A stretch of DNA of 40,175 bases from a virus. The notes under the pieces were generated by a model. The model was not told the origin of the DNA. It searched no databases and saw nothing but the letters and a program-made list of their open reading frames with translations. The stretch is from IMG/VR virus record IMGVR_UViG_3300047553_000208, positions 1 to 40,175 of that record. The stretch is one strand, 5' to 3'. This document shows positions 1-40,175 of this stretch, piece after piece. Position numbers and translations under genes: made by a program. Positions within the stretch are counted from its first letter, which is position 1, and each line of letters begins with the position of its first letter.

Positions 1-197
1 GACTTTCTATCCAGAGGTAGATAACAACGCATTGACTGCATACCTACTGAATCCTACAAAGGGTATGGACATTATTAAGAAGCAGGTTCGTCTTGCTGAG
101 ATTGGTGCTGCTGGTTTGGCTGCAGGATTTAAGTCCGCAGTATCTATGCCAGTTGCCGAGGAACTTCGTGGTGCTGTTGGAGAACAGGACTACCAGA
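1..197. repeat. Left copy of terminal overlap
   Basis: Positions 1-197 align without gaps to 39979-40175. I count mismatches at 10, 31, 37, 38, 55-58, 70 and 71; positions 72-197 are identical. Both copies lie in the same reading frame of one virion gene. The simplest reading is that the contig is circular or permuted and closes here, with strain variation in the reads explaining the mismatches. A genuine terminal repeat is less likely because the copies are not identical. Confidence 0.9.
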
Positions 198-427
198 CAA
201 TCCAACAGTCCTTCGAGCAAGCCAAACTTCTATCAGACCAGCAAAGCCGATTGGCTCGTATCGAGGGTCAGACATACTCAGACCTTGAGGCAATCAGAGG
301 TGTCGTTGGTCGAGATGTAGAGAACCAACTTGCTTCTCAGAAGCGTGCAGAGCGTGAAGTTATTACACGCTTTGGTGGTCGCTCTGGCGTAACAAGTACC
401 TCACTTCGCTCTAGCGAACTCATATAA
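2..427 (+). CDS. Internal virion protein, C-terminal part (continues from 38996)
   Basis: This is the 3' part of a gene cut by the window edge. The frame is open from position 2 to the TAA at 425-427 and matches the frame of the gene that leaves the right end. Joined at the overlap, the full protein would be about 469 residues. The part here is mostly helical, with many Gln, Glu and Ala residues and an Arg/Ser-rich end. It lies just before scaffold and major capsid genes and after the portal and large internal virion protein genes, so a virion or DNA-ejection role is likely. I recognise no named family. A TTG at 32 is an internal leucine codon, not a start. Confidence 0.8.
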   Translation, partial: TFYPEVDNNALTAYLLNPTKGMDIIKKQVRLAEIGAAGLAAGFKSAVSMPVAEELRGAVGEQDYQTIQQSFEQAKLLSDQQSRLARIEGQTYSDLEAIRGVVGRDVENQLASQKRAEREVITRFGGRSGVTSTSLRSSELI

Positions 428-548
428 AAGAATCCCCACCCTGACCGACCAGCCCAGGGGGGCGTATAAGACTGGGAGTAATAGCCAATGTGGTTTCCCC
501 GAACTGCATTGTGGATTGCGAATACAACTAACAAAGGGAGATAGGTAG

Positions 549-1001
549 ATGGCTACCAACTATGAATACGATGACGAAGATGATGACACCACTCAAGATA
601 GTGGTATCACCCAACTCCGCAAAGTAAACCGTGCGCTGGAAAAGCGTGCAAAGGAACTAGAACAGGAGTTGTTAGGTCTTAAGTCACAGACCCGTCAGCG
701 TACTGTCAAGGATGTGCTACAAGCAAAGGGCTTAAATCCAAAGATTGCAGCGTTCGTACCAGCAGACATTGATACTTCTGAGGAAGCAATCAATAACTGG
801 ATTAACGAATATGGCGATGTATTTGGCGCAGTAGCCCAGGCTGAAACTCAGCCAACACAACAGTCTCAAGATGTGACTGCTCAAGCAAGAATTAACAACA
901 TGGTTGCAACTGGTCAGGCTCCAAGCCTAGACGGTGATTCTATGTCGAGAGTTCTGCAGGCAAAGTCACGCGATGAACTAGATGCACTCCTTGGTTTGTA
1001 A
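549..1001 (+). CDS. Capsid scaffolding protein
   Basis: This 150-residue protein lies directly upstream of the major capsid gene, the usual place for a scaffold. It has a very acidic start (DDEDDD near residues 8-13), a predicted coiled coil at about residues 20-50 with heptad Leu/Ala spacing, a Gln/Thr-rich linker and a short helical C-terminus, as in scaffolds of tailed phages. It should guide procapsid assembly and then leave the shell. The start follows a purine-rich GGGAGATAGG. No protease domain is fused to it. The assignment rests on position and composition. Confidence 0.75.
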   Translation: MATNYEYDDEDDDTTQDSGITQLRKVNRALEKRAKELEQELLGLKSQTRQRTVKDVLQAKGLNPKIAAFVPADIDTSEEAINNWINEYGDVFGAVAQAETQPTQQSQDVTAQARINNMVATGQAPSLDGDSMSRVLQAKSRDELDALLGL

Positions 1002-1042
1002 TTAACCCAACCAACTAACCAATCACCAGGAGGTGAACCCAC

Positions 1043-2215
1043 ATGGCATATACAGATACCTCGTCTATGGCTGGTCTTGTAAAGACAGCCTATGACCGTT
1101 ATGTAGAATTTGCCCTCCGCGATACGCCGATGATTCGTGCAGTAGCGGACAAGCGCCCAGTTCAGCAGGCGATGCCAGGTTCAAGCGTTGTATTTTCACT
1201 TTACAATGACTTGGCTGCAGCAACTGCTGCTCTCTCAGAAACAACCGATGTAGATGCAGTAGCACTACCAGATGTTTCTACAGTATCAGTAACTCTCAAC
1301 GAACAGGGTAACGCAGCACTTGCAACCCGTAAGTTAGAGTTGCTTTCACTCTCAGATGTTGACCCAGCAATCGCTGACATCATCGCTTACAACATGGCAG
1401 ACTCACTTGACGACATTGCACAGCAAGCGCTCGTCAACGGTGTCAATGTTATTTACTCAGGCACAGCAACATCAACAGCGACAGTTACAGCAGGTATGAC
1501 AATCACATCTGCTAACCTTCGCAAGGCAGTTGCTAAGTTGCGCACCAATAAGGCTGTTCCTCGTTCAGGAAGCCTATACTGGACAGGTATCCACCCAGAA
1601 GTTTCACACGACCTTCGTGCTGAAACAGGTAACATCGGATGGCGCGACACCCACCAGCACACAGATGCATCACTTGGCAACCTCTTCGCAGGTTCTATCG
1701 GTACATACGAAGGCGCTTTCTTCATTGAAAACCCACGCATGTACTCATCTAAGTCAGGTGCAGACCAGACAGCACTCGCTACAACAGCAGTAACTGTTGC
1801 TGGTACATCAGCAGGCTTCACCTTCGGTGTCGCTTCAACATCAGTCATCGCATCTCGTGCAGAGGTCGGCGACAAGATTGCAGGAACAGGCATCGCTTCT
1901 GGTGCAAAGATTTCTGCTATCGCAACATCAGGTTCAACAACAACAATTACTGTTGACACAGCGAACACCGCTGCAGTCACAGTATCAACTGTTGTAACTG
2001 TTACACCTGTAACACGCGTATTCGACACAATCCTTGCTGGAAAGCAAGCATTGGCTGAGGCTGTTGCACAAGAGCCATCAGTTGTTATCGGACCAATCAC
2101 CGATAAGTTGATGCGTTTCCGCCCAATCGGATGGTACGGAGTAATCGGATGGTCACGCTACCGCGAGGCTGCTCTATACCGCATCGAATCAGGTTCATCA
2201 ATCGCTGCTCTCTAA
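1043..2215 (+). CDS. Major capsid protein, N4-gp56-like, with inserted beta domain
   Basis: The 390-residue product has the layout of the N4-gp56-like branch of HK97-fold capsid proteins. It has an N-terminal helical stretch (YDRYVEFALRDTPMIR), a long spine helix around residues 110-135, and a C-terminal block ending GWYGVIGWSRYREAALYRI. Residues about 235-330 are a Thr/Ser/Val/Ala-rich beta stretch that interrupts the expected fold and looks like an inserted surface domain. A strong AGGAGG lies before the ATG. It follows scaffold and is followed by a stable hairpin, in keeping with high expression. It forms the icosahedral shell. Confidence 0.88.
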   Translation: MAYTDTSSMAGLVKTAYDRYVEFALRDTPMIRAVADKRPVQQAMPGSSVVFSLYNDLAAATAALSETTDVDAVALPDVSTVSVTLNEQGNAALATRKLELLSLSDVDPAIADIIAYNMADSLDDIAQQALVNGVNVIYSGTATSTATVTAGMTITSANLRKAVAKLRTNKAVPRSGSLYWTGIHPEVSHDLRAETGNIGWRDTHQHTDASLGNLFAGSIGTYEGAFFIENPRMYSSKSGADQTALATTAVTVAGTSAGFTFGVASTSVIASRAEVGDKIAGTGIASGAKISAIATSGSTTTITVDTANTAAVTVSTVVTVTPVTRVFDTILAGKQALAEAVAQEPSVVIGPITDKLMRFRPIGWYGVIGWSRYREAALYRIESGSSIAAL

Positions 2216-2230
2216 GCAGTAGTTGTCGGG

Positions 2231-2252
2231 GGATGGGGCGAAAGCCCCATCC
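2231..2252 (+). promoter_or_regulatory. Intercistronic hairpin with GAAA loop after capsid gene
   Basis: GGATGGGGC and GCCCCATCC form a perfect 9-bp stem closed by a GAAA tetraloop, extendable with G-T pairs. It begins 15 bases after the capsid stop codon. There is no T-run, so it is more likely an mRNA 3'-end stabiliser or processing site that sets capsid mRNA level than a terminator. Confidence 0.7.
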
Positions 2253-2273
2253 TCTGCAACAGAACAGGACAAT

Positions 2274-2534
2274 ATGACTCAGTATATCTTTACTACACCC
2301 ACCGTCACGGAAACCCCAATGGGTGATGGTCCATTGTTCTCACGCTACAATATCAACAAGGGAGTTTCTGTCTTAAGAATTAACGGCATCTATTCCTCAT
2401 ACCGTTACCCTGCACAGACAGATATTGCTACCGCTACTGAGTTCTACCTTGGCGGTACTAAGACTGTAATCACACAAGAAACAGCAGATGCCCTAACAGC
2501 ACAGGGCTATGGGGAGTACATCACACCAGCATGA
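2274..2534 (+). CDS. Small virion-module protein, unknown function
   Basis: This is an 86-residue protein starting at the ATG after AGGAC (MTQYIFTTPTVTETPMGDGP). A longer reading from upstream would run through the capsid hairpin and is unlikely. It is mostly beta-strand in character, with no Cys, no membrane segment and an aromatic-rich middle (YSSYRYPAQTD). Its stop overlaps the next gene by four bases (ATGA), which suggests translational coupling. Position between capsid and adaptor genes suggests a head decoration or completion role, but I recognise no family. Confidence 0.65.
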   Translation: MTQYIFTTPTVTETPMGDGPLFSRYNINKGVSVLRINGIYSSYRYPAQTDIATATEFYLGGTKTVITQETADALTAQGYGEYITPA

Positions 2535-2782
2535 GTTTACATCAAAAGCAAACACATCCAGAGTATGTAGAAGGATGCTTCGGGTGTAAAATATCTACAC
2601 TTGAACTTGGCGTAGGCGATGCCAACTCTAAGGTAAGCATGTCCACTTCAAAGTGGGATGCAGAACTTAAGGCATATAAAGATGCCCGCGCTCAAGGAAT
2701 CCAGCCCGCTGGAACTAGCATGAAGCAAATCCAAAAGGCAGTTGAAATATCAAATAAGACAGGCAAGGCATACGGCGCATAA
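2531..2782 (+). CDS. Small protein with HPEYVEGCFGCK motif
   Basis: This 83-residue protein overlaps its upstream neighbour by ATGA. The N-terminus has a compact His/Cys motif (HPEYVEGCFGCK, about residues 8-19) that could hold a metal ion. The rest is Lys/Ala/Ser-rich. I associate this motif with small proteins in head modules of actinobacterial phages, without a known role. The coupled start and location argue that it is made with the capsid proteins. Confidence 0.65.
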   Translation: MSLHQKQTHPEYVEGCFGCKISTLELGVGDANSKVSMSTSKWDAELKAYKDARAQGIQPAGTSMKQIQKAVEISNKTGKAYGA

Positions 2783-2791
2783 GGGGTAAAG

Positions 2792-3355
2792 ATGACAGCC
2801 ATTGTAGGTATCCAGTTAAAGGACAGCGCAGTAATTGCAGCGGATGCCCTGATTACCTATAACGGCAGGAAGTATGAATCAGCCAGCATGGTCAAGATAT
2901 TTGAAAAGGCTGGTTATACCTTTGGCTTTGCAGGAGATTCACAGGCTGCAGATATTGCAGCATACCTTTGGACTCCACCACGAATTGCCTACACTAAGGA
3001 CCCAGTAACCTTCTTAGTAGGAACAGTACTGCCATCGTTGCGTAAAGCAATGACAGAGCATGGATATGTAATAGATGCTGCCGACAAGGAATCAGGGTGG
3101 GATGCCCTATTCATTATCAACGGCAGGTTGTTTGAGGTTGACCATTACTTCTCTTGGTCCCAAGATGACAAAGGTTACTACGGAGTAGGAGCAGGTGGGG
3201 CTACAGCACTTGGTGCAGTAGTTGCCCTAGAGCCTACCGATGAAGAAACTGCCAAGGCTGCAGCAATCAAAGCCATACAGATTTCCGCTGACTACAACGA
3301 TTCAGTTGGCGGAGCAATACAGGTCATAACACAAAGGAGCAGAAATGTGCATTAA
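2792..3355 (+). CDS. HslV/proteasome beta-like Ntn-hydrolase
   Basis: The 187-residue product begins Met-Thr-Ala-Ile-Val-Gly. Once Met is removed, Thr1 would be the nucleophile of a proteasome-type N-terminal-nucleophile hydrolase. Asp falls at position 17, as in HslV and proteasome beta subunits, and Lys at 34 sits where the catalytic Lys33 is expected, with one inserted residue. FGFAGDSQAADIA resembles the GFAGGTADA region of HslV, and GVGAGGATALGA resembles GSGGPYA. It lies in the head module directly after the capsid genes, where many phages place a maturation protease; no other prohead protease is visible. Substrate and partner ATPase are unknown. Start follows GGGGTAAAG. Confidence 0.8.
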   Translation: MTAIVGIQLKDSAVIAADALITYNGRKYESASMVKIFEKAGYTFGFAGDSQAADIAAYLWTPPRIAYTKDPVTFLVGTVLPSLRKAMTEHGYVIDAADKESGWDALFIINGRLFEVDHYFSWSQDDKGYYGVGAGGATALGAVVALEPTDEETAKAAAIKAIQISADYNDSVGGAIQVITQRSRNVH

Positions 3356-3518
3356 GTGCGGATGCTACGGAACAGTAAGTCCATACGGTGTAGGCGGTAG
3401 AAAAGTTAATTCTGCTCCACCTGCAGCAAATGTAGCGCAATACAACAAGCCTATCCAGCGCATTGGCGAAGTGCCAACAGGCAAGCGCCTTGAGATGGAA
3501 GATGATTACGAGGACTAA
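3345..3518 (+). CDS. Small Cys-rich protein (CxxCxC)
   Basis: A 57-residue protein starts at ATG 3345 inside the end of the peptidase gene (11-base overlap), preceded by AAAGGAGC. It begins MCIKCGCYG, a tight CxxCxC cluster, and ends with an acidic tail (EMEDDYED). The middle is Pro/Ala/Asn-rich and probably disordered. The Cys cluster may bind a metal. I do not recognise a family. Confidence 0.6.
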   Translation: MCIKCGCYGTVSPYGVGGRKVNSAPPAANVAQYNKPIQRIGEVPTGKRLEMEDDYED

Positions 3519-3521
3519 GCC

Positions 3522-3680
3522 ATGAAGAAAAAAGCAGCAATGAAGAAAGTCGCTAAGGTCATGGGCGAATACAAGCGTGGAACCCTTAAGTCAGGCAAGG
3601 GTGGACCTGCTGTTAAGTCTAAGAAGCAGGCAGTTGCTATCGCAATGAGCGAAGCAAAGATGGCAAAGAAGAAGAAGTAA
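3522..3680 (+). CDS. Small basic protein, DUF6496-like
   Basis: This 52-residue, strongly basic protein has the pattern KVMGEYKRGTLKSG followed by KSKKQAVAIAMSEA, which I recognise as the short DUF6496-type motif found in phages and bacteria. Function is unknown; the charge suggests nucleic-acid or virion contact. The stop overlaps the next start by one base (TAATG), so it is probably translated in sequence with its neighbours. Confidence 0.65.
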   Translation: MKKKAAMKKVAKVMGEYKRGTLKSGKGGPAVKSKKQAVAIAMSEAKMAKKKK

Positions 3681-3946
3681 TGCCAGCCAAGAAAGACCCA
3701 CGGCTAGCCCGTGCAGGAGTGTCAGGCTTTAACAAGCCTAAGCGCACACCAAGCCACCCAACCAAGTCTCATGTGGTGGTTGCCAAGTCAGGCTCAGAAG
3801 TAAAGACAATCCGTTTTGGTCAGCAGGGTGTCACAGGAGACAGACAATCTACTGCCCGTCAGAAATCATTTAAAGCCCGTCACGCCAAGAACATTGCCAA
3901 AGGCAAGATGTCTGCAGCGTACTGGGCGGACAAGGTGAAGTGGTGA
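3680..3946 (+). CDS. Small basic phage protein (KPKRTPSHPTKSHVVVA type)
   Basis: This 88-residue basic protein contains KPKRTPSHPTKSHVVVA, then FGQQGVTG, then KSFKARHAKNIAKGKMSAAYWAD. The same block order recurs in small proteins of many aquatic phages, but I know no function. It is one of several very short Lys-rich proteins coded in a row between the capsid and adaptor genes, with one-base or four-base overlaps on both sides. Confidence 0.7.
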   Translation: MPAKKDPRLARAGVSGFNKPKRTPSHPTKSHVVVAKSGSEVKTIRFGQQGVTGDRQSTARQKSFKARHAKNIAKGKMSAAYWADKVKW

Positions 3947-4101
3947 AGAAGAAAGCATTTTGGGACACAAAGAATCCTAATAAAAAGTCAACGCCTTTAA
4001 CACCAGCACAGAAAGCCAAGGCTAAGGCTATGGCTAAGAAGGCTGGGCGACCATATCCAAACCTTGTAGATAACGCAGCAGCGAAGCGAAAGGCTAAGTA
4101 A
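3943..4101 (+). CDS. Small basic protein with GRPYPNLVDN motif
   Basis: The 52-residue protein starts at GTG 3943, overlapping the previous stop (GTGA), and its own stop overlaps the next ATG. It has a Lys-rich start, a helix of repeated Lys/Ala (LTPAQKAKAKAMAKKAG) and GRPYPNLVDN, a motif I associate with short phage and bacterial proteins of unknown role. Tight overlaps on both sides support it as a real gene despite its size. Confidence 0.65.
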   Translation: MKKKAFWDTKNPNKKSTPLTPAQKAKAKAMAKKAGRPYPNLVDNAAAKRKAK

Positions 4102-4376
4102 TGGCAACAGGAGTAGCAGGAAGTTCACTAGCAGACGAACTCAATCGTTTAGCAAATGGTGGTACCTATCCAGTAATGACAGCATACGAATCTGAACAAG
4201 GTGCTGCCAATGCATGGGCTGGTACCAATGGCTTGGGTCTTATTGCTGCCCTCAATTACAAGGCTAGTTCATCTCGTCAGCCTAATAACTACAAAGACTT
4301 AAACGCTATCTGCAATGAACTTGCTAGCACTAGCGGACTATCGGCAGTAGTTGCCCTAAGGAGCATTAACCTATGA
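4101..4376 (+). CDS. Small structural-module protein, unknown function
   Basis: The 91-residue protein is neutral, rich in Ala, Asn and Leu, with a likely helical middle (NAWAGTNGLGLIAALN) and no membrane segment. It begins at TAATG and ends at ATGA with the adaptor gene, so it belongs to the same translational chain. Its place just before the adaptor suggests a neck or head-completion part, but I see no diagnostic motif. Confidence 0.65.
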   Translation: MATGVAGSSLADELNRLANGGTYPVMTAYESEQGAANAWAGTNGLGLIAALNYKASSSRQPNNYKDLNAICNELASTSGLSAVVALRSINL

Positions 4377-5266
4377 GTACCTATGCACAGTTAATTGAAC
4401 GCGTGGAATCTGTACTCCATGGTTACACAGACAATGTTGAGCCAACCTCTTGGCTAACCACCTCTGCTACTTCTACTACAACCACACTCAATGTGGCAGA
4501 TGCAAGTGGCATGGGTCGTGGCTTTGTCCAGATTGATGATGAGATTGTCTTTGTTAACACAACAGACAATGTGGCTAACACACTTAGCCTTGCTCCTTGG
4601 GGGCGTGGTCAGCGCGGTACTACTGCAGCAGCCCACTCATCCAATGCCAAGGTTACAGCCAGCCCAATCTTTCCACGAGCAGAAATCAAGAAGGCTATTA
4701 ACAACACCATTGATGCTATGTACCCAATGATATTTGCTATTGGCTCAACAGACTTTGACTTCATCGCTGCTCGTACCACATACAGTTTGCCAGCAGACTT
4801 TCAGGCAGCGCTCGGAGTAACCTACTCAACAGTAGGTCCATCACGCGAGTGGTTCCCAGTCCGTGGCTACACCCTTGACCACTCTGCAGATAGCGATGCC
4901 TTTACAAGTACAAAGAGCATCAGCATCTATGCAGGTATTACTCCAGGGCAGACAGTCCATGTGACATACAAGAAGCGCCCTACCTTGCTTACAGATGAAA
5001 ACTCTGACTACGCAACAGTTACAGGCTTACCTTCATACTCAGAAGATGTCGTCATCTATGGCGCAGCCTTCCGTATGGTTTCGTTCCTAGACCCATCACG
5101 CCTTGGTCCACAGTCTGCAGCAGCAGATGTGCTTGACGGTGTAACACCAGTAGGTTCAGGACAGAACGCTTCCCGATTCCTATACAACATCTACCAACAG
5201 CGTTTAAATGAAGTAGCGGATAACCAACGCCGTCAACATCCACTTCGTTCCCACTACCAGAGATAG
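4373..5266 (+). CDS. Head-tail adaptor-like protein
   Basis: This is a 297-residue protein. The start (YAQLIERVESVLHGY) and the helical middle after PRAEIKKAINNTIDAMYPM resemble the helix bundle of podovirus adaptor or tubular A-type proteins, which bind below the portal ring. Residues about 40-95 are an inserted beta-rich Thr/Ser stretch containing the RGQRGTTAAAHS turn seen in virion beta domains, and the C-terminal half is beta-rich. It sits between the head module and the tail fibres, where an adaptor is expected. The call is from layout and general resemblance. Confidence 0.55.
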   Translation: MSTYAQLIERVESVLHGYTDNVEPTSWLTTSATSTTTTLNVADASGMGRGFVQIDDEIVFVNTTDNVANTLSLAPWGRGQRGTTAAAHSSNAKVTASPIFPRAEIKKAINNTIDAMYPMIFAIGSTDFDFIAARTTYSLPADFQAALGVTYSTVGPSREWFPVRGYTLDHSADSDAFTSTKSISIYAGITPGQTVHVTYKKRPTLLTDENSDYATVTGLPSYSEDVVIYGAAFRMVSFLDPSRLGPQSAAADVLDGVTPVGSGQNASRFLYNIYQQRLNEVADNQRRQHPLRSHYQR

Positions 5267-5275
5267 GCAGCATAA

Positions 5276-7144
5276 ATGGCAGCAGGCGACCCAGGCTCAC
5301 CAGCGCGGTATTACTCCTCTACAGCAGTAGAAACCGCGCTCGGCTCATCCATCCCAGCACAATCACAGGGACAATCAAACACCTCGTTTATCGTTGGTTC
5401 AATATCTGGTTTCCCAACATCTTACCCATACACACTTCTTGTTGACCCTGATACATCTAAGGAAGAAGTTGTCACCGTTACCGCAGGTAGTGGAACAACC
5501 CTTACTGTAACCCGTGGCTCTGACAATACACAGGCTGTAGCCCACTCTGCAGGTGCTGTCGTAAGACATGGTGTTTCTGGTCGTGACTTCCGTGAATCAG
5601 AAAACCACATCGCAGCCCGTGGCTATGACATTGATGAAACAATTTTGATTGCTGCCAATCAGACACATGTTCACGGTATTGCTACTGGCGATGGTGTGAT
5701 TGTTGGTACATCAAAGGCTCAGACCCTTACCAATAAGACTTACTCTGCAGGTACCTTTACAGGTTCTTTCACAGCATCTAGCGCAACTTTTGTTAGCCCT
5801 ACCATTTCAGGTAGCCCAGTTATTACTGGCTTGTCTAGCGCAGGCATGGTTGACTCATCTGCAACTCCAAAGAACTATGTAGATTCAATCCTTGGCTCAG
5901 CAACCGCTGCAGCAACTAGCGCAGCATCGGCTGCCGTAAGTGCTACATCTGCAGCAACAAGTGCTACAAGTGCAGCCAACTCTGCCACCGCTGCAGCCAA
6001 TAGCGCTACAGCATCTGCAACATCAGCAAGTGCTGCAGCAACATCTGCTACTTCTGCTTCTGCTAGTGCTACCGCTGCTGCTACTAGCGCCACATCCGCT
6101 GCAGCCAGCGCTACCGCTGCTGCTACTTCTGCTACAAGTGCTGCAGCAAGTGCAAGCGCTGCTGCTGCCTCTGTAGCCACAATCGCTTCTTATGCTACGG
6201 CTGCTGCTAACTCAGCATCTGCTGCAGCCACAAGCGCCACAAGCGCTGCTGCATCAGCAAGTGCTGCTGCTACCTCGGCTGCATCGGCTGCTGCCTCTAC
6301 AACGGCTGCTGCAGCCTCCGCTGCTGCTGCTGCGACATCAGAGGCTAATGCTGCTGCCTCAGCGAGCGCTGCTTCAACTAGCGCTACCAGCGCAGCAACA
6401 AGCGCATCGGCTGCTGCAACATCAGCAACTAGCGCAGCATCCTCAGCCAGCGCTGCAGCCACATCTGCTAGCGCTGCAGCCACTAGCGCGACTAGCGCAG
6501 CATCAAGTGCTACCTCTGCATCAAGTGCTGCTACTCAGGCAGAGGCTGCTTGGGATTCATTTGATGACCGCTACCTTGGCGCTAAGACAACACCGCCTAC
6601 AGTAGATAACGATGGCAACCCACTTATCGTAGGTGCGCTCTACTGGAACTCTAACAACTCTGAAATGTATGTATGGGATGGCTCCGCTTGGGATGCAATC
6701 ACTACAAATGTTTCGATGACCCGCTGGATTAAGACGGCTGCAGGTGGCGAGACTAGCCTCAGCGGTAACGATGATTACGGCGTATCTCTGCAGTACACAG
6801 TTGGATGGGAGCAGTTATACCTTAACGGTGTCATGCTCGTGCCAGGTGTGGACTACACAGAGGCATCAAGCAGCAGCATTACTGGTCTATCGCCAGCGCT
6901 GGTTGCCAACGACATTGTAGAAATTCTTATCTTCACTCCGTTCAGCGTAGTCAACGCTTTGGTGTCCTCAATCTTTGAGGCTAAGGGTGACTTAATTGTT
7001 GCCAGCGCCAATGACATAGCAGGGCGTTTACCTGTCGGCACTAACGGATATGTTCTTACTGCCGACTCAACCCAAAGCCTCGGTGTCAAGTGGTCAGCCA
7101 CAGCCGAGGCTGGATTCAATCCACTTCTCTTGATGGGAGCATAA
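5276..7144 (+). CDS. Tail fibre protein with long Ala/Ser/Thr shaft
   Basis: The 622-residue protein has an N-terminal virion-attachment-like part (residues 1-200, repeating the RGSDNTQAVAHSAG turn of the adaptor gene). A low-complexity shaft of about 215 residues follows, made almost only of Ala, Ser and Thr (near 5900-6540). Then comes the junction SFDDRYLGAKTTPPTVDNDG, common behind such shafts in aquatic phage fibres, and a beta-rich C-terminus. The shaft is probably a trimeric coiled fibre. The DNA of the shaft is repetitive, mostly variants of GCTGCAGC and ACATCTGC, so length change by slippage is likely. It probably carries the host-contact proteins coded downstream. Confidence 0.82.
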   Translation: MAAGDPGSPARYYSSTAVETALGSSIPAQSQGQSNTSFIVGSISGFPTSYPYTLLVDPDTSKEEVVTVTAGSGTTLTVTRGSDNTQAVAHSAGAVVRHGVSGRDFRESENHIAARGYDIDETILIAANQTHVHGIATGDGVIVGTSKAQTLTNKTYSAGTFTGSFTASSATFVSPTISGSPVITGLSSAGMVDSSATPKNYVDSILGSATAAATSAASAAVSATSAATSATSAANSATAAANSATASATSASAAATSATSASASATAAATSATSAAASATAAATSATSAAASASAAAASVATIASYATAAANSASAAATSATSAAASASAAATSAASAAASTTAAAASAAAAATSEANAAASASAASTSATSAATSASAAATSATSAASSASAAATSASAAATSATSAASSATSASSAATQAEAAWDSFDDRYLGAKTTPPTVDNDGNPLIVGALYWNSNNSEMYVWDGSAWDAITTNVSMTRWIKTAAGGETSLSGNDDYGVSLQYTVGWEQLYLNGVMLVPGVDYTEASSSSITGLSPALVANDIVEILIFTPFSVVNALVSSIFEAKGDLIVASANDIAGRLPVGTNGYVLTADSTQSLGVKWSATAEAGFNPLLLMGA

Positions 7145-7470
7145 TGTCAAAGGCAAGAACAAACGCAGACAACGCATCTGCAGATATTCAAGGAGTTACC
7201 GCTGGTACTGGTCTATCAGGTGGCGGAACAAGTGGCACAGTTACTGTGTCTTTAGACACAACTTCTAGTTATGTGGTACCATCACAAACTGGACAAAACG
7301 GCAAGTACCTCACAACCAATGGCACAACATCGTCATGGGGTGTGGTGGATGCACTACCTTCGCAAACTGGCAACACAGGTAAATACCTGACCACAAACGG
7401 AACCTCTGCTTCGTGGGCAGCAATCACAACGGACCCAACCCCTACCGCCCTACTTTTCGGCGGGATGTAA
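7144..7470 (+). CDS. Small tail-fibre-associated protein
   Basis: The 108-residue protein starts at the ATG overlapping the fibre stop (TAATG). It contains GVTAGTGLSGGGTSGTVTVS and two copies of a short repeat, PSQTGQNGKYLTTNGT and PSQTGNTGKYLTTNGT (about 25 residues apart), typical of fibre tips. It ends TALLFGGM, similar to the NPLLLMGA end of the previous protein. It may be a separated fibre tip. Confidence 0.7.
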   Translation: MSKARTNADNASADIQGVTAGTGLSGGGTSGTVTVSLDTTSSYVVPSQTGQNGKYLTTNGTTSSWGVVDALPSQTGNTGKYLTTNGTSASWAAITTDPTPTALLFGGM

Positions 7471-7482
7471 TAAGGAGAAACA

Positions 7483-7812
7483 ATGGCAACAACTTACAAG
7501 GTATTGGCTCAGGTTAACCCTTCTGCCACTACAGCGACAACAGCATACACAGTACCATCAGCAACAGAGACAGTAGTTTCAACCATTACCGTGGCTAACC
7601 TATCAGCCTCTGCCGTGTCATACCGCATTGCGGTACGCCCAGATGGAGCAACGCTAGCAAACCAGCATTACATTGCATACGATGTAGCACTTGCTGCTAA
7701 CGATACAACTGCTCTTACCCTTGGCTTAACACTCAATGCAGCAGATGTAATCACAGTATATGCATCATCTGCAAACCTTGCTTTCAATGTTTATGGTTCA
7801 GAAATCGCTTAA
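7483..7812 (+). CDS. Small beta-sandwich virion protein
   Basis: The 109-residue protein is Ala/Thr/Val-rich with regular beta-strand spacing (TVVSTITVANLSASAVSYRIAVRP), similar in pattern to small structural proteins of marine and freshwater phages. It lacks Cys and membrane segments. A clear TAAGGAG precedes the ATG. It lies among fibre genes and is likely part of the fibre or baseplate hub. Confidence 0.65.
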   Translation: MATTYKVLAQVNPSATTATTAYTVPSATETVVSTITVANLSASAVSYRIAVRPDGATLANQHYIAYDVALAANDTTALTLGLTLNAADVITVYASSANLAFNVYGSEIA

Positions 7813-7836
7813 TTAACCTAACGGAGTTTAAACACT

Positions 7837-8769
7837 ATGGCAATATCAAGATTCAGCAACTCTCGGCTTTCTCAGGCGTTGCCAAAGTACACTCGCTTTT
7901 GGGACCAAACTACAGTATATGGACAATTAGTTGATATATTACTTGTAGCGGGTGGTGGTGCAGGTTCTGGTACCGATGCAGGCGGTGGTGGTGCTGGGGG
8001 TTTAATATATTTTGCAAATTCAGTTGCAAGTTATGGTGTTTCTAATTCAATCACCGTTGGCGGTGGAGGAACTGGTGGTGCCGCATACTCCAACGGAACA
8101 TCAGGCACAAACTCATCTTTTGGCTCTACATTAACTGCAGCAATCGGCGGTGGTCGAGGTGGTGGTGGTTCATCTACAGTAAATGGCGCATCTGGCGGTT
8201 CTGGCGGTGGTGGTGCTGGTAATACTGGTGGTGGTTCAGGTACGGGTGGTGCTTCAACACAAACAGGCGTAGGCGCAACTTCTTTCTATGGAAATGCTGG
8301 CGGAAATGGAGGTCCTGATGGACCTCGCCCTGGAGGTGGCGGTGGTGGTGCTGGTGCTGCTGGTGCAAGTTACAGCGGTTCATCTCCAGGAAACGGTGGC
8401 GCTGGAGTAAATGCAATTACTGGAACAACTCTTTCTACTTGGCTTTCCGCAACATCATCAGGAGCAAGTGGCTACTTAGCAGGTGGCGGTGGCGGTGGCA
8501 GTAATTATTCTGGCGGTGGTACAGGTGGCGCAGGTGGTGGCGGAAATGGTGCATCTGGCGCAAATGGTTCTGCCGCGACTGCAAATACAGGTTCTGGCGG
8601 TGGTGGCGGAGGAAACGACCAAGCAGGTGGTAATGGTGGTTCTGGAATTGTTTTGCTTAGATGCAGCGGTTCTGTAACTGCAACTGCAACTACAGGTTCA
8701 CCAACTCGCTATGAAACTGGTGGATACACATATTACAAATTTACAGGAAATGGAAGTATCACTTTCTAA
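7837..8769 (+). CDS. Glycine-rich tail tip / adhesin protein
   Basis: This 310-residue protein is dominated by Gly-Gly-Gly tracts (residues about 40-270) in a pattern like the glycine-rich receptor-binding domains of phage fibre tips. The expected end block is present: GNGGSGIVLLRC, then GGYTYYKFTGNGSITF. In known cases such domains pack polyglycine-II helices and form the variable host-contact surface. Codon choice from here to 10655 is richer in A and T than in the genes either side. The stop overlaps the next start (TAATG). Confidence 0.8.
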   Translation: MAISRFSNSRLSQALPKYTRFWDQTTVYGQLVDILLVAGGGAGSGTDAGGGGAGGLIYFANSVASYGVSNSITVGGGGTGGAAYSNGTSGTNSSFGSTLTAAIGGGRGGGGSSTVNGASGGSGGGGAGNTGGGSGTGGASTQTGVGATSFYGNAGGNGGPDGPRPGGGGGGAGAAGASYSGSSPGNGGAGVNAITGTTLSTWLSATSSGASGYLAGGGGGGSNYSGGGTGGAGGGGNGASGANGSAATANTGSGGGGGGNDQAGGNGGSGIVLLRCSGSVTATATTGSPTRYETGGYTYYKFTGNGSITF

Positions 8770-9083
8770 TGGCACACTTTGCTAAATTGGATGAAAACAA
8801 CATAGTCCTTGAAGTTAATGTTGTAAGCAACGATGCACTTGATGCATCTAATGAAGAAGCATCTGGTATTGCTTTCTTAACTGAGTGGTCAAGTGGATAC
8901 TCTAACTGGAAGCAAACTTCCTACAATGCAAGTATCCGTAAGAACTACGCAGGAATTGGGTACTCTTATGACCCAGTTCGTGATGCCTTTGTCCCGCCTA
9001 AGTGCCATGAAGAAGCAACCATTAACGAAGATACATGCCTTTGGGATTGCACCAATCAGGCACATAATTTCTTGGAGGCATAA
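8769..9083 (+). CDS. Conserved small phage protein (MAHFAKLDENNIVLEV type)
   Basis: The 104-residue protein matches a pattern I know from many aquatic phages: MAHFAKLDENNIVLEV at the start, SNWKQTSYNASIRKNYAGIG in the middle, and DPVRDAFVPPK near the end. It is usually coded among fibre genes; its role is not established. Three Cys near the C-terminus (CHEEATINEDTCLWDC) may bind a metal or form a disulphide. It is linked to both neighbours by overlapping stop and start codons. Confidence 0.75.
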   Translation: MAHFAKLDENNIVLEVNVVSNDALDASNEEASGIAFLTEWSSGYSNWKQTSYNASIRKNYAGIGYSYDPVRDAFVPPKCHEEATINEDTCLWDCTNQAHNFLEA

Positions 9084-9652
9084 TGTCAGTTCGTTTTTTC
9101 TCTAGGTCCAGTATTAAGACAGGCGTAAAGAGCGCTGACTTTTGGGATGGCTCTGCTGTAATTTTATATAACGATTTCTTTTATATTGGTAGTGGAACTG
9201 GAACGGGTAATACAATTACAGTTTCAAGTATTCCATCAACATATAAGAATCTTCGCATCTATTATACTGGGCGTACAGATGCTGGAAGCACCTCCGTTGA
9301 TAACTGCCAAATACGGTTAAATGGTGGTGGTTCAAACGATTACTATGGAGCATATTGGGGTAGCGGAAACGCTACAACAACTAGCGTTTTTCCAATGCGT
9401 ACAACAGCATCGTCAGCAACTAGCGATTATCTTGGTGCTGGCTGGATGGACATATTTAATTACTCTGCAACAAGTGGACCATTAAAACAAATTCACGGAT
9501 ATTACACAGCAGTATCTCCGCAGGGTCAAGAGATATTTACTGGTTATCATACTTGGACAGTATCTAATACTGCTATTAATTCAATTACTTTTGGATATGG
9601 TGCTGGTAATTTTGTTGCTGGTTCTAAAATTGACATCTACGGATATAACTAG
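9083..9652 (+). CDS. Receptor-binding beta-domain protein, paralogue 1
   Basis: The 189-residue protein is the first of three related proteins in a row. After a distinct basic N-terminus (about 25 residues) it has the shared block SSIPSTYKNLRIYYTGR, a Gly/Ser/Thr/aromatic-rich middle and the shared end AINSITFGYGAGNF then KIDIYGYN. This looks like a single jelly-roll domain of the kind used for carbohydrate binding at fibre tips. GGAGG precedes the ATG. Confidence 0.65.
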   Translation: MSVRFFSRSSIKTGVKSADFWDGSAVILYNDFFYIGSGTGTGNTITVSSIPSTYKNLRIYYTGRTDAGSTSVDNCQIRLNGGGSNDYYGAYWGSGNATTTSVFPMRTTASSATSDYLGAGWMDIFNYSATSGPLKQIHGYYTAVSPQGQEIFTGYHTWTVSNTAINSITFGYGAGNFVAGSKIDIYGYN

Positions 9653-9660
9653 GAGAGACT

Positions 9661-10155
9661 ATGCCTACAGCAACCTATGTACCATTAGCAACATTTACTG
9701 GTTCTGGAACACATGCTTTTACCTCAATACCTCAAACCTATACACATTTAATAGTTGTAAACTATGGGTTACTCTCGAGCGCTGGTCCAGATAACCTTGT
9801 CTTGCAAGTTGGAAATAATAGTTACGATACTGGAACTAATTATACTTACAAGTTTTTTGGCGCTAATAACTCAGGTGCTTATGGTACTGGTTCAAATGTT
9901 AGCACTACTGGCATGTTAGTTGGCGCTATTGATACAAGTTACTTTTCGGTATCAACAACTGTTATTATGAATTATAGTTCAACTTCTCGTCAAAAAAACT
10001 TTATTGCAAGAAATGGTGGATATAATACATCTGGTCAATCCAATGCAATTTGGGGTGGGCAATGGAAAACTACTGGCACAGCAATTAATCAATTAAAGTT
10101 TACTAACAATTTTGCTGCTGGAAGTGCAACAACTATTTACGGATTGGTGGCTTAA
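9661..10155 (+). CDS. Receptor-binding beta-domain protein, paralogue 2
   Basis: The 164-residue protein shares with its neighbours TSIPQTYTHLIVV near residue 22 and the end AINQLKFTNNFAAGS then TTIYGLVA. The middle is rich in Asn, Gly, Ser and Tyr and differs from the other copies, as expected if it is the host-contact surface. The DNA around the shared block is nearly identical to that of paralogue 3 (TCAATACCTCAAAC in both), pointing to fairly recent duplication or gene conversion. TAGGAGAG precedes the ATG. Confidence 0.65.
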   Translation: MPTATYVPLATFTGSGTHAFTSIPQTYTHLIVVNYGLLSSAGPDNLVLQVGNNSYDTGTNYTYKFFGANNSGAYGTGSNVSTTGMLVGAIDTSYFSVSTTVIMNYSSTSRQKNFIARNGGYNTSGQSNAIWGGQWKTTGTAINQLKFTNNFAAGSATTIYGLVA

Positions 10156-10157
10156 CT

Positions 10158-10655
10158 ATGCCGAACCCAACTTGGACCTTAATTGGTCGTCAAGATGTTA
10201 CAGGTGCAACTCAAAATAACTTTGCATTTACTTCAATACCTCAAACATATCAGGACCTAGTTCTAATTGCCACATTAAGGTACGATGGTTCTAGCAGCGT
10301 ATGGGCAGATGCTGGCTGGACATTAAATGGTTCTCCAAGTGCAAGTGGTATCTATATGGGTGGCACGGGCGGGGGCGACAGAGCAGGAAATTATCCTGGT
10401 CAATTTACTACTGTTTACAATAATGCTACAGCAGGATATTTTCCTATGAATATCGCATACTTTCCATCCTATGCAGGTAATGGAATCAAATGTTATTGGA
10501 CTTCTGGAAGCAGCGGTTATCCTTCTGCTCCAATGTATGACAACCAAGATTCTGGTGTATATCCAGGTTACACAAGTGCAATAACAAGCATTACAATAAA
10601 TGGTACTTTTGTACAAGGTTGTTCAGCAGCGTTATACGGAATCAAATCTAGTTAA
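10158..10655 (+). CDS. Receptor-binding beta-domain protein, paralogue 3
   Basis: The 165-residue protein has the shared block TSIPQTYQDLVLIATLR and the end TSITINGTFVQGCSAALYGI. The middle is unlike the other two copies and rich in Gly, Ser, Tyr and Pro. It starts three bases after the previous stop, without its own strong Shine-Dalgarno sequence, so it probably depends on translation from upstream. Confidence 0.65.
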   Translation: MPNPTWTLIGRQDVTGATQNNFAFTSIPQTYQDLVLIATLRYDGSSSVWADAGWTLNGSPSASGIYMGGTGGGDRAGNYPGQFTTVYNNATAGYFPMNIAYFPSYAGNGIKCYWTSGSSGYPSAPMYDNQDSGVYPGYTSAITSITINGTFVQGCSAALYGIKSS

Positions 10656-10665
10656 GGAGAAATCA

Positions 10666-10896
10666 ATGACAACACCAGAATTAATTTGGAACGAGTTTAA
10701 CTGCGAAACAGGCGAAACAATTACCCGCCCATTTACAGCAGAAGAAACAGCAGAGTGGCAAGCAGCACAGGCTGCAAATGCTGCACGCAGAGCAGCGGAA
10801 GAAGCAGAAGCAGCAGCAAAAGCAGAGGCAAAAGCATCAGCCGAAGCAAAGTTGGCAGCACTTGGTTTGACTGCTGACGAAATCGCAGCACTCTAA
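10666..10896 (+). CDS. Tail-fibre assembly-like protein
   Basis: The 76-residue protein starts at the ATG after AAGGAGAAATCA; an upstream start at 10600 would overlap the previous gene and lacks a binding site. It reads IWNEFNCETGETITRPFTAEE, then a charged Ala/Glu/Lys helix and LAALGLTADEIAAL. This order recalls short fibre-assembly proteins of tailed phages, whose end is a helix followed by LGLT-x-E-I. It may chaperone fibre folding. Confidence in the function is moderate. Confidence 0.6.
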   Translation: MTTPELIWNEFNCETGETITRPFTAEETAEWQAAQAANAARRAAEEAEAAAKAEAKASAEAKLAALGLTADEIAAL

Positions 10897-10915
10897 ACAA
10901 TTAAACAATTCACCT

Positions 10916-10944
10916 GAGCATGTGTGTAAACTGCTCTATTTTTT
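10916..10944 (+). terminator. Weak terminator-like stem between fibre and tail genes
   Basis: GAGCA pairs with TGCTC (5 bp, 11-base loop), followed within two bases by six T. The stem is short, so it would stop only part of the transcripts. TGTCTTAA follows, just before the AAGGAG of the next gene. It could also be an attenuator or processing site. Confidence 0.35.
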
Positions 10945-10965
10945 ATGTCTTAAATAAGGAGAAGC

Positions 10966-12936
10966 ATGGCTACGAGCAGACCGCCCGATATATCCGAGCG
11001 CGTGATTATAGACCTTTCAGGTCGCGCCTCCGCATACTATGACCCAACCACATACAAGTTCGATGTGGCTATTGGTTCGCTTCCGTTTATCTATGCCATC
11101 ACAGACCAGACACCTTACCGCCGTCAGACTGCAGAGTTTCGTACTCAGCGCTTTGATAACTCGCGTGACCCAGGTGAGCAGTCGCTCTCTGGTTCTGGTT
11201 ACTGGATTAGAAGTCAGTCATCCTTTCACCTTGGCGCAGGTATCACATACCAAGAGCCAATCGTTGGAACTCCAGAGGAAGTTCGCTTCCGCTATGTAGA
11301 TAGCGTAGGGCTAGACATCTGGGAGCCAGGACAGATTAAACTCCTTAAGGATACCTACCTACAGGAAGGCTCAGCCTCCCGTGCTGGCGTATTCTCAACA
11401 ACCATCGGTGGGGTTGACTACCTCATCAAAGTAACTGGTGCATCTACTGAGTCTATTCGTGTCTTAAGAATCAGAGTATCAGACGGGCAAGAAACCACTA
11501 TCATAAACAATACTCAGATTACTGAGAACATCCTTTACGGTGCTATGGGTGGTAACGACTTGATGTTGGTTACACCAACTAAGGTATGGCGTTACTCCTT
11601 TGATGAGGCTACCCCTGCCTTGCACCAAGACTATGCAATCAACACAGCCAACGCTGTTACTGCAAACATCGGCTATGTCAAGCAGCGCTTTATCCTTGCT
11701 TTCTCTGACACAGCAAAGAATACTTTTGTCTATGAACTAAACCGTAACACAGGCTCAAGCATCAACCTCAGCACCCTTACTCCAGTCAACGGTTCTACTA
11801 CCCTGCCTATTGGTTTTACCTTTACCGCAGTCACGGAGTCAAGCGGTGCTATCTATGTCGGCGGTTACTCAGGCGACCAGGGCTTAGCCTTTAAGATTAC
11901 AGTTGATACTGCTGGCACACTCAGCACAATGTCCACAGTCCTCATCCTTCCACGAGGTGAGATTCTGACATCACTCTATGGCTACCTTGGTACCTTCGTA
12001 ATGGTTGGCACTAGCCAGGGAGTGCGTGTGGCTATAGTTGACGATAACTCTAATCTGTCTTATGGACCAATTATCTTTGAGACTAACGGCAATGTCTATG
12101 CCTTCACAGCCCGCAATGAGTTTGTCTGGGCAGGCGTGGCTGGACAAGTTGATGGTTACTCAGGACTTATCCGCTTTAACCTTGGCTCACCCCTATCAAC
12201 AGGTGGTTATGCCTATGCCAAGGATGTCTATGCCGTCTCTACAACGGGGGCTGTATGGTCCATTGCAACCCTTCCAGATGGGCGCAAAGCATTTACTGTA
12301 GAAGATTCTGGTTTGTGGATTGAAGAAGAAGATAAACTCGTAGAGTCTGGTCAGTTCACAGTCGGTATTGTCCGCTTTGATACCTTTGAAAACAAAGCAT
12401 GGAAGCGTTTGAAGATTCGCTTTGATGGTGTGCTACAAGGTGACATAGATATTCTAAGGACAGTCAATGGTGTTAACGAAGCGTTCAAGACAGTTACCGA
12501 AGGCACCACAGAAATCTACGACTACGACCTTGCTTCTGTCTTTACAGATGTTGGAGCCGAAGCACAGTTCACCTTCCGTCTTAACCGTAACTCTACTGAT
12601 ACTTCGCTTGGCGCGACTATGCTTGGTTACTCTATCAAGGCTCTGCCTACACCTACTCGCGCTCGCGTACTACAGATTCCTATCCTTTGCTTTGACAAAG
12701 AGACAGATAGAAACCGACAGATAGTTGGCTTTGATGGCTATGCGCTATCAAGAATCCAAGCCCTTGAACAACTAGAAGCACAGGGTCAGACTGTCATCAT
12801 CCAGGACTTCACCGCTGGTGGCGAACCTACCGAAGCGGTGGTAGAGCAAGTTACATTTACAAGAACAACTCCTCCTCAAGTAGGCTTCTCAGGCTACGGT
12901 GGAATTGTGAACATAGTCGCCCGTACCGTTGTCTAA
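10966..12936 (+). CDS. Large tail protein, nozzle or stabiliser-like
   Basis: The 656-residue protein is almost all beta-strand with repeated short blades (for example TVLILPRGEILTSLYGYLGTF and SSGAIYVGGYSGDQGLAFKI), as in a beta-propeller. The N-terminus has conserved-looking blocks (SLPFIYAITDQTPYRRQTAEF; DPGEQSLSGSGYWIRSQSSFH). Size and place, after adaptor and fibres and before lysis genes, fit the large tail-tube (nozzle) or DNA-stabilising protein of short-tailed phages. I cannot show homology, so a different minor tail role is possible. Confidence 0.55.
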   Translation: MATSRPPDISERVIIDLSGRASAYYDPTTYKFDVAIGSLPFIYAITDQTPYRRQTAEFRTQRFDNSRDPGEQSLSGSGYWIRSQSSFHLGAGITYQEPIVGTPEEVRFRYVDSVGLDIWEPGQIKLLKDTYLQEGSASRAGVFSTTIGGVDYLIKVTGASTESIRVLRIRVSDGQETTIINNTQITENILYGAMGGNDLMLVTPTKVWRYSFDEATPALHQDYAINTANAVTANIGYVKQRFILAFSDTAKNTFVYELNRNTGSSINLSTLTPVNGSTTLPIGFTFTAVTESSGAIYVGGYSGDQGLAFKITVDTAGTLSTMSTVLILPRGEILTSLYGYLGTFVMVGTSQGVRVAIVDDNSNLSYGPIIFETNGNVYAFTARNEFVWAGVAGQVDGYSGLIRFNLGSPLSTGGYAYAKDVYAVSTTGAVWSIATLPDGRKAFTVEDSGLWIEEEDKLVESGQFTVGIVRFDTFENKAWKRLKIRFDGVLQGDIDILRTVNGVNEAFKTVTEGTTEIYDYDLASVFTDVGAEAQFTFRLNRNSTDTSLGATMLGYSIKALPTPTRARVLQIPILCFDKETDRNRQIVGFDGYALSRIQALEQLEAQGQTVIIQDFTAGGEPTEAVVEQVTFTRTTPPQVGFSGYGGIVNIVARTVV

Positions 12937-12952
12937 ACTATAAGGATAAGAG

Positions 12953-13156
12953 ATGACTCCTGCTGATTGGCTAGCACTAGCCGTTGCCATAACAACTATC
13001 GTTGGAGGTTTTACCGCAGCCGTAAGATGGTTAGTAAAGCATTACCTATACGAACTTAAGCCGAATTCTGGCTCCAGTTTAAAAGATAAAGTTAATTCGC
13101 TTGAGGAAAAAGTTGAGTTCCTAACTGACCTCGTAAAAGAAGCGTTAAAGAAATGA
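12953..13156 (+). CDS. Holin-like small membrane protein
   Basis: The 67-residue protein has one hydrophobic segment (LALAVAITTIVGGFTAAV, about residues 6-23), a short basic turn (RWLVKH) and a charged coiled-coil end (LKDKVNSLEEKVEFLTDLV). It lies directly before the endolysin. A single-span protein with a cytoplasmic coiled coil fits a class III-type holin or a holin partner. A second membrane protein follows the endolysin, so one may be holin and the other an antiholin or accessory. Confidence 0.6.
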   Translation: MTPADWLALAVAITTIVGGFTAAVRWLVKHYLYELKPNSGSSLKDKVNSLEEKVEFLTDLVKEALKK

Positions 13157-13162
13157 GCAAAG

Positions 13163-13624
13163 ATGAAACCTGTTGTCAAGAAAGCCACGCCTGCTGCGAT
13201 TGCTGTATTGCGCCAAGCAACGGCGTTGTTTCCGAGGCGCAAGAAAGCCAGCGATGGACTTCTGCCATCGGCTGCTCATGTAAAACAGAGTCCTGATTCA
13301 GACCACAACACAGGACTTGCTGTTGATTTAACACACGACCCTAAGGGTGGCATTGACTGCGCAGATATATTTGAAAAGTTAAAGGAGGATAAGCGTGTCT
13401 CGTACCTTATTTTCCAAGGCAAAATCTGGAGCAGACCAAAAGCCAGAGAAGGAAATAGGAAATACTCTGGGAGTAATCCTCATAACAAGCACCTTCATAT
13501 TTCTATTAACTCCGCTATGGCTACCGATACTTCTCCATGGTTTCCATGGCTAGGTAAACCAAAGGCAGTAGCAAAGGTTGTTGCAAAGGTAAAACCCCTA
13601 CCAAAGAAAAAGGAAAACAAATGA
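13163..13624 (+). CDS. Endolysin, M15-type peptidase
   Basis: The 153-residue protein has the zinc-site pattern of D,D/L-Ala-D-Glu peptidases of family M15: SDHNTGLAVDLTHDP (about residues 45-60) with His and Asp ligands, and HNKHLHISI (about 107-115) with the last His ligand. It should cut peptidoglycan stem peptides at the end of infection. The Lys-rich C-terminus (residues about 132-153) may bind the cell wall. It has no signal peptide, so it relies on the flanking holin-like proteins. It overlaps the next gene by four bases. Confidence 0.8.
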   Translation: MKPVVKKATPAAIAVLRQATALFPRRKKASDGLLPSAAHVKQSPDSDHNTGLAVDLTHDPKGGIDCADIFEKLKEDKRVSYLIFQGKIWSRPKAREGNRKYSGSNPHNKHLHISINSAMATDTSPWFPWLGKPKAVAKVVAKVKPLPKKKENK

Positions 13625-13821
13625 AACTTAAACTATCTGACAAGCATAAGAAGGCTATTAAGTCTTACCTTCATGCAGTAGCAGCATCAGCCATTGTTAT
13701 GGGAGTAGCACTCCTTACTGAGATGGCACCACACTATGCTGTTCTTATCGGTGCAATCGCAGGACCTGCAATCAAGTGGGCTGACAAGCATGACGATGAT
13801 TTTGGGCTAGGCTCAAAGTAA
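13621..13821 (+). CDS. Holin
   Basis: The 66-residue protein has a basic start, two hydrophobic segments (YLHAVAASAIVMGVALL, about 16-32, and YAVLIGAIAGPAIKW, about 39-53) and a charged end (DKHDDDFGLGSK). This resembles two-span holins of actinobacterial phages. It is translationally coupled to the endolysin and is the last gene of the late operon before a strong terminator. Confidence 0.7.
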   Translation: MKLKLSDKHKKAIKSYLHAVAASAIVMGVALLTEMAPHYAVLIGAIAGPAIKWADKHDDDFGLGSK

Positions 13822-13844
13822 TACAGTCTTAAGACACAAAGAAA

Positions 13845-13883
13845 CCCCCGCGCTAGAGAAATCTAGTTAGCGGGGGCTTTTTT
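13845..13883. terminator. Strong terminator after lysis genes
   Basis: CCCCCGC (13845) pairs with GCGGGGG (13870) around a second stem, CTAGA-GAAA-TCTAG, and six T follow at 13878. This ends the late rightward operon. Read leftward, the same stem is followed by TTTCTTTG, so it can also stop the leftward unit carrying the tRNA. A TTAAGACA copy lies just before it. Confidence 0.88.
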
Positions 13884-13901
13884 GCTTTTCTAATGTGGTT
13901 A

Positions 13902-13977
13902 GGTGTAGCCCTGTAACATTGTTCGCTATTAGTACAGGCTTGGCGAGGGCATGCGCGAACCGACCCTCAACTACACC
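13902..13977 (-). ncRNA. Candidate three-way-junction RNA with kissing loops
   Basis: GGTGTAG (13902) and CTACACC (13971) form a perfect 7-bp outer stem. Inside are two hairpins: CCTGTA/TACAGG (13910/13933) and GAGGG/CCCTC (13945/13964). Their loops contain GTTCGC (13921) and GCGAAC (13955), which are exact complements, so the loops could kiss. It lies between tRNA-Glu and the terminator; if read leftward it would be part of the tRNA transcript. Strand is uncertain because the pairing is symmetrical. No known RNA family is recognised. Confidence 0.4.
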
Positions 13978-13981
13978 GCCG

Positions 13982-14053
13982 TAGCGCGACAGGGAATTGA
14001 ACCCTGATTACAAGGTTGAAAACCTTGCGTTCTAACCATTGAACTACCGCGCC
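13982..14053 (-). tRNA. tRNA-Glu (anticodon UUC)
   Basis: The 72-base cloverleaf is complete: acceptor GGCGCGG/TCGCGCT with two G-U pairs, D stem GTTC/GAAC with a GG-containing loop, anticodon stem CAAGG/CCTTG with loop TTTTCAA (anticodon TTC), variable TAAT, T stem CAGGG/CCCTG with loop TTCAATT, discriminator A. CCA is not encoded. It reads GAA codons. It is probably transcribed leftward with the two zinc-ribbon genes upstream. Confidence 0.93.
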
Positions 14054-14087
14054 CTTTCCTTGACCGCTTCCCCATCAGCCAAGAAAA

Positions 14088-14264
14088 CTATCCGCCTGTC
14101 TTATAAAAGCCAGAGCCTTTAAACTGTATCGCGGGCGGAGAGTACACACGGATTGTATCACCACCACACAAGGTACACTTAGGTGCGACATGGCTTTCAT
14201 CAAAGGCAAGTAGCGTTTCAGATATTACATTACAACTGATACAACGAAAGTCATACTTAGGCAT
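14088..14264 (-). CDS. FmdB-like zinc-ribbon protein
   Basis: The 58-residue protein starts MPKYDFRCISC and has a second pair in PKCTLCGG, giving the CxxC...CxxC ribbon of the FmdB family, with the usual short Gly-rich end (IQFKGSGFYKTGG). FmdB-type proteins are tiny, thought regulatory, and common in actinobacteria and their phages. The start at 14264 gives the family's typical length; longer upstream readings do not. It overlaps the upstream gene by eight bases. Confidence 0.78.
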   Translation of the reverse strand: MPKYDFRCISCNVISETLLAFDESHVAPKCTLCGGDTIRVYSPPAIQFKGSGFYKTGG

Positions 14265-14478
14265 TAAGGTCCGCCAAACATGGAGCAGTAAGCAAAGCGC
14301 CACAGGCGCTGCACTCTGCATCTAACATATACAAAGAGATTTCATGGTCATCAAAAGTTGCACGGATAATAAAAACTTTTTCACCGCATGGGCAAGCATG
14401 AGTAGGCACACCTCTATAGTTAGCCTTTGCTGGCTTTGGCTTACGCCAACGCCTGGCTATACTTAACCCGTTCTGCAC
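14257..14478 (-). CDS. Small Cys-rich protein, unknown
   Basis: Two Cys pairs, CPCGEKVF and CSACGALLTAPC, flank FDDHEISLYMLDAE, so it probably binds zinc. The start is uncertain: no ATG precedes the motifs, and I chose GTG 14478, giving 73 residues. Another GTG at 14538 would add 20 residues and crowd the divergent promoter region. Neither has a clear Shine-Dalgarno sequence. It heads the leftward unit with the FmdB-like gene and tRNA-Glu. Confidence 0.55.
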   Translation of the reverse strand: MQNGLSIARRWRKPKPAKANYRGVPTHACPCGEKVFIIRATFDDHEISLYMLDAECSACGALLTAPCLADLNA

Positions 14479-14586
14479 GAACAGGAGTGTACTGGAAAAT
14501 TGAATTACATACCTGTAGTTTCTCTCGGCGTGTCGCACAATAGAAGAGACTTTGTAGCGTAAACTCCTCTATTGAAAGGAAGTTAT

Positions 14587-15426
14587 ATGACACTAGAAGA
14601 AAAGACGGGGAAGAACTATATCTCCCACAGCGCCATGTCAACATGGCTTAACTGTGGTTGGTCCTTCTACCTCACCCGTATCCAAAAGATACAGGAGAAC
14701 CCATCCTACTGGCTAGTAGGTGGCAAGTCTTTGCACGAGGGTACAGAAATCTATGATGCCCTTGAGCCAGGAGTAGCCTTCGATTCTCGTGCTGTCTTTG
14801 AACAGCGCTGGGCAGAGAACTACAAACTGGCAGACAATGGCATGCCCTTCCGTGCTGGTGGCAAGAAAAGCACAGCATATCCAAACAAGGAAGATGCTCG
14901 CTGGTGGCTAGACAATGGACCTAAGATGCTTGACTTCTGGGTTCAGTTCCGTGAGACAAGTGGATACACAATCTACGAACTACCTGACGGAGCCAAGGCT
15001 GTAGAAACAGAACTTAATACAGAAGTTGGTGGCGTAAGCATGAAGGGGTTTCTTGACCGCTTGATGGTATCGCCCGAAGGTGAACTGATTGTTGTTGATA
15101 TTAAGACATCAAGTAAAGCACCAGTCACCTACACCCAGTTGGGTACCTACGCAATCTTGACAGAGAAAACAATGGGCATCCGCCCAGTCAAGGGCGCATA
15201 CTGGATGGCTCGCACAGGGGAGTTAACTGAACCTGTAGAGTTGGACCACTACACCGAAGGTCGCTTGGCTACCCATGTCAAGGGCTTTAAGATTGCAGTT
15301 GATAACAATATCTTCATCCCACAACCTGGGTTTATGTGCGGTACTTGTTCAGTCAACCATGCATGCTATGCAGTAAAAGGAAAGAACTCCCATCTCTACC
15401 CTGAACTAGGAGAAACAAATGAGTAA
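14587..15426 (+). CDS. RecB/Cas4-like PD-(D/E)XK exonuclease
   Basis: The 279-residue protein has the nuclease core: FLDRLMVSPEG then LIVVDIKTSSKAP (D...D-x-K, about residues 155-180), then the QLGTYAIL helix with the usual Q/Y pair. Cys occurs near the start (WLNCGWSFY) and as three near the end (CGTCSVNHAC), the spacing of the 4Fe-4S cluster of RecB/AddB/Cas4-type nucleases. It likely processes DNA ends in replication or recombination. The ATG at 14587 follows AAAGGA. It is the first gene of the rightward replication module. Confidence 0.8.
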   Translation: MTLEEKTGKNYISHSAMSTWLNCGWSFYLTRIQKIQENPSYWLVGGKSLHEGTEIYDALEPGVAFDSRAVFEQRWAENYKLADNGMPFRAGGKKSTAYPNKEDARWWLDNGPKMLDFWVQFRETSGYTIYELPDGAKAVETELNTEVGGVSMKGFLDRLMVSPEGELIVVDIKTSSKAPVTYTQLGTYAILTEKTMGIRPVKGAYWMARTGELTEPVELDHYTEGRLATHVKGFKIAVDNNIFIPQPGFMCGTCSVNHACYAVKGKNSHLYPELGETNE

Positions 15427-15838
15427 CGAAAACGCACCAATTCAGATTAACTTCAAGACAAAGAAAGACGGCATGCTCATCAACCTTCGTGCCAACGATG
15501 GAGCAGAACTTGATTTGCTTCTTGACCAAGTATCACAACGCCTCGCTGCACTTATTGATTTGGAAACAACTTCTGAATCTATGGCTCGTAGCGCAGGTGC
15601 AACCAACACAATTCAAGAAGCCTTCCCAGGCGCACAGGTTGTACATCAGGGTGCAGTACAGCGCCCAGCACCACAGGCACCAGCAGCACCAGGCACAATC
15701 CCTAACTGTGCATGCGGTGCAGGTCCAATGCGCTTTGTTGCAGCAGGTATCTCTAAGTCAACAGGCAAGCCATACCGCGCCTTCTATGCATGTCCTCAGC
15801 CACAAGGTCAGGCTTGCAGCCACAAGGCACAGCCATAA
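15419..15838 (+). CDS. Possible DNA-binding protein with C-terminal zinc knuckle
   Basis: The 139-residue protein overlaps the nuclease gene by eight bases. An N-terminal beta/helix part (INFKTKKDGMLINLRAND) is joined by a Pro/Ala-rich linker (about 80-95) to a Cys region: CACGAGPMRF, then FYACPQPQGQACSH. The latter resembles topoisomerase/primase-type zinc ribbons that bind single strands. Its place between nuclease and helicase genes suggests a single-strand-binding or recombination partner, but this is inference. Confidence 0.55.
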   Translation: MSNENAPIQINFKTKKDGMLINLRANDGAELDLLLDQVSQRLAALIDLETTSESMARSAGATNTIQEAFPGAQVVHQGAVQRPAPQAPAAPGTIPNCACGAGPMRFVAAGISKSTGKPYRAFYACPQPQGQACSHKAQP

Positions 15839-15841
15839 TCC

Positions 15842-16621
15842 ATGCGCCTTCTATCCCGTGCTATTAAGACTGCCTCGCAAGGAGGAGCCACGCTGCCAAC
15901 AGTATGGCAAACCCTTGCTGCGCAGCAGATAGCAATTCGGCGGGGTGAAGTCAGCATGATTGCGGGTCCACCAGGAGCAGGTAAATCAACACTTGCTCTA
16001 TCACTTGCAGTACATGCTGGTGTCCCAACGCTATACATTTCAGCAGATACACACTCTCACACAATGAGTTTGCGTATGCTCGCAATGTTAACTGGCAAAC
16101 CACAGAACGAAGTCGAACCTCTCATGGAGATGGATAGGGAGTGGGCGGGGCAAATGCTCAAGGCTGCTGACCACATCCTATGGGAGTTCGACTCCGCACC
16201 AACACTCAAAGATGTAGAGGATGCAGTCCTTGCAAGTCGTGAGCGCCTTGGTAGGGATGTTGAACTCATCGTTCTTGACAACGCAGTAGATGTAACCCTT
16301 GATGGACAAGATGAGTACGGCGGATTACGCACACTCATGCGTGAACTCAAGTGGTGGGCTAGAGATACTGGCGCTGCTGTTGTTGTTTGTCATCATACAA
16401 GTGAAGGTGTCCCAGGTAATCCTTGCCCGCCACGCTCTGCGTTGCATGGCAAGATTGCGCAGACTCCTTCTCTGATACTCACAGTACACGGACAGATTGC
16501 ATCTATGGGTGTGTGTGCAGTTAAGAACCGATACGGACCAGCCGATGCCATGGGTGCTTCACCTGTGTGGTTGTCCTACGACCCTGCAAGTATGCAGATT
16601 TTGGACTTAATACAACAATGA
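15842..16621 (+). CDS. DnaB/RecA-like ATPase (helicase core)
   Basis: The 259-residue protein has Walker A GPPGAGKST (about residues 41-49), a Walker B-type ELIVLDN (about 140-146) and VVVCHHTSEG (motif 3-like, about 180-190). This is the RecA-type fold of DnaB-family helicases without the N-terminal primase-binding domain, and shorter than a typical replicative DnaB. It could be the phage helicase or a helicase-loader/RecA-like recombinase. The stop overlaps the next ATG. Confidence 0.75.
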   Translation: MRLLSRAIKTASQGGATLPTVWQTLAAQQIAIRRGEVSMIAGPPGAGKSTLALSLAVHAGVPTLYISADTHSHTMSLRMLAMLTGKPQNEVEPLMEMDREWAGQMLKAADHILWEFDSAPTLKDVEDAVLASRERLGRDVELIVLDNAVDVTLDGQDEYGGLRTLMRELKWWARDTGAAVVVCHHTSEGVPGNPCPPRSALHGKIAQTPSLILTVHGQIASMGVCAVKNRYGPADAMGASPVWLSYDPASMQILDLIQQ

Positions 16622-16941
16622 GTAATTGGGAATTAAAGATTGCAGAGAACGCAGGAGAACTGCGTGCTTTGTCAACAACAGAAGAGTTATCCGTGCCAAC
16701 CGACAAGTTGTTCATTGACATGAAGGCACAGTTAATGTTTGTACCTAAGAATTTTTCATGGACAGTAGGTTGGAGGAGTTATGTTTGGCAGGAGAAAGAA
16801 ACGGGCAGGTTCAAAGACCTTTCACAAGATGAGTATGACACACTCCTTAATGCGGGAACTGTCGCTTACTCCAGAGATGATGACCGAAGCGGTAATGAAA
16901 GCAAAGTTGACACCTCAAATGAAGGAGACAATCCTAAGTGA
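16618..16941 (+). CDS. Small hypothetical protein
   Basis: The 107-residue protein starts at ATGA overlapping the helicase stop. The core (residues 1-80) has a mixed alpha/beta pattern with several Trp (FSWTVGWRSYVWQEKETG). The last 25 residues are Asp/Ser/Asn-rich and probably disordered. I recognise no family. It belongs to the replication operon by overlap. Confidence 0.65.
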   Translation: MSNWELKIAENAGELRALSTTEELSVPTDKLFIDMKAQLMFVPKNFSWTVGWRSYVWQEKETGRFKDLSQDEYDTLLNAGTVAYSRDDDRSGNESKVDTSNEGDNPK

Positions 16942-17203
16942 ACTTCCAAACTTTATGGAACACATTGACGAGGCGACAAGAAAAATCTATGACCCTGCCG
17001 CAATAGGGTTGGAGTGCCTCCAGTTTGCTGATTATGTTAGCCAAATGGCTGACCACATCATCCAAGGACACGACCAAGAGTGCGTTGAACAAGTCGGAAT
17101 CAACCTAAAGATTATGGGTGATGCCTGGAAAGACTTAGCCGAAGGTGCAATGCAGATACTAGATGAATCAGAAAGGGTCTTTGAAGATGGCACACAGCAA
17201 TAA
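16919..17203 (+). CDS. Small helical hypothetical protein
   Basis: From the ATG at 16919 this codes 94 residues, almost all helix (LPNFMEHIDEATRKIYDPAAI, then long acidic helices). The start is uncertain. The frame is open further up, with other ATGs at 16850, 16877 and 16895, and the added residues (LTPEMMTEAVMKAKLTPQ) look protein-like, but they overlap the previous gene by up to 92 bases. No start has a strong ribosome site. Function unknown. Confidence 0.55.
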   Translation: MKETILSELPNFMEHIDEATRKIYDPAAIGLECLQFADYVSQMADHIIQGHDQECVEQVGINLKIMGDAWKDLAEGAMQILDESERVFEDGTQQ

Positions 17204-17921
17204 GGAAACACTATCTATCGTTTGGTGTGACAATGGCATGGTAGATGGCAAGTTCATGGAAGGTGTTGTTTATACAATGCTAACTGGAAGTGTGCCTATC
17301 AACAATGCTATCCGCGTACAGGGCAATCAGATTGCACGACAGCGCCAAGCAGCCATAGAAATGTGGGAGCAGGTTGGTACTGACTGGGCGCTATGGGTTG
17401 ACTCAGACATCGTACTTACAAAAGAAGTTCTTAAGACACTATGGGATACCGCCGACAAGGTGACTCGCCCTATTGTTTCAGGTGTGTACTTCATCAGTAA
17501 GCAGAACGAAGGCACCTTGATGATGCCTATGCCTGTGCTATTTAACGATGGCGAGACAGAGTATCAACAGAAACATCTTCACCCATTGCCACGCAATCAG
17601 GTAGTCAAGATAGATAACGCAGGATTTGGTCTTGTCTTAATGCACAAGTCAGTTATCAAGGCACTCAACGAACACTTCCCAGGTGACTTCTGGTTTGGTG
17701 AACGCAACGAGCGTGGCGAGAACTTTATCGGTGAGGACATAGCCTTCTTCCGTAAGGTGCGTAAGGCAGGAGTTCCTGTCTATGCAAACACAGCAGCGTT
17801 AGTCAAGCACATGAAGAGATTCTCATTAGACGATGCCTACTACAACCTGTACTGGGCAGCAGTAGAAGCAGCCGAGAGGAGAGAGCGTGAGCAACAGTCC
17901 GCAGACAGCGAACAAGCGTAG
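17187..17921 (+). CDS. GT-A fold glycosyltransferase
   Basis: The 244-residue protein has WALWVDSDIVL (about residues 68-78), the D-x-D nucleotide-sugar/metal motif of GT-A enzymes. Later come NAGFGLVLMHKSVI, WFGE and GEDIAFFRKVRKAG (about 180-195), the acceptor/base region. It should transfer a sugar; in this module the likely targets are phage DNA bases or a cell-surface component. The start at 17187 follows GAAAGGG and overlaps the previous gene by 17 bases. Confidence 0.75.
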   Translation: MAHSNKETLSIVWCDNGMVDGKFMEGVVYTMLTGSVPINNAIRVQGNQIARQRQAAIEMWEQVGTDWALWVDSDIVLTKEVLKTLWDTADKVTRPIVSGVYFISKQNEGTLMMPMPVLFNDGETEYQQKHLHPLPRNQVVKIDNAGFGLVLMHKSVIKALNEHFPGDFWFGERNERGENFIGEDIAFFRKVRKAGVPVYANTAALVKHMKRFSLDDAYYNLYWAAVEAAERREREQQSADSEQA

Positions 17922-18255
17922 AGGTGCAGCGTGGGAGATTGACTTAGCAGATTGGTTTGTTGAGTTAGATTACGAAGCACAGCGCCTGCCTCGGGCAGGG
18001 CGTAACGACATCGGCGATGTCTTTCTTAAGACAGTAAACGATTCGTATGTGATTGAAGCCAAGGCACCACGGCGTGATGGTCGCATTGACCTATCAGGTT
18101 GGTTGCGTGAGGCAGATATTGAGGCAGAGAACTACCGATTGGCAAAGAGATTACTGCTGGCACCATCACCATTGGTGATTATCAAGGCTAGTAATAAGGG
18201 AATAGGTGATGCTTATGTTGTTCAAAGGCTCAGCAATGTCCTCCCAAAACTCTAA
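17887..18255 (+). CDS. Holliday-junction-resolvase-like PD-(D/E)XK nuclease
   Basis: The 122-residue protein starts at GTG 17887 after GAGGAGAGAGC. It contains RRGAAWEIDLADWF (motif E), LPRAGRNDIGDVFL (motif D) and YVIEAKAP (motif E-x-K), the order seen in small archaeal-type (Hjc) resolvases and related phage nucleases. It likely resolves branched DNA before packaging. It overlaps both neighbours. Confidence 0.72.
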   Translation: MSNSPQTANKRRGAAWEIDLADWFVELDYEAQRLPRAGRNDIGDVFLKTVNDSYVIEAKAPRRDGRIDLSGWLREADIEAENYRLAKRLLLAPSPLVIIKASNKGIGDAYVVQRLSNVLPKL

Positions 18256-18610
18256 GCATGACATCGTAAAGGTACTAGAACACTACGGATTTACTATACC
18301 TGTGCGTGAGGGGTGGGTCACAGTTCGCTGTGCCTTCCACAACGATAAGGTTAAGTCGGCTCGACTCAACATTGACAAGGGCGGATTTAGATGCTTTGCC
18401 TGTGACATGGCAGGAGATGTGTACTCACTAATTATGAAGAAAGAAGGAGTCAAATATGGCGAGGCTGTCAAAATCGCAGAGAGAATTACTGGAGAAAGCA
18501 ACAACGAACTACGGAGAAAGCCTAGCAGAGGTGCTTCCGTATCTGGCGAGTCGCGGTATAACAGAGGAAACGGCGCGTATGTTCCGCCTCGGCTTCGTGG
18601 CGAATCCTGA
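18236..18610 (+). CDS. DNA primase, zinc-binding (CHC2) part
   Basis: The 124-residue protein starts at ATG 18236 (AAAGG eight bases before). Residues about 20-85 are a DnaG-type zinc domain: VRCAFHNDKVKSARLNI, then GGFRCFACDMAGDVYSLIM, with C-x2-H and C-x2-C ligands. After about residue 88 the sequence becomes Arg/Gly/Ser-rich, where the frame overlaps the catalytic gene for 155 bases. The two genes together make up a DnaG-like primase without a fused helicase-binding end. Confidence 0.78.
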   Translation: MSSQNSKHDIVKVLEHYGFTIPVREGWVTVRCAFHNDKVKSARLNIDKGGFRCFACDMAGDVYSLIMKKEGVKYGEAVKIAERITGESNNELRRKPSRGASVSGESRYNRGNGAYVPPRLRGES

Positions 18611-19076
18611 AACAGGACACGAACCATACGCAGGTAAGTTGGCTATCCCATACATCACCCCATCGGGTGTGATTGACATCCGCTTTCGTAACTTAAGCAA
18701 TGACCAAGGACCGAAGTACCTTTCACGCCCTGGGTCAAGCACGCATATCTATAATGTGAAGGCACTCGAAGCAGATAGTGATGTGCTTGTTATATGTGAA
18801 GGCGAGATAGATACTATCATTGCCACACAAGTAGGGTTCTCGGCAGTCGGGCTACCAGGGGCAAACAACTGGAAACCTTTTTACTCACGGGTATTGGCTG
18901 ACTGGGAAAAGATTATGTTGTTCTGTGATGGAGACAACGCAGGTAGAGAGATGGCAAAGAACATAAGCAGAGAACTCGACAATGTATTCCCTGTGTTCAT
19001 GCCTGATAACTGTGATGTTAATGATGTTTACCTACAAGAAGGGGCGGAAGGCTTGCGCAAACGCGTTGGGTCTTAA
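18456..19076 (+). CDS. DNA primase, TOPRIM catalytic part
   Basis: The 206-residue protein has an RNA-polymerase-like basic part (KLAIPYITPSGVIDIRFRN) and a TOPRIM fold: LVICEGEIDTIIA (catalytic Glu, about residue 111) and IMLFCDGDNAGREMAKN (D-x-D, about 152-160). Its start follows AAGGAG six bases before ATG. It is in a different frame from the zinc-domain gene, so the two chains are probably separate but translated together; a frameshift fusion is an alternative. The stop forms a TAAGACATG junction with the next start. Confidence 0.8.
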   Translation: MARLSKSQRELLEKATTNYGESLAEVLPYLASRGITEETARMFRLGFVANPETGHEPYAGKLAIPYITPSGVIDIRFRNLSNDQGPKYLSRPGSSTHIYNVKALEADSDVLVICEGEIDTIIATQVGFSAVGLPGANNWKPFYSRVLADWEKIMLFCDGDNAGREMAKNISRELDNVFPVFMPDNCDVNDVYLQEGAEGLRKRVGS

Positions 19077-19079
19077 GAC

Positions 19080-19487
19080 ATGGCAAAGAACTCATCATTT
19101 GATTTAGACTTTGGATACGGCAGAAAGGGTGAGCAGTTAGTAGAAGAACTGTTAACCCAAGGAAAGACTGTAGAGGTAAAGCGAGATAGAAAGTGGTGGG
19201 TTACTAACAATCTTTATGTAGAAGTAGAGTGCTGGTACATGAAGTCCAAGTCTTGGGAGAAGTCTGGTGTCATGGTGACAGAGGCAGCGTACTGGGCTTT
19301 CGTACTAGAGCAGGGTGTACTCATGGTTCCCACAAGCCATGTGTTGTACGCCATTAAAGAGTTTGGTCGTGAGATTACATGTGAGATTCCCCCGAATAGG
19401 AGCAAGGGTTATCTCATAACTGTAGATGATTTACTTATGGCAATGCGCAAACTAAAGAACGAGAAGGCAGAGATTAAAGATGAGTGA
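19080..19487 (+). CDS. PD-(D/E)XK-type nuclease
   Basis: The 135-residue protein contains GRKGEQLVEELL (N-terminal Glu helix), TVEVKRDRKWW (E-x-K, about residues 31-41), LYVEVECW and VTEAAYWAFVL, a layout I associate with small phage PD-(D/E)XK endonucleases. It probably acts in recombination or DNA processing beside the primase. The third nuclease of this fold in the module makes recombination-dependent replication likely. Confidence 0.6.
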   Translation: MAKNSSFDLDFGYGRKGEQLVEELLTQGKTVEVKRDRKWWVTNNLYVEVECWYMKSKSWEKSGVMVTEAAYWAFVLEQGVLMVPTSHVLYAIKEFGREITCEIPPNRSKGYLITVDDLLMAMRKLKNEKAEIKDE

Positions 19488-20145
19488 GAAACAGGACAAG
19501 GTATGGGAAACAATCTATGGTGTGGCACGGCAGGTTGCTACCCGTAGTAATCGCATGCACCGCAACCTTGTAACTGTTGATGACCTGTACCAACACCTAT
19601 CCTTGTGGGCGCTAGAACATTGGAACAAGATAGAACAATGGGAGGCAGAGGATAGTCTTAAGTACAAACTGCGTAAGACTTTCTTCAATGAGGCACAGAA
19701 GTATGCAGCAAAGGAGCGCTCGCGCTACTCGCGTTCGCCTATGTCAGATACTTTCTACTACTCACATGAGGTATTGCATGAACTCTTGCGTGATGTGTGG
19801 TCACACATAGGGTGGACAGATACTCCTGACTTAAGTAATGAATTTGTATCTCGCTCCAGTAAACCAAGCGAAGGTGGCAATCGTATGGCATTGCTATCGG
19901 ATGTAGCAGCAGGTCTTAAGAAACTATCAGACACAGATAGAGAGTTGCTACGCCTTCGCTATGATGATGGTGGCATGGAACTTGGTGCGCTGGCTGAAAC
20001 CTACGGCACTACAGAAGAAGCCATGCGTAAGAGAGTCAAGCGAGCGCTGACTAAGTTACAAGATAGGCTCGGCGGAGAGCAACCAGTATGGCGACAACAC
20101 CGCAGTTCTAATGCACAAGCGAGAGAAGAAGTGAGGGATATGTAA
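19480..20145 (+). CDS. Sigma-70-like transcription factor
   Basis: The 221-residue protein has a helical N-terminus reminiscent of sigma region 2 (VTVDDLYQHLSLWALEHW, then LRKTFFNEAQKYA). The C-terminus is a region 4-type helix-turn-helix: LKKLSDTDRELLRLRY (about 148-163), then LGALAETYGTTEEAMRKRVKRAL (about 168-190). This suits an ECF-type sigma factor or a phage anti-host/late regulator. A natural role is switching host polymerase to the late operon. Its promoter target is unknown. Confidence 0.65.
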   Translation: MSEKQDKVWETIYGVARQVATRSNRMHRNLVTVDDLYQHLSLWALEHWNKIEQWEAEDSLKYKLRKTFFNEAQKYAAKERSRYSRSPMSDTFYYSHEVLHELLRDVWSHIGWTDTPDLSNEFVSRSSKPSEGGNRMALLSDVAAGLKKLSDTDRELLRLRYDDGGMELGALAETYGTTEEAMRKRVKRALTKLQDRLGGEQPVWRQHRSSNAQAREEVRDM

Positions 20146-20279
20146 TGAAGATGATTAGAAAGTATTGGCTACAAGCAGGCAAGAAGTCGGGCTTTGGTAT
20201 CGGCTTTGACATAAGCCCACGCTTTAAGATGTGGAACATTGACTTGGGATTTTGGTGGATTGGTGGTGAGTGGAAATGA
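20145..20279 (+). CDS. Tiny aromatic-rich protein
   Basis: This 44-residue reading begins at TAATG with the sigma-like gene and ends four bases into the kinase start (ATGA). It is basic at the start and rich in Trp, Phe and Gly at the end (GFWWIGGEWK). The tight overlaps are the main support; function unknown. Confidence 0.55.
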   Translation: MKMIRKYWLQAGKKSGFGIGFDISPRFKMWNIDLGFWWIGGEWK

Positions 20280-20815
20280 TTATCGGACTAAGTGGATACG
20301 CACAATCAGGAAAAGATAGCACGGCTGAATTGTTATGTCTTAATTACGGATACCGCCGTATTGCTTTCGCTGACCCTATGCGTGAGGCTTTGCTTAGACT
20401 CAACCCTAAGTTGGATAGCATCACACATGTAGCACACCGCGTTGAGGACTACGGCTGGGACTTGACCAAGAAAGACCCTGAGGTGCGCCGTCTATTGCAG
20501 GTGCTGGGTACTGAGGTTGGTCGCAAGATGTTCGGTGAAAACTTTTGGATTGACATAGCCTTATCAGGTATTAAGCCAGAAGATAAAGTTGTTATATCCG
20601 ATGTGCGCTTTCCTAACGAGGCTGATGCAATCAAGAAACTTGGTGGTTCTCTTTGGCGTATCAACCGACACAACCATAGCGCTGTCAATGGTCACGCATC
20701 AGAGCATGCGATGGATAACTATATGTTTAGTCATGTTATCTATAACGATGGAACTCTTGATGACTTGAGTGATGAAGTGTTCATGCTTGCTAAGGAATTA
20801 AACTTAGGTTCTTAA
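20276..20815 (+). CDS. Deoxynucleoside monophosphate kinase
   Basis: The 179-residue protein has a P-loop GLSGYAQSGKDSTAE (about residues 4-18), a substrate part RIAFADPMREALL, a VLGTEVGRKMFGENFW block and VVISDVRFPNEADAI (Walker B and Arg-binding, about 101-115). This is the phage dNMP kinase pattern (T4 gp1-like), phosphorylating dNMPs for replication. The ATG at 20276 follows GGTGGTGAG. Last gene of the rightward module; its stop overlaps a TTAAGACA motif. Confidence 0.85.
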   Translation: MIIGLSGYAQSGKDSTAELLCLNYGYRRIAFADPMREALLRLNPKLDSITHVAHRVEDYGWDLTKKDPEVRRLLQVLGTEVGRKMFGENFWIDIALSGIKPEDKVVISDVRFPNEADAIKKLGGSLWRINRHNHSAVNGHASEHAMDNYMFSHVIYNDGTLDDLSDEVFMLAKELNLGS

Positions 20816-20823
20816 GACATAAG

Positions 20824-20861
20824 AAAGCCCGCCAGAGACAGGAGAGAATCTAGCGGGCTTT
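20824..20861. terminator. Bidirectional terminator between convergent genes
   Basis: AAAGCCCGC (20824) and GCGGGCTTT (20853) pair over 9 bp. The A/T ends give a T-run on both strands, suiting the convergent dNMP kinase and WhiB genes on either side. The loop contains GACAGGAGA, the ribosome-site sequence used by the leftward genes. Confidence 0.85.
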
Positions 20862-20873
20862 GTCCTTATCGTA

Positions 20874-21224
20874 TCATGGATTGTGCTGTGGGTCTGCGAT
20901 AGCCAATCCTAAAGTCTTTCTCATCTTGTGTCGCATCGGTGGTGTAGTGCCACCCCATACGCCGTACCTTTCGTGGGCTAGTCCCCACTCCAAGCAAGCC
21001 TCCATCGCTGGACAATCAGCACACATGCGCTTGAACATGCTCTCCTCATCACGACTGAATAGTTCTTGCGGTGGGTAAAAGACATCGGTATCTATGCCTC
21101 TGCATATTGCTCTATCCCAAAGGCGTGGGTTGTATCTTAAGACATAAGACACTAACCCTTTGCCGTATCTATTGAGGCTACCTCTTACTGATATAACTCG
21201 GTGATGCTTGGGTTGAAACTTCAT
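20874..21224 (-). CDS. WhiB-family transcription regulator
   Basis: The 116-residue protein has the four Cys of the family (AICRG, then CADCPAMEAC with C-x2-C-x5-C), the YGVWGG turn and a basic end (MRHKMRK). WhiB proteins hold a 4Fe-4S cluster, bind the main sigma factor and occur only in actinobacteria and their phages. Phage copies can reprogramme or block host WhiB functions (known for mycobacteriophage TM4). The start lies in a TAAGACATG junction. It is the last gene of the leftward region. Confidence 0.9.
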   Translation of the reverse strand: MKFQPKHHRVISVRGSLNRYGKGLVSYVLRYNPRLWDRAICRGIDTDVFYPPQELFSRDEESMFKRMCADCPAMEACLEWGLAHERYGVWGGTTPPMRHKMRKTLGLAIADPQHNP

Positions 21225-21227
21225 GTC

Positions 21228-21671
21228 TTAATACCAACCCTTCGCTAGGTGGTGAGCGTATGCCTTACATACACCTTTGCTTCCATACCTGTGCTTGATA
21301 TAGCGCAAGCCCGCATCAACCTGCTTCATGCCGTCACGCGTGGGCTTCACCTTGATATTCTTCCATGTGCTGTTAAGTAACTGCGGGATACCCGTTGCAC
21401 TAGAGCGTTTGTTCTTGGCTTCGGGTCGCCAGTTTGACTCGCGCATCCACAGTTCATAAAGGCATGGGTACTGCTCAAGCATGTCCATCTCGGTTAATCT
21501 GTCTATCGCATAGCGTTGGTAATCGTTCTGATAGTAGGCAATTACCTTGCCATGTGGTGGCTTCACGATGAAGGTGGCTGGCTCTTTGAGCATGAGTACC
21601 AAGGCAAGTACGATGGCGGATACAATCCACAGTCGGGCGTGCGGGTGAATCTGTCTTAAGTTATCAAGCAT
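21228..21671 (-). CDS. Membrane-anchored lytic transglycosylase-like protein
   Basis: The 147-residue protein has an N-terminal membrane segment (LWIVSAIVLALVLML, about 14-28). An SLT-type domain follows: ELWMRESNWRPEAKN (catalytic Glu, about residue 78), SSATGIPQLLNSTW and VDAGLRYIKHRYGS. It should cut peptidoglycan glycan strands from the outer face of the membrane. It is encoded apart from the late lysis cassette, so it may act in DNA entry support, wall remodelling or lysis control. Confidence 0.75.
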   Translation of the reverse strand: MLDNLRQIHPHARLWIVSAIVLALVLMLKEPATFIVKPPHGKVIAYYQNDYQRYAIDRLTEMDMLEQYPCLYELWMRESNWRPEAKNKRSSATGIPQLLNSTWKNIKVKPTRDGMKQVDAGLRYIKHRYGSKGVCKAYAHHLAKGWY

Positions 21672-21840
21672 TACTCTCCAACTTTCTCTCGGCTTCGCTG
21701 TGCAAGAAGGTATCTATTGCCCTCTCCTCTAACTCTTTCTGTAGTAAGACACAGGTGTTGCACTTCTCATACATATAGTTGATTGTCTTAGGGTTGGTTA
21801 CTGTTGTCTTGCAACGCAAGCACTCCATCAAGACTGTCAT
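21664..21840 (-). CDS. Small zinc-ribbon protein
   Basis: The 58-residue protein begins at ATG 21840, overlapping the previous stop (ATGA), and its end overlaps the transglycosylase start by eight bases. It has CLRCKTTV and KCNTCVLL, a C-x2-C...C-x2-C ribbon, then a Glu-rich helix. Function unknown; it may bind nucleic acid or a host protein. Confidence 0.65.
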   Translation of the reverse strand: MTVLMECLRCKTTVTNPKTINYMYEKCNTCVLLQKELEERAIDTFLHSEAERKLESNA

Positions 21841-22094
21841 GGTGTTTCCTTCTTGGTGTGTGCTTGAAGTGAATCAAGGAAGTAGCCAATGCTCATCTGC
21901 CCATCTTCCTCAATCTTATCTGCCCATGCAGGTGCCTGAATCCAGCGCCCTTCCAAGTCCAGCCATTGAATATCAAAGCCATCGTGGTAATCCCAATGCA
22001 GGATAACTCGTATCTCCTGACCATCAAAGGTGATGTTCATGTCCTTGTCATAGGCTGTTTCTGTCTTAAGTAATGCACCTACCTGTAGTTCCAT
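21837..22094 (-). CDS. Small hypothetical protein
   Basis: From the ATG at 22094, seven bases after GACAGGAGA, it codes 85 residues. It is acidic, rich in Trp and Asp (VILHWDYHDGFDIQWLDLEGRW), and probably beta-rich. A longer upstream start ignores the strong ribosome site and would overlap the previous gene. Unknown function. Confidence 0.65.
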   Translation of the reverse strand: MELQVGALLKTETAYDKDMNITFDGQEIRVILHWDYHDGFDIQWLDLEGRWIQAPAWADKIEEDGQMSIGYFLDSLQAHTKKETP

Positions 22095-22110
22095 TGTCTG
22101 CTCTCCTGTC

Positions 22111-22224
22111 TTAGTTGTCACCGAACATCTCCTCTAGTGTGTCGTATGGTGAATCGGGTTCTGTATCTTCTTCGTCTTTGCCAAGGGCTATGTCGTCACC
22201 CTCTAGGTACTGTGGCTCGCTCAT
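22111..22224 (-). CDS. Tiny acidic protein
   Basis: The 37-residue reading starts at 22224 after GACAGGAGATAACAA and is very acidic (GDDIALGKDEEDTEPDSP, then LEEMFGDN). Such DNA-mimic-like peptides can inhibit host proteins, but that is only a possibility here. Support comes from the ribosome site and four-base overlap. Confidence 0.55.
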   Translation of the reverse strand: MSEPQYLEGDDIALGKDEEDTEPDSPYDTLEEMFGDN

Positions 22225-22463
22225 TTGTTATCTCCTGTCTTAAGTAATGAGTTCCATTTGTCCAACGCTTGGCTTAATTGTTCTGTTATTTCTTGTTCTC
22301 TTCCCACGAAGTTGCCATCACCTGCATATCCGTACTGCCAGCCTCGTGTCATTGGGTTATAGATTGTTCCGTTGGGGAAGGCAACTTCCTCTCCGTCAAT
22401 ATCTATACTCCATTGGTTAGTTGATTCATCAAACATAACCACATAGTGATGCACCAAACTCAT
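22221..22463 (-). CDS. Small hypothetical protein
   Basis: The 80-residue protein starts at 22463 after GACAGGAGAAAGCAA. It has a Trp/Tyr/Gly-rich beta middle (NPMTRGWQYGYAGDGNFVG) and a helix that ends LLKTGDNK. Those last residues are coded by the TTAAGACAGGAGA junction that also serves the next gene. Function unknown. Confidence 0.6.
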   Translation of the reverse strand: MSLVHHYVVMFDESTNQWSIDIDGEEVAFPNGTIYNPMTRGWQYGYAGDGNFVGREQEITEQLSQALDKWNSLLKTGDNK

Positions 22464-22609
22464 TTGCTTTCTCCTGTCTTTAGTTGGTTGAGTAAGTTTT
22501 CCATAACGCCTTGCCAATAGTCAAACGATTCGTTGTCTTTGGTTGCGTTGCGTTGCTCACGCGCTCGCCTTGCGAGGCGCTGTATCTGCATGCGTTCTGT
22601 ATCGTTCAT
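22460..22609 (-). CDS. Tiny helical protein
   Basis: A 49-residue protein from ATG 22609, directly after a TTAAGAC motif and AGGA. It is Arg-rich at first (RLARRAREQR), then helical, ending LKTGESK on the shared junction sequence. Coupled by ATGA to the next gene. Function unknown. Confidence 0.6.
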   Translation of the reverse strand: MNDTERMQIQRLARRAREQRNATKDNESFDYWQGVMENLLNQLKTGESK

Positions 22610-22619
22610 GTCTTAAGTC

Positions 22620-22988
22620 CTAACCAAAGACCACATCGCCAATGACTGCAACCTGTAAGACTGCATCACCGCAAACGGCATCGTATTGGTCAAAGTCAAA
22701 CAAGTCCATATAAACTTTCTTGTTTGCAATAGGTAGCGCCAAGGCAATGTCGTCAATGGTGATTACCTTCTCAACATTTTCGTACTTATCGTTATGACAT
22801 ACGAGGCGCACCTTGCTAGTTGGGTCGTCCCAATCACCGCTAATGTATTCGTACTCCTGCCAATGGTCGCCAAAGGTTTCCCATGCTGACCCCATAACTG
22901 CTGACCATAATTCCTTGCGGTCTAACTCTACGGGTATGACGATGGTGCCTTGTCCGTTGGCATTTACATGCCCTGTTGTGTTGCTCAT
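22620..22988 (-). CDS. Acidic hypothetical protein
   Basis: The 122-residue protein starts at 22988 after GACAGGAGAAAGCAA. It is acidic with a Trp-rich segment (SAWETFGDHWQEYEYISGDWDD) and a beta-rich second half (KVITIDDIALALPI; VLQVAVIGDVVFG). No motif is recognised. It lies in a chain of overlapping early-type genes. Confidence 0.65.
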   Translation of the reverse strand: MSNTTGHVNANGQGTIVIPVELDRKELWSAVMGSAWETFGDHWQEYEYISGDWDDPTSKVRLVCHNDKYENVEKVITIDDIALALPIANKKVYMDLFDFDQYDAVCGDAVLQVAVIGDVVFG

Positions 22989-23122
22989 TTGCTTTCTCCT
23001 GTCTGAAATGGATTGGGTGCTGTGATATTAAATTGTTTTACTTTGACCATGCAAGGGACACATATACCCTGCATATCTTCAAGCATTAAAAATGCCTGAG
23101 ACTTCTTACATAATCCGCACAT
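22985..23122 (-). CDS. Small zinc-ribbon protein
   Basis: The 45-residue protein starts at 23122 (AGACAGGAGAAAAAG before it), with MCGLCKK and GICVPC as a C-x2-C pair, ending QTGESK on the shared junction. An earlier start at 23173 would add residues across the promoter region and is unlikely. First gene after the CRP-type site at 23194. Confidence 0.65.
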   Translation of the reverse strand: MCGLCKKSQAFLMLEDMQGICVPCMVKVKQFNITAPNPFQTGESK

Positions 23123-23193
23123 CTTTTTCTCCTGTCTGTTGTTGTTAGTTATTACTCTGCCACCCGTTGGCATAGTAAGTCAAGCATTTGTCA

Positions 23194-23209
23194 TGTGATG
23201 TTGGTCACA
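23194..23209. promoter_or_regulatory. CRP/GlxR-type operator 1
   Basis: TGTGATGTTGGTCACA is a perfect TGTGA-N6-TCACA palindrome. Ten bases after it in the leftward direction is TTGACT (23183-23178), a -35-like hexamer upstream of the gene starting at 23122; I see no clear -10. The 19-base context CATGTGATGTTGGTCACAC is identical at operator 2. CRP-family proteins (GlxR in many actinobacteria) bind this consensus. Confidence 0.65.
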
Positions 23210-23216
23210 CTCTGTC

Positions 23217-23447
23217 TTAATACCGAGGGTATCCATCAGGGCAACCGACTCCATCTACTAGACATGACTCGGGTATGTCCCAAACTCCCATCGCATTTGT
23301 GATTGCAAATAGCGCGGTTAGTATTAAGACATAAATCAGGATTGCCCTGACCCGTTTGCCTCGCTTATTAAGTTTTATTTTTTTCGTTTCTTTCTCGCAT
23401 ACACATAGCCACATTACTTGCCCGCAGTCATCGCAGTAATCACTCAT
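23217..23447 (-). CDS. Small membrane protein with Cys N-terminus
   Basis: The 76-residue protein starts at 23447 after AAAGGAG. It has YCDDCGQVMWLCVC, a Lys-rich stretch, then one membrane segment (AILIYVLILTALFAITNAM, about 45-63) and an outer tail with two Cys. The N-terminal Cys may bind zinc inside the cell. Candidates include superinfection exclusion or membrane sensing; unproven. Stop lies in a TATTAAGACA motif. Confidence 0.65.
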   Translation of the reverse strand: MSDYCDDCGQVMWLCVCEKETKKIKLNKRGKRVRAILIYVLILTALFAITNAMGVWDIPESCLVDGVGCPDGYPRY

Positions 23448-23632
23448 CGGTTGTACTCCTTTGCATGTGAGCATTGGTTGAGGGGGATAAGGCAGTCACC
23501 GCAGATAGTCACCTGAATCCTTGTAAGGAACTCCGATAACTTTTCCTTCACATAGAATCTGCATGTGGTTTTGTGTTGGTCATAGACATACGCATCACAC
23601 ACGATGCAGTTTTTATTTGTGTCGTAAGACAT
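23444..23632 (-). CDS. Small Cys-rich protein
   Basis: The 62-residue protein begins in a TAATG overlap at 23632. It has CIVCDAYVYD, then TCRFY, then ICGDCLIPLNQC: two C-x2-C pairs spaced as a zinc ribbon. It ends four bases into the next gene. Function unknown; one of several zinc-ribbon genes in this region. Confidence 0.65.
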   Translation of the reverse strand: MSYDTNKNCIVCDAYVYDQHKTTCRFYVKEKLSEFLTRIQVTICGDCLIPLNQCSHAKEYNR

Positions 23633-24153
23633 TACGCTACCGCCGATAGTTCTGTCTTAATACCTGAAAGAATCTGATTCAAGATTTCAAGTGTCTTGAA
23701 CTCAAGCCCGCCGATGGTGTCGTGTGACCATACATGCTCGCCTGTGACTCGTTCAATCTCCTTGCATAGCGCCTTGATTGCTGGCTCGCGCTGTTCTTTC
23801 TGGTGCTTGCGTTGTAAATGGCGGGCATACTTTGCGCCTCTGCCCCCGTCTGGTGTTGCGTAGGTTCGGCGGTGGTCTGTGGTCATTTGTGCGATGGCAT
23901 ATTGCCACTCGGTGCGGATATGGTTAAGGGCTACCCATTTTTCTTTGCCTTGGTAGTCCTGTATTAAGACATCGCGGGTGCGCCGTTCCTTTTCATATTG
24001 TGTCTTAAGTTGTGTCTCAATGATGACTACCCTGCGCCATCTGTTGCGCTGGGCTGTCTTGAAATAAGATTCTGCCCCGTTGTACTTGTCGCGCCAGTTG
24101 GCAGACTCACTCATATAGTAAGCCTTGCCTATAATTAGTTCTGCTCTTTTCAT
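23632..24153 (-). CDS. Basic hypothetical protein
   Basis: The 173-residue protein starts at 24153 (CGACAGGAGAACAGCAA before it). It is strongly basic, mostly helical, with Arg/Lys/Gln-rich stretches (FKTAQRNRWRRVVIIETQLK; YARHLQRKHQKEQREPAIK), suggesting nucleic-acid binding. No known domain. It follows structured element III and CRP-type site 2 of the leftward series at 24251. Confidence 0.65.
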   Translation of the reverse strand: MKRAELIIGKAYYMSESANWRDKYNGAESYFKTAQRNRWRRVVIIETQLKTQYEKERRTRDVLIQDYQGKEKWVALNHIRTEWQYAIAQMTTDHRRTYATPDGGRGAKYARHLQRKHQKEQREPAIKALCKEIERVTGEHVWSHDTIGGLEFKTLEILNQILSGIKTELSAVA

Positions 24154-24179
24154 TTGCTGTTCTCCTGTCGTGATAAGGC

Positions 24180-24250
24180 GGAGAGACTTTCTCTCCTACC
24201 TTGTGCCCCAATGGTTGCATGACAACCGCGCTTTCTTCAAGATTTGGGGC
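24180..24250 (-). promoter_or_regulatory. Structured leader element III
   Basis: In leftward reading, GCCCCAA (24250-24244) pairs with TTGGGGC (24211-24205). Inside is hairpin GGTTG/CAACC next to the 3' arm. After CAC and five bases comes hairpin GGAGAG-AAAGT-CTCTCC (24196-24180), then GACAGGAG and the start at 24153. It abuts the operator at 24251. Same plan as elements I, II and IV. Role unknown. Confidence 0.5.
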
Positions 24251-24266
24251 TGTGATTTTCATCACA
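24251..24266. promoter_or_regulatory. CRP/GlxR-type operator 3
   Basis: TGTGATTTTCATCACA is a perfect TGTGA-N6-TCACA site. Ten bases leftward is TTGAAG, a weaker -35-like match in the same place as TTGAC at the other sites. It overlaps the last codons of the gene ending at 24262 and directly joins structured element III. Confidence 0.6.
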
Positions 24267-24384
24267 CCTGTCTTAATACATAATGAGGCTTGACCTCTTT
24301 CTTCACCCAGCCTTTCTCCTTTGTCCAGTAATACTCGAACTCTGTCTCTTGTACCTCTACCCATGTGTAAGTGTTGTCACTCAT
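24262..24384 (-). CDS. Tiny acidic/aromatic protein
   Basis: The 40-residue protein starts at 24384 after AGAGGAGGCG and reads TWVEVQETEFEYYWTKEKG, then ends VLRQV over the TTAAGACA motif. It overlaps the previous stop (TGATG). Function unknown. Confidence 0.6.
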   Translation of the reverse strand: MSDNTYTWVEVQETEFEYYWTKEKGWVKKEVKPHYVLRQV

Positions 24385-24533
24385 CACGCCTCCTCTGTAA
24401 TCTTCACGATGGTGCAGGCTTGTTTGTTAGCCTCAAGCATGGCTTTAATCTCTGCCATCTTCTCCATGCTGTTGGTCGTGTTGAGTCCTGAAAAGGTGCC
24501 ACGCTTTGAGTAGATTTCGTATGTAATTTTCAT
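24384..24533 (-). CDS. Tiny hypothetical protein
   Basis: The 49-residue protein starts at 24533 in a TAAGACATG junction, with GAGG nine bases earlier inside the previous gene. It reads ITYEIYSKRGTFSGLN, then a helix and CTIVKITEEA: a small beta-alpha-beta shape. Function unknown. Confidence 0.6.
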   Translation of the reverse strand: MKITYEIYSKRGTFSGLNTTNSMEKMAEIKAMLEANKQACTIVKITEEA

Positions 24534-24536
24534 GTC

Positions 24537-24857
24537 TTAAGCCTCAATTCCTAGCGTTTCCTTATCGCGGGCGATTACTTCGCGGGCGATGATGTCGAAA
24601 GGTGATGAACCCATGCCGATGAGTATCTGTCTTAAGACATTAGCCCCAAACTCTGTAATTTCTTCCTCTGAGTTTTCGATTACTTGGCTCGCTAGTTGCT
24701 CGAACTGTTCGCGGATTGAGTCGCTAAGTTGTGGCATGTTGTACTTAACTCGGCGGGCTTCCTGAGTAATCTCGTCCCAACCTTCGCGGTCGTTTTCAAC
24801 CACGAGCAGATAGTCATCTGCGAATTGCTGACTTGCTGACTTTACTTCTTCTGACAT
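24537..24857 (-). CDS. Acidic helical hypothetical protein
   Basis: The 106-residue protein starts at 24857 (AGACAGGAGAAAGAA before it). It is acidic and almost all helix: YLLVVENDREGWDEITQEAR, then LSDSIREQFEQLASQVI and VLRQILIGMG. The general type is common among early genes of actinophages, without function. It follows structured element II. Confidence 0.65.
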   Translation of the reverse strand: MSEEVKSASQQFADDYLLVVENDREGWDEITQEARRVKYNMPQLSDSIREQFEQLASQVIENSEEEITEFGANVLRQILIGMGSSPFDIIAREVIARDKETLGIEA

Positions 24858-24881
24858 TTCTTTCTCCTGTCTTAATACATA

Positions 24882-24946
24882 AAGAGACTCTCTCTTCATG
24901 TAGTGCCCCGCCGAGCCTCGCTCTCGGTCGCCGTCTAGGTCGGGGC
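24882..24946 (-). promoter_or_regulatory. Structured leader element II
   Basis: Leftward, GCCCCG (24946-24941) pairs with CGGGGC (24910-24905). A 5-bp hairpin with a 7-base loop, CCGAG/CTCGG (24927-24911), abuts the 3' arm, like a T-arm stacked on an acceptor stem. CAC follows, then hairpin AAGAGA-GAG-TCTCTT (24896-24882), a TTAAGACA copy and the start at 24857. Confidence 0.5.
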
Positions 24947-24956
24947 GTTGCTCACG

Positions 24957-25085
24957 CTATGCGTGGCAATCGCACGCGCATTTCACATTGGCTATGAAAT
25001 CCGCAGGGTATCCAATCGCAGAGAGTTTTCTCTCGTCTGCGTTGCATAGGTAGTGCTTCTCTTTGTTGCACGCCTTGCTCATCAT
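24957..25085 (-). CDS. Tiny Cys-rich protein
   Basis: A 42-residue reading starts at 25085 (or the next ATG, 25082) after AAAGGAGGG, the best ribosome site in this region. It has five Cys and a late CACDCH cluster (about residues 36-41), so metal binding is likely. It is the first gene after the operator at 25153. Short length lowers confidence; function unknown. Confidence 0.6.
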   Translation of the reverse strand: MMSKACNKEKHYLCNADERKLSAIGYPADFIANVKCACDCHA

Positions 25086-25152
25086 CTGCCCTCCTTTCTC
25101 GGTCGTGGTGTCACCTTCTCATGCGGAGATTGAGCGTGTCAATCATTTCGCA

Positions 25153-25168
25153 TGTGATGTTGGTCACA
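25153..25168. promoter_or_regulatory. CRP/GlxR-type operator 2
   Basis: TGTGATGTTGGTCACA is identical to the site at 23194, including flanking bases. Ten bases leftward is TTGACA (25142-25137), a consensus -35. The gene starting at 25085 is the first downstream. No clear -10 is seen. Confidence 0.65.
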
Positions 25169-25175
25169 CCTAACC

Positions 25176-25240
25176 CTCAACTTGAGGTTGAGAGTTCGTG
25201 CCCCCGTTGGATTGTGAACCCGTACCCTGTCGGCGGGGGC
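25176..25240 (-). promoter_or_regulatory. Structured leader element IV
   Basis: Leftward, GCCCCCG (25240-25234) pairs with CGGGGGC (25206-25200). GGGTTCACAATCC inside can form a small hairpin with a seven-base loop. CAC follows, then hairpin CTCAAC-CTCAA-GTTGAG (25192-25176), then the operator at 25168. Upstream is the 14-base palindrome GTGTCTTAAGACAC (25245-25258). Confidence 0.5.
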
Positions 25241-25249
25241 TGTTGTGTC

Positions 25250-25555
25250 TTAAGACACGAGGCTCTCTTTCCATATCTCGTGAGCGATTTCTTGAGTCTC
25301 GCGGTAATCCTTCTCCGATAGTTCCGACATCAAAAGACGGCGGTTATAGGCTTCTTGGCTCGCGCCGTTGGTGCCTTTGACCCATAGGGTAATCGCCTCA
25401 TCTTGCAGGGCGGGGGCGATGAGTTTCATTAGGGCATGAAATGCCTCGCGTTCTGCCTTGTCGCCTTCTATCTGTTGAGATAGTCGCCATGTTGCAGGGG
25501 TGCCAAATCCATCTTCTTTGCGGGATTCTTCCCATTGTTCGCGGATAGTTCTCAT
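25250..25555 (-). CDS. Small helical hypothetical protein
   Basis: I place the start at ATG 25555, eight bases after CGACAGGAG; the ATG at 25561 is too close to that site. The 101-residue product is helical and charged (REQWEESRKEDGFG, REAFHALMKLIAPAL, SEKDYRETQEIAHEIW). No family recognised. It lies between structured elements I and IV. Confidence 0.65.
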   Translation of the reverse strand: MRTIREQWEESRKEDGFGTPATWRLSQQIEGDKAEREAFHALMKLIAPALQDEAITLWVKGTNGASQEAYNRRLLMSELSEKDYRETQEIAHEIWKESLVS

Positions 25556-25588
25556 GTTCATTTCTCCTGTCGTTTTATGTCTTAAGTC

Positions 25589-25659
25589 AGAGAGACTTTC
25601 TCTCTAACTCGTGCCCCCGCTAGGTCTTGAACCTGCGCCGACTTAATCGGTGCGGGGGC
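25589..25659 (-). promoter_or_regulatory. Structured leader element I
   Basis: Leftward, GCCCCCGC (25659-25652) pairs with GCGGGGGC (25620-25613). Inside are CCGA-TTAAG-TCGG and AGG-TTCAAGA-CCT, whose seven-base loop fits the tRNA T-loop pattern. CAC, then hairpin AGAGAG-AAAGT-CTCTCT (25605-25589), TTAAGACA and the ribosome site follow. On the other strand it ends in four T, but no rightward gene lies there. Confidence 0.5.
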
Positions 25660-25668
25660 TTTTCTGTC

Positions 25669-26307
25669 TTAAGCCTCGGTGAATAGCCCCTCGCATGATT
25701 CACAACGCACGCCCGCTTTGATGACTGAGGCGCTTGCGCGGATTATCTGCTCACAATCGCAAGTGGCTTTGATGAGGTTGGTGTTTCTGCCTTTCTTCTT
25801 AGCCTGCTCGCCACCAAGCGCCACCAAATCAAACGCATTTGCAAGCACCTTGAGCGCCTTGTTCCATCGCTTGGCACCAAACTCGGTCAACTCGGTTGCA
25901 GCGTGCCCCTTGCCTTTGATTTCTATGGTCTTAAGACCTAACGCCTCGGCTTGAGCCTTAAACTTTGCGTTGTGGTACTGATTCGCTGAGCAATCCTGCA
26001 CGCCGTTAGCGTGATTGAGTGAGTGCGCCACCTCGTGAAGAAGAGTCGAAAGCAACTCGGCGGGGGTTGTGAAATGCTCAAGGTTGAAAGCAATCTCGTT
26101 GAAAGATTCCTCGCCTGCCTTCCATGGTGTGGAGGGTGTGAAGTGTCCTTTTCTGCCCTTGAGGTCACGAGTCACGAGAAGAGTTGCACGAGGTGCGCCT
26201 GTCTCGGCTTTGATGATGTCGTGAGCAGATTCAAGCGCCTTGGTGATTGTTGAGAGCGCCTCGGCTTTGGTTGCCTTGCCTGCCTTGGTTGCGGTTGTTG
26301 CGGTCAT
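25669..26307 (-). CDS. SprT-like zinc metalloprotease
   Basis: I start at ATG 26307 (AGACAGGAGAAACGAC before it), giving 212 residues; a reading from 26352 lacks a ribosome site. It has TLLHEVAHSLNHANGV (HExxH zinc site, about residues 91-106) with a later Cys/His end (CDCEQIIRA and CESCEGLF), a zinc ribbon as in SprT/Spartan proteins. Such proteases can remove protein-DNA crosslinks; phage copies are common in actinophages but their target is unknown. First gene of the leftward region. Confidence 0.8.
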   Translation of the reverse strand: MTATTATKAGKATKAEALSTITKALESAHDIIKAETGAPRATLLVTRDLKGRKGHFTPSTPWKAGEESFNEIAFNLEHFTTPAELLSTLLHEVAHSLNHANGVQDCSANQYHNAKFKAQAEALGLKTIEIKGKGHAATELTEFGAKRWNKALKVLANAFDLVALGGEQAKKKGRNTNLIKATCDCEQIIRASASVIKAGVRCESCEGLFTEA

Positions 26308-26419
26308 GTCGTTTCTCCTGTCTTGAGTCTTAAGTCCTTGTGACTTAATCACTAGGAGATTTCTATCGCCTCGGATTGAGCGCGGTCAAATCCAAATGAG
26401 CGTGAGTCGAAAAAAACTT

Positions 26420-26435
26420 TGTGAGATGCATCACA
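26420..26435. promoter_or_regulatory. CRP/GlxR-type operator 4
   Basis: TGTGAGATGCATCACA is a perfect TGTGA-N6-TCACA site, 113 bases before the protease start. A TTGACC lies further leftward (about 26390), not at the ten-base distance of the other sites. A 6-bp hairpin GTCTCA-AATAG-TGAGAC (26455-26471) lies upstream. Confidence 0.6.
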
Positions 26436-26548
26436 TCGCGCCAAGCGTGAGCGTGTCTCAAATAGTGAGACGGCAAGCGGGGCAGGCTCAAGCAAGGCAG
26501 GCGATGCGGGGGGCGCGGGGCATATTGAGCGCGAGTGATTGGAGAGTG

Positions 26549-26611
26549 AAAGCCAAGCCATGACCTAGCAATCAAAGCCAAGCCCTCAAGCCCTGCAAGC
26601 AATGCCAAGCC
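26549..26611. repeat. Short AAGCC direct repeats (iteron-like)
   Basis: AAAGCCAAGCC occurs twice, 25 bases apart (26549-26559 and 26574-26584), followed by CAAGCC (26587) and CCAAGCC (26605). This lies in the non-coding gap (26308-26967) between the divergent leftward and terminase operons. Such repeats can mark an origin or a terminase/regulator binding region; neither is shown. Confidence 0.4.
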
Positions 26612-26742
26612 AGCATGGAAAGTAGATGAGTGAGCGTGCATGCTTCACCCCAGGATTGTTAAATCCGTGGTGTGTATGTGTATGTGTATCTACCCACATA
26701 ACTTTGATAGTTCTGGGGTCACTATATGCCTCTGACCAGCAC

Positions 26743-26966
26743 TTTTGCCGTAGGCAAAAAACCCGTAAAAAAACTTTGTACAAAAGTGTCCGCTAAGGAC
26801 CTTTTGGACACCTATAGTATAGTGAGAGGCGAAATAATCGGAGCCTCTCTACACACTAGCAGCGACCCTGGGGGTCGCACCCTAAGAGAAGCCCTAACCT
26901 TCGGCTTCGTTTAGACTACGCCTACGGTTAGGAGATAAGCCCGAAACTTCCTTTACTGCGTTTCGG
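26743..26966 (+). promoter_or_regulatory. Structured leader of terminase operon
   Basis: Five perfect 7-bp inverted repeats: TTTTGCC/GGCAAAA (26743), GAGAGGC/GCCTCTC (26824), GCGACCC/GGGTCGC (26862), CCTAACC/GGTTAGG (26893/26926) and CCGAAAC/GTTTCGG (26941/26960). GTGTCC/GGACAC (26786/26806) just before TATAGTATAG (26813) may be an operator and -10. AGGAG (26930) is 33 bases from the ATG; the last hairpin, if formed, leaves seven. Confidence 0.5.
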
Positions 26967-26967
26967 T

Positions 26968-28836
26968 ATGCCTATGGAGAGAAAAAGAACAACTGCTGCT
27001 AGCCATCGAAGTGATGCTATCAAGAAGCAGATTATCGAATTTTTAATGGAGGGGTACTCTGTCCAACGAGCCATGGATGCCGTTGGTCGAAGTGTCAAGA
27101 CCTACGAATACTACCGAAAGATGGACCAGGAGTTTTCCACCCAGGTAGATAAAGTCCGTAGTATGACTGCCCGTGGAGAAATTGGCGGGGCTAGAGGGGA
27201 AGTACCACCCTTCCCTGAATTCTCAGAAAAATTTTTAGGCACTAAGGTGTTCAAGCACCAGGAGCATTGGATTGACCTATTGGAGGGTAGAGAACCTTCG
27301 GATGTCCATCCTGCCATTACCCATGAACAGGGTAGCCCAGATTTATTGATTGTTAACACTCCACCAGAACACGCAAAGTCAACGACCATTACGGTCAACT
27401 ATGCGGTCTATCGGATTTGCCAGAACCCTAATATCAGAATAATGATTGTGTCTAAGACACAGGCTATGGCGCAAAAGTTCCTGCTCTCCATAAAGAACAG
27501 ACTTACGCATCCAAAGTATCAGGACTTGCAACTCACCTTTGGTCCGCCAGGGGGATTCCAAAAAGGCTCTGATTCATGGAAGCAGGACCTAATTTACCTA
27601 TCCTCTGAATCGAGAGACTCAGGCGAAAAGGACCCTACTGTACAGGCTATTGGTATCCGTGGTCATATCTACGGCGCTCGCGCTGACTTAATCATCATGG
27701 ATGACTGTGTTGACCATACCAACGCCCATGAGTACGAGAAGCAGATTGACTGGATTCAGTCCGAAGTTATGTCCCGTATTGATAACGATGGTGGTCGCCT
27801 ACTTGTAATTGGTACCCGCCTTCGCCCAAGGGACTTGTACTCAGAGTTGCGCGACCCTGTGCGCTATCCAGACGAGACTTCCCCATGGACATACTTTGCA
27901 CAACCTGCAGTTTTAGAATTTGACGAGGACCCTGAAAAATGGGTAACGCTCTGGGCTAAGACCAACATGCCACCCGTATCGGGCAATGGAGTACCTGACG
28001 AGAACGGGCTTTATAGCAAGTGGGATGGACCTGCGCTGAACAAGAAGCGCTCCCGTATATCTCCAAACCTATGGGCAATGGTTTACCAGCAACAGCAGGT
28101 ACATGAAGATTCAGCATTTCCAAGCACCGCAATCAAAGGTGTTATCAATGGCGCTCGTAACTTTGGTGTTATACCAAGAGGTAAGAACGGCGTTCGCTAC
28201 AACGGCATGGATGGATTGATTGTTGTAGCAGGGCTAGACCCAGCAGGCTCTGGCTATACCGCAGCCGTATGTCTGGCACTTGATGTTTCTACACAGAAGC
28301 GTTACCTGCTAGATGTATCTAACAAGGCAGCAATGAAGCCAGATGAAATCAGAGAACTGATTAAGGGCTGGACAGATAAATATCGAGTTTCTGAGTGGCG
28401 AGTTGAGAAGAACGCTTTTCAAACTATGTTGACTCAGGACCGTGAGGTACGGGAATACCTGTCGTCACGGGGTGCAATTTTACGCGAACATCATACGGGT
28501 CAAAACAAATGGGACACCAACTTCGGAGTTGCATCCCTGACGACCCTCTTTCACGGCTGGGAAGATGGTAGGGCGCTCATTGAGTTCCCATCAACCCATG
28601 CATCGGAAGGTTTAAAGACTCTTATTGAGCAACTTGTAACCTGGTATCCAGATGCGCCTAAGTCCCAAAAGACAGATACCGTCATGGCTTTCTGGTTCGC
28701 TGAACTTGGCTGTCGAGACAGACTTGTTAACGCCAGCAACTTTGCAAAAACACACAATCGTATGAATATGTTTCATACCAAGTACGACCAATCAAGACAA
28801 ATTACTGTTAATTTAAATGACTACAACTATTCATAG
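26968..28836 (+). CDS. terL: Terminase large subunit with N-terminal HTH
   Basis: The 622-residue protein has a helix-turn-helix-like N-terminus (IIEFLMEGYSVQRAMDAVGRS, about 22-42). Next is an ATPase with TPPEHAKST (Walker A, about 132-140) and ADLIIMDDCVD (Walker B, about 239-249), then a nuclease with AGLDPAGSG (Asp about 424) and DTVMAFWFAE near the end. It drives DNA into the procapsid and cuts it. No small terminase gene is visible nearby, so the HTH may do that job. Its start lacks a close Shine-Dalgarno sequence unless the leader hairpin folds. Confidence 0.88.
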   Translation: MPMERKRTTAASHRSDAIKKQIIEFLMEGYSVQRAMDAVGRSVKTYEYYRKMDQEFSTQVDKVRSMTARGEIGGARGEVPPFPEFSEKFLGTKVFKHQEHWIDLLEGREPSDVHPAITHEQGSPDLLIVNTPPEHAKSTTITVNYAVYRICQNPNIRIMIVSKTQAMAQKFLLSIKNRLTHPKYQDLQLTFGPPGGFQKGSDSWKQDLIYLSSESRDSGEKDPTVQAIGIRGHIYGARADLIIMDDCVDHTNAHEYEKQIDWIQSEVMSRIDNDGGRLLVIGTRLRPRDLYSELRDPVRYPDETSPWTYFAQPAVLEFDEDPEKWVTLWAKTNMPPVSGNGVPDENGLYSKWDGPALNKKRSRISPNLWAMVYQQQQVHEDSAFPSTAIKGVINGARNFGVIPRGKNGVRYNGMDGLIVVAGLDPAGSGYTAAVCLALDVSTQKRYLLDVSNKAAMKPDEIRELIKGWTDKYRVSEWRVEKNAFQTMLTQDREVREYLSSRGAILREHHTGQNKWDTNFGVASLTTLFHGWEDGRALIEFPSTHASEGLKTLIEQLVTWYPDAPKSQKTDTVMAFWFAELGCRDRLVNASNFAKTHNRMNMFHTKYDQSRQITVNLNDYNYS

Positions 28837-28844
28837 AACTGGAG

Positions 28845-30674
28845 GTGGGTGCGATTAAATCTTTAGACGAAATTAAAGATAACTTCCTCGTTGTCAAGCA
28901 AGTCTTTGCTGAGCGCGACAGTCGCATGGAAGATGTCCTCCTTGTTCGCAAGGGTCGTATGCGCGATGTGTACCCTGACCTATTCCCAGACGGTCCGTTT
29001 GAGAACCCTATCGTTGCGAACATGGTTGATATTTCAGCCCGCGACCTATCAGAAGTAATCGCACCTCTACCTGCCTTTAACTGCAACTCACCTACTATGG
29101 TTTCTGAGAAGGAACGCAAGAAGGCTGACAAGCGCGAAGAGATTGTCAATGGAATCGTTGACTTTTCTGACCTACAGACACAGATGTTTAACGCATCTGA
29201 CCGTTATGTAACCTACGGTTTCGTACCTGCACAGGTTGAATATGATTTAGAAGCCCAGATGCCACGCATCCGCTTCTTAGATTCATACGGTTCATACCCA
29301 ATGATTGACCGCTTTGGTCGAGTTCAGTATTTCTACCAGCGTATTCAGAAGTCTGTAGCAGAACTAATGTCTGCATACCCAGAGTATGCCCACATTATCT
29401 ACGACAAAGACGAGAATACAGACTCATCCCAGATTGAAGTCGTGCGTTATCACGACAAAGACCAGGATGTTTTGTTTATTCCATCACGCAACAACCTCAT
29501 TATTGACCGAGCAGCCAATGCTCTTGGCGAGGTAATGATTCGTGTTGTACAGCGCCCATCTATTGACAACCAATCACGCGGTCAGTTTGACGATGTGCTT
29601 GCAATTCAGGTGGCAAAGGCTCGTTATGCCCTTCTTTCTCTTGAGGCAGCGACTAAAGCAGTACAGGCACCTATCGTTGTACCACGAGATGTATCAGATT
29701 TAGCCCTCGGACCAGATGCTGTTATTCAAACAGAGCGCCCACAGGATGTACGCCGTGTATCTATTGAGATTCCTGGTGGCACATTTGCTCAACAGCAAGT
29801 CCTTGAAGGCGAACTACGCTTAGGTTCACGCTATCCTGAGTCCCGTACAGGTAACATTGATGCTTCAATCGTTACAGGTCGTGGTGTTCAGGCACTTATG
29901 GGTGGCTTTGATACCCAGATTAAGACAGCACACGCAATGTTTGCGCGTTGCTTTGTTGAATTGCTTAGCCTTGCACTTAAGGTTGACGAAAAGATTTTTG
30001 GTGATGTAGAGAAGAACCTACGCGGTGTCCGCAATGGTACTCCTTACAACATTAAGTACAAGCCAAAGCGCGATATTGATGGTGACTACACCGTTGATGT
30101 CCAGTATGGCTTGATGGCAGGACTTGACCCTAACCGCGCCTTGGTTTTTGGACTACAGGCACGCGGTGACAAGTTGATTTCACGCGATTTCCTTCGCCGT
30201 CAAATGCCTTTCTCCTTCAATGCAACACAAGAAGAAGAGAAGGTTGACACCGAAGAACTACGCGATGCCATGAAGCAAGCGATTGCTTCCTATGCACAGG
30301 CTATTCCAGCACTTGCCTCCCAGGGTCAGGACCCATCAGATATTCTTTATAAGTTATCTTATGTCATTAACGAACGCCAGAAGGGTACCTCTATCGAGGT
30401 TGCGGTTTCTGATGCGTTTAAACCACAGAATCCCCCACCTGGTGAGATGACCCCTGAGGGTGTAAGTCCCGAAATTCTCGGGCAGGCAGGCGCGGTCCCT
30501 CCAGGTGAGGGGCAACTTCCCGAAGGGTTAAGTCCAACTGGTCGTATGGTTGGCGTAGCACCTGGACAAATCGCACCTGGTGGCAGACCAGATGTTCAAT
30601 CTCTACTAGCAAGTTTAACTCAGCGAGGCGAACCTAATTTGCAGGCATCGCTAATCAGACGACTACCAGCATAG
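28845..30674 (+). CDS. Portal protein
   Basis: The product is about 609 residues. It has the layout of large podovirus-type portals: helical N-terminus, wing (FLDSYGSYPMIDRFGRVQYF), crown/clip region (RGQFDDVLAIQVAKARYALLSLE) and a Pro/Gly-rich C-terminus. It follows the terminase gene and forms the ring at the packaging vertex. The start is odd: the GTG at 28845 overlaps GGAGG, and the codon at normal distance from GGAGG is ATT 28854. The next ATG is at 28926 and would remove a conserved-looking start. Confidence 0.82.
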   Translation: MGAIKSLDEIKDNFLVVKQVFAERDSRMEDVLLVRKGRMRDVYPDLFPDGPFENPIVANMVDISARDLSEVIAPLPAFNCNSPTMVSEKERKKADKREEIVNGIVDFSDLQTQMFNASDRYVTYGFVPAQVEYDLEAQMPRIRFLDSYGSYPMIDRFGRVQYFYQRIQKSVAELMSAYPEYAHIIYDKDENTDSSQIEVVRYHDKDQDVLFIPSRNNLIIDRAANALGEVMIRVVQRPSIDNQSRGQFDDVLAIQVAKARYALLSLEAATKAVQAPIVVPRDVSDLALGPDAVIQTERPQDVRRVSIEIPGGTFAQQQVLEGELRLGSRYPESRTGNIDASIVTGRGVQALMGGFDTQIKTAHAMFARCFVELLSLALKVDEKIFGDVEKNLRGVRNGTPYNIKYKPKRDIDGDYTVDVQYGLMAGLDPNRALVFGLQARGDKLISRDFLRRQMPFSFNATQEEEKVDTEELRDAMKQAIASYAQAIPALASQGQDPSDILYKLSYVINERQKGTSIEVAVSDAFKPQNPPPGEMTPEGVSPEILGQAGAVPPGEGQLPEGLSPTGRMVGVAPGQIAPGGRPDVQSLLASLTQRGEPNLQASLIRRLPA

Positions 30675-30687
30675 AGGAGGTGAACAA

Positions 30688-30861
30688 ATGAAGAAAGCAT
30701 CAGCACTTAAGAAGGGCTACAGCAAGAAGCCTGCTAACCAGGGTTCTGCAGGAAAGCCAAATGTACAGAAGCCAATGATGGCGAAGAAGGCATCATCTAA
30801 GGGTGGCAAGACATATTTCTCTGCTAACCCAAGCGGTACACGCGGTTCAAAGAACAAGTAA
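30688..30861 (+). CDS. Tiny Lys-rich protein
   Basis: The 57-residue protein starts at 30688 after GAGGAGG. It is Lys/Ala/Ser/Gly-rich (KKASALKKGYSKKPANQGSAG) like a short histone-type tail and may bind packaged DNA. Similar tiny basic proteins occur at 3522, 3680 and 3943. Function unknown. Confidence 0.65.
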   Translation: MKKASALKKGYSKKPANQGSAGKPNVQKPMMAKKASSKGGKTYFSANPSGTRGSKNK

Positions 30862-30939
30862 TACATACAGTCGGCTGCTATGAAAAGCAGAGTTAGTGGG
30901 TTGATAACCGCGATTAACACATCAAACAGTCCTGAGCAT

Positions 30940-30967
30940 TTGACATTAAAAGGCTCACAATTATTCA
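30940..30967 (+). promoter_or_regulatory. Candidate sigma-70 promoter
   Basis: TTGACA (30940-30945), 16 bases, then TATTCA (30962-30967), upstream of the gene at 30998. The gap from 30862 to 30997 holds no gene. The -35 is perfect, the -10 fair. It could boost virion protein transcription after the portal gene. Confidence 0.45.
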
Positions 30968-30997
30968 CAAGAGCGCTAATTTAGCATAGAGGTAATC

Positions 30998-31450
30998 ATG
31001 GCAGAGAAAGCAAATCAAAATTTCCAAGTATCCGCAACAGGTGGTGCGGGTTCAAGCGGACAGGCAGCACAGTACGCTGCTGGTATTGACAATGCAGGAG
31101 ATTTTTATGAACTTCAAACTCAAGCCCCAATGTCAAAGTCTGGCGTACAGTTGCCAAATAGAGGTAATCCTGTTACACCTAAGATGCCAGTTGGCGATAT
31201 TGTTCCTCTCAATGCTCCAACACTCTACCCAGAAGAAGGAGTAGATACAGGAGCAGCGCTCGGACCTAACGCAGGTCAAGAAGTTATGGCAGCACCTAGC
31301 ATGCTTGCAGCGCAAAACAATGAAGATATTGCTGCGCTCGCTGCTTATCTGCCTTTCTATGCAAAGATTGCAGAATCCCCACAGGCATCTAATGCCACCC
31401 GCAACTGGTATCGCTACATCCGTAGCCAGGTACAGGGACAGGCTCAATGA
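30998..31450 (+). CDS. Virion-module protein, unknown
   Basis: The 150-residue protein follows GAGGTAATC. It has a Gly/Ala/Gln-rich, probably disordered first half and a helical end (IAALAAYLPFYAKIAESPQASNA has the helix up to the Pro). It overlaps the giant virion gene by ATGA. It may be an internal head or ejection protein. Confidence 0.6.
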   Translation: MAEKANQNFQVSATGGAGSSGQAAQYAAGIDNAGDFYELQTQAPMSKSGVQLPNRGNPVTPKMPVGDIVPLNAPTLYPEEGVDTGAALGPNAGQEVMAAPSMLAAQNNEDIAALAAYLPFYAKIAESPQASNATRNWYRYIRSQVQGQAQ

Positions 31451-34400
31451 GTTGGATTGATAACCTTGGCAAGATGGCAAAGACAGCCATTGACTTTACT
31501 GGCTTGCCTGGACTATTCAAAGATTTAGCAACTGCTGGTTCAAATGATGACCCGTGGTATGTAGATGGTATTAACCTTGCTAAGAACACAGTTAAGGTTA
31601 CAACCACACCAGTTCGTCTTGCCGTAGGTGGACTACTTGCTGCAGGTGAAGCATCATACGAATTAGGTGGCAAAGTACGCCGTGAAGGTGTTGAGGCAAT
31701 CCTTGACCAACCTTTCATGTACAACAAGTTTAAGAACGAGAACGAGTCATACGCCGACTACACAACACGCGTTGAGCGCGAAAAAGAAAACATCAGTTTG
31801 GGACAGGCGACTCTTTCAGTTCTTTCTCCTGGAAAAAATGCTGGCGATAAGTCAGGTTGGCTCCAGGACTGGACAGATAACAACCTTAAGTTCTTATCTG
31901 CTGGCTTTGACCTGTTTGACCCAATGGACCGTGAGGCTGCGTTTCAAAACCAGTACACAGGAAAGTTCCTTTCAGGTATTGGCGACATTACTGCATCAAC
32001 AATTATTGACCCATTGACCTTTACAGGTTTCCTTGGTAAGGGTGCAGTCATTGCTGCTAAGGCTCCGATGCTAGATACAATCTCTGGCAAAACTGCTCGT
32101 GCAGTATTTGGTAAGTTTGCAATGACAGAAGAGCGCCTTGATAATATCCTTGTTCAAGCCCTTGATGGCAAAGGCGAAGCACTTACCGACATTAACTTTC
32201 TTACAAACTCTGGTGCTAAAGAGCAGTACGAATACTGGCGCAAGAAGAAGGTTACAAACCCTGATGCAATGGCATACCTATTTGGTCGTGCTAACTCAAG
32301 GGAAGAAGTTGTTGATACCTTCCGTGCAGTCATGTACAAAGACACAGATGCAATCTCTAAAATTGCTGATGTTGACTCTGAGGCTGGCTTAGTATTTGAT
32401 GCGCTTAATGATGTACCACATCCACATCGTATGTACCTTGAGGGTAAGTCTGACGGAGATTTTATTACCTCACCTAAGTACAACGAAGTATTGCAAGGCT
32501 ACATTGCTAAAGCATCAACAGAAGATGACCGCTTCCGCGTAGCCCTTGAAACAGTACAAACTGGTGGACAGTTTAAGTATGGATTTAGCCGTGGACCTTG
32601 GGAAGGCAAACTTGCTGAGAAATCAAAGGCTAAGGCTGCTCGTACATTTGCTGAGCCAGAATCTGTCTTAATACAAAAGACAAGCCTGCACCCACTTATC
32701 AAGGTGGTTAACTACTTTAAAAATGAAATGCCAAGCGGTGTCTTTAATGTCAACGATGGTGACTCATACACAGAATTTAATGCTTTCCTTCGTGAGGTCA
32801 ATGACCTATCTAAGGGTGGCTTTGGCGCTCGTGCTGCACAATATGCAGACGAGTACCTTGGTGCAGCATCTGCTGGCGAGCGCAATGGAATTATCCAGCG
32901 TGCTGAAAAAGAATCCTTTTCGGTTCTTTTCCCTAACTACGATGCATCAACTATTGATAACCTTTATGCAATCTTTGATGCTCGCCGTGCTTCTCGTATC
33001 AAGGCTCACCGCGACCAAGGCTTCGTCTCATATCTTGAGAACGGTCAGGTAGTCAATGCAGTATCACCTGTGCTACAGCGTGAGTCTGCTAACTACTCAA
33101 TCATCGCAGATATGCGCAAGTTATCTCGCGCTATTCGTTCACATGAGGGTGTACTGCCAGGACTGCTAGATGGTCTTGATGTTCAAGATTTAACTCTTCG
33201 TACAGATAAGGGGCTTGCAGCCCTTGGTACTATCAACGACATCTTTAAGACTTCTGTACTTATGCGCCTTGGATACACCGTGCGTAACCTTACCGAAGCG
33301 CAACTATCTATGTTGGCTAAGGGATTTGCTATGCCAGCAATGGTTGCAGCAGGTGGCAAGGATGCAGTTAACCGATTCTTTAATAACCGTACAGTTGGAT
33401 TCAATCGTCTCATTGACAATGTGAATATCCGTGCTGGTCGTATAGATGATGTTCCAACAATGCAGTATGCATTTCAGTCAGAGGTGGACAAACTCCGCGC
33501 TATTGACATGAGCCGTAAGCAACTAGCCAAGGCAATCACCACTCGTATTGGTGAACTTGAGCGCGATGCATTTAAGGTTCGCTTTACCGAAGGTGTTGGA
33601 CCTTTAACTGTTGAAGATGAGGTTCGTACCCTTAAGGGTGTACTTGCTGATTTAGAGTCAGTAACTCTCTACCACGGCTCACCTGAGGCTATCTTTAAGT
33701 TTGATGAATCACGCTCCATTGCAATGTCTGCATCACCTGCTATTGCTCGGCGTTATGCAAAGGGTGGACAGATTGTTTCTATTGAACAATACATACCAAC
33801 AAAGACTGGTCGCCCTGGTCGTTTAGGACAGAAGCCAACACCAGAGGGTGGAACTATTCCATCCGAAAAGCGTGCTGCTACTCTTGATGAAGCAATGATT
33901 CAAATGCAGTCTGATATGATTGCAGCAAAGAACTCTGGCGCTAAAGTTGAAATTAAGCGTGGCTCTCAATGGGTGGAAGTTAAATCCATTGATTATGAGA
34001 CACTTGTATTAGCACTTGAAACAGATGAAGTTGAGACGGTTTTATTTAAGAATTGGTCACACCGCCCAGTATTTCGCGTAAACTATACTAAGGGTAATGT
34101 GACACCAATGCGTGTCTATGGACCATCATTGTTTATGACCCGTTGGAGTGAACTACCTGCAGATGTACAATCCTTATTCGGTGGCAAAGTTTCTAACTTT
34201 AAGACATGGGTAAAGAGTAAAGGCTGGCAAAACCAGAAAGACCCTATCTACACATACCTTCGTGAAAACGGATATGGAACTGCTGCTGTTGTTGACGACA
34301 AGCGTGCGGGTGGATTGTCTTACATTGTATTGCCAGAGGCTGTTAACAAGTCTGGTCGCTCTCGTGAAGTAACCCGCACAATTTCTCAAATGGAACAGCG

Positions 34401-37134
34401 TGCTGCTATTGAGGCTGCAGAAGAGTTACCAGAAGAGGGTCTTGAGCAACTCATGGCTACCCCTAAGGAACGCCGTCAGGCTCTTAAGGAAGCACGCAAG
34501 GCAAAGCGCAGACCACAAACACCTGTGTCTCCTTACTACAATAAGGACAATGTAAACGCCATGATTAACAATGGTGTTGAAGATGCTGCAGATAACCTTG
34601 CTCGCCTTTACACAGCAACACACGCACACCTTGATGATATGTCTGAGCGCCTTAGCGCTGGTATCTCTCGTGCTGAGTCAAACGCTATTAAGCAGCGTAC
34701 GGGTTTTGGCTACATGGATGTTGAGGCTAACGGCGTTAAATACAATATCCCAGAAGTTTTCCAGGATGCATCATGGTTCATGGGTCGTACCTCAGCCGAG
34801 GACACATGGAACGCCATGGTTGGTACACAGGAGATGGCATTTAGTGCAGGCATTGGCGCTCGCACAGTTGCACCTGTAAAGCCAAATGACCCACGCTACT
34901 TTGAGGCTTGGGGCAACATCCTGAACATGCACTTCCGTGACCCTGAGACAGGAATCATGGACCCAGTTGTTCGCAAGATTCTTGACGGCGAAACAGATGA
35001 CGACATCCTTCGCTGGTTTACTCGCTCCTTTGAGGGTCGCAAGTACGCTAACGATACATACACAACACCACGCCAAGCGTTTGGATTTACTGCCCTTAAG
35101 GGTGGCGAACTAGATGATGATTTGCTTGAGAAAGTAAACATTACCCGTGGTGCAGTCAAGGTTTATATTCCAGATGAGGAAACCGCTTTAGTCCTTAGCC
35201 GAGTCAAAGAAGATGGCAAGGTTATCTCAGGTGGAGACATCCAGAATTGGCTACGCGATAGATTTGGTTCTAACCCAGAGAATCTCCCAGAGATTAACGG
35301 GTTGCTTGTAACCACATCTAAGGAATACCGCGACCAAGAAAACATTATTGACATCTTTAACCGCCGTGTTATGCGCTTCCTTGGCTCACTACCAGAAGAT
35401 GTATTTGCTCGTCACCCACTTGCAAAGGCTACATACAACAAGCGAGTTAAGATTAACCTTGAACAGTTGGCTGCAGGCAAAGGCTCAGACAAACTAACTG
35501 GCGAAGAGATTGAGCGTGCTATCCGTGGCGCTCGTGAAGAATCACGCCGTGAAGTTGAGCGCACACTCTTTACGATTGTTCGCCGTAGCCGTGCATCATC
35601 TAGCCAAGTAATGCAGTTGATGTTCCCGTTCTTTGCAGCCTATGAAAATACTATGAAGCGTTGGTCTGGCATCATTGCCGAGAACCCACAGGCTGTAGCA
35701 ACCGCTGGTCGTACTATCGCTCAGTTGGTAAATGGTCAGATGGTTGTTGACCAAGATGGCAACCGCATCACAGATGCTAAGAAGTTGTCAGAAGATGGCA
35801 TGGCTAACCTTGTAGTACAGGTGCCAGAAGGATTTATCAAGTCACTCCCCAAGGGATGGCAAGAAGTAGCAGAGAACGCATTTAAGAGTGTTAGCATCCC
35901 GCTTTCATCTCTTGATGTGATTACTCAGGGTCAGCCTGGAAACCCAGGATTTGGTCCATACGCTGTCCTTCCAACATACTTGATTGTTCGTGGTCGCCCT
36001 GAACTAGAAGAAGCGTTTAGACCTTTGTTCCCAGCGGGACAGCCACAAAAGGTTTCTGATTTGTTCACACCTGCAGCACTCCGCCGTTTGTCCACAATGT
36101 GGTCACAGGATGAACTGTATGTGCGCACATTTAATCAGATGCTTCGTTACGAAAGTTACAATTACAACAGCGGTAAGCGTGTTGACCAGCCTACGCTCAA
36201 GGAGATTGAGGACAAGACAAACAAGTTCTTCATGCTTCGTGCGCTAGGTTCAATCTCATTGCCTATTGCAATTAGCCCAGAGATGGACTTCTATCAGGCT
36301 ACATACCGCCAGTTCCTTACACAGTATGGACCAGGCGAAGCAGAGGCTAAGTTCCTTGAGATGTACCCAGATTACTTTGAGGCAACTATCAGCCTCTCTA
36401 AGTCACCTGGTGGACTAGAAGCAAACATTGATACTGTTCGTAACTTAAGAAAGCATCAGGGACTTATGGCTGCTGCTGAGGCATCAGATAACCCTGAACT
36501 TATTGGATTCCTTGCTAACGACTTTGATGGTCAGTACACATTTAGCCAGGCTGCATACCAATGGCAGTATCGTGAAGGTGCGTACCCTGGCTCAAAGAAT
36601 ACTTACCGCCAGAATCGTAGCCCTGAGGAACTATTGCGCGATGCAAACATCAAGCGTGGTTGGACACAGTTTAACTCGCTTATGGGTCAGATTAACACTT
36701 ATAAGATTCAGAACGGTATCGTCTCTGATAATGACTCAGCCATGGATGCAATCAATAACGCTAAGCGATTCTGGTTACGCCAACAGGCAAAAGAAAACCT
36801 TGACTGGTACTCAGATTTTATCTCCCCAGACAGGGGCAAGTATGAGCGCCGTGCGCAGGTACTTGAAAAGGCTTTGAGTGACAAAGCATGGATGGGACAG
36901 AACGGAAATCGCCCAGTAGTTAAGGCTATGGCTGTCTATCTTGATGCTCGTAAGCAACTTGCTTCATTGCTAGAACAACGCGAAAAGGCAGGCGGTTCAC
37001 GCTCCCTTAGCGCTAAGAGCAATGGTGACATTGTGTATGTACTTGACCAAGTACGCACACAACTCGTTGCTGAAAGCCCAGAGTTTGAAGAGTTCTTAAA
37101 TCGTTATTTCATAAATGATACGGTGGTGGTGTAA
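31447..37134 (+). CDS. Giant internal virion / DNA-ejection protein
   Basis: At 1895 residues it is the largest product and lies between portal and capsid genes, like the internal (ejected) proteins of short-tailed phages. It is mostly helical, with amphipathic parts near the start (VKVTTTPVRLAVGGLLAAGE). Residues about 740-975 carry a separate domain: LYHGSPEAIF, then AMSASPAIARRYA, then ENGYGTAAVV and YIVLPEAV, an order that recalls ADP-ribosyltransferase folds. I see no RNA polymerase motifs or tape-measure repeats. Confidence 0.7.
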   Translation: MSWIDNLGKMAKTAIDFTGLPGLFKDLATAGSNDDPWYVDGINLAKNTVKVTTTPVRLAVGGLLAAGEASYELGGKVRREGVEAILDQPFMYNKFKNENESYADYTTRVEREKENISLGQATLSVLSPGKNAGDKSGWLQDWTDNNLKFLSAGFDLFDPMDREAAFQNQYTGKFLSGIGDITASTIIDPLTFTGFLGKGAVIAAKAPMLDTISGKTARAVFGKFAMTEERLDNILVQALDGKGEALTDINFLTNSGAKEQYEYWRKKKVTNPDAMAYLFGRANSREEVVDTFRAVMYKDTDAISKIADVDSEAGLVFDALNDVPHPHRMYLEGKSDGDFITSPKYNEVLQGYIAKASTEDDRFRVALETVQTGGQFKYGFSRGPWEGKLAEKSKAKAARTFAEPESVLIQKTSLHPLIKVVNYFKNEMPSGVFNVNDGDSYTEFNAFLREVNDLSKGGFGARAAQYADEYLGAASAGERNGIIQRAEKESFSVLFPNYDASTIDNLYAIFDARRASRIKAHRDQGFVSYLENGQVVNAVSPVLQRESANYSIIADMRKLSRAIRSHEGVLPGLLDGLDVQDLTLRTDKGLAALGTINDIFKTSVLMRLGYTVRNLTEAQLSMLAKGFAMPAMVAAGGKDAVNRFFNNRTVGFNRLIDNVNIRAGRIDDVPTMQYAFQSEVDKLRAIDMSRKQLAKAITTRIGELERDAFKVRFTEGVGPLTVEDEVRTLKGVLADLESVTLYHGSPEAIFKFDESRSIAMSASPAIARRYAKGGQIVSIEQYIPTKTGRPGRLGQKPTPEGGTIPSEKRAATLDEAMIQMQSDMIAAKNSGAKVEIKRGSQWVEVKSIDYETLVLALETDEVETVLFKNWSHRPVFRVNYTKGNVTPMRVYGPSLFMTRWSELPADVQSLFGGKVSNFKTWVKSKGWQNQKDPIYTYLRENGYGTAAVVDDKRAGGLSYIVLPEAVNKSGRSREVTRTISQMEQRAAIEAAEELPEEGLEQLMATPKERRQALKEARKAKRRPQTPVSPYYNKDNVNAMINNGVEDAADNLARLYTATHAHLDDMSERLSAGISRAESNAIKQRTGFGYMDVEANGVKYNIPEVFQDASWFMGRTSAEDTWNAMVGTQEMAFSAGIGARTVAPVKPNDPRYFEAWGNILNMHFRDPETGIMDPVVRKILDGETDDDILRWFTRSFEGRKYANDTYTTPRQAFGFTALKGGELDDDLLEKVNITRGAVKVYIPDEETALVLSRVKEDGKVISGGDIQNWLRDRFGSNPENLPEINGLLVTTSKEYRDQENIIDIFNRRVMRFLGSLPEDVFARHPLAKATYNKRVKINLEQLAAGKGSDKLTGEEIERAIRGAREESRREVERTLFTIVRRSRASSSQVMQLMFPFFAAYENTMKRWSGIIAENPQAVATAGRTIAQLVNGQMVVDQDGNRITDAKKLSEDGMANLVVQVPEGFIKSLPKGWQEVAENAFKSVSIPLSSLDVITQGQPGNPGFGPYAVLPTYLIVRGRPELEEAFRPLFPAGQPQKVSDLFTPAALRRLSTMWSQDELYVRTFNQMLRYESYNYNSGKRVDQPTLKEIEDKTNKFFMLRALGSISLPIAISPEMDFYQATYRQFLTQYGPGEAEAKFLEMYPDYFEATISLSKSPGGLEANIDTVRNLRKHQGLMAAAEASDNPELIGFLANDFDGQYTFSQAAYQWQYREGAYPGSKNTYRQNRSPEELLRDANIKRGWTQFNSLMGQINTYKIQNGIVSDNDSAMDAINNAKRFWLRQQAKENLDWYSDFISPDRGKYERRAQVLEKALSDKAWMGQNGNRPVVKAMAVYLDARKQLASLLEQREKAGGSRSLSAKSNGDIVYVLDQVRTQLVAESPEFEEFLNRYFINDTVVV

Positions 37135-37527
37135 TTGGCTAAAGAAGAAAACAAGAAGCCTGAAACTAAGTCAGGTACACCTGCAGGTACAGGGGCAAAA
37201 ACTACTTCTATCAACTTGGCTGACCTTATAGCAAATGCACCGCAAGGTGGCGACACATCTGGTCCTAAGTTCACCACACAAGATGCAGCAACCTATGTCC
37301 AGTCTGTTTACCAGCAACTCCTTGGGCGTAATGCCATGGGTGCTGAGAAGTCTAAAGCAATCAATGTCTTTCTTAGCCAGTCTGCAGACACAGATGCCTC
37401 TGGTCGTCAGCAGGCAATCGTTGACTTAGTACAAGGTGGCGATGAGTTCGTCATCCGTGAAGAGAACAAGTACATGGATGCTATCTATAACCGTATTGCA
37501 GAAGATGTCAGAAAGGCACAGGCGTAA
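37135..37527 (+). CDS. Virion protein with TTG start
   Basis: The 130-residue protein begins at TTG 37135, directly after the giant gene's TAA, with GGTGGTG just before. The first 25 residues are Lys/Glu/Thr/Gly-rich. The remainder is helical with a YVQSVYQQLLGRNAMGAEKS block resembling a short DUF4214-like repeat. Its stop overlaps the next start. Confidence 0.65.
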   Translation: MAKEENKKPETKSGTPAGTGAKTTSINLADLIANAPQGGDTSGPKFTTQDAATYVQSVYQQLLGRNAMGAEKSKAINVFLSQSADTDASGRQQAIVDLVQGGDEFVIREENKYMDAIYNRIAEDVRKAQA

Positions 37528-38993
37528 TGGCAGAACAAGTAAACCCTCGCGCAGGTGGAGCCTCATCTTCATACTACGGTCTTACAGGTGATGCTCGTCA
37601 AGCACAAATCAATGTGCAGTTGTTCCAACTCAAGCAGATTATTGATGGCAACAAGCCTAGCAGCAAAAAGTACAAGGATGCCCTTGAAAAGTACAATGCC
37701 CTTCAAGCAGAGAAAACAGGGCTAGAAGATAAGGCTAAGAAGGCTGCCCTCTCTAAGGAACAGAAGAAAAAGAGAGATGCTTTAATCAAAGCCGAAGAAG
37801 AATTACAGCGTGCTAGAGATACAAAAGATTCTAATAAGCAAAAGCAGGCTCAAGAAGATATTGATAGCATCAAGGAAGATTTATCTACCACTCCAGATGA
37901 TGTTGTTGCTGGTGGTTATGTAGGAAGCGGAACTAAAGATAAGCCATTGATGCTCGATGGCGAAAACTACTCTGGAACCTACAAGGGCAAGACATATAAA
38001 AATGGATTGCTTGTACCAGATAAACCTACTCCACCCAAGAAGCCCGATGGAACTAAGGGTGGAGACACCCCACCTGCTGGTGGCGGTGGACAGGATATTA
38101 AAGAACTCTGGACTTCATACCTTCGTTCAACTTTTGCAACTCTTGAGGACAAGACTCAGAAGGCTGAGATTGATGGACTTCTTGCTCGCGCTAAGTCTGA
38201 GAAGTGGACCGAGGATACCTTTATGGATGCCCTTGAGGGTACCGTATGGTGGCAAACAACTCTTCCAAGCATGCGCCAATTCTTTCTTGATACACATGAT
38301 AAGCGTAATGCTTCAACCTTTGCCGAGAAAATGCGTAATACCATGGACTCCACACTTGCTAAGTTGGAGACATTGGGTATTCAGGTCAAGCAGATTGACC
38401 CTACTACTGGCAAGGTAACTGACAACTCAGAGTATCTCAAGGGTATCGCTATGAAGGCGATTGAGAACGGCTGGGATGATGACCAGTTAGAGAACTATCT
38501 TTCAACTCAGGGAAGCATTGTCTTTACAGGTGGCGGAACCCTCGGTTCCTACTATGACCGCGTTGCACAGCAGGCTTTCCTCTATGGCGTGCCACTAGAT
38601 GCAACCATGAAACAGACTATTAACACATCATTGCTTGACCCTGTAGATGGCAGAGATGTTAACTACTGGCTTAAGACAGTAAAAGATATGGCTTACGATG
38701 CACCACAAAACAAGCCTTTCTTGCCTGCGCTACAGCAGGGTCGCAACCTTTATGAGGTAACAAATAGTTATCGCCAGCAAATGGCTAGCCTTCTTGAGGT
38801 TGATTCAACTGCCATTACATGGAACGACTTAATGGGTAAAGTAATTGATGGCAACTCTGGTAATGCCCGTACCTTTGCAGACTTTACTAAGCAACTTAAG
38901 CAGGACCCACTATGGCAACTTACACGCAACGCTAAAGAAACATACAGCAATACAGCACTTGATATTGCCAAGATGTTTGGATTCATGGGGTAA
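37527..38993 (+). CDS. Internal virion protein, coiled coil
   Basis: The 488-residue protein has a highly charged coiled coil at about residues 25-115, a Pro/Gly-rich linker (about 150-190, PTPPKKPDGTKGGDTPPAGG) and a helical end with repeated Trp (TVWWQTTLPSMRQFF; DPLWQLTRNAKETYS). Ends like the last one recur in phage inner-virion proteins. Likely ejected with DNA or part of an inner core. Starts at TAATG. Confidence 0.65.
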   Translation: MAEQVNPRAGGASSSYYGLTGDARQAQINVQLFQLKQIIDGNKPSSKKYKDALEKYNALQAEKTGLEDKAKKAALSKEQKKKRDALIKAEEELQRARDTKDSNKQKQAQEDIDSIKEDLSTTPDDVVAGGYVGSGTKDKPLMLDGENYSGTYKGKTYKNGLLVPDKPTPPKKPDGTKGGDTPPAGGGGQDIKELWTSYLRSTFATLEDKTQKAEIDGLLARAKSEKWTEDTFMDALEGTVWWQTTLPSMRQFFLDTHDKRNASTFAEKMRNTMDSTLAKLETLGIQVKQIDPTTGKVTDNSEYLKGIAMKAIENGWDDDQLENYLSTQGSIVFTGGGTLGSYYDRVAQQAFLYGVPLDATMKQTINTSLLDPVDGRDVNYWLKTVKDMAYDAPQNKPFLPALQQGRNLYEVTNSYRQQMASLLEVDSTAITWNDLMGKVIDGNSGNARTFADFTKQLKQDPLWQLTRNAKETYSNTALDIAKMFGFMG

Positions 38994-38995
38994 TC

Positions 38996-40175
38996 ATGGC
39001 TAATGCATCAGATGCTTTACGCAAATTAACAAGTGGTCAGACACTCACTAACGAAGAGCGCCAACTGCTTGGCATGGCTCCAGCACCTACATCAAACTTT
39101 ACTTACGGCTCTGGCAACCCTATGTTTGGCGCTACAGCACCTGCCCCAGCGCCTGCACCTACAACTGTAACAAGCACCCGTAGTGGTATTACAGCAGAAG
39201 TTGGTACAAGGCTTGGTGATGTGCTTACTGCACAAAACGCAGACCGTGCTGCTCGTGATGCTGCCTTTGCTAACAAGCCTACAGAGGACCCAGGACCAGG
39301 AAATCGCTGGGTCTGGCAGGAAAGAAACCGCACCTGGGCAAGAGTAAACTTTAGCAACGGCGGTGGCTTCGGCGGTAGCACAGGTGGTACTGGCGGAACA
39401 GGCGCAACTGGCGGACAAAAAACATTTACCTGGACCAATCCAGATACTGGAGAAGTTAAAACATTTAACTCTGCAGAAGAACTTAATGCCTTTGTTTCAA
39501 CTTGGTCAACTAAAAAGAATATAGACTTAGCAAAGTCGCAGCAAGAGGCAACTGATAAGGCTAAAGCAGAAGCAGCAGCAGCACAGAAACGCACAGCGCA
39601 GCAGGAGTTTCGTGCAACTCTTGCAGAGTTTGGACTTGGCGATTTGGCTGATGCCGTAGATGAATTGATTAGAAACGACTATACGGTTTCACAGATTAAG
39701 TTTGAACTTCCTAAGACTAACGCATACAAAATGCGATTCCCTGGCATGGAAGCACTCCGTGCTGCAGGTCAGGCTGTCTCTGAGGCTACATATATCTCAA
39801 TGGAGAAGGGCTACCTACAGACCCTTGCAGCCTACGGATTGGAGCCAGAAGTCCTTGGAACCCGTAAAGAACTTGGTACTTACATTGCTAATTTGGTTAG
39901 CCCTCGTGAGTTTGAGGAGCGAGTCAACCTTGCTGCAACTCGTGTCAAGGATAATCCAGATGTTATTGCGCAGTTCAAGACTTTCTACCCAGAGGTAGAT
40001 AACAACGCTTTGACAACATACCTACTGAATCCACTTAAGGGTATGGATGTTATTAAGAAGCAGGTTCGTCTTGCTGAGATTGGTGCTGCTGGTTTGGCTG
40101 CAGGATTTAAGTCCGCAGTATCTATGCCAGTTGCCGAGGAACTTCGTGGTGCTGTTGGAGAACAGGACTACCAGA
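38996..40175 (+). CDS. Internal virion protein, N-terminal part (continues at 2)
   Basis: This gene starts at ATG 38996, two bases after the previous stop, and is open to the window edge (393 residues here). A Pro/Ala/Thr-rich part (about 20-65) and a Gly/Thr linker (about 120-145) lead into a helical C-terminal part with DLADAVDELIRNDYTVSQI and a helical ISMEKGYLQTLAAYGLEPE. It continues at position 2 and ends at 427. Virion or ejection protein by position. Confidence 0.8.
   Translation, partial: MANASDALRKLTSGQTLTNEERQLLGMAPAPTSNFTYGSGNPMFGATAPAPAPAPTTVTSTRSGITAEVGTRLGDVLTAQNADRAARDAAFANKPTEDPGPGNRWVWQERNRTWARVNFSNGGGFGGSTGGTGGTGATGGQKTFTWTNPDTGEVKTFNSAEELNAFVSTWSTKKNIDLAKSQQEATDKAKAEAAAAQKRTAQQEFRATLAEFGLGDLADAVDELIRNDYTVSQIKFELPKTNAYKMRFPGMEALRAAGQAVSEATYISMEKGYLQTLAAYGLEPEVLGTRKELGTYIANLVSPREFEERVNLAATRVKDNPDVIAQFKTFYPEVDNNALTTYLLNPLKGMDVIKKQVRLAEIGAAGLAAGFKSAVSMPVAEELRGAVGEQDYQ
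39979..40175. repeat. Right copy of terminal overlap
   Basis: This repeats 1-197 with 10 mismatches and no gap. It marks where the contig closes on itself. The unit genome length would be about 39,978 bases. Confidence 0.9.

Follow-up and report, generated by a model that had tools for sequence, protein, structure and literature searches.

The window, the whole stretch of DNA analysed here, corresponds to a 40,175-base virus record in IMG/VR that encodes TerL, a portal protein, a homolog of WhiB, a phage sigma factor, and a transglycosylase domain. The WhiB homolog indicates an actinobacterial host, and the virus probably infects actinobacteria of freshwater origin. Its TerL shares 50% identity with TerL of the Streptomyces Beephvirinae podophages and 47% with that of OX376640 and OX376641, the Planktophila phages LanE43AprE7 and AprF5 (hereafter E7 and F5), which were the first phage isolates of Ca. 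Nanopelagicales, with Ca. Planktophila as host (PMC10202952). From this 47% identity to E7 and F5 we infer the host of the window virus itself; a TerL search of genome contigs returned neither a prophage nor a host contig. Part of the window is read leftward, in a gene group that opens with a 45-amino-acid Cys-rich gene and closes with WhiB. The palindromes examined here and the genes behind them are the following.

22985 to 23122, minus strand: 45-amino-acid Cys-rich gene, an ORF with SD sequence GACAGGAG, downstream of site 1
23194 to 23209, minus strand: Crp-type operator, site 1, exact match, leftward reading TGTGACCAACATCACA
23632 to 24153, minus strand: 173-amino-acid gene of unknown function, an ORF with SD sequence, downstream of site 2
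24251 to 24266, minus strand: Crp-type operator, site 2, exact match, TGTGATGAAAATCACA
24957 to 25085, minus strand: small ORF of approximately 42 amino acids, SD sequence AGGAGG, downstream of site 3
25153 to 25168, minus strand: Crp-type operator, site 3, exact match, kept in relatives
25669 to 26307, minus strand: gene for an SprT-like protein (PF10263, 5e-6; phrog_6361, 1.6e-43), downstream of site 4
26420 to 26435, minus strand: Crp-type operator, site 4, exact match, TGTGATGCATCTCACA

The 173-amino-acid gene at 23632 to 24153 had no matches in Pfam or PHROG, and in leftward order the small ORF at 24957 to 25085 is followed by a gene at 24537 to 24859. All four sites are followed by genes read leftward, with start codons approximately 70 to 110 bp away and a ribosome site of the GACAGGAG or AGGAGG type. 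Exact TGTGA-N6-TCACA occurs in the whole window only at 23194, 24251, 25153, and 26420, and no sites with one mismatch were found there. The original prediction had set four perfect sites against about 0.04 expected by chance. The positions are exact, and the expectation is 0.04 from base counting (40175/4^10) and 0.09 as the mean of a third-order Markov model of the window, which yielded a maximum of 1 exact site in 100 simulations. The 19 bases said to be common to two sites are found in sites 1 and 3, CATGTGATGTTGGTCACAC.

Like the window virus, relatives from lakes and soil have near-perfect sites at a set distance ahead of promoters of their own. Conservation was assessed in 80 TerL relatives, in which the consensus proved to be conserved in place: close relatives that carry the left-hand region of the window have three to five exact sites at matching places, while the six-base spacer and the genes that follow vary between them. 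Site 1 is kept at the matching place in L003, L005, L007–L009, L013, L050, and L075, and site 2 is kept in relatives and in E7 and F5. In 11 relatives (L001–L006, L011, L013, L050, L075, and L079) an exact counterpart of site 4 lies between -548 and -575 relative to terL. E7 and F5 have two exact sites apiece, one of those in E7 corresponding to site 2 of the window, adjoining structure included.

A promoter is predicted beside each site.

23154 to 23183, minus strand: predicted promoter of site 1, TTGACT, 18 bp, CAGAGT, operator 10 bp away
24211 to 24240, minus strand: predicted promoter of site 2, TTGAAG, 18 bp, AACCAT, within a three-way junction
25113 to 25142, minus strand: predicted promoter of site 3, TTGACA, 18 bp, GAAGGT, operator 10 bp away
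26360 to 26389, minus strand: predicted promoter of site 4, TTGACC, 18 bp, TAGAAA, operator 30 bp away
26787 to 26818, plus strand: terL promoter, TGTCCG...TATAGT, from promoter alignment of TerL relatives

A TTGA hexamer beginning at the 11th base past the palindrome in leftward reading, as originally noted, is present at sites 1–3 (TTGACT, TTGAAG, and TTGACA, with 10 bp between); these three sites hold a fixed position relative to the promoter elements, whereas site 4, at 30 bp, deviates. The window sites have poor predicted -10 boxes. In relatives the site 1 promoter reads TTGACA-N18-TTAAAT or TAAAGT, the site 2 position has TTGACA (L050, L077, and L014), and site 4 has TTGACA or TTGACC-N18-TATAAA or similar, 21 to 30 bp from the operator. 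For 14 of 30 non-redundant sites drawn from the window's group, E7, and F5, a TTGACA matching at five or more of six positions lies at +10/+11; 0.4 were expected, and the opposite side of the same sites has none at that distance. The sites are part of a conserved promoter module: site, 10 to 11 bp, -35 box, 17 to 18 bp, -10 box.

IMG/VR was scanned for the exact arrangement site-Nk-TTGACA at k = 9, 10, 11, 14, 18, and 21, and at k = 10 with the arms reversed. Raw stretches numbered 94 at 9 bp, at least 119 at 10 bp, 107 at 11 bp, 7 at 14 bp, 43 at 18 bp, at least 120 at 21 bp, and 28 with reversed arms; these correspond to 36, at least 97, 52, 5, 29, at least 71, and 16 non-redundant loci, respectively. 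Loci with a WhiB homolog are concentrated at 10 and 11 bp (at least 50 and 23); there are 4 at 9 bp, at least 9 at 21 bp, and none at 14 bp, at 18 bp, or with reversed arms. The preference has the form of helical phasing, with 9, 10, 11, and 21 bp common and 14 bp rare, and a periodicity of one helical turn is what would be expected of an activator that touches RNA polymerase. The spacer between TTGACA and TANNNT peaks at 17, which together with the site-to-TTGACA distance places the predicted Crp centre near -54. The module is also present in phage contigs without detected similarity to the window proteins, and the exact site-N10-TTGACA composite is absent from 347 Actinomycetota genomes, where chance would supply only about 0.5.

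Outside the window's group, well-covered relatives carry one site, exact or with a single mismatch, at -211 to -214 relative to terL and 10 bp upstream of TGTCC...TATAGT; the window retains this terL promoter without the operator. Two sites precede terL in each of seven Streptomyces phages, one of which was read on the opposite strand, and in the six aligned at the promoter the nearer site is 9 to 11 bp from TGTCC and approximately 35 bp from GGTATA. The terL sites of the Streptomyces podophages, at 50% TerL identity, have at most one mismatch. E7 and F5 and the Streptomyces Beephvirinae resemble the window in having a related TerL (47–50%) and Crp-type sites, and E7 and F5 also in encoding WhiB and a sigma factor; the Streptomyces phages differ in having the sites at terL, those of the window being in the leftward operon. 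Were the palindromes RNA or DNA hairpins, their arms would be able to pair, and a structured RNA does adjoin site 2, but in L029, L030, and the Streptomyces sites one arm is changed without compensation, so that arm sequence is kept and pairing is not. Chance is excluded by the conservation, and an origin of the palindromes in hairpins or chance is extremely improbable.

No Crp-type helix-turn-helix was found among the phage proteins. We reached Ca. Planktophila genomes through actinorhodopsin, with the LG1 primers of PMC3699509; they contain one Crp/GlxR ortholog, which aligns over its full length with M. tuberculosis Crp (E = 5e-80) and has an identical recognition helix, GASRETVNKAL. The neighbour of crp in Planktophila reads as a gene for endonuclease III. 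Of 61 genomes of the presumed host family, 53 encode a cNMP-binding regulator, and the likely host clade, placed through TerL as above, does not lack a protein of the CRP family, an absence that had been named as evidence against host control. Exact sites number only 3 in 41 host-family genomes, and in 780 kb of one such genome there are 5 sites with at most one mismatch against approximately 18 expected. The ratio of 0.27 is the lowest among 26 half-site arrangements, the next being 0.69. Such avoidance is the outcome expected from selection against stray strong Crp sites, and it supports a host Crp that reads TGTGA-N6-TCACA.

Something other than host Crp might read the sites, for instance a regulator with a comparable specificity that the phage itself encodes. 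No function is assigned to several of its leftward proteins, and from the sigma factor and WhiB it is evident that the phage has regulation of its own. We consider this improbable, since the phage has no Crp-type helix-turn-helix, the specificity is that of host Crp and exactly this palindrome is the one the host genome avoids, and the module occurs in contigs that share no detected similarity with the window proteins. Less probable still, and very unlikely, is that the perfect sites are decoys that titrate host Crp off host genes during infection. The phage sites are nearer the consensus than almost all host sites, as a decoy would be, but titration would call for no fixed spacing from the -35 box, and the copies are few.

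A host regulator of the cAMP-receptor type had been proposed to control these phage units and to link infection to host carbon state. Operator type, conservation in place, and fixed promoter distance favour control by host Crp/GlxR; the carbon-state link is not supported. Searches for class III adenylate cyclase (PF00211) were negative in all 61 host-family genomes, and CYTH turned up in 1 of 41, the C. glutamicum control being positive in both searches, and M. tuberculosis apo-Crp binds DNA with an effect of cAMP of only about 2-fold (PMC4005916). On these grounds a carbon-state signal is unsupported in the presumed host; it is possible in Streptomyces.

Our preferred reading, to which we assign a probability of about two in three, is that Crp, the global gene regulator of the host, binds near -54 and recruits RNA polymerase to the phage promoters. 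A host regulator of the Crp/GlxR family would bind all four palindromes; at sites 1–3 the dimer would be centred approximately 54 bp ahead of the point where transcription is predicted to start, contact RNA polymerase at the -35 region, and so recruit it to the weak-to-moderate promoters of the leftward accessory operon. From a greater distance, site 4 would act on the SprT-like gene, and the same module would drive terL in most relatives and in the Streptomyces podophages. Because perfect sites are avoided in the host genome, the phage sites should capture Crp preferentially. What the analysis establishes is the sites, their conservation and spacing, the host ortholog, the lack of a phage Crp, and the avoidance by the host; Crp binding, activation, and timing at the phage promoters we infer. 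That the leftward units are early, as originally suggested, is plausible; most relatives have the same kind of site at the terL, or late-gene, promoter instead.

Several observations weigh against activation, the poor -10 boxes at the window sites among them. Promoters with good -35 boxes might need no activator, the site 4 spacing differs among relatives (21 to 30 bp), and the RNA-like structure that overlaps the site 2 promoter could be the real constraint there. At the E. coli lac promoter the Crp site is approximately 17 bp from the -35 box, and class I sites are centred near -61.5. Spacings of 10 and 21 bp do not share the phase of the lac arrangement. The phage module shares with E. coli class I promoters an upstream Crp site and a dependence on helical phase and differs in distance (9 to 11 or 21 bp in IMG/VR); the 10 bp at sites 1–3 and the 30 bp at site 4 do not fit an E. 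coli class I promoter, and the E. coli-like spacing of 18 bp, scanned as a control, gave zero loci with WhiB.

Host Crp might also bind and repress, blocking or delaying the phage promoters, and for this there is a direct precedent in phage T1, whose pir, dam, and recE are repressed by E. coli cAMP-Crp (PMC6737242). Strong -35 boxes and a site position that is not one of activation in E. coli would also suit repression. The sites, however, are upstream at a single helically phased distance and do not cover the promoter or the start, the retention of several perfect sites would be surprising if their effect on expression were purely harmful, and the Crp sites of M. tuberculosis are concentrated between -60 and -40, a zone in which upstream binding tends to raise transcription (PMC4117774). 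We therefore regard repression as unlikely, although the least unlikely of the alternatives. T1 and the window phage are alike in being wired to host Crp; T1 is a proteobacterial phage under repression with a cAMP signal (PMC6737242), whereas the window belongs to an actinophage in which activation is probable and cAMP doubtful.

Activation by host Crp has its closest counterparts in the Crp/GlxR promoters of Actinomycetota (M. tuberculosis Rv3676, C. glutamicum GlxR, and Streptomyces Crp), with the same palindrome, the same protein family, a recognition helix unchanged in the presumed host, and a position that falls in the zone from -60 to -40 to which M. tuberculosis Crp has been mapped (PMC4117774). 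The phage promoters differ from these in lying in phage DNA, in their perfect sites, and in the rigid site-N10-TTGACA-N17/18-TANNNT architecture. We found no reports of Crp sites in actinophages in the open-access literature searched: the available portion of the E7 and F5 paper does not mention Crp-type sites (PMC10202952), and the words Crp, cAMP, and promoter are all absent from the Abafar paper (PMC11536984). Several promoters in phages of one of the most abundant freshwater bacterial groups appear to depend on one host regulator, through an architecture that spans IMG/VR actinophages and cultivated Streptomyces phages, and dependence of a lytic phage on host Crp becomes a testable question. 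The helical phasing amounts to a natural mutagenesis of the actinobacterial contact between Crp and RNA polymerase, apparently unlike that of E. coli, and host avoidance of perfect sites suggests why phage sites would win Crp.

The structure at site 2 is one of four copies in the window of a tRNA-like three-way-junction element that covaries strongly and was not anticipated.

24205 to 24250, minus strand: element at site 2 (covariance model R2, E = 5e-20)
24899 to 24951, minus strand: fourth, diverged copy (R2, E = 0.001)
25194 to 25245, minus strand: third copy (R2, E = 7e-11), directly past the stop codon of ORF 25250 to 25561
25607 to 25664, minus strand: second copy (R2, E = 7e-14), directly past the stop codon of the SprT-like gene

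The element at site 2 is 46 nt long and folds into a 7-bp closing stem plus two hairpins. The fold is common to 10 relatives including E7, with 98.6% of cells paired against 76.9% in shuffled alignments, as counted on a hand alignment because MAFFT had misaligned the first hairpin. A generic descriptor scan for tRNA-like folds gave 15 hits against 2 to 8 in shuffles and was too unspecific, so covariance models (R1, then R2) were used; these recovered 51 copies from 35 sources, and every copy is on the same strand as the leftward genes. In alignment A4, which was fitted to the model and leans toward it, 94.1% of cells are paired against 67.8% shuffled and 28–48% in slid controls, with changes on both sides in 154 cells against 45.7 shuffled. 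The closing stem, a T-arm-like hairpin with TTC, and a discriminator-like A are tRNA-like traits; the element is not recognised as a tRNA: ARAGORN reports none there, the Rfam tRNA model is unmatched, and the anticodon arm is missing. Most copies without a Crp site in front begin 7 to 17 nt past a stop codon. We tentatively suggest, as one possibility and a rather doubtful one, that these phages combine in a module undescribed in the literature searched a rigid promoter, served by an apo-competent Crp whose perfect sites the host avoids, with RNA marks after stop codons at which polycistronic mRNA would be cut or stabilised (for example, by RNase P or RNase Z), site 2 being an operator-linked promoter and mark in one. 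The first hairpin is TTGACA-like in copies behind a Crp site and usually not in other copies, as if promoter and RNA element were overlaid there.

A family of tRNA-like three-way-junction RNA elements with strong covariation occupies the intergenic gaps of the window's leftward operon, mostly directly 3′ of stop codons, and its members are likewise carried by the Planktophila phages LanE43AprE7 and AprF5. The copies in the window are listed here with a phage-borne tRNA gene:

24205-24250, minus strand, three-way-junction element
24899-24951, minus strand, three-way-junction element
25194-25245, minus strand, three-way-junction element
25607-25664, minus strand, three-way-junction element
13981-14053, minus strand, tRNA-Glu gene (TTC anticodon)

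The two Planktophila phage genomes (OX376640.1 and OX376641.1) are named "Caudovirales sp. ct2KA10" in GenBank, in records that carry no annotation. Several leftward genes have a short hairpin between the three-way junction (or the promoter) and the ribosome site; such hairpins, for example GAGAGAAAGTCTCTC, lie at 24170-24200, 24875-24895, and 25585-25605.

A short motif, TTAAGACA/TGTCTTAA, occurs 36 times in the whole window, against 1.9 expected. Its copies are concentrated at 13.8-26.3 kb on both strands, oriented mostly in the direction of transcription, and often represent a stop codon context fused to the next ribosome site (TAAGACAGGAG); some are intragenic. Such abundance is limited to relatives that possess the window's left-hand region.

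Within 780 kb of G032, a genome of the presumed host family (L274-L312), the Crp palindrome (TGTGA-N6-TCACA) is depleted (ratio of 0.27 at ≤1 mismatch), and the non-ORF portion, 6.4% of the sequence, holds 27 of the 220 two-mismatch palindromes, an enrichment of approximately twofold.

Other low-GC phage contigs (L105, L108, L123, L138, and L171), with up to eight exact operator sites per locus, have the same operator-N10-TTGACA-N17 promoter with an ATG immediately downstream, a layout resembling that of leaderless mRNAs. In three relatives of the window, a single promoter is preceded by two operators in tandem, set 32 bp (three helical turns) from each other:

L013, 1530/1562
L050, 6501/6533
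L075, 6089/6121
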